From Chytridium lagenaria (Eukaryota; Chytridiomycota; Chytridiomycetes; Chytridiales; Chytridiaceae): 64,000 bases of DNA. Each line of letters opens with the position of its first letter. Within the stretch, counting starts at the first letter, position 1. Below, piece after piece: positions 1 to 64,000 of the stretch. Both the position numbers and the translations under genes were made by a program. Location: assembly GCA_025449115.1 (NCBI GenBank), contig JAHLKC010000013.1, forward strand, positions 380,023 to 444,022. The letters are read 5' to 3'. The notes beneath the pieces are model-generated. The model ran no database searches, had not been told where the DNA came from, and worked only from the letters and a program-made list of their open reading frames with translations.

Positions 1-810
1 CATTCTCTGCTGACTAATCATATCCTCCTGCAGCGTAATCCTGACAGTAAACCTTCCCCCACTCCTCACGCATGGCGCAAAAGAAACTTTTACGTCCTCG
101 TTTCTGATAACAATAGGAGACGTTGCGAACGTGGATTGAATGATCTCAGGCTCAATCGGGTACATCCCATCCGCGATTCGAATAGGGGGGAGAATTAAAC
201 TCCACTTGATCAAGTTGCGTGTCAAGATGATGCCATAATGCTTTCAAAGACTTGTTGGATGGCGAAGAAAAATAGCTCACGTCAAATGGACGTGGTGTGC
301 GTAATGGGAACAGCTGGAGCCTTGCGGAAAGGGCGTAACCATTTGACGTTGAAAGATGCCCGATCTTGCTTCTCGGCCCGCGTCCATCCTCCTGCCAATT
401 TAACCCTTCTATTGATGAGATCAAACTCCCCGACGATATATCCCGGGATCCCACGTCAATGTTGAAACTGGGAAATACTTTAAATGTGGCGGGAAGGCGC
501 ATGGAGAAAGGAAATTCGGAGATGGAACGTGGTTTGAGTGTAGTAGAGCTTAAAGAGACTGCGGCCGACACGTCGAGGTGGTGATGAGCACGACGGTGTT
601 GAACCGCGGGGAAACTTCGTTCATCTGAGACCTCGGTGGAGAGGACGCCCATGAGGCAAACATCGAGCCGATCAATGTGCCGTACTTGACGTCCAGTATG
701 GTGGATTTGGATGATGCCTGAAATGATAAGATCGGTGACCCCTGGTAGCCTGCGATAATATTTATGGTTATGCTCAATGGCTCAGACATGATATTCTTAC
801 CCTCGGACAA
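1..810 (-). CDS. Arrestin-like protein A (partial, runs off left edge)
   Basis: Minus-strand coding pieces in several frames read as one arrestin-type protein: an N-terminal piece starting at 810 or 789, a segment near 470-560 with a PFSMRLP/PSFN motif like the end of an arrestin N-domain, and a segment from about 240 to 1 containing DGMYPIEPEIIQ and a following beta-rich stretch typical of the arrestin C-domain. A 40-bp intron at 241-280 (GTGAGC...AAAG on the minus strand) joins two of them in phase. The C-domain stretch aligns by eye with the same part of the neighbouring gene at 1161-2887, so the two look like tandem paralogs. Fungal arrestin-like proteins usually act as cargo adaptors for ubiquitin-dependent endocytosis of plasma-membrane transporters; that role is inferred from the family. 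The 3' end lies outside the window and internal frame changes are unresolved. Confidence 0.55.
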
Positions 811-1160
811 AGAAACCTCCCGAGGACGTGCTTCCGCCAGGATACGGCTTGTGCATAATAGATATAGTGATCATTCCTTGAAACTTCAACAACTGTGTGG
901 CTCCGAAAAGTTAGCAAAAAAGTATGCGCAGAATCAATAAAGGGTGTTTGTAGATATTATTATAAATGACTTCAAAATCTATAACTTTATAAATCAATAA
1001 TATCCCACTGCAGGCACCGTCACGCCCCCCAACCTCCACCCATGGCGTCTTTCCAAATAGGGGAAAGTTTGGGAAAGGAAGTAAACACTGAGCCTCCCAC
1101 TAGTGGCGAGGTGGCTAATGCAAAAGAAAATGGTTTGTCAAAAAAAAACATTGCGGAATT

Positions 1161-2887
1161 TTATGTTGTATCAACACCATTCCCACTGGTGTGCGAGATG
1201 ACTTGAGAGTACGAGGGAAGTTCTCCTTCAACATCTCCAGCAGGTCTCCAGCAATTCGGCGGGAGCTCGACAGACGTTGATGTTGCAGCGTATATTGCTG
1301 GGGCTGGAGACTCTGATGGAGAAGAAACACCGGAATCCGTCATCGGAAGGAAGAGCCAGGGAGAATCGATCGAAGCATGGGAAGCTAATTCTTTAGTGTA
1401 TGGGGATACGATGATTGGGATTTCCGTGACGAGGGGGGCAAGGGCGCTGTTAGGACCAGGCGTTGGAGGAATAAGCGGAAGCCGCCATCGGATAGCGTGA
1501 CTGTGATGCGAAGGATGTGGGACGTGGAGAGGGTGGGGTTTGATGTGCTGGTGGGAAGAATTCGGGGGAGGTCGATGGGGAACTAAAAGATCGGCGCAAG
1601 TAGCGATAGAAAATGCAATGAAAAGAAGCGGAGCGAAATGATTGAACATTAATAACACAAATTATCATATAGCCACTCTTTGAATCAGAGAATAAAGAAG
1701 ACATGAAATATTAAAAAATTTAAAAAAAACGTACCGACTGCCATTTAGATAATTTTGATAAGATGTAGTAAGGCACCTCCCATCGCAGCAGTCTCGTCGA
1801 AAAAGTAACCGTGGCATCCTTCACGTCCTGCGATTTGACAAAGCCCAAATCCGGAATAAACAAAGTCGTCTTCTGCACCAATTCTAGCTTTATCGACGAA
1901 ATCTCCATCTTCTTCTTCCCCGAAGTCTCCCCAAAAGCAGCTGATAATCCAACTTCGAACTTCGACTCGTTCTTTATAACTCTTGGTACTTTAACAGAGA
2001 CAGTTATTTCCTAACCCCTCCCTTGTTATGCTTTCACTAATATAAGGTGATGGCATGAACATAGCTTGAACATGGACGGGTTCAAATGGGGCCATGTCTT
2101 CGCCTAGCCGGATCACAGGCGACAGGTAGCGATCCGCACCAGGTATAGGGCTGATTAACTTAACGCTCGCTTGGAGAGTATACCAGACCTCTGCGACAAG
2201 GTTTCTGGCCGAAACTTCATATTGGTACTTTTCGCCGTTATCATCTCTTCTTCCATTGGTCTCCCCGAAAAGGCCATGTACTGCGGCGTCAGAGCTTTTC
2301 GGTAGACTTCCATTGGGATCTCCATGTTGAACGGGATGACGAGGGCTTGTCGAGGATTGATCTGTTGGTTAGGGAATGGGACAGAATGGGTTCTTTGGAG
2401 ATGTTCCACACGACGACAATATTGACGGACATCAACACCAAATGCAATTTCGTATTGACCAGATAGGATGAGGCTGATGGATTCGATGGTTCGAGGGAAA
2501 CTTGACTGAACCGTTATTGTACCGACAATCGAGAACTCTCCCAGCCTAAAATCCAAAATGGAATGTAAGATAACCAGCCATGCACCAACAGATCGCCGCA
2601 ACGTCCGATCTCAAACTTAAGCATATTAAAGCAAAGTTCGGCACTAGTGAATAAAGGACATGCACAGGTTCTCGGAGATGACTTACCCGGGAAATCTTAT
2701 CATTCAGCGAAAAGCAAGACGTTAGTTTCTTACAAGCATAAGCCACCTGGACAAATGCCATCAAAGACAAAGTCCAGAGGCTTTTAGACAAAAGCAAACC
2801 AAATGCATCAACCCACCCTCTCAGATACGACGGCTCCGGTCTCCCCGGCGATGCATCAGGTAACCTTTGAATTTGTATCTCAACCAT
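1161..2887 (-). CDS. Arrestin-like protein B
   Basis: Start ATG at 2887 (MVEIQIQRLPDA). Long minus-strand pieces give an arrestin N-domain (around 2550-2330: GTITVQ, SISLILSGQYEI, then VIPFNMEIPME), a middle segment at about 2225-2045 (VAEVWYTLQASVKL, EDMAPFEP) and an arrestin C-domain at 2010-1720 (VPRVIKNESKFEVGLS, KLELVQKT). A Pro/Ser-rich tail ends at 1161 with ELPSYSQV, the kind of PPxY-like tail through which yeast arrestins recruit Rsp5-type ligases. Introns are inferred between 2815 and 2550 (acceptor TTTTAG), near 2015-2045, and at about 1733-1680 (GTACGT donor). A frame change sits at a G4 run near 2265. Likely a cytosolic endocytic adaptor; the function is family-based inference. 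Its tandem neighbour to the left is a paralog. Confidence 0.65.
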
Positions 2888-4002
2888 GACGGCTGATAGT
2901 TTATGTTTTTTGTGCTACATAAATACTACCTTTAACACTGTGATGTGTTATGTATGATCCCACATCAACAACCCCTTCGCTAAACTACTGGCCCACGGCT
3001 GCAAGTAATATAGGGCTCTGCCGCAATATCTCAATCCCCCCTAAGACCTGACGCGCTCTTTGCAAGCCAATCATATCTCCCGTCCTGGAAAGAGCCTCGG
3101 GAAACCTGGCTTTTTTATATGCGAGACAGAACTGAAAATGAACACCCATGATGGCCATTAAACAGCTGGGAAGAACACTGTAAGGGAACTGTTTTTTTTT
3201 TTTAACATCCAAGCCAAGTGGAATACGGGGGGGAGGGGAGGCTAATCTCAAAGAATATGTATGTTGGAAGCAGAAACTAACATCGATTAAAAAGAAGAGG
3301 TTCGGGAAGGGCACGTCGACGTGACGCGCCAAAGATCAACCACGTCAATCCATCTCCGAAATTAACATCTACTGCAAATGAGTTGGGGGAGGCTACAACT
3401 GTAAATCACTCTTTTACGGAAATTATCCCGCATGCGGAATGGCCTCTGTAATCCTAAAGGGCATCAAGCCTACGTTGTTTCTGATAATTGACCGGAAACC
3501 ATCAATATTGTTATTTTACGCTGCAGTGCATGACTTTACATGATCAGCCGCCTCAGGTGGGCTTGGGGGCGTCTCCTGCCGCAGAGATATTGTCCCTCTC
3601 CGCGCGATCCCGATCAGCAAGGTCAGCAAAGGAGAGACGCAAAACGATAAGAGCCACAAGTGCATCATCAGTCATAAGAGAGCCTTTGTAACCGCCGCCC
3701 TTACTCAACAGTTCTAACAAAATCAACAGCTTTTCCGTAGGGGAAGATCCAAGCCAAGAACCCCTGATGGTGGATATGGCCCCTCTCTCCCGCCGAAGCT
3801 CCGCTAAAACCCGTACCGTCCCTTCAACAACTTCCGAAAAACTTTAGCTTACCGTTCTCTAAACTCTCTGGCCTAACGTCCTGCAACTCCCCAGAAACTC
3901 ATCCTTTAACAGCTGGCAAAAAAACACCCATCATTACCGCCTCCAACTGCAAAACCCGCACATTTCCTTCGCCAGCAATGTCGTCTCGACAGAGTAAAAG
4001 CC
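2888..4002. other. Intergenic region, no confident gene
   Basis: About 1.1 kb between divergently transcribed genes (arrestin-like B leftward, Ser-rich protein rightward), so it should contain both promoters. A 115-codon minus ORF at 2985-3332 has no recognisable motif and an untypical composition. A plus frame open just before 4003 reads in phase with the downstream gene, so that gene's true first exon may begin slightly upstream (an ATG in another frame lies at 3978). Confidence 0.4.
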
Positions 4003-7000
4003 TTGGAAACTGCCATGAAGATAGCTTCATCCGGTGGTATACCGATCATGGAAGGTCTAGAAGAGATGTCAATCGGTAGCTCCGCTCCAAGGCCCAAGTC
4101 CGCAAACCTCCCACCTCTTCCAACCCTCCAAACCCGTGAAACAAGTCTCGCCGCTAAAGCGCTTCTATCAAATCTTGAAGAAGGTGGTGGTCTCACTTCC
4201 GATCAAGCTGCCGTGATAAGACGTGTTGTGGCGGCTGGTGATCGGAATCGCCGGAAGTTGGTTGGACAGCTCTCGCTTATTGTTGCGAAAGGGACAATTG
4301 CCGAGAGCGTGGGTGCTATGAATGGGGATATGGGTATGGTGGAAAAGTTGAAGTCTTCGGCGGAAACTGCTGGAAAGGCGTTAGAGAGGCTGCGAATTGA
4401 CTCTGATGACGATACACGAGCCAAAAACCCGCCTTCAAGGAGTTCTTGTACAAGTCCTCTTCCGTTCCCCGTATCATCTCCAAGCCGTTCGTCATTCAAC
4501 TTCGAAGTTGGGGCCGGTAATGTGTCAGACTCTGACTCTGACGACGGAATCCCCTTAATCTGCATCCAAAGTGAATCCAACCAAAGCATCAACAATCAAC
4601 CCCCACGTCCACAGCCCCCCTCATTCTTCAATGCAGCAGAAAAGCGCAATACATCTCCTATCCTCCAACTCTCCATAAGTCCAGGCGTATCGCGCGCATC
4701 CTCTATTTCTGCACTATCCTCAAATGAAACCGACGATAGTCTAAAGTTCACGTTCCCCATCGTCAAGCCTGCTCTTCAGGGACCTATTGAGGAGGAATTT
4801 GAGGAAGAATCTCCAAATCACGATGATCCAGTTATGCCAGGAAAACGAGGGAGCGTTGGTGGGGAAGTTCCGACCATTGTTATAGAACCACAGGGTTCAG
4901 TGATTTCTTTGATGGGAGGCCGACACGCAGCCGTGTTTGATGCAACGTCTCCTTCTCACTCGCCGGTAGAATCTCGGCAAAGTTCCGTCAACGCCTCATC
5001 TATGCCCAAGCGGATACCTAGCCGACAAAGCTCTATGACGAACGGAAGCTACGTAAACCTTACCGGCGCTCAAACTAAACCCGGAAAACTCTCGGCCTTA
5101 GACGACGACCACGGCCGGTCTGTCTGTATTGACGATGAAGAAGAAAGCAATTCCAGCGGCAGTTCCTCGGATTCAGATCCGGAACCTTCGAGGGGGAGTA
5201 AGCCCACGGGTGGACGACCTGAAAAGGTGGCGGCTTTGAAGGAGAAATTGGGCTTGAGTCTGAAGATTGATACAAAGGTGAAGAGGGCTTTGGAATTGCC
5301 GACCGCTAAACGGAAGAGGGGCAGTCCAACATCAGCGTTGAAAATGTACAGGAATCCAAAGTCACCGAATGCCCGAAAGAAGATTGGGAAATTGAGTTGG
5401 AGAAAGGTAGCGCTGTTTGTTTTCTTTCTTTTTAGAACTCTCGTTAATGTGGTCTTAATGAATAATTCCATTCAATTTGTGTTTTATTAATTTAATTTAT
5501 TGATACAGCAACCGAAGCACTCCTAAAAAAATGAAAGAGGAAGACGTCGTAAAGGTTCTGTCCAGTCTACCGATAATGAAGGAGCAAAAAAGAGTAGAAA
5601 TAGCAAGAAAGCGGCTTTTTACGCGAAAAAATATGCTCATCTCATTGACGAAAAATCCGCAAAGGGTCGTGCTGGACCAGGAGGAGATCCTGATGCTCAG
5701 TTTGATGAAGACGCTATAGCAGAAGCAGAGATGCGGAGAGGTGCGGTCTTTCGTAATCACATATTAACTTCAATTTTTTAGTGCTTCGTAACCTCCAAAA
5801 CTGGGTTCGTTCCGTTATGGGGAGCCCGATCACGTTCAGAGCGTTCCGTCCGCCCCAAATACAACCCCGGCCTCCGCTCTCCCCCCAACCGCTGCAATCC
5901 CAACCCTCAACCCCCCTTTGTCTCCAACCCCCTCCAAATCCATCCGTCGCAGCCACTCCCTCGTTGAAGCATCGCTGACCTCCATAAGCCCAGAACCCAC
6001 CGCCTTTGCTGGTCGTGAATTTGAAGATCTCCTCGCTCTCAGTCCATGGAAACCCGTCATGATGGAACGTGGACGCGACCGAGCTGCCATTTTAGCGGTC
6101 GAGACGGCACCGCCTGAGACAATGTTAAATCGGATCAGAGTCAATGGACTTGTGGAGGCGACAGTGGAGGTGGCGTCTGCGGCATTGAGGGTAACGAATG
6201 GGGGCCTTGTCGCGGAGAAAGACGAGGGCATGATGAGAGTTGGGTCGACGATGGGGTTGGATGGGAAGGGGAAGATGGAGGTCGGAGAAGGGAAGAAGGC
6301 AGGAGGGGAGGGGGGTAAGAATGATCCGAAGATTGTGGTGGGGATGGGTTCGAAACCAAGGTCTGCCTCGAGAAGGTGTTCGAGACCGGGGAGCTCGACG
6401 GCGGCAGGGTGGAAAGGAGGCATGGTTTTTGGTAATAATTTTACTTATAATTGCATGCTAAGTTATGTTTTTCTTCAGGCGATGGCCACAGCAGTCACAA
6501 AGTTATTCGACGTAAGCTCGAACATTTAGATAATAATCCACTCATTTTTTTGTCCTAGCACCTTTTTCTACTAGTCCACGCGTCATCCATCCCAACTTTC
6601 CGACAATAGAAGAAACTGCACAGGAACTCGACATTGCTCCAAAATGGACTCAACAGGAGAGAAGAAGAAGGGTAACTTTGTTTTAGGAAAAGTGAGACTA
6701 ACAGACAAAGTACGCTCAATGGTACATTGATCCTCACGAATGGGCAAAGGTTATGCAATTGACGGTGCCGACTGTTGAGCAGGTAACGTCTTCGTCTCTA
6801 TTATCTCACAGTAGCTGTTTCTGAATTTACATTATGTTCTTATAATGTTTATGCCTTTAATTTTATGCCTTTGTGAGCTCCGTTCCATTTTAATGCGAAA
6901 TTTGATTTTATGTTGGCGTATCGCTTCAAAAGTTCGGGATTCTATAATGGTTTCTAACTTTTTGGGGATTGAAATCAATAGACGGCGGAAAGTGCAGAAG

Positions 7001-8039
7001 CCAACACTGCACCTATCACCCCGACCCAGCCAATATCATCTCTTCCCTGGCAAACGGCCCATCTTCCGCCCCCACCTCAGCCGGTACCTCGAGACCCGCG
7101 GAAACTGCCAATTCAGACCTAACCAAAGCCCTCTCCCGCACCACATCCGCTCGCTCCAAAGGACCTTCTTTCTCTACCTCCACCCTCCGCTCCCGCAGCG
7201 CCAATCCTCATCACCCCCGAAAAAGCGAAGTAGAGCTAATGCTAGACGAAATTATCCATCGCCAAAATTTTGAAACGGCGCAAATTGTTGCAACAATGGC
7301 TGAAGACTCTGGGGTTCCGTTTGGATCCCGTAGACGTGATGAGGGACGGACTTGGAGTGGTCGTAAGATCCGGTTCGGGAAATTTAGCGACGAAGATGAT
7401 GATGGACGGAGGAAGAAAACATTATGGAGGAGACGACGTCGAAAGTCTCACAGTGTGAGTGAGACGATGGGATCGATTGTAGGGATATGGGGACGTGATG
7501 AAGTCAAACCAGCCACGCCTGTCACGAAAACCATGAGGCTTTTGGATCCACGCACATCCGAATCAGATGTCAATTTATGCGCCATTCAAAGCGGGAACGT
7601 AATTTCGGCGGTGCCGTCTGGACAGACTGTGGTGTTGTCGCCACGGGCTTCAGTTATGCCTGGACAGGCGGTGTTGTTGGGGCTTTTGAGGACGACGATG
7701 GGGGATAATTATTTAAATGGACAAGAGGATGGACAGATAGAAGGAAGAGCGGTTGCCGTACAGGGACTGAAGCCGGAGGGACTGAGGGTTTCGACGCGAC
7801 GGTCGACAGCGGTGAAGTCGGCTAGAAACTTCTGTGGGCGGTGGGAGCTGTGGTTGATAAAAAGACGGATGTTAGATAACTCATACGCGTGCCGTTTAGA
7901 GCATCAAAATGATCCGTGTCTTTTCAAAAGAAATATGAATTGTTATGCAACGTTCGTTTTTTCTACATATTCCAAGGCGGGGGCATCTAATTTAAGGGCT
8001 TTTTGTGTTGAAGGTTTGAGGAAAAGTGAGTTGTACTGA
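4003..8039 (+). CDS. Ser-rich multi-exon protein of unknown function
   Basis: The family is not recognised. The first long exon (4003 to 5406) encodes about 468 residues that are Ser/Pro-rich, with acidic patches (SDSDSDD, DDDH, DDEEESNSSGSSSDSD) and a basic KRKRG stretch that could be a nuclear signal. Introns with matching phase: 5407-5508, 5741-5781 (41 bp), 6432-6478, 6512-6558 and 6672-6710. The exons around 6480-6782 encode a conserved-looking block (FGDGHSSHKVIR, PRVIHPNFPTIEETAQELDI, QWYIDPHEWAKVMQLTV). The last exon starts near 7000 and ends at a TGA at 8037-8039; it contains DEDDDGRRKK and RRRRRK. The reading frame changes at an A7 run (5525-5531); one extra A would join a K/R-rich segment in frame. 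Start could be upstream of 4003. Composition suggests a nuclear or scaffold protein, but that is a guess. Confidence 0.5.
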
Positions 8040-8238
8040 CCCTGATGCTGAAGGGTTTGTGCAAAAATCTGAGTATTCCGTCAATAAAATTATTATTAGA
8101 ATGAGTTGTGCTTATCTGCCCTCCTTCACCCTGACACCACACCCACCCGGCGCTTCCCCACCGCATTTAATGCAAGTGTCTGCAGTAATAACGATTCAAA
8201 TATCAAATAGTGCAACAACCACCGTCAAGTGTGGGTGA

Positions 8239-10577
8239 GATCCTCTCTTCACCCAACCATGTCGGCCCGTTGCGTCAGAGTCTTGGAGGGCAACAGCATG
8301 GATCCTTCAAAACGGCCTCACCCCAGAAGCATGCATATATTACTGCGGTCGAGTTCGTCCCAATTTCATTTGGTGGGGTCTTCAACGTCGTTCTGATCTC
8401 AACCACTGTTTCTGCGAGTACCCTGAGACAGCGACTCCCAATATGTATTCACCATCAGGCGGCCAATGCTCATCTTGCGGGGCTTATTCTTGCGGGGCTT
8501 TGGTAGCGTTGCTATGTACCCTTTACCAGACAAAAACGCGGGACCGTTTGGTTCGTAAACGCCAGCGTTCCTATATTCTCATGTTTGGACTAATTAGACT
8601 CAACTGTTTATTGTAGTTATTGCACCGTTTCCTCCGCCGGCTCCACCACCACCACCACCACCTCCTCCTCCACCTCCACCTCCGCCGCCTCCACCCCCAC
8701 CACCTCCTAGTCCATCTCCGCGCCCACCTGTTAACCCAAGCCCACCACCTCCATCCAACGACCCATCTCAACCGCCTCCTCAACCTCCATCGCCATCAAA
8801 TTCAGCTCCAAACCAAGATTCATCACCCAGCCCCCCTTCAGATGCAACCTCATCTTCGCCCACAGAATCCAACGGAACACCCACGTCGACTCAATTTACA
8901 GATGTTTCGTCAACTGTAGTGATTGATAACTCACTCACCGCAGTCCCTGTCGTTATAGTCAGTGGAACTGTCACCATCACCGAAATTCAACTCATCCCTA
9001 CCACCCTTGATACTATAAATCCTTCATCTAGCATTCCAAGCACAACAACAAGAAACCCGCCGGCATTCGGACCCCTCCAAATTGGAATTACTATATCCAT
9101 CGTTACACTCATAGCAGTTGTTGCAGTTCTTTTATGGTTTTTTTTAAGCGAAAGAAGTCGAACGAGAAGCCTGTTAATATAGATGAGCCGAGAGAGAGTC
9201 GAGGATCACTTGGTGAATCGTTCTCAACCGCCACTTCAGCTTCAACGGCAGCAACCGACATGCCTAATGAATCAGGAGTATTACCACGTCGTCCGTCACG
9301 TGCGCATTCATGGGAAAGCAACGATACAAGAAACGTTTTTGACGTTGACGCCCCTCTTCCACGTGACCGTCTTCCATCAATAGACACAGCTCGATCATCT
9401 CGTGACAGGAAAAATGAATTCGGCGCTATGATTCAAACGGAAACGGTTGGTCTCAAAGTTGCGCATGTGCAGGATCCGTTTAGCATCAACAGAAAACACG
9501 AGGAAGCTGTAGGACGCAAAGGTGATGCTGTGCAGGAATTGTTTGGAGCAGTAGGGTCGACCTCGAAACCTGTGCCTGTATTTGGGTCGGTGTGGGAAGG
9601 GAACACTCAAAAAGCTCTACCAACGTTACCATTGTCTGACAAGGACCGTAAACTCGTATCAGGACCATCGAGGGAACGCAAATCCGACACTCCCGCCTCT
9701 TCTGTGGTCAAGGAGTCTGAGGATTGGAGGACAGTGGATGCAGCGATAGGGTCGCCAGATGCGGAGTCGGGGAGAATACTTGGGGGTATGGATAAGGGTG
9801 AGACGAGGGCGCAGTTTGGAGGAATGGTGAAAGCTTTTATGGGGATGAGAAGGAAGTGGTGGTTGATAAACAGGCAGCGACGAGAGCGCAGTTTGGGGGG
9901 GATGGTGAAAGCCTTTATGGGGGATGAGAAGGAAGTGGTGGTTTGATAAAGAGGCAGCGACGAGGGCGCAGTTTGGACCGATGGTGAAAGCCTTTATGGG
10001 GGACGAGAAGGAATTGGTGGTTGATAAAGAGGCAGCGACGAGGGCGCAGTTTGGACCGATGGTGAAAGCATTTATGGGTGATGCGAAAGAGGCGGTTGTG
10101 GACAGAGATGAGGAGCCTAGACGGCAGATTAGGCCATTGGCGGCAGTGAGGCGGGATACGGTGCCCATCTCTGCCGCTCCCACCAATCCTGGCAGAAACT
10201 CCAGCGATGGAATTCAGAGACGGTTTGGGAGTACCTCGCAGATCACCACTTCTGCGATTCCAGTAGCTGCAATCCAACCCTCGACGGTGCGAATAACGCA
10301 ACCTGCTGTTCAAAATCCTGTGATTCCAGTCCGGCGGGCATCGTCGGGGGCGGTCGAGGTTGGGGTTATTGGAAGTCGTGCGCCGTTACCATCTCCGATG
10401 ACTTTGCCAACAAGACCTACGGTGCCAATAACGACGACGCGTCCACTGAGACCAGCACCGCTTCCTGCTGCAGAGCATGAGGACTCGGGGTTATCTGGGA
10501 ATGATCTGTTGTTGGAGATGATCATGGCTGGACATGATGTTGAGGCGCCTCCGCCGAGGTATTCTGCCATGTATTGA
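8239..10577 (+). CDS. WSC-like single-pass membrane sensor with cytosolic repeats
   Basis: A Cys-rich extracellular module at about 8254-8510 (TPEACIYYCGRV, NHCFCEYPE, GGQCSSCGAYSCG) resembles a WSC carbohydrate-binding domain. After an intron ending at 8616 come a long poly-Pro/Ser-Thr stalk (8617-9060), one transmembrane segment (about 9080-9140: LQIGITISIVTLIAVVAVLL) and a basic stop-transfer K/R cluster. The cytosolic tail (9146-10577) is Ser-rich with four copies of a 26-residue repeat at about 9806-10110. Fungal WSC proteins sense cell-wall stress and signal through Rho1/PKC; that is family knowledge. The frame changes inside a T8 run at 9138-9145 within the membrane segment, and again at G and T runs inside the repeats; together they rejoin the same protein. 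The start codon and any signal peptide lie upstream and were not resolved: a TGA precedes 8239 in this frame, so another exon is expected. Confidence 0.6.
9806..10110 (+). repeat. Four tandem 78-bp coding repeats (26 residues)
   Basis: The motif TRAQFGxMVKAFMGDEKE recurs, with the sequence GCAGTTTGG at 9811, 9888, 9968 and 10046 (spacing 77, 80, 78 bp). The in-frame unit is 78 bp. Copy 1 lacks one G in ATGGGG and copy 2 carries one extra G in a G7 run and one extra T in GGTTTGA, which explains the frame changes in this part of the sensor gene. Confidence 0.9.
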
Positions 10578-11270
10578 TGACTTTATAGTCGTGTTTTTTT
10601 GTTTTTTTTGTTTTTTGTTTAGATGTTTAGATTCTTTTGAAAATACATAGAGTTTTTTTTTATCGCATTTTTCTTTAGAAGATAAAATTAAAAAAAAAAT
10701 AAGAAGAGAGTGATTTACGTCTAATTCTTAATTTAAACGCAGCAAAACGCAGAGTTTTAATGAGCGATATAGTAAACACCCTATCTCCAGCTTTAGCCAC
10801 TTCATATTTTGTTGTGCATTACTTTACGTTAAAGGTATATAATGTAAAGTAGTCATGGAATCGAATGTGAGGGTACCGTTTAGCTGGGTGAACAAAAATT
10901 AGGTTCAGGAGGGTAAACGACTAGCGAAGCGAAACAGCCCATAACGATGTAATCCTGAAGTGGCGTAAAACACTCCTGTCCTTGTTTTTTAACTCAAGGC
11001 AATCATCTAGCCGAAAATGATCTCCGACCCGACCGTTACACAAACACGCGTCGCCTGCGGTATCAATGGCCGTTCAACTCGGAACTCGATGTAGTCGGCA
11101 TTTTAACTGCTACACGACCATCTCTCATTGTTTGCTTTTGATCCCGAAATTGAGGAGACCCCAAAGTGTCCTTACGAAGCGCTCTATCTCCCATACAAAT
11201 TATATAAATATCAACGTTCCCTCCCATCCGCTTTCCATCTGCAACTCATCACCCTTGTGCAATACTATTC
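10578..11270. other. Intergenic spacer
   Basis: AT-rich spacer with T and A homopolymers just after the stop at 10577 (probable 3' UTR). No ORF with recognisable content is seen. The last 100 bases hold the promoter of the next gene. Confidence 0.5.
11201..11208 (+). promoter_or_regulatory. TATA-like box of DOMON/DBH-like gene 1
   Basis: TATATAAATA lies about 65-70 bases upstream of the ATG at 11271 and about 80 bases before the signal-peptide reading frame, a usual position for a fungal TATA element. Confidence 0.45.
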
Positions 11271-13476
11271 ATGAGCCGGTTCATTGTTTCAATTCATTCT
11301 GACCTTCTTCGCTGGGGCGCAAGTTTTCGCGGCTCCAAGCTGTTATGGCAACTTTGCTCCAGCGCAATTTCCGAATTGCATTCTCTTGGGCCCTAGGATT
11401 GCCTTGCATTGGATGGTGACGAATGGGAGCGATGCCAATTACATCACGTTTGGGGTTGATGCTGAAGTTACTCCTGGGAATTGGGTGGGGATTGGGTTGA
11501 GTGATATGGGCGGTAAGTCTTAAACGTCTTTCCTATAAAACTTGCGCTTCTTAATCTTAAACCTGGATCCTAACGCTGATTTGATTGCGCAGGTATGAGA
11601 GGATCAGATATGTGGTTGCTCTTACAGAAAGATGATAAAAGTTTCACGATGCAAGATTCTTATTCAAGTGATTACGTGCAGCCTCGTGCGGATGAATCTC
11701 AGGATTTAGCTCTCGTCAATCCCCCCGTATCGTCAAACACCAACACTATTTACACGTTTCGTCGAAACCTCAAAACCTGCGATTTTTCCAACGACATGGA
11801 TATTATTATGGGGGATACTCAGAATATGGTTTGGTATGTCTACCGTCGTCCTCATCATCCTTACATTTCATTTTTTTTAAATATAATCAACATTGATGTT
11901 TAGGGCGATCGGATCATCCCCTCGTCTCTCCCAACACTCTGCCACCAACCGCGGTGGACGCCAAAGTCATCCTCTACCCAAAATCTCTCGCCATGTCTTC
12001 GCCGCCAACTGACGTCCGTGTCCTCGAGATCCGCATGCCAAACATAACGATCCCAACCCAGGACACCTCCTATCTATGCACGCATTTTTCAATGCCAGCC
12101 GACACCAAATACCATGTTGTACGTGTCGAAGGTCTGCCTAGCAAGAACCATATTCATCATATGATTGTGTATGGATGTGATAGGGCGCCGGCGAAAGAGG
12201 GGGACTTGTACGATTGTGTGAATATGGATATGAGTTGTGGACAGTTTGCTTTCTCGTGGGTATGTGTGGATGTGCACTTTTTTTTAAGCGCTCTCACTGA
12301 TATGAGTTGCAATAGATGCCTGGTGCTGCTGCGTATGATTATCCACCTGAGCGGGTATCCCTGTGGGAACAGGTTTAAACGCGAATCGATATTTCAGTCT
12401 TCAAGTGCATTACACGAATCCAACGGGAATTGCTGGTGTTATTGATAATTCTGGGATGAGGGTAAGTGAATTTTGCTTCTTCGTGGATGCTGCTCGCTTT
12501 TATTTTTATTACTCTCCTCCCGTCCGTGCAAGCTGATGTTTCTTGATAGTTGTCGTACACCAGGAATCTTCGGCCTAACGATGTTGGGGTTCTTACGCTA
12601 GGTTCGATGGAATTTACGATTCCTGGGAACAACCCAAATCCAACTGTGTTAAAATCCAATATTTGTCCTGGAGCTTGCACGTCGAGATTTCCCGGCAACA
12701 TCACCATCCTAAGGCATGCTTTGAATACCTTCCTTAGCTATCATCACGTGCAACTGACGCATCAAAATCATACAGCTCAGGCGTTCACATGCACGAACTT
12801 GGCCTTAATCTAACAACTCAACGCGTCCGCAACGGTAAAGAACTTAAGCCCCTCAACACGCGTCGCTACTTTGATTTTAAGTAAGTTAAACCAATGCCCT
12901 GCCCATCCACAACTTACATCCATAACCAGCTACCAAGGCCAAGTCTCCATTACCGACCCAGAAACCCAAACTCTCATGCCCGGCGACGCTCTGATCACCA
13001 CCTGCAGCTACCTCCCAACCCAGGGTCTTCGAACTAACGCCACCACGTTTGGCGAATCCACCACCGACGAGATGTGCCACAATTTCATTCAGTACTATCC
13101 CAAGTTTCCACCTGTGGAGCTCTGCGTTACGTTTGACATGTTGGGGAGGGCGTTGTGCACTACAAAATCTGTTATTGATATGACGGGACTTGGGGGATCC
13201 CCGGGAGCTCCAGGGGGAGCGCCGACACCGGATCCGAGTGCTATGTTGGGTGCAATTCAGAATTTGACTTTGTCTGGGGATCTTGTGGGGATTGAAAAGG
13301 AGCTGGCTGGATTTGAGGCTTATAAACCTGTCTGCTTGATGTCTGCTAATCCAACTGGCGGAACTACGTCGCTGACGACGGCGACAAGGTCTGCGGGTGA
13401 AAGGTCTTTTAAGCGTAGATATGTATTTGTGAGGGCCATTGTGATCATTGCTGTAACTGCCCTCTCTCTGCTGTAG
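11271..13476 (+). CDS. DOMON + copper type II monooxygenase (DBH-like), paralog 1
   Basis: Secreted or GPI-anchored-type protein: hydrophobic signal peptide (ILTFFAGAQVFAAPS), DOMON domain (about 11340-11900: ALHWMVTNGSDANYITFGVD, GNWVGIGLSDMGG), then the two halves of a DBH/PHM-type copper monooxygenase. Copper ligands are visible: HHMIVYGC (first copper site), GVHMH (HxH, second site) and the Met of DEMC. The C-terminus ends in a short hydrophobic stretch, compatible with GPI attachment. Introns: 11513-11592, 11834-11903, 12260-12315, 12462-12549, 12714-12775 (GC-AG), 12881-12929. Frame breaks at about 11951 (extra G in GGTGGACG) and about 12350 (missing base at GAGCGG) are seen by comparison with the paralog downstream. 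The first in-frame ATG is not clear: the signal peptide frame (from 11284) is one base off the ATG at 11271. The family hydroxylates benzylic or aliphatic carbons using ascorbate; the substrate is unknown. Confidence 0.85.
12714..12775 (+). other. GC-AG intron in DBH-like gene 1
   Basis: Exon ...CTAAG is followed by GCATGC and the intron ends CATACAG. Removing 12714-12775 restores the LSSGVHMH motif that is uninterrupted in the paralog at 15260-15280. No GT occurs at the required phase, so a GC donor is needed. Confidence 0.75.
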
Positions 13477-13853
13477 TTTAACAGAACAAGGTCGTTGTAA
13501 TAAGCATGCCCATTCAATATTATTTCTTTTACGCATAATTTCAAGTTATCTGATTGGTGTAGATTTGATGCGTTTCAAGCCGAAATGCCGCAGCGGAGAT
13601 TGAAAGCATGACCAAGTGGTTGTGGAGGACACTCGGTTGCTTTGCGGATGATCGTCCTCACATTCACACCTCCATGCGGCATCCAAGCACCTTTCTGAAC
13701 TCCCAACAAGTCCGTTTCTGCCGTTGCTGAAGTCCGTTGTCTGCCGTCATCACCCCAACCCGGCTACTCCGGAGGTCCTCATTCTTTTACTTAAAAGCTT
13801 CAAGACCTTGTTAATAATTCAACATTCTGATACTGCACCCTCAAATTCAAATC
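13477..13853. other. Spacer between the two DBH-like paralogs
   Basis: 377 bp holding the terminator of paralog 1 and the promoter of paralog 2. No gene is seen. Confidence 0.5.
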
Positions 13854-16022
13854 ATGGGCATCTTGTCGTTATTGCTGGTTGCGGTGGCTGCCGTTTCTGC
13901 TTTTGCTGCTCCTGCGTGCTATCAGAGCTTTGATAAATCTGCTTTCCCCAGTTGCACTGTTCTGGGATCGCGAATCGCTTGCATTGGGCGGTTATGAATG
14001 GATCGGACTCTAGTTACATTACCTTTGGAGTTGACGCTGACGTTGCATCATCAAGTGGGAACTGGATCGGTGTTGGCATCAGTGACATGGGAGGTAAGCA
14101 GAGACTAAATGTTGCTTCATGCAACTCATCTGGTTTATAATTAATGTCTTCTTTACAGGAATGAAGGGATCCGACATTTGGCTTCTCATTCAAAACGCGG
14201 ATAAGAGCTACACTCTTCAGGATTCTTACTCGAGCGACTTTGCTCAGCCTGTTGCAGATACTTCGCAGGACCTTATTCTCATCACTCCACCCGCCGCCTC
14301 TGACACCAACACAGTTTACACCTTCCCGTAGAAATCTCAAAACCTGCGACATTGACGACATCGACATTCTGCTGGGCATTGACCACAATATCGTCTGGTA
14401 TGCAGTCACTATTTAAAAATCGATGTCTAACTTGTACATCAAGGGCTATAGGCTCGTCGCCCCGCCTCTCGCAACACTCCCCAACTAACCGCGGTGACGC
14501 CAAAGCCATCTTATTCCCAGACCCTTCCGCCCCACCTCCACCTCAAGACCCCTCCGACCTTCGAACCTTTGAAATTCGTATGCCTAACGTTACCATCCCG
14601 GCGCGTTCCACATCCTATATTTGCTCCCACTTTTCCATGCCGGCTGACACAAAGTACCACGTTATTCGAGTGGAGGGTCTTCCTGCGTCAAAATATATTC
14701 ATCACATGATTGTGTATGGATGTACGGCACCACCGGTTGCGCCAGCGAGAGATGGGGATATGTATGATTGCGCAAAGATGGATAGTTCTTGTGGGGAGTT
14801 TACGTTCTCTTGGGTAAATACTTTAAAGTTTCTTGCCACCTTTCCTTTTGATCACTCTTTTGTCGAATTTTTTACTTACTTTATTATTATTCATGTATAT
14901 TAGGTCCCCGGATCCTCTGGCTATATCTATCCAGCTGAAGCCGGCGTTCCCATTGGCACAGGTCCCAACGCCAACCGTCATTTTAGTCTTCAGGTACATT
15001 ACGACAACCCCAACCAGGACTTTAACGTTATCGATAACTCTGGAATGAAGGTACCCTAATTACTTTCTCTCCATAATATCATCACTGACAAGGCGTAATT
15101 AGGTTTGGTACACCGAGAATCTTCGGCCGAATGATGTCGGCGTACTCACCGTTGGAACAACCTCCATTTCCATTCCTGGAAACTCTGTTGAGCCAACAGT
15201 ATTAAAGCCTAATGAGTGCCCTTCGGCCTGCACTTCAAAGTTTCCTGGAAGCATCACGGTGCTCAGTTCAGGCGTTCACATGCATAATCTTGGATTCAAC
15301 CAGACAACTCAACGTATTAGAAACGGAAAAGAACTCTCACCTTTAAGTGTCCGCAGATTCTATGACTTTAAGTAAGTTTCATTTTAGCATTTTTTTATAC
15401 CATTCACCGTTTCTTACCATGATACATTCTCCCTACTACAGCTACCAAGGTCAAGTTCCTATCATTGATCCCGACTCCCGCACTCTCCTTCCTGGCGACT
15501 CCCTTATCACCACCTCCGCCTATATCCCCACCCAAGGTCTCCGGAACACCACAACCCGTTTTGGCGAAAGCACCAACGACGAAATGGCGTTTAACTTTAT
15601 TCAATACTATCCCGTAAGTTGGCCAATCCTCACATTAGCAAATCCATCTCTCGCGCACAATAACCCCCACGTTTCAACAGAAATTCCCCGCCGTCGAGTA
15701 CTGCATGACGATAGACCGTATTGGACGCGCTATATGCACTACCAAGGCCCGGCTTGCACAGGTCGGTTTATCTGGGGGCGGTGGTGGTGGGGCGTCGCAG
15801 AGTGATATGGTGGCGATCTTGACGAATTTAACAAAATCAGGGGAACTCGTGGAGTCGTCAAAGACGTTAGCGTACGAGCCATTCAAGCCTGTTTGTGTGC
15901 CGAAAAAAGAAAACGGCGTCACGGTCACGACGACGAGGACTTCGGGATCGACGGGTGGGCGATCTCTTGGTGTTGGAATGGGGGTTGCTGTTTTCTCGCT
16001 GGCGATCGCCATTGTATTGTAA
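13854..16022 (+). CDS. DOMON + copper type II monooxygenase (DBH-like), paralog 2
   Basis: Start ATG at 13854 begins a clear signal peptide (MGILSLLLVAVAAVSAFAAP). The layout matches paralog 1: DOMON domain, monooxygenase N-half with HHMIVYGC, C-half with GVHMH and DEM (copper Met), and a hydrophobic C-terminus (VAVFSLAIAIVL). Introns with agreeing phase: 14094-14158, 14398-14443, 14814-14903, 15051-15102, 15372-15441, 15614-15680. Only some intron positions are shared with paralog 1; the GC-AG intron is absent here. Frame breaks: one T missing at 13979-13980 (GCTTGCAT where paralog 1 has GCCTTGCAT) and one C too many at 14325-14327. Two Cys residues equivalent to a conserved DBH disulfide in paralog 1 are both replaced (TTSAY, DEMA). 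Tandem duplication suggests copy-number expansion of a secreted oxidase; the substrate is unknown. Confidence 0.87.
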
Positions 16023-16337
16023 GCGGAGTGGGTTGCGGTGTAAGGTGTAAAGGGTTCAAGTTTGTAGGGATTTATCATAATCGGGTAAATCCCGATGTAG
16101 CATTGTTGTTAACGTAGCTGAAATATATAATATTCATCATTTTTGAGTTTCTTGATTGATTGTGAGGGGTCCTTTTTTATCCAAAAAGCGACATTCGATC
16201 TCATCACCCCTAAAATCTATTTTTAATGAACAAAGCAAACAAGGTACGGTTTTTCCTCAGTTTTCCGTTGCTGGGACCTGGACCGTTGGAATCGAAAAAT
16301 TCACAAAGTGAAACCGCTTTAGCACTTCCATGAAAAC

Positions 16338-17437
16338 ATGCATCTACAGACACTACCCCCCGCCAACGACAACACACGTACGAAGCCTCATGAAGGAATT
16401 GAAGAAACCGTTTTCGATTACATCCACAACCCTGGGTTTTACGCAATAGGTGATCTTCAAGATACAAAGTAAAACCCCACGCCCACCCGTCTCGCAACTC
16501 TTTTTTTACTAAAAACCATCACTCCGCAAGGCTTTCTCGACGTCGTAAAACCTCATCCTTCTCACTCTCAAAATCCGACACCACAACCCTTCATCAAAGC
16601 TTTTCATCCAAAACAACAACCCACGATCCCGATGATTTCTCCCGTTCATCCACCGCGAAATCCAACGTCACCCATGTGAAATCCACCGACCTTGACATTG
16701 AAGAACATCTGCTGGATCAGAAAAACGTGGTGAAACGATATCACCCGCTTCCACGACATGTCGCGTTCAGTGACTCTGATGACGATGTTATCTTGGAGTT
16801 GAAACGACGACCGTTGACACATTCTTCATCTTTGGGGTCGCGTTTGAAATCCGCGTTGAAAACACGTGGACCGGCCGATGAGGTGGGGACGCCGGATGAT
16901 GTGTTTATGGCGACGTTGGTGACATCCGCGTTGAAGAAGGGACCGGATGGGGTGGGGACGCCGGATGATGTGTTTATGGCGACGTTGGTGAATTCCACGT
17001 TGAAGAAGGGACCGGATGGGGATGATACCTTGGTGGGGACGCCTGATACAGAGAGACATGCGTTCACATCACAGCCGTTGAAATCGTCTATTAAAACGGA
17101 AGGCATGTGGAGGGTAGACGAAACGTCTTTTAAAACGGAAGGCATGTGGAGGGTAGACGAAACGTCTTTTATAACGGAAGGCATGTGGAGGGTAGACGAA
17201 ACGTCTTTTAAAATGGAAGGCATGTGGAGGGTAGAGGAATCGGATACGCCGACGCGGTCGCTTTTCCAGGCCAAGGAGTTGATGGAAGGAAGCTTGCCAT
17301 TGGATGTGAGGGAGGTTGATGCGGTTGATACATTGGAAACGGCTCTAAAAGTTGACGATATTGTGTTGCAACAAGATGATGTCAAGAGGAGAGAAAAGAG
17401 GAGAGCTGGAACATGTTTCCAATGTTTATTAATGTGA
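16338..17437 (+). CDS. Tandem-repeat protein with C-terminal CaaX prenylation motif
   Basis: The certain part is the open frame 16676-17437 (plus upstream in-phase sequence back to about 16500). It encodes a hydrophilic Lys/Asp/Thr-rich protein with two full copies of a 23-residue repeat (VGTPDDVFMATLV) and four 13-residue repeats (KTEGMWRVDETSF). It ends CFQCLLM-stop: CLLM fits a CaaX box, and Met at X predicts farnesylation and membrane anchoring, with further Cys nearby for palmitoylation. An ATG at 16338 starts a fitting upstream frame (MHLQTLPP..., FDYIHNPGFYAIGDL) that needs one frame change or small intron at about 16440-16475 to join. I do not recognise the family; function is unknown beyond likely membrane association. 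Confidence 0.6.
16883..17060 (+). repeat. 69-bp coding repeats in the CaaX protein
   Basis: GTGGGGACGCC begins at 16883 and 16952 (period 69 bp, near-identical copies) with a third truncated occurrence at 17033. The repeats are in frame and encode GTPDDVFMATLV-type units. Confidence 0.9.
17093..17248 (+). repeat. Four 39-bp tandem coding repeats
   Basis: Four consecutive 39-bp units starting AAAACGGAAGGCATGTGG, each coding for a 13-residue TEGMWRVDETSF unit. Copies 1-3 are nearly identical, the last diverges (EGMWRVEES), so expansion looks recent. Confidence 0.93.
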
Positions 17438-17942
17438 TGATTAAAAAAAACAAACTGAATTACACTCTTTATTTAACTTGACGCTGCAAAGTCCAGCATA
17501 TATATACGAGGGACACAGTGTCTCGAGACATTGGGTTGCGTCTGCTGGAGTGGAACAAACGGATCCACCTTTTTCTGTTATGCCAACGCATGTGATGTGA
17601 TGGTTGCGACACGAGTGGAGAGAGGAGAGGACAATGCTCATTTAGGACATTTATGTTATGAATAATACATGACTATAGCACTGTAATGGATGATGATAAT
17701 ATATGATTGTGGAATATCAAACTCGTCTCATCAAATTTCATTTATGTACCCGCGTAGCCAAAAGAGGGTCACACACGTTTCCACTACCCAACCAACAATA
17801 CCAAAAAAATATCTTTTAAGCCAAAGCACAACAAACTAACCACCTCAAAACAACCATGAAAAAAAAAGAAAAAAAAAAACAATAAACGCATCCTCAAAGA
17901 AAAACAAAGACAAGCACATGAGGAATGACGTGAAAAAACACC
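17438..17942. other. Convergent intergenic region
   Basis: About 500 bp between two convergent genes. Contains A-runs and AATAAAC-type sequence near 17880 that may serve polyadenylation. No gene is supported. Confidence 0.5.
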
Positions 17943-20374
17943 TCACCCCACCACCCTCGGATACATCACCGTAAACCCATCTCCACACGCAAACCGTTCC
18001 TCAACCTTACACCAACCCCACAACCCCCTCCTCACCCACCCTTCCCCAGCAACCTGCAACCGTCCAACACTCTCCTCCCCATCCACCACAACACTCCCAC
18101 CTCTCACAGGCGCCATCCAAAGTGGCGTCCCCGTATTCCCCCTCCGTCCATCCGCCCTCCTAAGCTGTCCACGATCATTCAACCCCCAAGCTAAAGCATC
18201 CCTCCCAAACCGTTCCCCTACAGCCCCACTCTCTAAAACCCCTACACAGTGGGACGGTCCAACGGTGAGCGATGATACACGTATTGGAACGCGACGGTGG
18301 AGTTGTTCAGAGTATTCGCTTGAGGTTGGAAAGCGCTGTGATGGAGGCTGGGGTGTTGACGAGATGCGAAAACTGAGAAATGGGCGTTGGGAAAAACGAT
18401 CAGTTAATGTATCCTCCAATTGAGAAAAAAATTATTTAAAAAGACTCACCCCTCCTTGTCCAAGCTGACCCCACAGACCTAACACCACGAAATAAGAATA
18501 AGAAAAAAACCATGATCAGCACATCTCCACACACACAACATATACATACCCATTCCACAAGACAACACCTCGGTCTTATCCTGCCTCTCAACTACAAACG
18601 CAGCAGTACTGCCTCCCGCTGCAACAAATGTGCATTTCGCATCAGAGGGTTTCGGCATCGCCCTCATCCGATTCCATAGTGTCTGCACCTCCATGGGTTC
18701 CGATAAACTCGCGACATCACTCTTGTATCCTGTTCCTAATTGCTACCTCCCCAAACAATAAAGCGTTGTTAAAAAATACCCCCATAAAAGATAAAACACA
18801 GTGAATTAAGAGGGGAAAAAAAAAATAAAAAAATAAAGAATCCTCACCCCAAACGTATTCGCACCCCACGCGAAAACCCTCCCATCCTCTGCTCTAACCA
18901 CACAAAACGCATCTCCCGCCGCAACCTGTACAACCTTCACCCCCTTCAACCCCTCCACCTCCCTCAACTTCCCATCCCAAACCTCCTCCCCCTCCCTCCC
19001 CAACTCCCATACGCATTCGCCACAATCTCCTTCCTCTTCTTCACCTGCGCACCAACACCCTCATGAACAGGAGACGACGGTGCATCCACAGCCGCCGTAA
19101 ACACTTTCCCAGACTTTGACAGCGCAATCACGTGATGACGACCTGCTGCTACGGACGTTAGGGGCGTGGTGGACCAGGAGTCGGCAAAGGGGACGCGTTG
19201 GATTGGGGATGTGGAGCGGGAGAAGGGCCACCAGGAGGATGTGACGGGGTGTTGACTGGCGGCTTTAGGGTCAATTTTCATGAGATCTCCGCGAGAAGTG
19301 AGAGCGAATAAAGGGAGAGGACGGGAGGGAGGGAGGGTGGTGGTGGCAGAGGTGGAACGGATGGAGGTGGCGATGGGGTCAGGTTGGGTGTAGGCGACGC
19401 GGGTAAAGTTGTAGTTTTTGACAATGGTGGTGGTGGGACCTGGGTGGGTGGTTGTCGGAGATGAAAGGTCAACGTGGTGAAGGACTCCGTTAATGTCGAT
19501 GGCGGCAATGCCGTTCGAGGTGACGGCGAGGTCGCGTAGAGGGTTTCCGTCCAGTTCCTACAACATTAGCACAACTGGTCAATACATTTATATGTCATAG
19601 AGCCAGCAAGAGTAACATAAAGGGTGTATACCTTTATCCTGTACACTGGCTGGACCTCGGGTGCCGCACTCTCTCCTCCACTCCCCCCGCTTCCCCAAAT
19701 CAACACCCAAAGAGCTCCCCATCCCTCCAAACCCACCTCCCCTCCCCCAAAACCACACAGCCAAATCCTCTCTCCCCTCTTTCACCTGCACCATCTGCTG
19801 CTCCGTCACCACCGTTGCACTCCCCTTCCCAGCACTCCTCACGATCCGTTCTGCACGCTCTCTGTATCCAATGCTGACGCCCCCTTCCCATTCGTCACCT
19901 TGAAAAACGTCGTCGATGTTGATGGACTCACCAACGAGGCGATGGTTGGAGATGATGAGAGACGGGTGGATGTCAGGTGGGGAGCGGAGGGGAGGGAAAA
20001 GGTTTCAATGGATTCCGTGTCGCCATGGAGGAGGACGGCAAAGGTGAGAGCACTGACGACCGATGCGCCGACAAGCGCCCATATTCGGAAACGGGTGTTT
20101 TCTTTTTGATGAAGGGAATGCACCGTGTGGGGACGACGGGAGGGTGCGGGTGTTGAGGGTTTGGTCGGGATGGGTAGGGAAGGGGGTTGTCCAAAGGGAT
20201 TCGATGGGACGTTTTGGTGGGTCTGGGGATGTGGAGAGCGATCTATTGGGGATGCGGGGGAGGTGATAAGGGGCTGCGTAGGAGGGATGAGGGGGAGTGG
20301 ATGCGGTGGGTGAGGGTTGGGGAAACTCGACGGAGATGAAGAAGTCGGGTCATGCCGATGATGTTCGATGGCAT
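17943..20374 (-). CDS. FMP25: FMP25-like mitochondrial RCC1-repeat protein
   Basis: Minus-strand pieces give an RCC1-type beta-propeller protein: AWGLNDRGQL (about 18150), LWGQLGQGG (about 18460), VAAGGSTAAFVVE (18600), VFAWGANTFG (18860), VAAGRHHVIALSKSGKVF (19110), LAVTSNGIAAIDINGVLHHV (19500). Near the N-terminus an Arg-rich leader (MTRLLHLRRVSPTLTHRI, ATG at 20374 or 20353) looks like a mitochondrial presequence and is followed by one transmembrane stretch (WALVGASVVSALTFAVLL, about 20060). This order (presequence, membrane segment, RCC1 repeats) is that of yeast FMP25, an inner-membrane protein involved in complex III assembly; the role is inherited from that family. Introns are visible at about 19562-19632, 18740-18850, 18484-18550 and 18420-18450. 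Frame changes occur between 20120 and 20250 and near 19700-19850. Confidence 0.75.
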
Positions 20375-21210
20375 TGCGTTTAAAGAAAATGAGAGAAAAA
20401 TTTGGTGGGGAGGTTTGTGAATGTGAGCGAGGCTCTGGTTATGGCGTTCTCTGGATTCGTTTATTGTAAACCAGACACCTTCTGCGACGGTTAACGCGGC
20501 TGATATACATGTGTGAATTATAGAGAAATAAGCGAAGAAATACGTGGGTTGATGTACATTTACACTGATTTTTCTTTATGGATAATAAAGTGGGGTACGT
20601 GGTGATTCGTTTTTCATGTGCAGACGTCATGGATAAGCGCGTCGCATACCAGGCATGACTATACATTTCTCGGAAGACGGAAGAAGTCAACCCCGCTTTT
20701 CGCTTCAATTAATTGGGTTTCTGTGTTTGTCATGCGTGAGTTACAAATATAACATTTAACACCTGCTACGTCTCTTGAGCTCGATCCCTAGTACGGCGTC
20801 TACGGGCGGCATTGTTGGCTTCTCTGAAGTCCACCCAATCATTCTGCAAAATGTTCCCTGTCAAACATTAATGTTCAAATAAACATCTAAAGTTGCATAC
20901 ATATGTGCTGTCGTCAGCGGCGTCCGATCCTCATTATGATGTACATGACATCTGAACCTGATGAAGCTAGAGTTGTTTTTGGCTCCAACTATCGTTGTTT
21001 GGTACATATAAATAAATAAATATTATATGTACTGGAATACTAAATATATTTGCATGTTGGTGTGGTTGTTATGTATTTTATATAGCCATCAGGCAGCAGC
21101 TTTGGCAATTATATAAGCAAGCAAATTATAAATATATCATTTATTATATGGCTTGAAGGGTTTCTTCAACATAATAATATTAAATAAAATAAATGTGAAT
21201 AATTAATTAT

Positions 21211-21238
21211 TGGATGGATGGATGGATGGGTGGATGGC
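21211..21238. repeat. (TGGA)n microsatellite
   Basis: Six to seven TGGA units with one TGGG interruption in an AT-rich spacer. Confidence 0.9.
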
Positions 21239-21621
21239 TTCTTTCTTATAATAATAATATGTATATAATTAAATATCACTTTTTAATTAATAGAACTTGG
21301 TGACTCTTTACCTGCATTAGATTTATTTATAATAATATTAGACAATAATGGTAATATATATATGTATAGACGTAATCACCACACAAGAACAAGCAAACAC
21401 CCCCTCTCATGCATATCAAAAGTATTTATCAGATTAATTAATATTAATAAAAATGAACTTGGCGAAATGACAAGCCGTTGTGTGTATATATATAATATAA
21501 TATATAGTGTCTGAAATAAATACATAAATATATACTATGTAGGTACACTCGACATATGATATGGTATATATGCATGTATGTAGATAAATAGATATTCATT
21601 TATTTATATAGAAACAAAGAA

Positions 21622-21665
21622 GCATCCATCCATCCATATCCATCCATCCATCCATCCATCCATCA
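21622..21665. repeat. (CATC)n microsatellite upstream of the F-box gene
   Basis: CATCCATCCATC units with a CATATC interruption end about 20 bases before the ATG at 21685. Confidence 0.9.
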
Positions 21666-21684
21666 ACCAATTCAACAACTATCA

Positions 21685-21708
21685 ATGACAGCCGTAGAGG
21701 GGGTGGTC

Positions 21709-21748
<40 letters not shown>

Positions 21749-23536
21749 TCACCCCCTCAACTCTATCTCGACATCTTCAATATCTTCCATCCAACTATCC
21801 ACCCATCATCCAAGCCACCTCCCTCCAGAACTCATTGTCAGGATTCTCTCCTACCTCACTGACCCCATCGACCTCATCATCTGCGAACGGGTCTGTCAGT
21901 CATGGAGATCCACCATCCTTTCCATCTTCATCAATGTCCTCTGGCCATCCCTCTATCACCAAACAACCATGCCCGCCTCTGCTCGTCGTCGTGTCTCATT
22001 CTCAGAAACCATAGAGTCATCAACCTGTAGTACGACGCTGCAAAGACAGAGATCACTGGGGAAGCAGAGACCCACTCGAGTCAAATCTCGTGAGCATCTA
22101 GCTGCTTCTTCCCTCACCAAGATCATCAAACCTTCAACTCCTCTTACACACCATCCTCAATCGAATCCTGCCCATGATTTTCGTCAAGCATGTCTCAAAG
22201 GTCTCCCGTGGTCTTTTAGAACCAATTTCTCTCCATCATTACCAACATCAACCTCTCCCCAGAACCCCACCCTCATTGGCGTTCAAGCCTCCACTATCTC
22301 CACCGTCGCCATCTCCTCCCCAATCGCATCTGGGTATGCTGCGAAACCTCCACCATCCGTCTCTACGGCGTCACCACCACCACCACGTGCACCCTTTCCC
22401 CATCCACCTTTTCCCCACTGAGCATCAAATGGATATGCTGGGAACCCTTCCACCCCAACGACCACCTCGCCCCATCCTACCGTCTCCCACCTCCAGCAAC
22501 CATCTGCAGCACCTCCCCATGGCTCATCCGCACCGAATCCTACGGTCGCGTCAACCTCTACGATCCACGTCCAACATCCCCCCATTTCAAATGCCTCCAC
22601 CCAACATCCCTCAACAGCACCAGAAGACTCCCAGACCCCGACCCTTTACACACCTATCAATGGGCTGGACAGTGGGACCCCGACAACAAGGACGCTGGAG
22701 GTCGTGATCTCGTCGCCGTCAACGGTCTCAACATGATCATCGTAGGAGCTTGGTTAAACGCCCCCATATGGCTCGTTAAACTCCCACCCCTCCCAAACAC
22801 TTCCTCCCCCACCATCCCAGCTATCCCCGAATTCAAAAAAATCTGGGTGAACCGTTGGATCCAACGCACCAACAACCACGACTCAACACGATGGGTCGCC
22901 ACCTCCATCACCATGTCCGAAACCGCCGTCGCCATCACCTACACCCCTCGTTCATCCATCCCAACCACCAACTCTCTCATCAAAATCCTCTCCCTCATCG
23001 ACGGTCATTCCATTAAAACCCTCCCCCTCCAAACCCCAGCCTCACATTCCCTCACCTCAACCCACCTCCTCCTCACTCTCCCTAAATCCATCCAAATCCA
23101 CTCCCTCACAACCCACACCCATTTACCACACACCTTCCCCATCTCTCCCCCATCCTCCCCAACCTCCACCCTCCTCAACGACGGCTCTTTGCTGCTCGGG
23201 AATTCAAGGTCCGCCATCACAGTCACACCTTCAAGTGCCCGTCTTCACACCATGGAATCCAGCATCAAACCACTTCCAGATCATCATGATGCAGGGTTTT
23301 GGGCTGTTGTGGCGTCGAAACCAACATCACCGTCTTTGGATTTCTTCTTCATTGCGCTGCATCTCTTGATTGCTTTCTTCATCAGGTTTCCTGACGTTCT
23401 TTCTTGGGGTATGCCGGTATTGGCTGTGGAAATTTTATGGTCGTTTGTGGAGAAACCGAGAGTTGGGGATGGAGTGGAAAGAGCGGTGGTTTGGGTTCCT
23501 GTGCCTGTAGGGAGTTTTATGGATCTATTGAAATGA
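21685..23536 (+). CDS. F-box protein
   Basis: A clear F-box is encoded at 21822-21945: PPELIVRILSYLTDPIDLII, then CERVCQSWRSTILS. It lies in a frame that has no ATG; the ATG at 21685 opens the frame one base away (MTAVEGVV followed by poly-Ser from a TCA array), so a one-base break or tiny intron between is needed. Downstream coding moves to a third frame from about 22231 to the stop at 23536 (KWICWEPFHPND, YQWAGQWDPDN, NMIIVGAWLNAPIW, KIWVNRWIQ); an acceptor-like TCTTTTAG precedes it and a GTGAGC donor lies near 22090. F-box proteins are substrate receptors of SCF ubiquitin ligases; the target is unknown. No standard C-terminal repeat family (WD40, LRR) was recognised. Exon structure is uncertain, the F-box itself is not. 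Confidence 0.65.
21709..21748 (+). repeat. (TCA)n array coding poly-Ser at the start of the F-box gene
   Basis: Thirteen or so TCA/ATC trinucleotides immediately downstream of the ATG at 21685; length changes would keep the frame. Confidence 0.9.
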
Positions 23537-24769
23537 CCTCTTTTTTTTTATTTGAATCTCATTTTTAGAACCTCATACGCTTTTATCGTTATTTCAAGCG
23601 CCTCATACTTTTTTTGTATATTCCATACGGTTCCTTTTACTCCTTTATTCGTATTTATTGCTGCATGTTAAGGTATTGCATTAATAGATTATTTTTTATT
23701 TTGCATATAATTATTCGTGGCTTTCATTTAGAATCGATTATAAACGCACGTTCCATTGATCGCGTTGGACTTCAAACGTGTATTATGACGCGTTTATAAC
23801 CAAAACACGTCGCATTGACGCGTTGTGTTTTAAAAGAACATTGAGGTTATAGTTTTGACGTTCACAAATGAAAAAAAAATGCGTATCAGATTTAGCAATG
23901 AATCTCGGCGGTTCGGTTTGTTTTATAATCGAGGGGGTCTTTCCTTGGATTAATGTGTTTAAATCGTTTTTTGAATCTGGGCCATTGGCCGAATACTGAA
24001 TAGATGCACTTTTGATTTGGATAAAGTGGTTTATCGTTGAGAGGCTTTTTTAATTAGGAATATAAATATTGTACCAAGGAACTTTTGAAACAAGGATGTT
24101 TCTATTTAATTAAAGTGGATAATCATTTTATTTATTTATTTATTTATTGTCTTCCTATACTTTTACCATGTTTGTCAGTCAAGCAATGGGATTGTCAGAT
24201 TTTATGTATTGTACGACAGTCGCGTGTTTTTATTTTTTTTTTAGAATTATTTTATTGAATGTGAGTCACGTGTAAATATTTATTACTTACTTATTAGGTG
24301 TTGAGTTTGTCTCCTCTTTACAAGCTTATTATTTATGCTGCTGTGCCTGCATCCGATCTCTTGCCCCTGCTGACTCTTTTCTTATTTATTTTATTTTATT
24401 TTATAAATATTATTTTATTTTATTTGCTTGACTTTTGGGTGAGTGGAACAGCTAATAACCCTTCTTTCACTCTGCAAGTTCAATTAAAAAAAAAATTCAA
24501 TTTAATAATCTTTTTTAATTAATTAATTTAAATTGAATAGATAGTAAAATAAAATAAAATAAATAAAATCAAAGCAACACTCATTGCCCGTCATCATCGA
24601 CAACCAGCTTCTTCCATCGCTTATCCCTATCATCGAGGTCCCGTCTATTTTTTCTTTTAAAAAAACAAAACGGTTGAAAAACTACTACTTGGTGTTTGTG
24701 AGCGTCGACGAAGCAGGGCACTTTCGTTACAATCACAACATATAGGAATCTGTGTATTGGCCAACAGTC
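23537..24769. other. AT-rich intergenic region
   Basis: 1.2 kb, AT-rich with (ATTT)n stretches near 24128-24150 and 24380-24425. It includes the 3' UTR of the F-box gene and the promoter of the cyclin gene. No gene is seen. Confidence 0.55.
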
Positions 24770-27700
24770 ATGGCTACTGCTACAACTACAACAACAACCA
24801 CCATGACCACCACCTCCAAACCCCTATCTTCTTCAATGATGCATCAACATCAACATCATCATCATCATCATCAACATCCCATCAACCTGATGCCAGGGCA
24901 TCCTCTCAACGCTACATCCTCTTATCCTTCAACAACATCAACGCCATTACAGCAGCAACAGCAACAACAACTTGGTGGTAATGCTGCACAGCAACGTATT
25001 CAACATCACCAGCGAATGCTCGCTCTCACCACCACCTCATCATCATCACCTCTTGAGGCTACCACCGTGAGTCCTTTTTCTTCTTTCTTGTCGTGTACCC
25101 CTTTTCATTTCAACCCATTCCACCCACCCATCCATTCCATCCATCCATCCACCCTTTATTATTCATTTATTAAATAAAGATAAACTCTTTTTTATTATTC
25201 TTATCAAGCAACAACCTTGTTTTTACTTTGTAATTACTATTTACAGTTATAACTCTTTTCCTTTTTAATTTAAAAATTGCTTTTCATTAGACCAAAACCT
25301 TGCTTAGCCACCCGCCCCACCTCACTACCACAATGACCCCTTCTTTGGCATCAGCACCACCACCACCACCCCCTCCTTCTTCTTCTTCTTCTCTCCTTCA
25401 TTCACCCATCGACATCACCCACCTTCATCACCATCAGCATCATCATCTCCAGCGATACCAGCACCGCACATTGTCATCAGGCAATGCTGTGCCAGCCCCA
25501 AACAATTACCCAAACACCCAAGACAAGCTCGCCCACAAGTGCAAAATTTCTCAAGCGCCCCCACATTCGCTTTCCCACCCTCACTCGCACTCAGCAGCAG
25601 CAGCAGAAACAGCAGGAACAGAAGCACCTGATTCAGAATTCCAAGCTGTCCCGTTGACCGACAACGACAACGACAACGTCAACACCACCACCACATCCAC
25701 ATCCACATCCCCTCTTTTACTGTTAAAAAAAACACTTGTTGTTGATCAAAATAGTTCTACCAAACCACCAACATCCATGCTCTCCCACATGCCACCTCTA
25801 TCCATTCTTCCCTTCTCACCATCCACATCCACATCCACCTCCATCACTCTATCATCACCTCCATCCACCCCAGACCTCCTCAAGGATCGTCCCTGGGATC
25901 CGACCACCTCCACCCAAGAAACCATTGCTGGAACACGTCACATCCTCAATCCGTTACCCAAATGCCTCTCCGACAACCCGTCCTCATCAAAACGTCTCCG
26001 TGCAACATCCCTCTTTATCGCCTGCTACGCCGTCGAACTCTGGACAGGAGACATTCTCCCCATTGATGACCCTTACATCACCTACTTTGCCAAATTCGCC
26101 TCCAAAGTCCTTCGCGCTACCTCCACCGAACCTCCCACTGCTCTCGTGTCGCTCATGTACATGGAGAGGTTGAGGAGAAGATGCAACGAGGACATGAATG
26201 ATGAAACGGTGATGCAACGACGCATGTCAACAACAGCTGCTTCTACCCCAGATCTATCGGCTGCATCGAAAACCCGACGAGCGTCTGCTGGAGACGCTGC
26301 AAGCGGTGTTGCCTCGTACCTTGGACTATGGCGTTCGATTCCACGTGGGAGTGAGCATAGGGTGTGGTCAGCGGCGTTGATGCTTGCTGATGCGAGTTTG
26401 AATGATAATGCGTTTTTGTGTAGGAGTTGGGGTGAGGTGACTGGGATACCGACGTGTGAGTGTGTAGCGATGAGACGGTGTTTTTTGGCATGTATTGATC
26501 ATGATTTGAGTACTGGTGGGGAAGTTGGGTTTGGGGCGATGGAAGTTGCTTTTGGAAGGTTTGTGGGGGAGGGGATGGGGGTTGGAGAGATGAGTGGGGA
26601 TGTTGGGGGAGGGGAGGAGGCTGTGAAGGTGGAGTGGGGGGTTGGGGTTTGGGGGTGGGAGATGGGACCGGAGGTTGTTGGGAGGGCTTGGGAGGATGCG
26701 GGGCGAGAGGTTGATGGGAAGAGGAGGAGGGGGGTGAGGAAGTCGCTTGTTGGGTTGAGGGATGGGGTTGTTGAGTTTGTGAAGGGGAGGGAGAGGGAGG
26801 TGTTGAAGAGGATGAGGGAGAGGGCGATGGAGGGGGTGAAGGGTGTGAGAGACGACAGGGAGGGTGATGGAGGTGTTGTTGGGGATTTGATTGATTTGGA
26901 TGGGCTTTGTTTGAGGTCACCTTGTTTGGGGAGTGCTGGGAGTAAAAGCGATTGGACTGTTGTTGAGCTTGTAGGTGGTGGTGGTGGTGGTGGGGATGAT
27001 GGGATGACGCCTTTGAGTGGGACGACGGTGGTGGGGAGTTTGAAGTGTGGATGTGTGAAGCATGTGGGGAGGGTGAGGTCGCCGAGGTCGAGGTATGGGA
27101 GTGGAGTGAGTGTTGGGAGTGTGGGGACAGCTGTTGCGAGTCCTTCTGGGGAGGCGAAGGGGTGGTGGTGGAATCAGGGGGGGAGTGTGTGGCGTCACCG
27201 GAGGAAGGGAATGAAGAGGGGAGTGGGAAGAAGGGGTGGGGGTGGTGGGATGCTGTTGTTGGAGAGGGGGGGAAGATGGCGGGGAGGGGTAGTGGGGTGG
27301 CGCCGAGTGTGCCGATGGTGGGACATCCGAGGAGGTTGAGAAGGGCAACGGTGCATGGGGGGGAAAGGATTTATGTGCCTGGGAGTGTGATGCCGACGAT
27401 GGCACTTGGGTCTAGGAATGGTGGTGGTGGTGGTAGTGGTGGGGGAGCTGCAGGAGCGCTTGCAGCGACGCTTGGATGGATGTTCGGGAATCATCATGCG
27501 TCATCATTGTCAACCACGCTTGAACGACGGTCATCGAATGCGTCGACTTGCTCAACGTCTTCGTCTTTATCGAATGGGGGGTCGTTTGGGGCGCCTGATG
27601 TGTGGTGGGATGAGAAGAAGGAGGAGAGTTTGCCGCCGCTACCTGAATGGAGGGGCGGGCATATGAAGACTGGGGCGGGGTGTCATCAGCGGGCGGTGTC

Positions 27701-27854
27701 GAGTAGTTCGGTGTTGCCGGGGTTGGGACCGCATGTTGGGTATCATCGTGGAGGTGGGGGGTCGCCTTATCCGCAGCATGGATGGGGGAAGAGTGGGGAG
27801 GCTGTGGTTGTTGTTGGGAAGGGGAGGGATGGGAAGGGAGCGGCGTTTGTGTGA
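24770..27854 (+). CDS. Cyclin (PHO80/PCL-like) with long low-complexity flanks
   Basis: Exon 1 is 24770-25066 (Thr-, His- and Gln-rich), intron 25067-25290 (GTGAGT...CATTAG, phase 0), exon 2 to 27854. A cyclin box lies at about 25990-26520: KRLRATSLFIACYAVELWTG, ITYFAKFASKVLRAT, ALVSLMYMERLRRR, RVWSAALMLADASLNDNAF, WGEVTGI. This is the arrangement of fungal Pho80/Pcl-type cyclins, which partner Pho85-like CDKs; the specific partner is inferred. N- and C-terminal thirds are disordered. The frame is continuous until a G7 run at 27266-27272; one extra G would join the rest of the C-terminus (RRSSNASTCSTSSSLSNGGS, PPLPEWRGG) that ends at the TGA at 27852-27854. Coding strand composition switches from C-rich to extremely G-rich at about 26330. 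Confidence 0.7.
26635..26659 (+). other. Potential G-quadruplex in cyclin coding strand
   Basis: Four G-runs of 3-6 bases separated by 1-3 bases (G6-TT-G4-TTT-G5-T-G3) satisfy the usual G3+N1-7 rule. It sits in a 1.4-kb stretch of coding strand with very few C. Confidence 0.7.
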
Positions 27855-28777
27855 AAATGCTTGTTTTTTTATATTTTTTTTTTTTTTGAAAGTGTATATA
27901 TGGTTGTTGTTTATGATGTCTTTGTTGTGCGTTTTTGTTTTTTGTTGTTTAAAAACCCTTTCTTCCTTTTTTTTTACTTTCTCCTATTTTTCTTTATACA
28001 TATATATATCCCCCGTTTGTTTGATTTGTAGTTTGAGTGTGTTTTTTTTTGTTACCAGTTTTTGAGAATTGAGTTGTGGAAGGTTGTTTTCCCTCTTTTA
28101 TATTTTTTTTCCTCATTTGTTTTATATGCTTTGTGAGGTGTGTATGATACTGTGTGTTTGGGAATTGGGTGGGAGTGTTGGAAGGGAGGGTTGGTTTAAC
28201 CATGAATATATATCTTTTTTCTTTATTTCTGTAATTTGGGTGTGGGTTTTTGGAATGAGGGTTTTTGGAATGAGGGTTTTTGCGGGATGGGGTGTTGGCT
28301 CCACAGCGATGTTTTGATGTTGTTGTGGACGAGATGGTTTCCGAGACTGGAAATCGATCTTGCGATGAGAAGTTTATGGAGGGTGATTGAACACTATTAC
28401 TTTTTAGACCACTCTGTTCAGTGCTTCGTTGTGATCTTTTTAAACCACTCTGCTCGGTGCATCGTTGTGATGGCATGGGTATCTTTTTGATGGACGTGCT
28501 GGTTTTTTGGGTGATCAGTCTCGCGTACTCCATTGCATTTGACATTTTTGATCTGTGATCTTTTGACCAACAACAACCAGCAAAAAACTTGAAAAGGTAA
28601 CTTGAGCGAATCAAAAGCTTCCCCATGTTCCTACCCCCTCCCCGTCATTCCTCTTCCCCGATCTCTCCTTCACTCACCATCACCCAAAAACATCAAAGAA
28701 AATCATTATTTTGGTGCATGTTGACATAACACACCCCCGCCCTTTTTCACCCACAGATCATTTTCAAGGCATCCATC
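27855..28777. other. Intergenic region with short direct repeats
   Basis: T-rich 3' region of the cyclin gene followed by the promoter of the transporter. Contains a 15-bp repeat GGGTTTTTGGAATGA (about 28244-28280) and a 29-bp degenerate duplication (28408-28436 and 28444-28472, CCACTCTGYTCRGTGC). No gene is supported. Confidence 0.55.
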
Positions 28778-30649
28778 ATGTTCCAACCCGCAAACACCCG
28801 TATCCTCTTCAACCAATTCCTCTTCCTCATCACCGGAATGGCAAAGTAACCCCCTCCCACCCCCCCCCCCTCCCCAATCTCACCCTTTTTTCCCCTATAG
28901 CACCCTCGGCGCCCAATGGCTCAAATACCAACACGCCGCTGAAGCCCTCTCGTTCCTCACCCTTCTATCGCAGTACCTGGGGATGTTTCTTGTCGTCTTG
29001 TTGCCGACACCGGTGCCTGTCAAGTCTACCGGGAATCTTGTGGAGAGGGTGAAGGAACGGATGGGCGCTTTTGGGGAGGTGTCGAGGGGGGGGGTGATGG
29101 CGGTGGCGGCTTTTGATGTTGTGGGGAATATGGTGTTGGCTGCTGGCTTGTTTTTGACGGGGAGTGGGTTGTATATGGTGGTGAGTACGATTTCCCACTC
29201 GCTTTTTTTTTTTTTGTAAAGAACATATGGGATGGAGGTCTCTTCCCCCATTTTTTTTTTATTGTAAAGAACGTACGGGATGGAGGTTTCGCTTCCCCCC
29301 CTTTTTTATTTTGTAATGAACATACGAGGTCTCTTGCCCACGTTTTTTTTTTTTGTTTTTTTTTGGTTTTTTCTTCTAATGGTGATTTTTTTGTTGGTAG
29401 ATTTATTCTAGTATTATTGTGTTTACGGCGTTGGGGAATCGGGTATTGTTGAAAAAGGTGATTTCGAGGAGACAGTGGGTTGCGGTTGTTGTGATTACGG
29501 TGGGGTTGAGTATTACGGCCATTGGGAATCATGGTGAGTGTTTTTGTGTTGTTTTTTTTTTTTTTCCGCGACTTTTCTTTTTTGTTTGGGTTGTTGGAAT
29601 CGTCTTTTTACGTTGTTTGGATGGTGGGAGTTTTGTTAGTGATATTGTATTGTTTTTTTGGCTTGGTTATTGGAATCGTCTTTTGGTGGTTTTGGATGTT
29701 GTGAGTTTGGTTAATGGTATTGTCTCTTGCCGTTGTTGGTTTTATGGTTTGGTTATTGGTGTCTTCTCTTTACGTTGTTTGGATGTTGTGATTTTTGTTA
29801 TTGGTTATGTCTCTCTTGCCGTTGTTTGGATGTTGTGGGCTTTCGTTCAACGAATTCAACGTCATGTCGAGAGATATTAACCCCTTATTCTTTTCGTTCT
29901 TTTTTTATGTTTTTTTTCGGTCGGGTCCGTGGACTTTAAACCATACTAAATTATGGTTTCAACTCTTAGCCAAGGGTCATAATGTAGCCCTCGGTATCCT
30001 TGTCTCGCTTCTCGGAACCTGGATCCACTCGATGGTCTATATCCTCAACGAACACCTCATGTCCAACCCAGCCACCGCATCCCCTCCTCGCGCTCAATGC
30101 ATCCACGTCGGCCTCTACTCCACCCTCCTCACGCTCTTCGCCATCCTCCTCATCTCCATCCCAACCCTCCTCACGATGCCCCTCCTCCAACCCTCTGTCA
30201 TAGCCGTGTACACGCTCCTCATCATTGCATCACTGGGACACTCGATCTCATACTTTGATTTGGTGGAAAGCACGGGGGGCGTGGCGACGGGAGTCATTCA
30301 GGCTTTGAGAGCTGTTGGGGTGTTTGGGTTGAGTCATGTGTGGTATTGTGGTGCGCATGAGGAACAGTGTTATTCGACTTGGAAGGGGGTTGCTACGGTT
30401 GTTGTTGTGGTGGGGGTTGTGGGGTTTGCTGTGGCGAAAAGTTTGGATGGGGGGAAGGGAGGCGGGGAGGGGTATGATGAGGTTGCGTTGGGGGATTTTG
30501 GGGAGGAGGAGGAGGAGGAAGAGGAGGGAGAAGGGGAGTTGGTGGAGGTGCGGGTGAAAGAGGTTGGAGAGAAAGGAGATGTGGGGAGTCCTATGAAGAG
30601 GGCGGTGACGCCACAGGATGACGAGGATGATAGCATTTTTGAACTTTGA
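28778..30649 (+). CDS. DMT-superfamily (EamA/SLC35-like) membrane transporter
   Basis: Exons: 28778-28845, 28901-29180, 29401-29533, 29970-30649, all joined in phase (introns 55, 220 and 436 bp). About nine to ten hydrophobic helices are seen, e.g. FNQFLFLITGMA, FLTLLSQYLGMFLVVLLP, AAFDVVGNMVLAAGLFLTG, MVIYSSIIVFTALGNRVLLK, WVAVVVITVGLSITAIG, ALGILVSLLGTWIHSMVYIL, VGLYSTLLTLFAILLI and a final VVVVVGVVGFAVA. The motif GSGLYMVIYSSIIVFTALGNR resembles the EamA repeat junction of SLC35F-type and related carriers. The C-terminal tail is cytosolic and acidic (a run of eight Glu). Substrate unknown; a nucleotide-sugar, thiamine or similar organic solute is possible. No frame breaks are needed. Confidence 0.72.
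29205..29355 (+). repeat. Degenerate tandem repeat inside transporter intron 2
   Basis: TGTAAAGAACATATGGGATGG recurs in altered form at about 29214, 29263 and 29314 (period near 50 bp), each followed by GAGGTYTC, C-rich and poly-T segments. The repeat accounts for most of the 220-bp intron. Confidence 0.7.
29560..29850 (+). repeat. Degenerate tandem repeat inside transporter intron 3
   Basis: Motifs TTGGTTATTGG, TTACGTTGTTTGGATG and GTTTGGATGTTGTG recur every 55-65 bp through the 436-bp intron. The pattern explains the spurious T-rich hydrophobic ORFs here. Confidence 0.6.
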
Positions 30650-30972
30650 TTGAACTTTAATCACTTTTACACGTAGCTACTTATAATATTTATTTTAAAT
30701 CATTACATACGTCAAGCTCTGTAAATACCTTTTTTTTTTTTGTAGTTTTTTTCAAAGTGTCTGGTCATGAAGAGTGTCGTTTATTTGTTTTGTTTTTTGA
30801 GATAAAGATCGCGGAATTGTCAGATGGGTCGATATCATCGATCTTGTTTATTTATCATTCGAACAGTTATTAGTTGGGCTTCACCTCCATTCACGCATTC
30901 GTTCATTTTGCAATCGATGTGGAATCTCAGCAGCACCGTTTGCGATAACAAAAAAACAAAAACTGTTCCACT

Positions 30973-30980
30973 TTATAAGG
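30973..30980 (+). promoter_or_regulatory. TATA-like box of the pyruvate kinase gene
   Basis: TTATAAGG lies 89-96 bases upstream of the start codon of a highly expressed glycolytic gene and is followed by a pyrimidine-rich leader (TCTTTCTCTCTC). Confidence 0.45.
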
Positions 30981-31068
30981 CTGATCCTTGGTCGATCCTC
31001 CGTTAGCGTCCACCGTCTTTCTCTCTCAAACAACACGCAAACACCTTTATCGCACTCCTCGCTGCATC

Positions 31069-32821
31069 ATGGTTCAACCAACAACCGTCGACATCAAGTC
31101 AAAGATCATCTGCACCATTGGTGAGTAGTGTTCTCGTTGATATTGCTTGTGCATGGACTGGCTATTCACACATCTCTCGTCTGTAGGACCAAAGACTCAA
31201 TCGGTGGAGATGCTTGGAAAGCTCGTGGAGGCTGGCATGAACGTTGCGAGAATGAACTTTTCACACGGAAGCCACGAGGTAAGCCATGAAGCATCCCATT
31301 TCTCTTCACCCAACAATCCCCTTTATCTTATTCGTGTTTCCAGTACCACGCTCAAACCATCGCCAACCTCCGTACCTACGTCAACAGCAGCAAACACCCC
31401 CGTACCGTCGCCATCCTTTTAGACACCAAAGGCCCGGAAATCCGTACCGGTAAACTCGAAGGTGGAAAAGACGTTAAACTCATCGCTGGATCCACTTTCA
31501 CCTTCCACAACGACCTCACAAGGCTCGGTGATGCATCGCAAGTCGCTACCACTTACAGCTCCCTCCATTCCACCGTCAACGTTGGCGACCGTGTTCTTGT
31601 GGACGATGGACTCATTGGAACTATCGTCACGGAGATTCGACATGAAACGGGGGATGTCGTGACTAGGATTGAGAATGATGGGATGCTGGGAGAGACAAAG
31701 GGGGTTAACCTTCCTGGGAACCCGGTTGACCTACCAGCCATCACAGAAAAAGACGCCGCTGATATCCGTTTTGGGGTCGAACAAGGCGTTGATTTCATCG
31801 CTGCCTCTTTTATCCGTAAAGCCGCTGACGTTCTCGAAATCCGAAAACTCATCCCCAGTACCATCAAAATCATCTCCAAGATTGAATCTCAAGAGGGGCT
31901 CGACAACTTTGATGAAATCCTCCAAGTCTCTGATGGGATCATGGTCGCACGTGGTGACCTCGGTGTCGAGATCCCCGTTGAGCAGGTGGCGCGATACCAG
32001 AAGATGATGATCCGGCAGTGTAATGCTGTTGGAAAACCCGTCATCACGGCCACGCAGATGTTGGAGTCGATGATTGTGAATCCGAGACCCACCAGGGCTG
32101 AGGCGACGGATGTGGCGAATGCTATCTTGGATGGATCGGATTGCGTCATGTTGTCGGGGGAGACGGCGAAAGGTGGGCATCCGATTGCGGCGGTGGAGAT
32201 GATGGGGAAGATTTGTAGAGAGGCGGAGGCGGATATTAATTATTCGGAACTTTACCCGGCTTTGAGGAGGCAGATTAAATTACCTATTGTTGTGCCAGAG
32301 GCTATTGCGTCAAGTGCTGGTGAGTTTCCTTTTTTTTGCTTTTTTCTGTTATGTAGCCTTCTGACGTTTTTCTTTTTCCGCGGTTTATTTTCCACAACAG
32401 TAAAGACTTCATGGGATGTTCATGCGGCTCTTATCATTGTTCTCACGCAGACTGGGAACACGGCGCAAGCTATCTGCAAGTACCGACCCATCGCACCCGT
32501 GCTTGCCGTTACTGCCTCTGCGCAGGTTGCAAGGCAATGTCAAGTTCTTCGTGGCATTTACCCGCTTCTCGTTGACAACATGGGAGGAACAGAGAATATT
32601 GTTCATAGAGCTATGCTTTGGGGAATTAAGATGGGGATGGCGAGGAAAGGGGATCCCGTAAGTCCCCTTTAAAACCCTTTTTTTTACCTTTCTTGTGCAC
32701 TGATTGACACATTCGGGGACTTTGATTCTATTAGGTCGTCGTCACGTCTGGGGTTATTGAGTCTGTTGCTGGGAGCACGAATATCATGAGGGTTGTCACG
32801 TGCATTGGCTTTGAGGTCTAG
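31069..32821 (+). CDS. PYK1: Pyruvate kinase
   Basis: Catalyses phosphoenolpyruvate + ADP to pyruvate + ATP, the last step of glycolysis, in the cytosol. Five exons join without frame error: 31069-31120, 31187-31278, 31344-32319, 32401-32657, 32735-32821, giving 487 residues, close to the usual 490-510. Hallmark motifs are intact: [28 protein letters not shown], the active-site block [14 protein letters not shown] with [10 protein letters not shown] (metal and K+ site), ATQMLESM with [14 protein letters not shown], and [13 protein letters not shown]. The C-domain ends VVTCIGFEV. All introns are GT-AG. This is the best-resolved gene in the window and a control showing that long, unbroken frames do occur. 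Expected to be constitutively high; a TATA-like box and CT-rich leader precede it. Confidence 0.98.
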
Positions 32822-33075
32822 ATATATTCCTTCTGGTCAATTCCTTTTTGTCATGCACATTCTTATAGTTTTCGCTACGTGCTTGTTTTCCTCCTTTGTT
32901 TCATTTTTATTCTTGTTTATAACCTTTATTTACATGCCTCTGGAAAACCTTCACTATTTGAGTTAAAACTCTTCATCTTCACCGCTTACCTCATCCGTTA
33001 TGTTCCCATATCCGCTTGTTGATTTTTAAATAAATCAACTCCTTTTCATCACAAACATTTTCATCCCATTTTCCA

Positions 33076-33374
33076 GTGACGCCTATTTCCTTTCTAACGC
33101 CCTTCTCACAGGATTCCATCCGTGAAGACCATCCAAGCGATCCACCCCTCCTCGTTGTAACCGAAACAGACGCTACTGTGACCCTTCCTGAACCTACTGA
33201 CGCGGTCTCCTCTTCAACTTCGTTATCATCGTCTTCGTCGGCGGTTTTTGTGGAGAAGGAGGAAGTTGTTGTTGAGGAGGGTGGGAGGGGGTGTCGCCTT
33301 CGCCGTCGGGGGCGTCCGGGAAGAAGGGGTTGTTTGGGGGTAAATTTGGTAAGTTGTTTGGGAAGAAGGGGTGA
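33076..33374 (+). CDS. Small Glu/Ser-rich protein with Gly-Lys-Phe tail, start uncertain
   Basis: A frame open from about 33076 encodes SQDSIREDHPSDPPLLVV, a Ser run and EKEEVVVEEGG; one base after a G5 run near 33286-33290 a second frame continues as SPSGASGKKGLFGGKFGKLF and stops TGA at 33372-33374. One extra G would make a single protein of about 100 residues. A TTTTCCAG acceptor lies right before 33076, so 33076 is more likely the start of a last exon than a start codon (it would be GTG). The repeated FGGKFGKLFGKKG tail is low complexity. Function unknown. It lies just downstream of pyruvate kinase on the same strand. Confidence 0.35.
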
Positions 33375-33669
33375 TCGTTGTTGGTGGGTGTTGGAGGGGG
33401 TGGAAATATGTTTTTGAGGGTCATACTGTATTGCAGATTATATTCATCATATTTATATTCAAAAGTTTCGGGGGCTTTTCCAATCATTTACTTATCAATC
33501 TTTTCCTTTCTGGTGTTATTCAGCTACAATTAAAGAGTTTTAGTTAAATAATGAATTTATTTTGTTGCATCATTCGTTTGATGGTACTCCGTCATCACGC
33601 CTTTGATACAGACGATAGGAATCGTCGATTTCAAAATATTATTGTTTTGAACATCTACACTGTTTGCAT

Positions 33670-34038
33670 TTAATGCTCCACATGGGTTATGAACCACTTC
33701 TTGCGGGGAAACTCAGCACGTACCACGGAATCATACTCATCTGAAGTACTAATATGGGGCCAAGGATACAGTATTACCAACACATGAATATCTGGTAGAA
33801 CTAAATCAGCGTTTTTTTTATAAACTCTCCTATTTGATATATATAACCACTTTGGGTTATCGCGTATCAATGAAGAAGGCATTGAAACATAATTGATCAA
33901 AATTAAAAGCGTTATGCGTGAAAAAAGATATATTTTCCATGTTTTTAAAGTAGAGCTAGCTGCGGTATCGAGCCATCTATTTCCATAAAAGCGATTTTTT
34001 TCCGTAAACGAGATATCTATTTCATCTATACAACACAC
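33670..34038 (-). CDS. Hypothetical ORF with one hydrophobic segment
   Basis: A 122-codon ATG-to-stop minus frame that overlaps the last 13 bases of the glycosyltransferase gene upstream. It has one hydrophobic stretch (LFSRITLLILINYVSM) and an Asn/Tyr-rich remainder with no recognised motif. Could be a separate small gene or chance; AT content is close to that of nearby spacer. Confidence 0.25.
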   Translation of the reverse strand: MCCIDEIDISFTEKNRFYGNRWLDTAASSTLKTWKIYLFSRITLLILINYVSMPSSLIRDNPKWLYISNRRVYKKNADLVLPDIHVLVILYPWPHISTSDEYDSVVRAEFPRKKWFITHVEH

Positions 34039-35676
34039 TTCCCATTTTTAATCTTCCACATCCCCATTTTCTCAAATACCCATGTCTTGTTATCCGTAAA
34101 GACCCAAGGTCGTCCAACAGGCTTTATTGCTGAAAGAAAGTCAACGAATATGAAAAAAGGAATCAAAACCGCCTCGAATATATAACATAAAAATGTTTGC
34201 AATCAAAGACAGCAATAAAACAAAAAACAAACGAGGAAAAACTTACCATCTACCCAATAATTCGGATGATACATCACCTCCCTCTCCCCTCTCCCCCACC
34301 CTTCATCCACCATTTCATCCCACCCCCTCCCCACATCCCCAGGTCCCCTCCACCAAGGCATAGCATTAGCATACCCCATCTGTCCCAGCACTCTAACCCT
34401 AATCGGATCCACCTGTCCCTTTAAAGCACCCCTCCTCTCCAATCCACTTGGCAGCGGATCCACAAGGACAGACGGGAAATAGTGATTCAAAAGTTGATCC
34501 ATCCCCCATTGATCGTTGATCCGGAAATCACGGAGCGATCGGTAAAGACGCGAGGTTCGAGGATTGGAACGGGAGAAAAAAAATCCACCGCATATACGTG
34601 GGATCTGAGGTTGACCTTCATAAGGGTCGGAGAGGAGGTGATATGGCTTTCTCGCGTCAGTGCTATACACCTATATGTATGTTAATATAAGCAAAACAAA
34701 ATCACTCTCACGGCGTGCTTATACCTAAGAACAAGGATGAACGAAACTACTTACAATATCCGGCAAATCTTTGTAAAACTCAGTCATATTCATTGTAACG
34801 GGATCCCCAAACCCATCCGCCCGTTTCCGTCCCTTCACATCCTTTACCCCAAAAGGTAGATTTAAATCTACAAATGGATCATCCAAGAAAAACACATCCG
34901 CATCACTAAACAGAAAATTGATCCCAATATCATCCAACAATCGAACATAAAACTAAACAAAACGTCTTATTAGTTTTTTTTCACACACACATAAAACAAT
35001 AAATATATTACAAACCTCCCTCCTCATCCCCATTATCGCAAAATAGTCCGCTGTTTTCACTGTCCCCGACGTGAAATACGGGGACGCCGTATGAGACGCA
35101 TCAAAATAAACCCCTAAAGGTGCTTTCCACTGAAACTGCTTTATCTGCTCCTCCGTCCTTCCATTTAAATCCACCCACCGTCCCTCCACAATCTCCTTCC
35201 TCCACTCCCCCAACGCCTTTGCAGCACCCTCATCCAACGCCCACACCACCATTCGATTTAGTAACCCCGGTGACGTGTTGATGAGAGAGCATATCATGTT
35301 TTTAACGAAAGGGAGCGTGGCGGTGTTTGGTGGATGTTACGAACAGTGTTTCGCGAGCGTCGAGACGGGATTGGAACCAGTGGCGTTCTTCTGCAATGGA
35401 TGTTTTGGTGGTACGGTTGAAGAGGAACGGGGGAAGAGTGGAGTCTGTCGTTGGGGGTGGGAGTATGGGTGGGGTTGTCATGTAGTTGTTCAGGTGGAAC
35501 AGGAGGGTAAGGAATAGGAGAAGAATCAGGAGGAGGGTGGATCGTGTGCGGCGAAATAGTGGATGGATTCCGGATGTAAATAGTCTTTTTGAACGTTTTA
35601 TGATGTGTGTGAAAATGACTTGATGACGGGATGATGAGTTTACGGTGGTCATGGGCAGCCTTGTTGAGCCGTCCAT
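34026..35676 (-). CDS. Type II membrane glycosyltransferase (nucleotide-diphospho-sugar transferase, DxD)
   Basis: Start at 35676. Residues 45-65 form a signal anchor (STLLLILLLFLTLLFHLN) placing the catalytic domain in the Golgi lumen. Catalytic pieces: MICSLINTSPGLLNRMVVWA (35290), FLFSDADVFFLDDPF with the DxD metal/sugar-nucleotide motif (about 34880), ICGGFFFSRSNPRTSRLYRS and NDQWGMDQLLNHYFP (about 34590-34500), MYHPNYWVDG (34270), and a last exon ending ...MGMWKIKNGKCVV at 34026. This order is that of the PF03407 nucleotide-diphospho-sugar transferase family (plant and fungal GT77-like enzymes). Introns are about 34170-34245, 34672-34750 and 34955-35018. One frame change at an A3 run near 35319. 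Acceptor and sugar are unknown. Confidence 0.8.
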
Positions 35677-36046
35677 GTTGTGGTAAAGTTTTGCTATCCG
35701 AAAAGCCCGAACGGTGGAGTTGCTTTAACAGAAGGAATCAACGGGGTCAAGCAATCCTTATAGATGTTGCTATTTGATCGACTTCTGATCGTCTTTCCCT
35801 CTTTACCGTCACTGGCCCTTACAGTTCCTTGGTGCTGTGTATTTTGAAGCGGGTTTGTCAGATTCAAGTCACTTCGAATGTTTGTTTTTGCAATGGTGTT
35901 TGACGACACATCTGTTAAAGTGCATGGTTTAAACCTTACACGTATTTTAATTTCACTAATATCAAGTAATCGCTTTTAATATTTGCATTTAGTTCTCCAT
36001 GTTTTTGTTATTTTCCCTTTTATCTTTTAACTCAATAACAAGTGAT

Positions 36047-37806
36047 TCAGGAGGTTGGAATGCGAGAGAATTGGTCAGGACAAACGAGCTGTGTGTGAGG
36101 GAGGAGATCTCTTGATTTCTTTTCGTACGGAAGAAAAAGATTGTTCCTATTCAAAGGGCTGTTGTTAGATAAAAAAAAAAACTCCCCATAACATTTGATA
36201 TTCTACATACCAAACCCCACCAGCCATAATTTCATGACTTTGCGTCGAAGGGTGGAAACAGTCAATATCTGATAGATAAGACAAATTCCAGCCACGAATC
36301 TGAACTCCCGAGAACAGCGGATCCACAAGAACCGCGAAAGAAGGGTCAGGTGTGCGAGGTGGGAATATAGAATTGCGAGGACTATAGTCGATGCGTATCA
36401 GCTCAAGGCGCTTGTTGTATTCTTGAACAAGAAGATCCATTCTTAAATAATTTAGCAAAACGTTATTGTTCTGCAAATGGTCATACCTGTTTCTCATAAT
36501 AGCGCCAGCTTCTCCGGGTAAAAAATGCACACGAGCTTTTAAAAAAAAAAAGTTAAGTTAATTATTAAGTAGAAAGCAAAACAATTATGCAAAGAAGAAT
36601 CCCCTACCACTCATACACTAAACCAGAGGATCGCACAAGATTACACCAAGGATCTTTATTGGTGATATCCCAGACCTTAACATGCGTTTAATTTTTTGTG
36701 TAATTATAAAGAAAGCACTTACTTGGGATACGTTAAATTGCATCAAGATCTAACGTTACGGTGAAATAAGTCAGTAAACTACGTTTCTTAAGAGGAAAGC
36801 TATAACTATAGAAAAAATCACCCACATTTACAATAACTCGCGGCACCCTCCTACGAATATCTTCGAGAAGATACCGCATTTCAGCCTCATAAACATCAGG
36901 TGATAGAAAGGTTCGATTCGCGATAGTCGAGCACCCAGCGCAAACGTCATTACTTCCAATAAATATGTTAAGAATCTGGCGTAATCAGAAGTTGCTATAC
37001 GTATTAAACCACATACCTTAAAGTCATTCTCAAAATCAATTTCGGGTGCGGTGTTCATCCTATGAATAACATAATCTATTTCATTGCGTTAACATACGGT
37101 AGATACGGCGTTTAATTAAAACTAACCAAGCTGCCTGCCAATATTCGACACCAAAGACCCAGATTGCGCTCCATTCAAGTTATCACTTTGCCAATGCGAA
37201 TACGGAAGGCATAATATTCCATAACTATATGAAGAATGTCAATAAATGATTGAAGCTTCGTAATTATCACCAGAATTCTGCTAAATGGTCTCCAAAGCTC
37301 GCCCCATAGGCATAAGGGTTGAAATATCGGACATAATTCGCAACAGTACTATATCCAGCATCCCCACCCATCAAAAACGAAAGCTTTGTACGTTAACATT
37401 TCAATACAAAAGTGAATCCCCTACTCCTCGATTCTCATCCGTGTTCTGCTTTTCGACAATCTCACCTGGCCTCGTCAGACCTTTTGCACCAAACGCGGCT
37501 GTGATGCTGTATAAACATTAGGCTGTTTCTGTGCTTTGAATGGTCAAACCTGTCTCCGAGTGAGGCCACGACATTGATTTCGTCAATACGCAAGTCATGC
37601 ACAGAAGTGGGTGCTTTCGGTCTCCGCTTCAGTCTTGGACATTCGCTGATATTATCCACCCATCTTGATGCTCCACTTACATCGTCGAGCAAGGGTTGTT
37701 GCTGCAAGTGACGATGTTGAAGTTCAGGGGGGTATGTAAGGACGCCCGGAGTGATTAAGGCGACGACGGCGGCGATGATGAGATGTAAGCGCCACATACA
37801 CATCAC
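36047..37806 (-). CDS. Secreted phospholipase B-like GDSL/SGNH hydrolase
   Basis: N-terminal signal peptide (MWRLHLIIAAVVALITPGVL). SGNH block I appears as VASLGDS|ITAAFGAKG across an intron at about 37501-37550 (GTTTGACC...TACAG), giving the catalytic Ser in GDS. The block with MGGDAGYST follows, then block III IFIGSNDVCAGC (Asn of the oxyanion hole, about 36950). Block V is DCFHPSTQSHEIMA near 36240 with catalytic Asp and His. The last exon (about 36047-36160) ends with a CPDQF Cys motif and TGA. This set and order match phospholipase B1-type lipases of the SGNH superfamily, which hydrolyse acyl chains of phospholipids at membranes or outside the cell. At least six introns break the gene; middle exon borders (36540-36820, 37080-37260) are approximate. 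Confidence 0.85.
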
Positions 37807-37999
37807 ATGGTTCTCAAAATATTATAATTCCTATGATGATCAACCTATTCTGACAACCAGTCATGAAATGTCACCACCGTCAGAATGGATTACTTAAGTG
37901 GTCGAGCTATGACAATCGCTTTCGAATGTTATAAGGTATGACTTTCTAGACATTGTTTAAAGTGTACATGGTTTTGACCAAATTGATAGCAGCACCCAT

Positions 38000-38560
38000 T
38001 AATTCTGGGAAAAACATTTGCTGAAAGCTGGCATCGATGATCGAATTTCCAACCTGAGTTTAATATCAAAGAGGTAACCATTTCCCAAGTTTTACTGTCT
38101 CTCTAACTTTTTTGCGTTTCGGAACATCTAGGAACAGCTGGGAGTAATTGGCGGAAAAGCGTTTTGCGTTATCCGTCAAAACATAAACGAGATATTTGCG
38201 AAGAATAACGCCGAAGTTTCTCAATGCGCATGTATTGCGTGGAAGATACAGTCATCCGAGGACGGTGCTTTTATCCATCGACAAATTTAAACGGGCTATA
38301 AGATGTCTGAGTTACTACAAAAGGAGAAGCTGGAATTGGGGATCTTGGAAACCAACCTGTAAGAATAATGACGTGTTTAGATGGCTTCTCAATAGTCTAA
38401 TGCGGAGATTCTTAGGTTCTGCGAAGAAGCCAGTAAACTTTCGACGCTTCGAAGGCAAGTCCTGCTAAATTTCTTTATCTAATCTCTTCAGGTTTAGATG
38501 TTAAGCTCCTATCAATAGTATTTGCCGCCACACGCACAACCTCCATGGAACACATTTTTA
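38000..38560 (+). CDS. Possible small gene, unknown function
   Basis: After a CATCTAG acceptor, 38132-38287 encodes a protein-like stretch (QLGVIGGKAFCVIRQNINEI) ending in TAA; the same frame resumes with MSELLQKEKLELGILETNL (ATG 38303) and continues across a phase-matched intron (38359-38415) into a coiled-coil-like LFCEEASKLSTLRR. The single TAA lies in an AAATTTAAA tract, so a base error could unite both parts. A GC donor-like GCAAGT follows at 38455. I do not recognise the protein. Confidence 0.3.
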
Positions 38561-39622
38561 ACCTTGACCAGCTCCAAGGTTTGATTAGTAACTCTTTCGT
38601 CACGCGAGGAGGTGCATCATCTCCTCTGCAAATGTCGAAATAAGCATTACCAGTTGTGCAGTTAACGCAAACTTAACCAGTTAAGGAATAACTTCACAAT
38701 GTGTGAGCCAGTGCTCACTGTTTCAGCTGCAGGTAAAACCTAAAGCCTTCTCATTTTTCTGACGTTATAAAATATTGATGGATGGTATCTATTTAGAATA
38801 AACGGAGGTCCGAGTCTACTGACCTCATGGACTAAACAATTCAGATTAAATTATTCCAAAAGACTCAAAAGACTCAACATTTATAAACTTCATAAACGTA
38901 TAGATTAACCTACAATGTTTATTTTGGAAAATTGTTTTGGCGAGTTATGAAGAACGACGGGTGAAGGATCATGAGGAATGAAAGGATCAAAGGCTGGAAA
39001 GCATAGTCCGGGACTAAAAGGTTGAAATGTAAATGGATGAAGGACTTGGATACTTGTCTTGTCACGACTTGGGAGAGTTTTTCAGCGAGGTGGAACTCTG
39101 TGAACTTTGATATCAGATCACGGTGAATTAAATATCATCAAAACCGCATATAAACACTATAGACCCAGTTTAATTACAATATAGTTCCGAGCAAAAAGGG
39201 GGAGAGGAAATATAGTGGAATTTTAGACGAATTTATGTCAAGTTTCCATACTTCGTTTACCTACCTATTAATAATAGATACTCTACATATGCATTTAAAT
39301 ACTAATAATTAAATTCATTATAAATATTCCATTAATAGATTTTTTTACATTCAATCAAGCATGTTACACGAATTCCATTGGTATTTAAAGTATCACAAAA
39401 AGAGACCCTTTTTTTTATCGAGATTTTTATTTATTTATTTTTTTGTTTATTATTTATTTACAATTACCCCTGTAGCGAAGCACCATTCATTCACATTCAA
39501 TTTATATTCTGGTACCTGGTCTCACTCGAGTCCGTCATCTGCACCAAACGAATAACAAAAATCCCATTGCACACTCTCCCTCCCTCCCTAGGTTTTTACG
39601 CTTTCTTATTATAATTTGGAGA
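38561..39622. other. AT-rich intergenic region
   Basis: About 1.06 kb with no supported gene; AT-rich from 39120 on, with TTTATTTATTT tracts near 39420. Promoter of the MFS gene lies at its right end. Confidence 0.55.
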
Positions 39623-41703
39623 ATGAAAGGGTCGTTCAGGATGCCCTGCAAGGCACTTTGATACTCATCTTGTCAGATCAGATGAGCAAGTTGAGAGGGA
39701 GCGATGGCTTATCCCAGGTGTCATTCCCTTCTCACGATGGGTGCTCTTCCCTGCTGCTGTCATGATTCAGGTAATTATACTCTTCACTTCCAAGCAATCC
39801 TATCCTTTTACTGTCTCACACTTCTGTAGTTGTGTTGCGGCTCTCTCTACGCCTGGTCTGGTTTCAATTCTCCCATCGAGACTGCTCTGTACGGTCCTAA
39901 CGGTCTAGTCGACCGTGGTATGGCCGTCAACACTTTTTACATTGCTGTCGCCGTCTTTGGGTGTAACCGCTGCTTTCCTCGGTCCATGGCTGGAAAGGAA
40001 TGGGCCTTTCCGTGGTGCTATTCTCGGTGCAAGCATGTTCTTTTTCGGAAACCTTCTCACCGCCCTGGGTGTTCATTTTAAGCAGATCTCTATCATATGT
40101 GAGTAGTGGGTTGACTTTGACGAAACTAAGGGCGGGTCTGCGTTATGAGCTCTACCCATCCCATCCATAGCGCTGCTTCTTAAACCTATCTTCCACTCTA
40201 CCTACTTTACCACTCAAACCTTCTCTGCTACCTATTTAGAGACATATGTCATTTCGGTCATCAAACCACTACAACGCCACCACCTCTTTTTTCCCTAATA
40301 TTAACAATCCTCTTCCTTATTTACAGATATTGGCTACGGTTTGTTTGCCGGTGCTGGTTTAGGCGTCGCTTATATCTCCCCCGTCTCGCCTCTCCAAAAG
40401 TGGTTTCCCGAGATTCGCGGACTTGCTGCTGGTGCCGCCGTGTGTGGTTTCGGCGGTGGTTCTATTATTGCCCCTTACACGCAAAAGGCGCTCATTGGAC
40501 CTGACTTCGCGAAACTTGGTGATGCTGGAAAGAACCTTGGGGTACCGCTGACCTTTGTGATTCTGGGATCTGTTTACTTTGTCATCATGGCGACGTGTGC
40601 TCTAGCTTTAAGGATGCCTCCTCCTGGGTATGTTATTTAGTTATTACTTTTGAAGCTTTTGGCCAGCCCTTTTAATTTTTGATTTGTGTTAAGGTACTCT
40701 GTCAAGGGCATCACAATTGAGACGATCCGCGGTGCAGAGAGCGAGTCGTTTAAAACATCCACCGCTCCCACCTCTACTCCTCTGGCCAACGACACATCCA
40801 CCACCACCCTCAACACCCTTGCAGCCCGTGTTGACGACAGTCTTACTCCCTCCATCCCCAAAGATGTTACCACCACGGCCGACATCCCCATCCCAACCCC
40901 TACCCACAAACCGGAAACGACCACTCTGAGATCGAAGATCCCTCCCCCTCAGCCCTCACCTCCCTCTTTTCCATGACCCTCTGGGAATCTCTTACCTCCC
41001 TCGAATACGCACTGATGTACACCATGTTCTTTGGGCGCCCAAATTACGGGTCTCCTGATCATCTCCAAGATCCAACAAATCGCTGTGACACAGATGGGGA
41101 AGACAGTGGATGAAGGCGCGTTAGTTAACTCTTTACTCGGTGGTGCCAATCTGTTGGGTCGTCTCGTTCTTCCCGTTCTGTCAGATCTCGCAGGAACGCG
41201 CAAGGCCTTCTTTTGCGCGTCTCTAGCTGTACAGGGGATCATGTTAGGGTTCCTCCCCACCATTATCTGGAACCAATCTTACTGGGCTTTCCTCTTTGCC
41301 GTTAACGTGATTGCCTTTTTCTATGGTGCCGGTTTTGGCATGATCCCCGCTTTCCTGGCTGATCAATTTGGCAGTCGCAATGTGGGTGCGACTCACGGAG
41401 TTATTTTAACCGCGTGGTCCATTGCAGGAGTCTGTGGAGGGTTGACCTTCACCTCTGTCTATAATTCTGAGCTTAAAAAAGTCTATGACGCCACCACCAA
41501 GATATACACACCAACGTCAGCGAAAATTTCATGTGTACGACATCAACTTCAAATGGATTCTCGTGTTTGTTGTCGTTGGATTCTTTTTGGCGTGTCTTGT
41601 GCCGACACATTTGAGGGAACGGAGGTTGCCACTTGTTGAAGGGGAGAAGGCACGTTGGATGAGGTTTAGGGTTGGGAAAAAGGGACGCATGGGAGAATCG
41701 TGA
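39623..41703 (+). CDS. MFS transporter, oxalate/formate-antiporter-like
   Basis: Twelve-helix carrier. N-terminal [20 protein letters not shown] followed by [16 protein letters not shown] matches the first helix region of OFA-type MFS proteins (RWxxPxAxxxxxxxGxxYAWS). Further segments: [120 protein letters not shown] and last helix [20 protein letters not shown]. Introns: 39770-39829, about 40100-40326, about 40630-40693. Frame breaks: GGG near 39959, near 40905-40925, GGG near 41030, and near 41515; each restores a conserved transporter motif. Likely a plasma-membrane monocarboxylate/oxalate carrier by family; substrate not determinable. The first exon is unclear; ATG at 39623 is a candidate. 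Confidence 0.72.
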
Positions 41704-42491
41704 ATGGTAAGGTTGTGATGGTGACGAAGGAGGAGGAGGATAGGAGTGGGAGGGATATGTGGCGGAAAGGGTGAGGAGGTGACCGGGGAGGAGTATGTTG
41801 ATGTGGAGGGAAGAAGGTTTAAATACTCCCCTTTTCTGTTTTTGCCATGCGATTCTGGAATGTCGTATGCATACCATCTTGACCCGCGCGTGTTTATGCA
41901 TTCAATATGCTTTTTTATGATTGTCACTTATTCATTATGAAAATGTTTATAAAAATTCAAGTGCGGTTATATACGTGATGTATTTATATTTTTTCCTTAC
42001 TGATTCCTAATTGCATGAAACTTACCCATCACTCATTTCATCCGTCCATAACAAAATGCCTCTGTTGTTTCCTATTGTTTTCTGGTGCCATCCTTGCATG
42101 CTCGTGTATTGAGAAAAATACTCTACAAAGTGTATAAGGAAGCGCGTCTCTAACTCTGAGCCTGGCATGCTGAATCTCGAGTGAAGACAATAATGCCGAG
42201 ATGAATTGTATTATATGTTTAGAGTTTATAATACAGAGAGTGACAAAGTGGGAATATTAAAACGCGCGATCAGTTTAGGACACGGTTAAAGTGTTGGTAT
42301 TCCTATCCGTGTGGTGGCATCATCCAGCATCGCCTCTATTTAGTCCTAACTTACGTTATCCGCCAGACGCAGGCGTCACCTACAACTACAGAGTTTCAGA
42401 TGCTGGCCAGGGACACACCTTTCCTCTGCCGGAGATGGTTGAAATCGTACAAGCAAGGTTTATTAATGACTTGCAAGAGTCTAATGGTAAT
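41704..42491. other. Spacer left of the retrotransposon
   Basis: Mostly non-coding. The last 200 bases (42292-42491) are open in one plus frame (RYPPDAGVTYNYRVSDAGQG, LPEMVEIVQARFINDLQESN) and run straight into the LTR at 42492, so this may be an exon or element fragment cut by the insertion. Confidence 0.4.
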
Positions 42492-43423
42492 TGTGAAGTT
42501 CTCTCTAGTGGCCTCCTCTGCTCAGCCTTGACATACAGAGGTAGAGAACCACATTGTAGGTGACAATACTAACTCCCTGGATGTACTCCAGAGTCGAGAA
42601 TAAAGCCCTACTCATCCGTTAAGGATGCAAGGATTTGGTGTGCTGTGGTTTGTGTTTCGTTCTGATCGTTAGTAGAAGGGGGAAAATGAAGGGAAATGCC
42701 TCATAACTAGGTCCAAAGTGACGAGGGGAAAGGGTTCTACGAGAAGGGATTCCATCCCGCTCCAAGGAATGTGTCAGGTCTCTGTTACTGCTCCTTATAA
42801 CCGTTTTAACGTGTTGTTTCTATTGTCTCATCCATCCACGGGCTTCTTATGTGCCGCTACTCCCACTCCAAACATCGGGATGGCATATGTCGTCAACAAT
42901 ATAGCAACAGACGTGGTTCTCCGACCAGACCCTCGAAGGAATCATGCAAATAAGGCGTATTTCTACTGCTCATACCTTCTTAGAAGTTCATCTTGGTCTG
43001 GGTTGCGGTCTCTCCCGGCGACGCCATCACCTGAGCACCCGCTGGCAACATTCAATACACTATAGATAATAAAAGGGGTTGGTGAAAGCTCAGCCAGAGG
43101 CTGGCCTGAAGCCAAGGGCCTTCTAGGTCTTTGGGGTGAACGTAAATCTATTCAACTTTCTACAAATAATAAAACAATACATAAAGGGGAATCAAATAAC
43201 AACAACAGGCATCTCGACCAACGTGGTAGCATGTCATAAGTTGGCATACCACGTCGACCGCCCTTCCTTCTATAAAAACCTCTCTCGTATCTATGGGGAA
43301 AAACTATGAAAAACCCCGAGAGGGAAAAGAATGGAACGGGAACAAGGAAATAAGGATAAGGGCACGACGTCTATATAAGCGACGCATTCATGCCTCTCGG
43401 TGAGGTTATCTTATAATCTCACA
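42492..43423 (-). repeat. 3' LTR of element 1
   Basis: Copy of the 932-bp terminal repeat, TG...CA ends on both strands. Contains TATATAAG at 43372-43379 on the plus strand. Differs from the other LTR by about ten substitutions or single-base indels (e.g. TTAAGGATG versus TTAAGGGATG). Confidence 0.95.
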
Positions 43424-43776
43424 TGCACCCACACTTGAGAACAAGGTCCTTCGTGAGTTTATAACGACACACATATAAGCATATCTTATATAGACTAGTA
43501 TAGTGTAGTGAATACAAAGTCTTCTAATGCTAAGGGTATGTCATCATCCTTAGCTTGTCCCTGTCTTCACGTGGAGAGACCAGTTCTAATGGATTCACGT
43601 CTGTGATCCTTATTATGGTTAAGGTATCATCACATAACCCTATCGTCAAGTTCACCTCTGGGTCTGGAACTATGACTTCTTCTGACGCAGTGCTGGACAA
43701 CTCTTGGAAGCCAGCATTATCACTTGCGTCTGTATAGCGAGTTTCTACTTTCTCGCGTTTAGGAATGCCATGTTTA

Positions 43777-44459
43777 TCAACATGGGCTATCGTTTAAAGA
43801 ACTCTTTAACATTTGTCTTGGCCACGCCATTCCAATATCTCTAACTATAGCAGTTGGAATCTCGCGTTCTAGTAACCAAGTGTTTGGTATGGGCCTTGAC
43901 CAAGCCATTTAACCTTATACTCATACTCTTTACCATTCTCAAGGGTATGATTTTCTAATCTTTCGACATAGAACTCTGGGTCATCATATTGACCTTCAGC
44001 AACGTCGCTATCAAATCTCTTGAAGAGTTCTCTATTCACGCCTTCAGCGACCTTCATTCTGGGTCGACGCTGAAGAACGGCGAACTTCTTCCAAAGCTCA
44101 ATCTCTTGAGCAAAGTCATCATCAACAACACCTTTAGCGGCTTTATCAGCACTATCCTTGGGTGGTATGATGTGATATGGTCGCAATCGAGCAGCATTAG
44201 CCTGCCTAGATAGTAACCGACCATCGGGCAACACTTCTACAACAGTGTATCTATTAAAGTCAGCAGACCTCGCGATGACGCGCATCGGACCAGACCAACG
44301 GAACTGGAACTTCTTAATCTGAGAGTCTTCACGACCCTGCTTGTCAGTCCTCAGAGGCATAGAAAACCATACTTGGTCTCCTATCTCAAATGCGTATCTA
44401 TCGATCTTCTTAAGAGATTTGGCTTTCTCCTTTCGCTGAAGTTCATCTAATAACAGCAA
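43777..44459 (-). CDS. Element 1 integrase C-terminus and chromodomain
   Basis: RYAFEIGDQVWFSMPLRTD and FRWSGPMRVIARSADFNRYT are the GPY/F-type C-terminal module of Ty3/Gypsy integrases. About 100 residues later comes a chromodomain: EFYVERLENHTLENGKEYEY, KVKWLGQ, then after one frame change NTWLLEREI and a stop at 43777. The aromatic residues YV, W and W expected in the methyl-lysine cage are present. Chromodomains direct integration to heterochromatin in chromoviruses. Confidence 0.8.
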
Positions 44460-44661
44460 AGCTCTAGCATAACTCAGTAATGCGGGTAACTCGTCAGCAT
44501 AATCTCTTATCTTCTGACGTTCATTTGCAAGATGCGCCTCAATGAGCTTCTCTTGTTTACTCTTCTTCTTTTTATTAGAAGAACTACTATCAATGGCTGC
44601 ATGTGCAGTCTCTAAGATTGTATCAACCAGTGTTCGACATCTTCTCTAGTCTGTATCAGAA

Positions 44662-46380
44662 CTAGGGATCCACAGAGGTGTGGGCAGTAACATAAGGATT
44701 GCTTAACAATCTTATAATATTGGAACCTGGTGAGAGTGCTACGCCATCGAAAATTTCAAACTTCTTAGGCTTCAAGATACAATGTTCACCTAGATAAACA
44801 CTCATAGTATCACGCTCCAAGTATGGGCGTTGAAATCTATACTGTGGTACATCAGTGATACCTCCTTTGTGAACAACGGTGACCCGCACACGTTGACGAG
44901 AGATATCCTTAGTAGAGGATGCTACAGAATTCCAAGAAGTGAAGAACATCATCTCGCCCGACGGGACGAGACTGATGAACTCAGGAAAGCTAGAATGATC
45001 AGCAGGGAAGGCGCCGTTAGGGTAACGTATACGGAACCTCTTGTAATCCTTAAAGTTCTCGTCATAAGGTTGAGGACTTACAACGTAAAACGCGTCTAAG
45101 TCATAACGCATAATGGTATCAGCCATAAGCTCATATAACCGTCTAGTGCTCTTTGCGGGCAAATCTAACGTGATTTTAGACAGCGCCGTTCCAATGTGGC
45201 ATAATACTGCACAAAGGTAATAGCGATCCGTGGGAATCGTATATGGGACGGCTGGTGGAAGAATGTCAATGGGAGTAGGCATGTCGGAAGGGTGTCGATA
45301 AGCGACACATTTACAAAGGGGATGGCACCCCTTCAGCAGTCCACGTTCGTGGATCAGGGTATCTTCAGCATAAACATCATCCGAGGAGATGTTAATTCCG
45401 AAACGCAAGTCTGCAGGCGTGATAGGATCACGACCAAACATCAACAGGAAAGGAGTCTCTCTCGTGGTGGATGCATTGTTGTCCTATATGCATAAAGGAT
45501 ATATGGTAAGACATTATCCCAATCGCGTGTGTTCGTTGATTAACATACGCGCGTATCATCTGACAAAGAGTCTTATTAGTCCTCTCAACGAGGCCATTAG
45601 CTTGAGGCCAATAGGGCATCGAGAAAGATTGTGACATCCCAAGTATAATGGCAACCTTGCGCATTAACTCACTCGGAAAGGGACTTCCGTTGTCAGAGTG
45701 CAATGAGACGGGAATACCAAATCTACAGAAGCACTGTTCAACGATAATCTTAGCGACGGTATTTGCTTCAATATCAGGTACAGCAAAGGCATCAGCCCAG
45801 CGTGTAAAGTAGTCGGTAAGAACAACTACATATTTATTTCCGTTGACGGATTGTTTCAAAGGACCAACAACATCATAGCGACGCGGTCCCAAGGCTTATC
45901 ACCAAGTGGAACTGGCTTTATAGCACCAGCTCTTTTCAAGTGGTCTTCGACTGTTGGCAAGTACAACACGAGTTAACGTGCGATACAAGTCCTTAGTGAC
46001 GGTAGGCCACCAGAAGCGCTCAAGCATCGTTGGTAACAACTTCTTAGCACCTAAGTGTCCTCCAGTCATAATGTCATTATGAACTTGCTCCATGGCTACA
46101 GAGTGTAAGCTACTTGGAACGCAAAGTGCTAATCGCACGGGAGAGCGACGAAGTAAATAGTTACTAACGTGGATAACTCGATACAATAGTTTATCTCTCA
46201 TAATTGTATGTTGGGCGTTTAATAATACGCCTTTCCTAAGATTATCGTCTTCAGGTAATGTTCCTATTTCTAGAAACTTAATGATATTTGCATAAGCAGG
46301 ATCATCTCGCTGATGCTTACAGAAATCTTCACTAGTCTTGTTAAATACCAAGACATCAGCTAGAGCGTCGTCGCGACGAG
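44662..46380 (-). CDS. Element 1 integrase and following unknown region
   Basis: Zinc-binding HHCC part at 46120-45950 (MEQVHNDIMTGGHLGAKKL, RFWWPTVTKDL, then CTCQQSK in a neighbouring frame). Catalytic core 45892-45428: VVLTDYFTRWADAF (first Asp), SLHSDNGSPFPSEL (second Asp), PQANGLVERTNKTL (Glu), so D, D35E is complete. The core ends MMFGRDPITPADLRF at 45444. The same frame runs on to 44662 through some 230 residues without a recognised fold (YYLCAVLCHIGTALSKITL; RFQRPYLERDTMSVYLGEHC). Frame breaks near 45960, 45890 and 45440. Integrase inserts the cDNA into the genome. Confidence 0.88.
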
Positions 46381-46519
46381 GCTTATCTTTCTTACTCTTA
46401 CGAGTACCTTTGGAGGAACCACTCCGTTCACGATCTACGTAGTAGAGTAGACTTCATAGTCCATTACTAGAGCAGGTAGCGTGAGCAGAGACTCATGTGA
46501 AGTAAAGAAGGAATCTCTT

Positions 46520-47369
46520 GATCAATAATCAACTCAACGAGTTGATGATCACTAAGTCCACCCATGAATCGATGGTAAACAGACCACCTAGCACAAAGGC
46601 TAGGATCTATCATCATGTAATCAACTCGCCACAAACTCTGATGTCTCGCTTGTGGATCATGCCAAGTATAACCTGGGTCATGCGGATGGCAATGTCGGAA
46701 ACCATCAATGAGGCCATACTCTTATCAAAGTACAACGCGTTAAACAACTTAACTTCCTCTTGCTCAAAGCCAGAGTAACCAACCATGCGCATTGGGAAGC
46801 GTATGTCAAAGGAGAACGAGCTACATTAAAGTCACCGCGACGATAGTGCTCTTTCTATGCTTGATCTCATCGATAAAGCTTTTACATTTAGAGAGGAACC
46901 TCATTTTGTAATCCTGTCTAGCTTGACTTCTAGAACCATTGGGGACATACACGTTAACAATGTATAAGCCTGGTAGAGAGATGGTCACGCATCGCCTTCA
47001 CCTCCTTGGCTCCATTCATCATCAAGAGCATTATCATGGAGACAAATACCTTTGCGGGCTTCCTTCTCTATGACGGGGAGTCCTTTGCGGACAAAAGTAG
47101 CAACACCGGCATAACCAGTTCTCATGTCATCGGCATGCATGTTCCAATTCTCTAGGCTCATAAGCTGGTCCCAGAAGAGTTGTCGTTTAAGACTAATGCG
47201 TGTCTCTTGTAGGCAGACAACTGATAGCATTGCTTTTCAAAGTAGCGAACAAGGCATTCGGCTGGATTGGCTTCATCACCTTCCAGCTTTGGCCATAGAG
47301 GACCATGGCTAAGCGATGGAGTCCGTTGACATTCCAGCTAACGATTCTTAGCTTAGAGTCTTCAATCAA
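46520..47369 (-). CDS. Element 1 APE/exonuclease III-type (EEP) endonuclease domain
   Basis: Begins in the same open frame as RT-RNase H with SKLRIVSWNVNGL (47320-47362), the first EEP motif with the metal-coordinating Asn. Following pieces in neighbouring frames are in the correct order and spacing: VVCLQETRISLK (catalytic Glu, about 47215), TGYAGVATFVRKGLPV (about 47100), LYIVNVYVPNGSR (46950), GDFNVARS (Asp/Asn pair, about 46825), DGFRHCHPHDPGYTWHDP (46680), WRVDYMMIDPSL (46610) and LSDHQLVEL (Asp-His dyad, about 46545). All catalytic positions of the APE/ExoIII family are present; length about 280 residues fits the domain. In known elements this nuclease nicks target DNA for non-LTR (LINE) retrotransposons. 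Here it sits between RNase H and integrase of an LTR element. Four or more single-base frame changes cut the domain in this copy. Confidence 0.85.
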
Positions 47370-50300
47370 AGAAGATGTTACTTTAGGAGAAGGTCTAAGT
47401 TCCTTCAACGTAAAAGGTTTGCAGTCCTTGACCATATTTTCAGGTACACGTGCAAAGTGCGTGGTGCTGTTAATTCCATACAGCTCTAGTAAGGATAATG
47501 GATCCGTCTTGCGCTCCTTCCGCTCAGGGATAGGATACGTAAGCTCGCGGATATCATAGATTCGATAAGCGTAATACTTTCGCATGTACTCTTCTAATCC
47601 CATTGACATAGGATCAGGAAACTCGTTGGTTCCCGGAGGAATTGGTTTAGAGACGTGCATGACGTGAGTAACTGCGCCATGCTTTCTAAGAGGCTCACTA
47701 CCTAAAGGGTCTCTATCGTCATTGATATTAACGATCCAAATTCGCTTGAGACCATCAAGTCTCGCAGGATAATAGACATAGTCTTTAGTGCCATTGATAA
47801 TATCTTTCAATGGTTCTGGTGTCATTCTGACGAAGACATCGGATCGTTTGCTATACTGCAAACTTTGACTCAGATTCTCTCGTGAGGGAATATGACTATC
47901 CACCACGTTCACCCACACTTGAAGAGCCGCTGCGTCAGCAAGGCCAACACCAACATGTTCAGGAGAGGGAGGGCGGGAGAATACAATTTTGGAATGCCTC
48001 AAGGGAAATTCATTTAAAGCACTTGTAGGAACGTAAGTCCACAAGTGACGATCGGTGATAGTAAAGAAACACCGTATATCTTCAGGAACTAAGGTGTCTT
48101 GTAATTGCATTACATTGTGTACAACATAATCATAACCAACTTCTGGTGTAGAAGGGTTGGTCAATAAAGCTTCACTAACAGTGAATATATAACGTAATTT
48201 ATTTACAGGATACTTTTCAAAGACCCAGATACGGTCGACGCTGTCCGGCAGCGTAAACGGCAAGTGGATAGTTGAGGTATGTTGCAGCAGCACATCCATC
48301 ACAGTAGATGGTGATAGAGGAACGAGAACATCCTCTGACAGGGAACTCGACTCAGCAAGTAGTGAAATGACTTCCTTCTCAGAGGTTTGTTCTGCTTGGA
48401 TAAGAACCTTGTTCTTAGAGCGAGAGTCTTTACCTACGTAGACTTTGGTCATCCCCTCAGGGATGGTGACAACTGTATCATCGGAGGATGTTTCCACATC
48501 CGCGGCAGGTTTAAAGATGCGAGACAACGCGTCGGCAACAGCCTGACTCTTGCCAGGTGTATGAACCAACTCAATCTCGTGATCTTGAAGGGCATAAGCC
48601 CAGCGGGCGAAACGACCACGCAAGTCTCCCTTGGAGAACAGGGGTATCAAGGCAGAATGATCTGTCTCAATACGATATGGTTTATGCCATGTGTAAGGCT
48701 CAAACAAGTTGGCAGCCCATACGACGGCTAAGCCCTCGCGATCAGTATTGGAATAATTCTGCTCAGCTTTGTTAAGCGTACGAGAAGCAAAGGCGACAGG
48801 GAACAACTCTCCGCCGCGCTTCACGAATAGGGCAGCGCCTATACCATATTTAGATGCATCGCAAGAGATGATAAAGTCATCACCAGGCAACGGGTTCGTT
48901 AACTGAGTCTCAGCTTTTAAAATAGCTATAAGCCGACGGAAAGAAGACTCACAAGAGTCCGTCCAGACAAAAGGAGTATCCTTTTGCATTAGCGTCGTCA
49001 AGGGATGGGCAACATCCGAGAAGCTAGGTACAAAACGACGGAAGTAGTTTGTGAATCCAAGGAATCGTTGGATATCAAGCAACGACTTAGGAGTAGGCCA
49101 GTCGTCGAGCTTCTTCAACTTCTCAGGATCAGGCTTAATGCCGTCTTTAGAAACAACGTGTCCTAAGAAGGGGAGGACGTTAAAGAAGAACTGGCACTTC
49201 TTAGGCTTGAGCTTCAAATTATGTTCAAGCAAGCGATCAATAACAAGTTGAAGGCTTTCAAGATGTGAATCGACATCTTTTGAGAATATAATTATATCGT
49301 CAATATAGACCATACAATGAATCCATTTCAAGCCAGCTAAGACTGTGTCCATACTACGTTGGAAAGTAGGGGGACTGTTTGTTAAACCAAAAGGCATAAC
49401 ATCATATTCATAAAGTCCGTCGGGAGTTACAAAAGCTGTCTTATGACGGTCTTCAGGCTTCATAGGGATCTGCCAGAAACCCGAGAGCAAGTCTAGAGAG
49501 GAGAACATGGTGCTCCCAGCGAGACGATCAAACATCTCGTCAATTCGAGGCAGAGGATACTTATCCTTAACTGTCACGTTATTCAGCCGACGGAAATCGG
49601 TACAGAAGCGCATAGTGCCATCTTTCTTCTTAGCCAAACACACAGGTGAGGCAAAGGGGAACGGGACTCACGGATGACTCCAGTTTTCAACATCTCAGCG
49701 ACGTGATCGCGGATAATCTTGGCACGCTCCAGACCAACAGGGTATGGTGGAGCATTGGGTGGCCGTGAAAACGGCATGAGATCCACGGTATGAACACCAG
49801 GAGACTTATTTCCCGTGACAACATATTCACGGAATACATCAGCATTATGTCCTCTCACAAGGAACTGCTTTAAACGTTCAACCGTGTCTTTATCAGCAAT
49901 ATGAGCATAATCGAACTTTGTAAGAAGTTCTTCATCAGTAATAGGAGTCATGTTCTTAAGGTAGTCCATGCGGTCTTCACTGGTGTAATCGTTTGGTTGA
50001 AAACGAATTTCAGCTTCATTATTAATGATAGATTCTTCTAGTAATTGCATGTCATCACCAGATAGTAACTGTTCAGGCGGACCATCAGCACTAGGGAAGT
50101 TATCACCAGAAGTGTAGCCTTCATCCTCGGTCAAGTTGACCATAGGCATAACATCAGGAACATCCATCATGGGGTCCCGGCTATCATCGTCGTCAGGTGT
50201 ATTTACTAGATTAATAGCCTTCTCAACCACATTTCGTGGCTTTTTAAATACGCGTTTTCGAGGAGTCTTCGAAGACTTCCGTTTAGTATTTGGTACCTCA

Positions 50301-50593
50301 CCAGCGGCTATGTTGCAGAAGTGCACATGAACCTCTTCCAAGGTTTTGAGATGCGGGTTAGCGATCATCTCCGTGACGAAGAACAAAGTCAAGTTCACGT
50401 CATCGTGGAAAGCTTCTGTTAAGGGAGCTATGAAATCCACGGTAGTCCCATGGGAGTCATCAAAAGAAGCTACAGGAGTGCCTTTCTTAAGCCATTTACC
50501 ATGAGGCCCGTGATGGGCTATGTTGAGAGGGAATGGTTTCATATCCACCTTCTTGCGTTTGAATCCAGGGGAATCGTCGGCGAGGTACTTCAT
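47370..50593 (-). CDS. Element 1 reverse transcriptase, RNase H and downstream unknown region
   Basis: The linker frame 50593-49583 leads into RT through a one-base break at a C4 run near 49655. RT motifs: TMRFCTDFRRLNNVTVKD, PRIDEMFDRLAGSTMFSSLD, SGFWQIPM, VMPFGLTNSPPTFQR, VYIDDIIIFS (YIDD catalytic box, about 49290), LGHVVSKDGI, RFLGFTNYFRRFVPSF. RNase H follows: FIISCDASKYGIGAALF (catalytic Asp), NYSNTDREGLAVVWA (Glu), ETDHSALIPLF (Asp) and the VHTPGKSQAVADALSR tail at about 48470. From about 48455 to 47370 the same frame continues through some 360 residues with no domain I recognise (STIHLPFTLPDSVDRIWVFE; YMRKYYAYRIYDIRELTYP), directly into the endonuclease domain. RT to the endonuclease start is one uninterrupted frame of about 2.4 kb (49643-47193). 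Confidence 0.93.
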
Positions 50594-50679
50594 ACCATTC
50601 TCAAAGAGAGAGTCATGAGAGTAGACAGTCGTTCAGATGCGACGTCAATATTGTCCATTAACGGTTCAGCAATGTAATA

Positions 50680-51517
50680 CTTCTGAGGAATATCCGGTAG
50701 ACGGTCCATGGTACACATAATGGTTGAACGCATATGTGGGTCTAAATAACGTCTTCCGCAGCAACGCAGCGGACATATGGTGTTTCACTCCTGTAAGTTG
50801 GACCGGCCTCTGTAACCTTTAAAGGGGTCTCGTAAGCTTTAACGCCTAAGTCTGGATGACTGTAGTAGTACCGCAGAGTGTTTCTACTTGAAAGTAAGTC
50901 CATGTAGAATCCTAAAATGACCGGAGTTCCCAAGATGATGGGCTTTGGGCAGTCTTTAACAACGAAGAAGTCAAACCACTTCTTTACGTTGGGTGTTGAA
51001 GACCCTGGAGATACGCTTAGCGTACACTTACCAGGATAGGTTGTCGTCCACCTACACCGGTGGAGAAACGTCCCGGCTTGAAAGGGGAGAAGTACACAGC
51101 GCGACCTTGCCGGATTAAGTCGTAGAGTAACGACATTTTAATGACATTGCAGTTTGCGCCTCCGTCAAGAAGGGCATCAGCAATGTACACGCCAGATACG
51201 CGGGAGCATATCTGCATTACATGTGGATCCTCAAATTCTATGAGTTTCTGAGGTATAGGGTCAATGATGACATCGTCCGTTTGGATATCCATAGAACACA
51301 TTCCACGGGATCTATAGTATGACTCTAAGTCGTCGTCAGAAGTATACTCATTAACGAGTATCTGAGGTTCGATAGTATTAAATGCCATTGAAGTGGTGGC
51401 CATTATAGGCTCCCTTCCACGGATTTCTGCTTCAGGGCTGCTAAAGTCAGAGAAGCATGCTTGAGACGCACACTCAGAACTATCAGTTGACGCCTCAGAG
51501 TGAGACGATGAGCACAC
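50680..51517 (-). CDS. Element 1 retropepsin-like aspartic protease
   Basis: Contains ADALLDGGANCNVI (about 51150-51180): hydrophobic-hydrophobic-D-G-G-A, the active-site Asp of a clan AA protease with Gly in place of the usual Ser/Thr. The second hydrophobic-G segment (FVVKDCPKPIILGTPVILGF, about 50940) corresponds to the ILG motif near the C-terminus of retropepsins. One frame change near 50970. Cuts the polyprotein; about 150 residues of core fold. Confidence 0.65.
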
Positions 51518-52710
51518 AACAGAGCATGTTCTGCCGCAGAAGGAGAATGGGACACCTTGGAAGTAACGAAAACTTCCTTATCCACCAAAGGTTGAACTTT
51601 ATCAAGTGTGGTACCCATGCTGGAGTGTGTATTAATACCACTACTAAACCTTTCGGGGGGAGGTGTAATGTCTACAGGAGGTGTCTCCTGGGCAACAGGA
51701 GGTGGACTTCGGTTGAATCGGCCTCTTGTTGGAGCTGACATAGATCGTTTAAGATATCGTCGGATTGATCTTGACGCTTTTGCAAAGCCTTTCTCAGCTG
51801 CAAGCTGTTCCACCCTCACTTTGAGAAGAGCGTCCCTCTGTTTGATACCAGCAACGGTGTCTAAGTACTGACGTAAACGTTCACGTCGAGTACTATCAAC
51901 AGAAGGTGGGCTAGCATGGGATGGGAAGTCCACGTTTGCTGACATGATTTCAAATGCGTTGTTCCTCATAGTTGGTGTAACTGTAACGGGAACCTGATTA
52001 ACGCGACGAATACGCGCAGGTTTTGAGCTCGTAAGTACGCGCATGAGGGGAATAACTACACATGAGTTGATTATCGGCCGGTGACGGTAAGCCATAAATG
52101 GTGCTTTAGAATTGACGAGAGGGACAACCTCGTCAACAGGGATGACTTCATCAAGATAATCAGCATCTGGGGAGCTATCCACGCACCATGCAAAGCAGGC
52201 GTCTTCATCATTTTCACGAAAGTAACGGAATTGACCCATATCCGAGCGGATAACAAGAGGTGGTCGGACGCAAAGACGACGAAGGTCGCGAACATGATTA
52301 TCGGGAAGACAAGGACGCGTAATGATGATGGCAGCCATGTAATGGCGCCGCAGATATTCGAGGAATTCATCAAGTTGGTCGTCAAACTCCGAAATATAAA
52401 TAAGCTTATCAACGAACTCTGCAGGAAGAGAGTTTATTGGAAAGGCGTTATTAACGATTTTGTCATAATCAAACTGGATAACATCATCAGCAAAAGAAAA
52501 CGTAGCATTTTTGTCTCGCCAGATTACAGGCGGAGTTTTCTTTATTTCTGGATAAAAATACTGGCATGTAGTGAATAGAAGATGAGAAGGCACTACATAT
52601 GGGTCCTCTTTGACCGACAAAGGGGACGGTAAAGAATCAAGAGGCGTAGATCCCAAGGAAACAACAGCAGGTGTATCAGCTGGTAACTTCAACGAAGGGG
52701 AAGTTTCCAC
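51403..52710 (-). CDS. Element 1 ORF between gag and protease, unknown function
   Basis: Uninterrupted 435-codon frame. N-terminal half is folded-looking (FTTCQYFYPEIKKTPPVIWR, EFVDKLIYISEFDDQLDEFL, RRHYMAAIIITRPCLP), the C-terminal half is basic and Pro-rich (RRYLKRSMSAPTRGRFNRSP). It overlaps the start of the protease frame, so it may be expressed as a Gag-Pol linker by frameshifting. No known domain recognised. Confidence 0.5.
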   Translation of the reverse strand: METSPSLKLPADTPAVVSLGSTPLDSLPSPLSVKEDPYVVPSHLLFTTCQYFYPEIKKTPPVIWRDKNATFSFADDVIQFDYDKIVNNAFPINSLPAEFVDKLIYISEFDDQLDEFLEYLRRHYMAAIIITRPCLPDNHVRDLRRLCVRPPLVIRSDMGQFRYFRENDEDACFAWCVDSSPDADYLDEVIPVDEVVPLVNSKAPFMAYRHRPIINSCVVIPLMRVLTSSKPARIRRVNQVPVTVTPTMRNNAFEIMSANVDFPSHASPPSVDSTRRERLRQYLDTVAGIKQRDALLKVRVEQLAAEKGFAKASRSIRRYLKRSMSAPTRGRFNRSPPPVAQETPPVDITPPPERFSSGINTHSSMGTTLDKVQPLVDKEVFVTSKVSHSPSAAEHALLCAHRLTLRRQLIVLSVRLKHASLTLAALKQKSVEGSL

Positions 52711-52769
52711 TTTTCTTACAGAACGTTAGTTAAATCAGTAAGAGTCGAGGACTCACCACTAAACGCATT

Positions 52770-54013
52770 ATAGGCCTGCGATGGTTAGGGCACACGTTGA
52801 GGGCGTGGTCACCGTGAAGTGGACAAAGCAACATGTCCTCACTCATAGTCTCCGGTAACTGGATGGAGGAGCGTCCACGAGAAGCAGAGGAGGTATCATC
52901 AGCGCGTGGGAGCCATCGATGCTGGTGGAGGGACGCGACAGGAGCACGATCAACAGAAGGAGCACGATCGCGGGGGCAGGAGTCCAGCCGCGTTGAAAGT
53001 TACTACGGCACGAAGAGATCCAGTACCGTTAGGCATTCTGATGCGATCACGGTAAGCGGGGGTACGCGATCCATGAAGGGAGCGGGACGACGAATAAATT
53101 CGTTCATCGTCTCTTCTAACGCAAAGACCTCGGCATCAGAAGGAGGTGAGTGACCGACATCGGCGTTAGAGTAGTCCAGAGCAGCAAGGTCGCGATATGC
53201 TGAGCAACTCGTGGGATAGTTGAGGGTGAATCCTGAATAAATTCGAGTTGCTTGGCGGACTCGTCAAAAGATAAGTTACAAGAGGACGACGCGTAGGACG
53301 CTCGGTAGAGTTACCACGGCGAGCAACAACTTCGTCGTCAAGTCGAGAGTTGAGAGCGCGAACTCACGTTCAAGACGGCCGTATTGATGGTGCTAGGACT
53401 GATTTTGTACTCATAATGTCAAGAACGACAGAGAAGTCCACGTCGAGATTATCGTAAGTCTTATCTTCAAACGTTCGCGCTTGGCAATGGCAGCCCAAGT
53501 GTGGTCAGCACAGTTGACAACAAGCGTTGGCGTAAGGTCTTCTCGTCGACGCGATCAGCAAGAGGGAGAACACAATTCATGAAAAGCATCCGTGCCCACG
53601 AGTCGTTGGCCGAGTGTTCATCGTCAAAAGTCCATTTGAAGGACTCCACGACGCTCGAATGGCGTCGTCATCAAGCCGTTTAGCGAAGCAAGAGCGAAAT
53701 TCCCGACTAAAGTCACTCCAAGCCGTCTTAGATTCCAGGAGGCTGACGTATTTTGCGGCGTTACCGCTAAACATAACGGTAGGGATGAACGTATAGCGAA
53801 ATGCATCATCCATGTCTGTGAAAGCCAACGGGGACCAGTAGTCGAGGTAGTGGTAGATGGTGCGGGTAAGCCGGTTTCCAAGAACTTGCGGTAAGTAGCA
53901 AGGAAATTCAACGCCTCATAAGGATCCTTAGAGACCCCCGTGAAGGTGAGCTTCTCGCACTGCTTGTAGATTCGTTTTCGGAGCGACTCGTCAATCCTTG
54001 GCATGGAGCTCAT
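52770..54013 (-). CDS. Element 1 Gag-like ORF (several frames)
   Basis: Start MSSMPRIDESLRKRIY at 54013. Pieces in successive frames read as a retrotransposon capsid: NFLATYRKFLETG, AFTDMDDAFRYTFIPTVMFS, SKTAWSDFSREFRSCFAKRL (53,700-53,800, the typical W..F...F helix of Gag), ESFKWTFDDEHSANDSWARM. Near 52775-52840 the minus strand codes LLCPLHGDHALNVCPNH, a zinc-knuckle-like motif of C-x2-H-x2-H-x4-C spacing rather than the usual C-x2-C-x4-H-x4-C. Frames change at least three times. Expected role: virus-like particle formation and RNA binding in the cytoplasm. Confidence 0.6.
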
Positions 54014-54882
54014 GATGAAAAGGTTCGAGGAGGCGGAGTTTGACGTTGATGAGGACGACGAAAAGCTGATGTTTAATGAGTCAGCTGAAGGTTCACTATC
54101 GGATTGAAAAAATGAAGAAAAATAACGGAGTCACCTTCTTTATCTTCTTGATAGGAATGAGGACTCGGAGCCGTCTAGTTTATTTAGGCTCTTGAGGGTA
54201 TCTTCATTAACGACAGCATATTCGTTATAATGAGCGAGGGAATCATGAAATAACGTATCAGTGTGTTTTGGCACGGAAGTTAAATCAGGATAGAAAACCT
54301 ACTTGGTAAGTTGTTTATGTCCAAGTAAAGGGGGCTGCGGGGCGTCGCTTCAAACGCTCGTCGATACGTTAGAGGAGGCTCTTGACCGATGTGATGGCCC
54401 ACGGGGGTGTGGTCGGGCTAAGCGTACGAGAATACCAGCGTTAGAGGGCGGACTAGATGCCTTCGCAATGTTTGTGTATGAATTGTCTATTCGAAACAGT
54501 AATGTATCTACTTGAGATTCATACGTAATATTATTTATTGTATCACCCACTTTTCTAGCAAAGGTGTTTCATGAAGGACCTCGTCAAGGACCAAATGCCC
54601 ACTCAATGGTGGGTTTGAATCTGAGATCGGGGATTCCAGCTCTACGAGGTGAGAAGAACTGGATATAGGATGATCAGCTTTTGATGTTAAGGATCATAGA
54701 AAGCAAGGGCGTCGAGGTCGCTTTGATATAGTCCGGATACCCTAATGGAGATTCTGGATCCAAAAGAGCTACCGGGGGTTCGAATCCCTTGTGTAGGTCA
54801 GCATCATCATAGGAAGACGAGGAGCTGACGGAGGAGGGTTCACCCAAGTGAGTATTATCATCTTTTATTTTCTCCTTTCCTT

Positions 54883-55911
54883 CTATTTTATCATAAGGGA
54901 AGGATCATTATAAGGAGCCAGATTGCCAACTAGGAGGGAGGATTCTAACTTAGGGGGACGAGATGACGTTGAACCACTACCTGGGCCGACTCTATCGCTA
55001 TAAGTAGGTAATTTACGGCTTTCAAAAGGGTGTTCCATAGTTTGTTCCGTTATTATCTTTCCTTCTCGTTTTGCAACAAGGATTGAGTCTTTCAGGATCA
55101 CTGAGGAATGGAGCTGCATGCTTCTAGGGTGGTCGCGAAGAGACTCGAGCGTGGATGTCGAGGATCCTGGATCTAGAGGAGTAGAGAGGGGTACTCGGAA
55201 GGTGATCCCAGGGGGTTTAAATCCCTCGTTGGGGTCCGTATAGAGGGACTCATTGCTTGGAGCCTTAGATAAAGACTCGATAGCATCCACAAAGAGCTCT
55301 TCCTCCTCGATAGGTGAAGGGACTAGCTCACCGAATATATCAGGGACAGGACCCGACATGCCAGATGCTGGGAGTTTCAAACCGTCTAGGTGGACATATG
55401 CTACAGTAGGGTTCCATAAAGGATGATGGGAATAATACTTGCCGTGCCAATGAACGGCATGGAACCGAGCAGGATTGACGAAAATCAGATCAGTCGGGTG
55501 TTCCGTCGGAAATGGAAGATTAATCGTTCCAGGATGAAGCAAGCGGACTAGCATGCCGAGGTTTAAGGTAAGTCTTTTATTTTTGGACAAGAACGAAAGC
55601 ATATAACGACTAGGAGAGGCACCTCTCGGAGTGTCATACTGGGACGACAGAAAATGGAGAGGATTAACGGGGTCAGATACCCGAAGCGTATAGTCACGGG
55701 CCACGCTCAAAACGTAACGCATGGAGAACGAATGTTCGTATGTTTCGTCAGGTGTTAACGAAAAGGAAATGGTGATCTCAATGACTAGAGGACGCCACGG
55801 ACGACCCTCATTCGATACGTGCCGAGAAGGGATTGGCCGAAAGAAGGTAAGGACAAAAAACTTATCTTCGAAAGCATCTGAGGACGGAGGTTGAGGAAAG
55901 TTACGGTCCAT
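54883..55911 (-). CDS. Element 1 ORF2, unknown function
   Basis: Uninterrupted 342-codon frame starting MDRNFPQPPSS. Mixed alpha/beta N-terminal part (FFVLTFFRPIPSRHV, RFHAVHWHGKYYSHHPLWNP) and a Ser/Pro-rich C-terminus with a GFKPPGITF motif. The region downstream (54880-54640) contains a similar GFEPP motif in another frame, suggesting that the ORF continued or was partly duplicated. No known domain recognised. Confidence 0.5.
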   Translation of the reverse strand: MDRNFPQPPSSDAFEDKFFVLTFFRPIPSRHVSNEGRPWRPLVIEITISFSLTPDETYEHSFSMRYVLSVARDYTLRVSDPVNPLHFLSSQYDTPRGASPSRYMLSFLSKNKRLTLNLGMLVRLLHPGTINLPFPTEHPTDLIFVNPARFHAVHWHGKYYSHHPLWNPTVAYVHLDGLKLPASGMSGPVPDIFGELVPSPIEEEELFVDAIESLSKAPSNESLYTDPNEGFKPPGITFRVPLSTPLDPGSSTSTLESLRDHPRSMQLHSSVILKDSILVAKREGKIITEQTMEHPFESRKLPTYSDRVGPGSGSTSSRPPKLESSLLVGNLAPYNDPSLMIK

Positions 55912-56007
55912 GTTATATCACAGATACTTTTCAGAAATAAACGTAATTTTATATCCAATCTTTTATTTAGAATATCGAAATATAAGATAATGGCGAAGTA
56001 AAAGACT

Positions 56008-57728
56008 TCACAATACTCTCCAATAAAGAAAAATAAAATATTGTATGAGTAATAACAAAATATCACGATTAAGCCTTAGCAACTTTGGGGGAGGTTCTTC
56101 GTCGTCAGAAGAAGAATCAGGACTACCACTCGTTCCAGCAGTGTCACTTTCCAACACTACAATATCCTCCTTAGTGGATTTGGCAGCCGTAACGGGAGAA
56201 CGGGATGGAGCCGAGGATTCCGAAGAAGGAAAACGAGAAAGGAGGGTACGATCAGCAGAGACACGACGGGATTTGGAGAACGCCGACGACTTTTGGAGCT
56301 CCTTAGTAGCAGCACGAGCGGCGATCTCCTTATCACGAAGGGCACTCTTGATGGCGTGGGTAAGCACTTGATGCCCAGCAGCGGAAACTTTCACGGAGGG
56401 TTTGGACTCGCGAAGCTTTGCAGAAGCAGCCACCGTGTCGCGGTGAGCCTGAAGGAGACAATGGCCTTAGAGCGAAGGAGGTCGTCAGTGAGCTCAGTCA
56501 AAGGACCAAGTGGGGTGACAGGATTAGGGTCTGGTGAGAGGAAGGAGTTGATGTCCTGCTCAAAAGTTCGGGCGGTGTGGAACACACTTTCACGAATAGC
56601 AACGTATCGACGGAAAAGGCCGTTTAGGTGCGATAAGAGCGAAGGAACGGATGAGCGTGGGTTATAGCTCAAATTATGCGTGTCCAAATAGAGACGGAGG
56701 CGGCTGGAGATGCCTTGAAGGAAAGCCAGTACGTATTCTTTCTTGATCTCCCGCTCAACAAAAACGAGGTTATGACGAAAGATCTTGCTATCCTTCAGCG
56801 GGAAGTATGTCTTCTTCTCCAAAATACGATCAGTGACGTGAAAAACTGAAACGTCTGCAATGCGGTCGTCGCGGCGGCGTTTTGAGGCGGATACTGACGC
56901 TTCAGAGACAGGAGTGCTATCTCCGTGATCAGCACTGGCGTGGGAACCTGAGGGCTCAGCAGCCTTGGAAAGGGCTTTATTGAATTCGAGGGTAATCTCC
57001 TTCCTTCGTCGGGTAGCTTCCGTGCGAGAAACTTCAATAATGTCTTGCCAAAGAGAGTTATTCGCTTCCTGGATCTTCTGGAGGCTTAAAGCTGCCGTGT
57101 ACGCGCGCTGATGGACAGGGAGAGCGTCGTCGGCGAGAGGTAGGCCTCGGGCAGCGTGTTCGTCAGCTGAAAGAAACCCCCACAAACTAGGATCCTTAGT
57201 CTCAAAACCGTTCGTAAGGTGAAGTGCTGTGAACACTTTGTTGTTGAAGGCGCTCTCGGGAAAGTCTCCAGTGCTCCAGAAGACCTTCCTCCCAACTTTG
57301 GCAGAGGAAGCCAGCTCAGTAATTAACTTCTTTTCTTTGAAGCTAACTTTATCTAGGCGACGAGGAGCCTTATGGGCTTTCAAGGGTTGACCTGGTGGGG
57401 GCGGAGGTACGTCGAAATCGTCGTACACAGGCTTCTGCACTGCAAAGAAGCAAAGAGGGTCGGATATTAGAATACCACTACAGTATTCAAGTCTGGCCAG
57501 CACTACACCAGCTCTGTCCAGGGGGATGATGGGATGATAAAGAATCGAAATAAAGAACGAGAACGCGATGATGGCTGGAGGAAGTCTCAAAGTACTCACT
57601 GTTTGGGGTGTGGTTTGAACGAAGGATGGTAAAGCGGAACCGCAATGTTTGTATTTGGACGACGGACAAAAATTTGTCATTTGTGAACAAAAAACACTCG
57701 AAGTCCTCTCTTCGGAGAAAGCTTCCAA
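56008..57728 (-). CDS. Element 1 ORF1, unknown function
   Basis: Two overlapping frames (57728-56391 and 56433-56008) connect through one frame change near 56440, where the second frame supplies the in-register continuation (DTVAASAKLRESKPSVKV). The product would be about 570 residues: Pro-rich near PPPPPGQP, a basic KRRRDDR patch, an alpha-helical centre (ARTFEQDINSFLSPD) and a Ser/acid C-terminus (SSDDEEPPPK). No known domain recognised. Its position right after the leader is where Gag normally sits, and size and helical content would allow a structural role; this is inference only. Confidence 0.55.
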
Positions 57729-58940
57729 TTACTGTAAGTCAATGAGCGAGCATCAAAGAACGACGAAAACTATACAAAAATGATCGTAGCATCGATCGTT
57801 ATTTTTATGTAACTTTTCAAATTGAAATTAAAAGGAAAAACGACGATATCGTAAAAACGCAATTCCGTCATCAATAATGAGGTTATATAGAAAAACTTTG
57901 AAGATTCTAAGATACACTTCGCGCCTTTGAATTTTAGGTAGAAATTCGTGTACGAAATCTTAAAATTGGATGCGAAATCTTAAGTCGAAGATTTAGGTAC
58001 TTTATTAAAGTGATATGTAGTCGAAAATCAGCTACAAAAGTATTTTGAAAAGACTTTATGATTCCTTTCATCGGTATAACTTAGAATATCTAAGCTTTCA
58101 ATGCGGGGAGGCAATCGTGATAAAGATCACTTGCATCTATATCTTAACGTTGGACCCTGGGGTCTAACATTTAAGTAAGATTTTTGTGTAACATGATTGA
58201 AAAAAGTAAAATGAATAAAGGTCATTTAAAAGGGGTTCGATCGTTTGATTTTATTCCATTAAGTATCAGCGATAGAACAAATCGCTTTTACGAATCCGAT
58301 AGATTTTATATCGATCTACTAATATCTCAAATTTCAAAATTATTTAACTCAAATTGAGCGAGTAATAATTACTCGAAAAAATAGTTATTAATAAAAGTCT
58401 ACTAATTCGTCCAAAAACTCTCGAAATGAAAGTAAAAATGGTGTAAAGACCATTTACATATAAATAGTGGTTGAAAACCATCTTGTTTATAAGAAAAGAG
58501 GCTTCGGGGTCTCTATAAAAACCTCGAAGTCCTCATAAAAGGTGGTCGGGGGGCCACTACAGCCCCCACAGTCAGCCCTGCATTACACAGGGTCAGATAA
58601 AAACAGTCCTAATCGACCTATGACCCCCAGGGGCTTAGGTGTTTCAGATCTGGGTGGCATGTGGAGAGTCCAGGCCAGCGCATGCATCTATACTAAATAA
58701 ATTTTGGCAGGAATGGCAGGAATTTTGACAGGTTGGTGCAGTGCGGGGGGGAATGGTTGGAAGACCCTAGAGACCCGACTTGCGATCTCGCCGCGACCGT
58801 GCGCGCGAATTCGACGATCAATATCTCGTTCGAAAGAGGGGAACCGTAGCCATAAATGATGTAAAAACAAAAGGATTAATAAATAAATAAAAGAGATCGG
58901 AAAGAAACAAAAACCACCATATTAAGGTTGGGCCCCCATC
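57729..58940. other. Leader region of element 1
   Basis: 1.2 kb between the 5' LTR and the first ORF. AT-rich, no long ORF; presumably the 5' untranslated leader with packaging signals. Confidence 0.5.
58925..58938 (-). other. Candidate primer-binding site of element 1
   Basis: Two bases inside the 5' LTR the minus strand reads TGGGGGCCCAACC. A TGG start at this position is typical of a site complementary to the 3' CCA end of a tRNA. The matching tRNA was not identified. Confidence 0.45.
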
Positions 58941-59871
58941 TGTGAAGTTCTCTCTAGTGGCCTCCTCTGCTCAGCCTTGACATACAGAGGTAGAGAACCA
59001 CATTGTAGGTGACGATACTAACTCCCTGGATGTACTCCAGAGTCGAGAATAAAGCCCTACTCATCCGTTAAGGGATGCAAGGATTTGGTGTGCTGTGGTT
59101 TGTGTTTCGTTCTGATCGTTAGTAGAAGGGGGAAAATGAAGGGAAATGCCTCATAACTAGGTCCAAAGTGACGAGGGGAAAGGGTTCTACGAGAAGGGAT
59201 TCCATCCCGCTCCAAGGAATGTGTCAGGTCTCCGTTACTGCTCCTTATAACCGTTTTAACGTGTTGTTTCTATTGTCTCATCCATCCACGGGCTTCTTAT
59301 GTGCCGCTACTCCCACTCCAAACATGGGATGGCATATGTCGTCAACAATATAGCAACAGACGTGGTTTCCGACCAGACCCTCGAAGGAATCATGCAAATA
59401 AGGCGTATTTCTACTGCTCATACCTTCTTAGAAGTTCATCTTGGTCTGGGTTGCGGTCTCTCCCGGCGACGCCATCACCTGAGCACCCGCTGGCAACATT
59501 CAATACACTATAGATAATAAAAGGGGTTGGTGAAAGCTCAGCCAGAGGCTGGCCTGAAGCCAGAGGGCCTTCAGGTCTTTGGGGTGAACGTAAATCTATT
59601 CAACTTTCTACAAATAATAAAACAATACATAAAGGGGAATCAAATAACAACAACAGGCATCTCGACCAACGTGGTAGCATGTCATAAGTTGGCATACCAC
59701 GTCGACCGCCCTTCCTTCTATAAAAACCTCTCTCGTATCTATGGGGAAAAACTATGAAAAACCCCGAGAGGGAAAAGAATGGAACGGGAACAAGGAAATA
59801 AGGATAAGGGCACGACGTCTATATAAGCGACGCATTCATGCCTCTCGGTGAGGTTATCTTATAATCTCACA
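58941..59871 (-). repeat. 5' LTR of element 1
   Basis: Second copy of the terminal repeat, 931 bp. In the direction of transcription of the element (minus) it precedes the ORFs. The right boundary ends CTCACA, after which similarity to the other copy stops. Confidence 0.95.
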
Positions 59872-61200
59872 CCTTTCCTTTTCTAAGATAGACGCGTCTG
59901 AACGCGTCGTTGAGATTTAGTTTAGTCTCCTCTCTCTTTCGTTAAACAGTTTTTCTTTTAAGTTGTTTTTCCACTCCTTGATGTTTGTTTTAGTTTGAAG
60001 TTTTTTCGTTATCCTGTTTATCCGCCAATCACGTTTGTTACGCGTCGCGTGAATTATGTTTTGTTTCCGACGCGTTTGGTTTGTGTGATTCGTTTATTTT
60101 CTTGTTTATCTTTGTTTCATTTTATTTCCCCTTATCCCTGAAGCCTGTTTGTATATGCGATGTTGATGCCGCATATGGCTTGCTTATTGATGCGGCAGGT
60201 TGGCCGCTTTGTTATGGGGGATTCATTGGTTCACGCGTCTTGAACGAATCAAAAGCGTGATGAAGTGGCGTCTGCCGCTAGGGGAAGCGTTTTAGTCTAA
60301 GAACGCGTATAAAAGGCAAAGTACTTTATTGAATAAAATCAAGTGAACATTTTATGAGCCCCGAAACTCTGTTAAAAGTAATAACGAAATGAATACGTTA
60401 AGAGTTTAAAGTTAAAGTTGGAAGAATTTGTTTAAGTTCATTTTATCAGCGCCGGATTTGACCTTCTTCGAAGAAAAAAAAAAAAAAAAAGGTTTTCTAA
60501 ATTCGTTCAACGTCGGTCTCGAACCGACGACACCAGATGACATAGAAAAAAGATTTTCAAAATTCGTTCGACGTCAGTCTCGAACCGACAACACGGCGTT
60601 GATAATTCTAAAAAATACCGTTCTTCACTTTCATTTTTACTTATTTCCTTGTGTCACGGAAAACCATTTTTCCTCCGGATATTATAGAAATCCTTGTCTC
60701 ACCTTATAATCTTATTTTTTCCATGAACGACATTTTCCACGATGAATTTCTTTCCATGAGTTATATTTCTTTCTATGTTTGTTTTCTTTCTTTTTCCACC
60801 TTTCTAAAAAAGGCTAACTCTCTTTTCCATCTTTACTTTCCTTCCTTTTTCTTTTCTATCGTCGACCCCTATCTAGCACCGGTCGACCCCTTTTTCCTTC
60901 TCGTGATGAGGACCCGACAACGTCGCTTAACGACGAGACGTCGCTACAGTCTTCTGAAGAAGGACCCCCTCCTTTTTTTCCATGACTCTCACCTTTTCGC
61001 GTCCCTTTTTTTCTATTCTTTTACGCGCTTTTCTTTCTCCTTTCTTTTACGCGCTTTTTCACTTAACCTTGTTCTTTCGTCCACTATAAAAAGGACAGCT
61101 GGACATTAAATAAAATCACTTCGAAAAAAACTATCTTTTATTGCCCTAGATATTTACAATATTCCTCGGAACCTTCCCCACTTAAGGACGTTCCCTCACA
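59872..61200 (+). repeat. Upstream region and 5' LTR end of element 2
   Basis: Immediately before a TGG primer-binding-site-like sequence (61203) the DNA ends ...CCCTCACA at 61200, a typical LTR 3' end. A TATAAAAA box (61085-61092) and an AATAAA (about 61110) fit a U3-R layout on the plus strand. The left LTR boundary cannot be set because the partner LTR lies outside the window; the stretch from 59872 to about 60400 may be older spacer. Confidence 0.5.
60491..60594 (-). repeat. Two tandem tRNA T-arm (B-box)-like units
   Basis: Copies of 43 bp at 60491-60533 and 60552-60594 (period 61 bp). On the minus strand each contains GTCGGTTCGAGAC-YGAC, which folds like a tRNA T-arm (5-bp stem, 7-base TTCGAGA loop) and matches the pol III B-box GGTTCGANNC. 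No acceptor, D- or anticodon arms fit around them, so these are not intact tRNA genes. Confidence 0.6.
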
Positions 61201-61202
61201 AT

Positions 61203-61218
61203 TGGTAGCACTTCAGAA
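61203..61218 (+). other. Candidate primer-binding site of element 2
   Basis: TGGTAGCACTTCAGA starts two bases after the inferred LTR end; TGGTA-type sites are common in Ty3/Gypsy elements. The complementary tRNA was not identified. Confidence 0.45.
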
Positions 61219-61262
61219 AAACAATCCCTCCTCCATCCCTCTTGACCACCTCACGTCTCAAC

Positions 61263-62560
61263 ATGTCCCATCAAGGCTCTCCCGAACCTGCTCTTCTGAA
61301 ACCAGGTTGCCCACGTCGTCACAAGCCTCCAAGAACAGATCGCCTCCCTTCAGGCAAGACTTGATCAAGTCTCCTCGGTCCCTCAAGAGTCTGACCAAGA
61401 TTCAAGCCCAAGGCTCCCAGAGTTCCGTATCACGTCTCGCAAGCCTCCCACCTTCAACGGTGACCTTCGAAAGAAAACCCGCTCACGAAGCTCAAGCCGC
61501 CATCGATGAGTACCTCCATCAATCTGCAGAGGACGCCAGACTTTACGACTTCCTTGGAGACTTTGAGGAACCAAGATACCGTAATCAAAAGACCTACGTC
61601 GATTGGATCTCCACCGGCCTTGACGGTATCGCGCTCACCTACTGGCGAAGGATCGACCCTGACACTCGACACACGATGACATGGTCAGACTACTGCAAAT
61701 GGGTTCGCGACGCATTCTCCTCCTCCCTCACCCTCCAACAAGCATTGGACGCTCTCGACAAAATCGAACCAAAAGAAGGCGGCCACTCTCTATTCACAAC
61801 AGTTCAACGAGTTAGTGCAGCTATCGAAGGATCCGGTATCATCTACCCTGAAGTTATCCTCTGCTACAAGTACCGACGAGGTCTCAAGCCCATCCTCCGT
61901 ACCAATGAAGACCTTTTCCAGATCCAGAACGACCTTGTTCGACTTCAGCGGGAGACTGAGCGACTCGACGATTTCCATTGGCGTGAAGGAAACCATTCCC
62001 GCGACAACAAGGGCAGAGATCAGCAGGGCCATCGGCGGAATTTTCGACCTAGAGACAAGCCAAGTAACCAAGGACCCGCTCCCATGGAAATCGACAACAC
62101 CCAAGCACTCGTACCAGGCTTACCGAACAAGAAAAACTCACCTATCGCAACAACGGTTGGTGCACCTACTGCCGCTCTCATGACCACAAGTACGAGGACT
62201 GCAACGCCCCCGGTATTCGTCGCCCAAAACAAAGCCGCTCCAACAACTTCGAGGCCTACGAGGACGACGATGACGAAGAGGAAGAAGAAGAGCTCACCGT
62301 CGGCAACAGCCGACAGGCTGGCTCTCAGACTTAAAGACCCTACAGCGCGCGCTCCCTCTGGCTGCACCCAAGTCCAGAGGTCGAGCGCGCAGAAGTCAAC
62401 AGTGGACCCGCGAACTCCACTGGTGACGATGCTCCTCCTCGCAAACACCTCTAAAAGACCTCATCAACACTCCACCTTAGCAAGCCATCACCTCAGGCCT
62501 CAAGAATCTTACGAAAGCCTTCTCGTCATTCAAGGCACGATCAACAACCGACCGCCAAGA
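61263..62560 (+). CDS. Element 2 Gag
   Basis: ATG at 61263 (MSHQGSPEPALL). A coiled-coil-like segment (LQEQIASLQARLDQVSS) is followed after a frame change by the capsid (EYLHQSAEDARLYDFLGDFE, WISTGLDGIALTYWRRIDP, WSDYCKWVRDAFSSSLTLQQ), a basic RGN-like region (RDQQGHRRNFRPRDKP) and a canonical zinc knuckle CTYCRSHDHKYEDC (C-x2-C-x4-H-x4-C, 62161-62202), then an acidic DDDDEEEEEE stretch. Frames change near 61310 and 62110. Forms particles and binds RNA. Confidence 0.8.
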
Positions 62561-64000
62561 TCCTTATAGACGGAGGAGCCACTCACTCCTTCGTCAAAGA
62601 ATCCCTCGCTTATTCGGTCTCATCTCCCACTAAAGAAGACAAGTTCAATATAAAACTCGCCGCACCACCTCAAGAACGGTTCGCGGACGCCTCTTCAAGA
62701 ACCTTACCCTCAACATCGACCGATACACTGTCTCTCAAGATTTTGTTTCGCCCCTATCGCTTACGATGTCATCCTAGGGAAGGACTGGTTAACTGCAATC
62801 AACCCTCGCATCGACTGGAAAAACAATACCGTCATGTTCGCCGACCATCGTTGGATCTGCAAGGACTACTCCCCCATCCAAGTCGATCACATCTCGGCCA
62901 AGACCTTCAATAAACTCGCAAAACAGCCTGGAGCAAGAATCGGAGTCGTCAACATCAAGGACCTCGCGGAAATGCTATCCGCCTCCTGTCACCACCTCTC
63001 TCGACGCGTCTCCCCCTCCAGAGCAAGATCACATACTCAAGACCACAAGCGACGCCAACGACAAGGATGCTCAGGTTCTCGCAACCTCCCAGACAATATC
63101 AAAGCAATGGTCAAGGAATTCCCCACCGTCTTCTCGGAATACATTGGCACTCCTCCTTCACGTCTTTCAATCACAAGATCGAGCTCGAGGATTCCACGGC
63201 AAAGCCCCGCATCGCCCCATCTACCCTCTCTCAGAAGAAGAACTCGCATCCCTCAAGAAAGAGCTCGAGTTTCTCCTCGACAATGGGAGAATCAAGCCAT
63301 CATCCTCAGCATACGGCGCTCCTATCTTCTACATCGCTCAGGCCGGCAAACTTAGGTTGGTCATCGATTACCGCGCCCTCAACAAGAATACAGTCAAGAA
63401 CAGAACGGCGCTCCCAAACATCACCGAGATCCTCGACAGGCTTCGTAAGGCAAAGTATTTCTCAAAGCTCGACCTCGCTTCTGGATATCATCAAATTCGC
63501 ATCACCCCTGAAGATACCCACAAGACTGCCTTTCGCACAAGTACGGCCACTTTGAATGGGTCGTTATGCCTTTCGGTCTCGCAAACGCCCCAGCCACCTT
63601 CCAGTCAATGGTCAATAGCATCTTTCAAGACTACGTCGACGAGTTCCTCATCGCCTACATGGACGACATCTTGGTATTCTCAGAAACACAGGAGGAACAT
63701 GAAGAACACTTACGCAAAGTCTTGGCCCGACTTCAGGAACACCAACTTCATTGCCGCCTTCACAAGTGCGCCTTCTTCACTTCCGAAGTCGAATACCTAG
63801 GATTCCACGTTTCTCGCGGTCACCTAGAGGTTCTTCCATCACGAGTTAAGGCTATTCAAGATTTCGAATCCCCTACCTCCTGGACAGAACTCCGCTCCTT
63901 CATAGGTCTCGCAAACACGATTCATCGATTCATCTCTCGACACGCCAGTCTTCTCGCCCCTCTGACTGAACTCCTAAGAGGTGCCGGAAACAAGAAACGC
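62545..64000 (+). CDS. Element 2 Pol: protease and reverse transcriptase (cut by window end)
   Basis: Protease motif KILIDGGATHSFVKESL (about 62545-62600), again D-G-G. RT: KLRLVIDYRALNKNTVKN, FSKLDLASGYHQIRI, MPFGLANAPATFQS, AYMDDILVFSETQ (YMDD box, about 63655), LHKCAFFTSEVEYLGFHVSR, SFIGLANTIHRFI. Frame changes near 62690, 63140 and 63540. RNase H and integrase are expected to the right of the window. Clearly a different Ty3/Gypsy lineage from element 1 (YMDD versus YIDD, normal zinc knuckle, opposite strand). Confidence 0.88.

Follow-up and report, generated by a model that had tools for sequence, protein, structure and literature searches.

LINEs use EEP domains for target nicking, and the presence of such a domain in the pol region of an LTR retrotransposon of Chytridium lagenaria raises the question of what this nuclease does in an element that also encodes an integrase. 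An earlier note on this DNA had proposed that the domain is LINE-like and gives the element a second, nick-primed integration route, or else that it is a repair or processing nuclease. The window referred to below is the whole stretch of DNA that was analyzed, which is 64,000 nucleotides long.

Organization of the window element

The window contains a Ty3/Gypsy LTR element at 42492-59871 on the minus strand, which is 17.38 kb long as delimited by its LTR pair. The 5′ LTR (58941..59871, minus strand, 931 bp) and the 3′ LTR (42492..43423, minus strand, 932 bp) both end with TG...CA, and they are 99.25% identical over 934 aligned columns, with two mismatches and five one-base gaps. A candidate primer-binding site, GATGGGGGCCCAACC, is found directly after the 5′ LTR (58926..58940, minus strand); it includes a TGG two bases behind the LTR, and the identical 15 letters also adjoin the LTR in C122b, C259 and C184. 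No obvious purine run is seen ahead of the 3′ LTR of the window copy, and this copy has no target-site duplication, its flanks being GTAAT (left) and CCTTT (right).

The order of the pol domains, all on the minus strand, is protease, RT, RNase H, a duplicated domain without Pfam or PDB match, EEP nuclease, integrase and a chromodomain-like end. The protease is recognized from the motif DGGANCN (51146..51166), which we take to be that of an aspartic protease; no Pfam match was obtained for it. The reverse transcriptase (RVT_1, PF00078, E 2.6e-37) is located at 49155..49631, with its YIDD motif at 49278-49307, and RNase H (PF17917/PF17919) is located at 48582..48965. Behind the nuclease, the zinc-binding HHCC domain of the integrase (PF17921, E 2.2e-9) covers 45983..46120, and a piece of the integrase catalytic core is visible at 45428..45895 as an open frame with the motifs DYFTRWADAF, HSDNGSPFP and NGLVERTNKT, the rve domain being seen in L039 and L040, which are unbroken relatives. 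The chromodomain-like piece (43890..43967) scores 19.2 bits with PF00385 (Chromo), and the same model gives 20.7 bits in L039, both values being below the cut-off of 25.1.

The nuclease domain extends over 46533..47357 (minus strand), where it is frame-broken, with its motifs readable. In line with the earlier note, the RT-RNase H frame (49667-47193, minus strand) continues into SKLRIVSWNVNGL at 47357-47319, and the EEP motifs follow in the claimed order on the minus strand, being QETR (within 47198-47218), NVYVPNGS (46932-46955), GDFNVA (46819-46836), GYTWHDP (46653-46673), RVDYMMID (46605-46628) and SDHQLVE (46533-46553), after which the integrase zinc-binding region (46120-45983) is reached. 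The motifs are in changing frames (2, 1, 2, 0, 2, of which the last four are those of the later motifs), and therefore the domain is interrupted in the window copy. When its pieces are scanned separately and without frame correction, one piece out of two reaches 18.3 bits with PF03372 (cut-off 24.5), and xth, the curated exodeoxyribonuclease III model of NCBIfam (TIGR00633, cut-off 99.05), gives 24.5 and 23.6 bits, which is under its cut-off. In unbroken relatives, PF03372 (Exo_endo_phos) is matched significantly over the whole length (E 5e-12, 3.4e-19 and 5.1e-17).

The pol frame of the window copy shifts several times, despite the 99.25% identity of its LTRs. One-base gaps account for five of the seven LTR differences, so that assembly indels and true recent decay are both possible sources of these frameshifts.

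Between RNase H and the nuclease, at 47502-48335, there is a tandem pair of a domain of about 110 residues, with the first copy at 47994..48335 and the second at 47502..47846 (both on the minus strand). The sets of first and second copies match each other in a profile-profile comparison (probability 97.3, E 2.3e-11), and one tryptophan and one valine column are invariant in 10 aligned family copies. For seven single domains no Pfam match is found at E 10, a profile search of the PDB sequences gives no match, and the single-sequence fold, with a pLDDT of 43.6, is not usable. An ASCH/PUA-like naming, made by eye, was dropped, there being no Pfam or PDB sequence match to back it. The duplicated domain is not needed for the architecture, because only one unit is recognized in the related element L040 and there is little room for it in the outside relative P0001, where RNase H ends at residue 2226 and the nuclease starts from residue 2306.

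The nuclease in other Gypsy elements

The genome (41.9 Mb, 356 contigs) was searched with the 824-residue frame of the window, which takes in RT and RNase H together with the linker and the first nuclease residues. Matches with at least 50% identity were merged into 32 family places, the window's included, of which two (C229 and C37:5-859) match the linker part only; these counts are lower bounds, among the matches listed. An xth match is found downstream on the same strand at 30 of the 32 family places among the matches listed, being within 1.5 kb at 29 places and at 5.7 kb at one (C109). Because the domain is conserved across so many copies, a chance match is excluded, and so is a nested insertion unique to the window copy. 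The two places without the nuclease are C273, where the match stops 226 bases short of the contig end, and C115, where the open frame and the match end in the linker, ahead of the nuclease; a copy lacking the EEP domain at a clean junction was sought and is present at none of the 32 family places.

RT, RNase H, the EEP domain and the integrase share a single frame in C198 and C95. The natural frame of C198 (2573 residues) has RVT_1 at 581-739, RNase H at 803-930 and Exo_endo_phos at 1339-1606 (E 5e-12), and continues with H2C2 at 1744-1803, rve at 1819-1915 and a sub-threshold Chromo match. In the frame of C95 (1604 residues), the domains from RVT_1 through rve are present, and Exo_endo_phos is matched with an E of 3.4e-19. 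L039, L040 and P0001 have unbroken integrase domains, and the Pfam order in these three has RT and RNase H ahead of the integrase. The LTRs, the integrase and the one-frame copies thus bear out the claim of an EEP endonuclease inside the pol of a Ty3/Gypsy LTR element.

Below 50% identity, 18 matches are listed. Ten of these, at 34-35% identity, are other Gypsy-like RT places, and none of the ten, among the matches listed, has the nuclease (no xth match within 9 kb); the one of them that was read, L050, is a Gypsy element of the same genome with RVP_2, RVT_1, RNase H, H2C2 and a sub-threshold rve, without an Exo_endo_phos match. The matches at 33% identity (C63 and C115) have an xth match 142 bp away, and the remaining six belong to family elements that are included in the count above.

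An xth-type nuclease is also located between the RNase H and the integrase of a second Gypsy lineage (lineage II), which is very divergent, its RT being about 33% identical to that of the window. The places of this lineage are L092 (C11:220800-224300), L049 (C63:203800-209300) and C115:125380-127524, and in L092 the RNase H, nuclease and H2C2 domains are common to one 653-residue frame.

Beyond this genome, P0001 (3585 residues, JGI source) is the one match of a protein search with a nuclease-region query, and in it RVT_1, RNase H, Exo_endo_phos, H2C2 and rve occur in the same order. This is the only outside relative with the full order found in the protein searches with two subfamily queries; the query from another subfamily matches only P0122, which is a different fusion (see below), and a scan of viral contigs confirmed no relatives there. 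Between the protease motif (1189) and the RT (from 1875) of P0001, a stretch is seen that resembles, by eye, a decayed part of a further EEP domain.

Family membership and conservation of the nuclease

As judged from its sequence, the nuclease belongs with the exodeoxyribonuclease III/APE1 family and has a predicted abasic-site pocket of the APE1/ExoIII type. The TIGR00633 cut-off is passed by all seven LTR-element frames scanned, with 134 bits for L039, 148.4 for L040, 130.8 for L041, 137.4 for P0001, 155.7 for L006, 121.6 for L094 and 128 for L092 of the second lineage. The matches among the PDB sequences are ExoIII and APE1 chains and their relatives (best E 3.4e-27), and the free-standing relatives (120 matches listed) are 26-40% identical, the top match being 34% identical. 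The compared positions are those that we take to be the catalytic residues and, for 266, 280 and 282 (APE1 numbering), the abasic-site pocket. N68, E96, Y171, D210, N212 and D283 (APE1 numbering) are kept in all six lineage-I domains, as well as in L092. The pocket positions are W, W and V/I in all six lineage-I domains and W, F and F in L092, when compared with F, W and L in APE1, with W, W and I in ExoA and with a gap, G and T in the LINE control. Each lineage-I domain is closed by SDH or TDH. This nuclease is therefore like the free-standing Xth enzymes in passing the xth cut-off and in its catalytic and pocket positions, and it differs from them by its location inside a retroelement polyprotein.

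The LINE-like nature of the nuclease that had been proposed is not borne out by these comparisons. PF03372 is a broad family common to both kinds of element, and 37 of the 101 merged PF03372 loci of the genome have no xth match; the one read among these 37, L091, is a LINE, in which the endonuclease is ahead of the RT and has neither an xth match nor the pocket residues. In the window element, in contrast, the endonuclease is behind RNase H, and LTRs and an integrase are present, which sets it apart from LINEs. In the nuclease tree (28 rows, 17 of which are free-standing proteins taken from the 120 listed), the six lineage-I domains form one clade (99/99), in which L003 and L006 are near-identical, and the LINE is on a branch with a length of 6.7. 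A LINE origin of the domain is rejected, with L091 as the LINE compared, on the basis of the xth scores, the PDB matches, the tree and the pocket positions. L092 is on a long branch beside lineage I, with a support of 42/10, and its place is unsure. In the RT tree, lineage I is on one side of a branch with a support of 100/100, where long branches meet. Neither a single capture of the nuclease nor separate captures by lineages I and II are shown by these sequences.

Selection on the nuclease was assessed from dN/dS ratios of domain pairs, using Nei-Gojobori counts. The ratio is 0.046 for L041-L094 (256 codons, with 79.5 synonymous and 20.5 nonsynonymous differences) and 0.018 for L006-L003 (278 codons, with 14 synonymous and one nonsynonymous differences). 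The L040-L044 pair gives 0.146, from three differences only, the value for the RT-RNase H region of the same pair being 0.056 for comparison, and in three further pairs dS is saturated, such that no ratio is obtained. The nuclease is under purifying selection, as seen in the two informative pairs. It is hardly credible that the domain is a passenger without enzymatic function that persists by chance or as a spacer, when considering this selection, the conservation of the catalytic residues in the six lineage-I domains and L092, and the presence of the domain in divergent lineages.

Mode of insertion and possible role of the nuclease

The query with the 3′ LTR gives 50 matches in the genome, of which 27 are full-length and outside the window copy, and the flanks of 20 of these 27 were taken. 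Thirteen of the 20 look like solo LTRs, lacking element sequence in both flanks, and each of the 13 shows an exact 4-bp duplication; two, on C122, delimit a single short element that is nested and has CGTA on both sides; the other five adjoin internal sequence on one side, so they are not scorable for duplication. Leaving the window copy aside, exact 4-bp target duplications are thus found at 14 of the 14 scorable insertions, which are the 13 solo LTRs plus the two-LTR copy. These insertions are of the LTR family of the window element, and their lost parents may or may not have carried the nuclease. Such duplications are integrase-type products, and because they are exact at 14 insertions, insertion by integrase is favoured and nick-primed insertion is disfavoured. 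The two-LTR copy (C122:87761-93425) is about 5.7 kb long, has LTRs of the same family and is nested in another LTR; it is likely a non-autonomous derivative.

In agreement with the idea of a LINE-like target-nicking enzyme, which would provide a second route by nick-primed reverse transcription, an EEP domain is fused here to an RT polyprotein. This idea, as put forward in the earlier note, is nevertheless very improbable and finds no support at the LTR ends, where the duplications are exact at all 14 scorable insertions (the window copy has none); moreover, the nuclease is of the ExoIII/APE1 family, from which the LINE L091 is separated by the missing xth match and the 6.7 branch, the abasic-site pocket positions are kept, and L039, L040 and P0001 retain uninterrupted integrase domains.

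We slightly favour the possibility that the ExoIII/APE1-family domain between RNase H and integrase acts on the element's own cDNA, as a predicted AP endonuclease or 3′-repair nuclease, with insertion likely by the integrase. The family membership and the pocket positions point to this third option of the earlier note, a repair or processing nuclease. The nuclease would be released together with RT and integrase inside the particle, where it would incise abasic sites left by damage or by uracil removal, or alternatively would clean blocked or ragged 3′ ends. The cleaned cDNA would allow RT to finish the copy and the integrase to use the LTR ends, and the insertion step itself would be carried out by the integrase. 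No uracil glycosylase or dUTPase model is matched in the pol frames scanned with Pfam, and an abasic-site role would therefore need host glycosylases. UNG2 and APE1 figure in HIV-1 biology, and in PMC2427051 APE1 in HIV-1 particles is also proposed to help degrade edited viral DNA, which makes the sign of the nuclease's effect uncertain.

It is also possible, though unlikely, that the nuclease removes RNA primers or trims 3′ tails, generating clean LTR ends for the integrase, instead of repairing damaged bases. ExoIII has 3′-exonuclease, 3′-phosphatase and RNase H activity, and the membership of its family, as well as the position adjoining RNase H and ahead of the integrase, fits such trimming, but the abasic-site pocket positions are kept, and the element already has an RNase H of its own. 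A guard against autointegration, encoded by the element and resembling what host APE1 does on HIV-1 DNA as part of the SET complex, is improbable. APE1 is in the SET complex, and its knockdown raises HIV-1 autointegration, as described in PMC2644782, and a 17.4-kb element would be a large target for self-insertion; however, no other SET-like component is seen in the pol frames scanned with Pfam, and the effect in PMC2644782 concerns HIV/SIV and is absent for MLV or ASV.

Considering again a nuclease acting on cDNA damage, there is about an even chance that a base-excision-repair nuclease is a standing extra pol enzyme of giant Ty3/Gypsy elements, captured perhaps twice at the RNase H-integrase junction, such that these elements would have their own AP endonuclease for safeguarding their cDNA. 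The dUTPase, captured several times by retroviruses and in some of these located between RT and integrase (PMC2427051), would be a functional analogy, using the same slot as the nuclease. In KnitGypsy-Dnmt3, a captured Dnmt3 in a Gypsy pol is under purifying selection (PMC5890265); this is likewise a host-type enzyme captured into a Gypsy pol, the enzyme and the host group being different.

The window family shares with the Ty3/Gypsy chromoviruses the LTRs, the RT-RNase H-integrase order, the chromodomain-like end (sub-threshold) and a short fixed target duplication, and it differs from them by the added ExoIII/APE1 nuclease and, in most subfamilies read, by the often-duplicated domain, both between RNase H and integrase. 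As described in PMC11673190, Exo_endo_phos is sporadic in the Kuafuorterviruses/Troyka LTR elements, where it is thought to be host-derived, and IADD, VADD or LADD (xADD) replaces YXDD in the RT of the Kuafuorterviruses. The RT of the window family has YIDD, which places it outside that group, and 30 of the 32 family places among the matches listed carry the nuclease. The available text of the open-licence literature searched (including PMC3248453, PMC5348765, PMC5890265, PMC11673190 and PMC10799480) does not describe a Gypsy lineage in which an ExoIII/APE1 domain is a standing component; PMC3248453 mentions fungal elements of complex structure into which many further domains are inserted, with a supplementary figure. 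Relative to this literature, the window family adds a new pol enzyme to the Ty3/Gypsy elements.

In handling the damage of their cDNA, retroviruses are known either to have acquired a dUTPase or to encounter UNG and APE1 of the host (PMC2427051). Because this element encodes an APE1-type nuclease in pol, the idea that retroelements handle damage of their cDNA, by repair, trimming or guarding, becomes directly testable. Finding an EEP domain in a retroelement is not in itself a sign of LINE-like target priming, a point that matters when transposons are annotated with PF03372; a fungal screen lists this family under LINEs, noting that it is not exclusively transposon-derived (PMC10799480).

In P0122 (933 residues, ENA source), an ExoIII-type domain is located ahead of a group II intron-type RT (RVT_N, RVT_1, GIIM and DUF7662). 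This protein is perhaps an independent fusion of a repair nuclease and an RT, or a merged gene.
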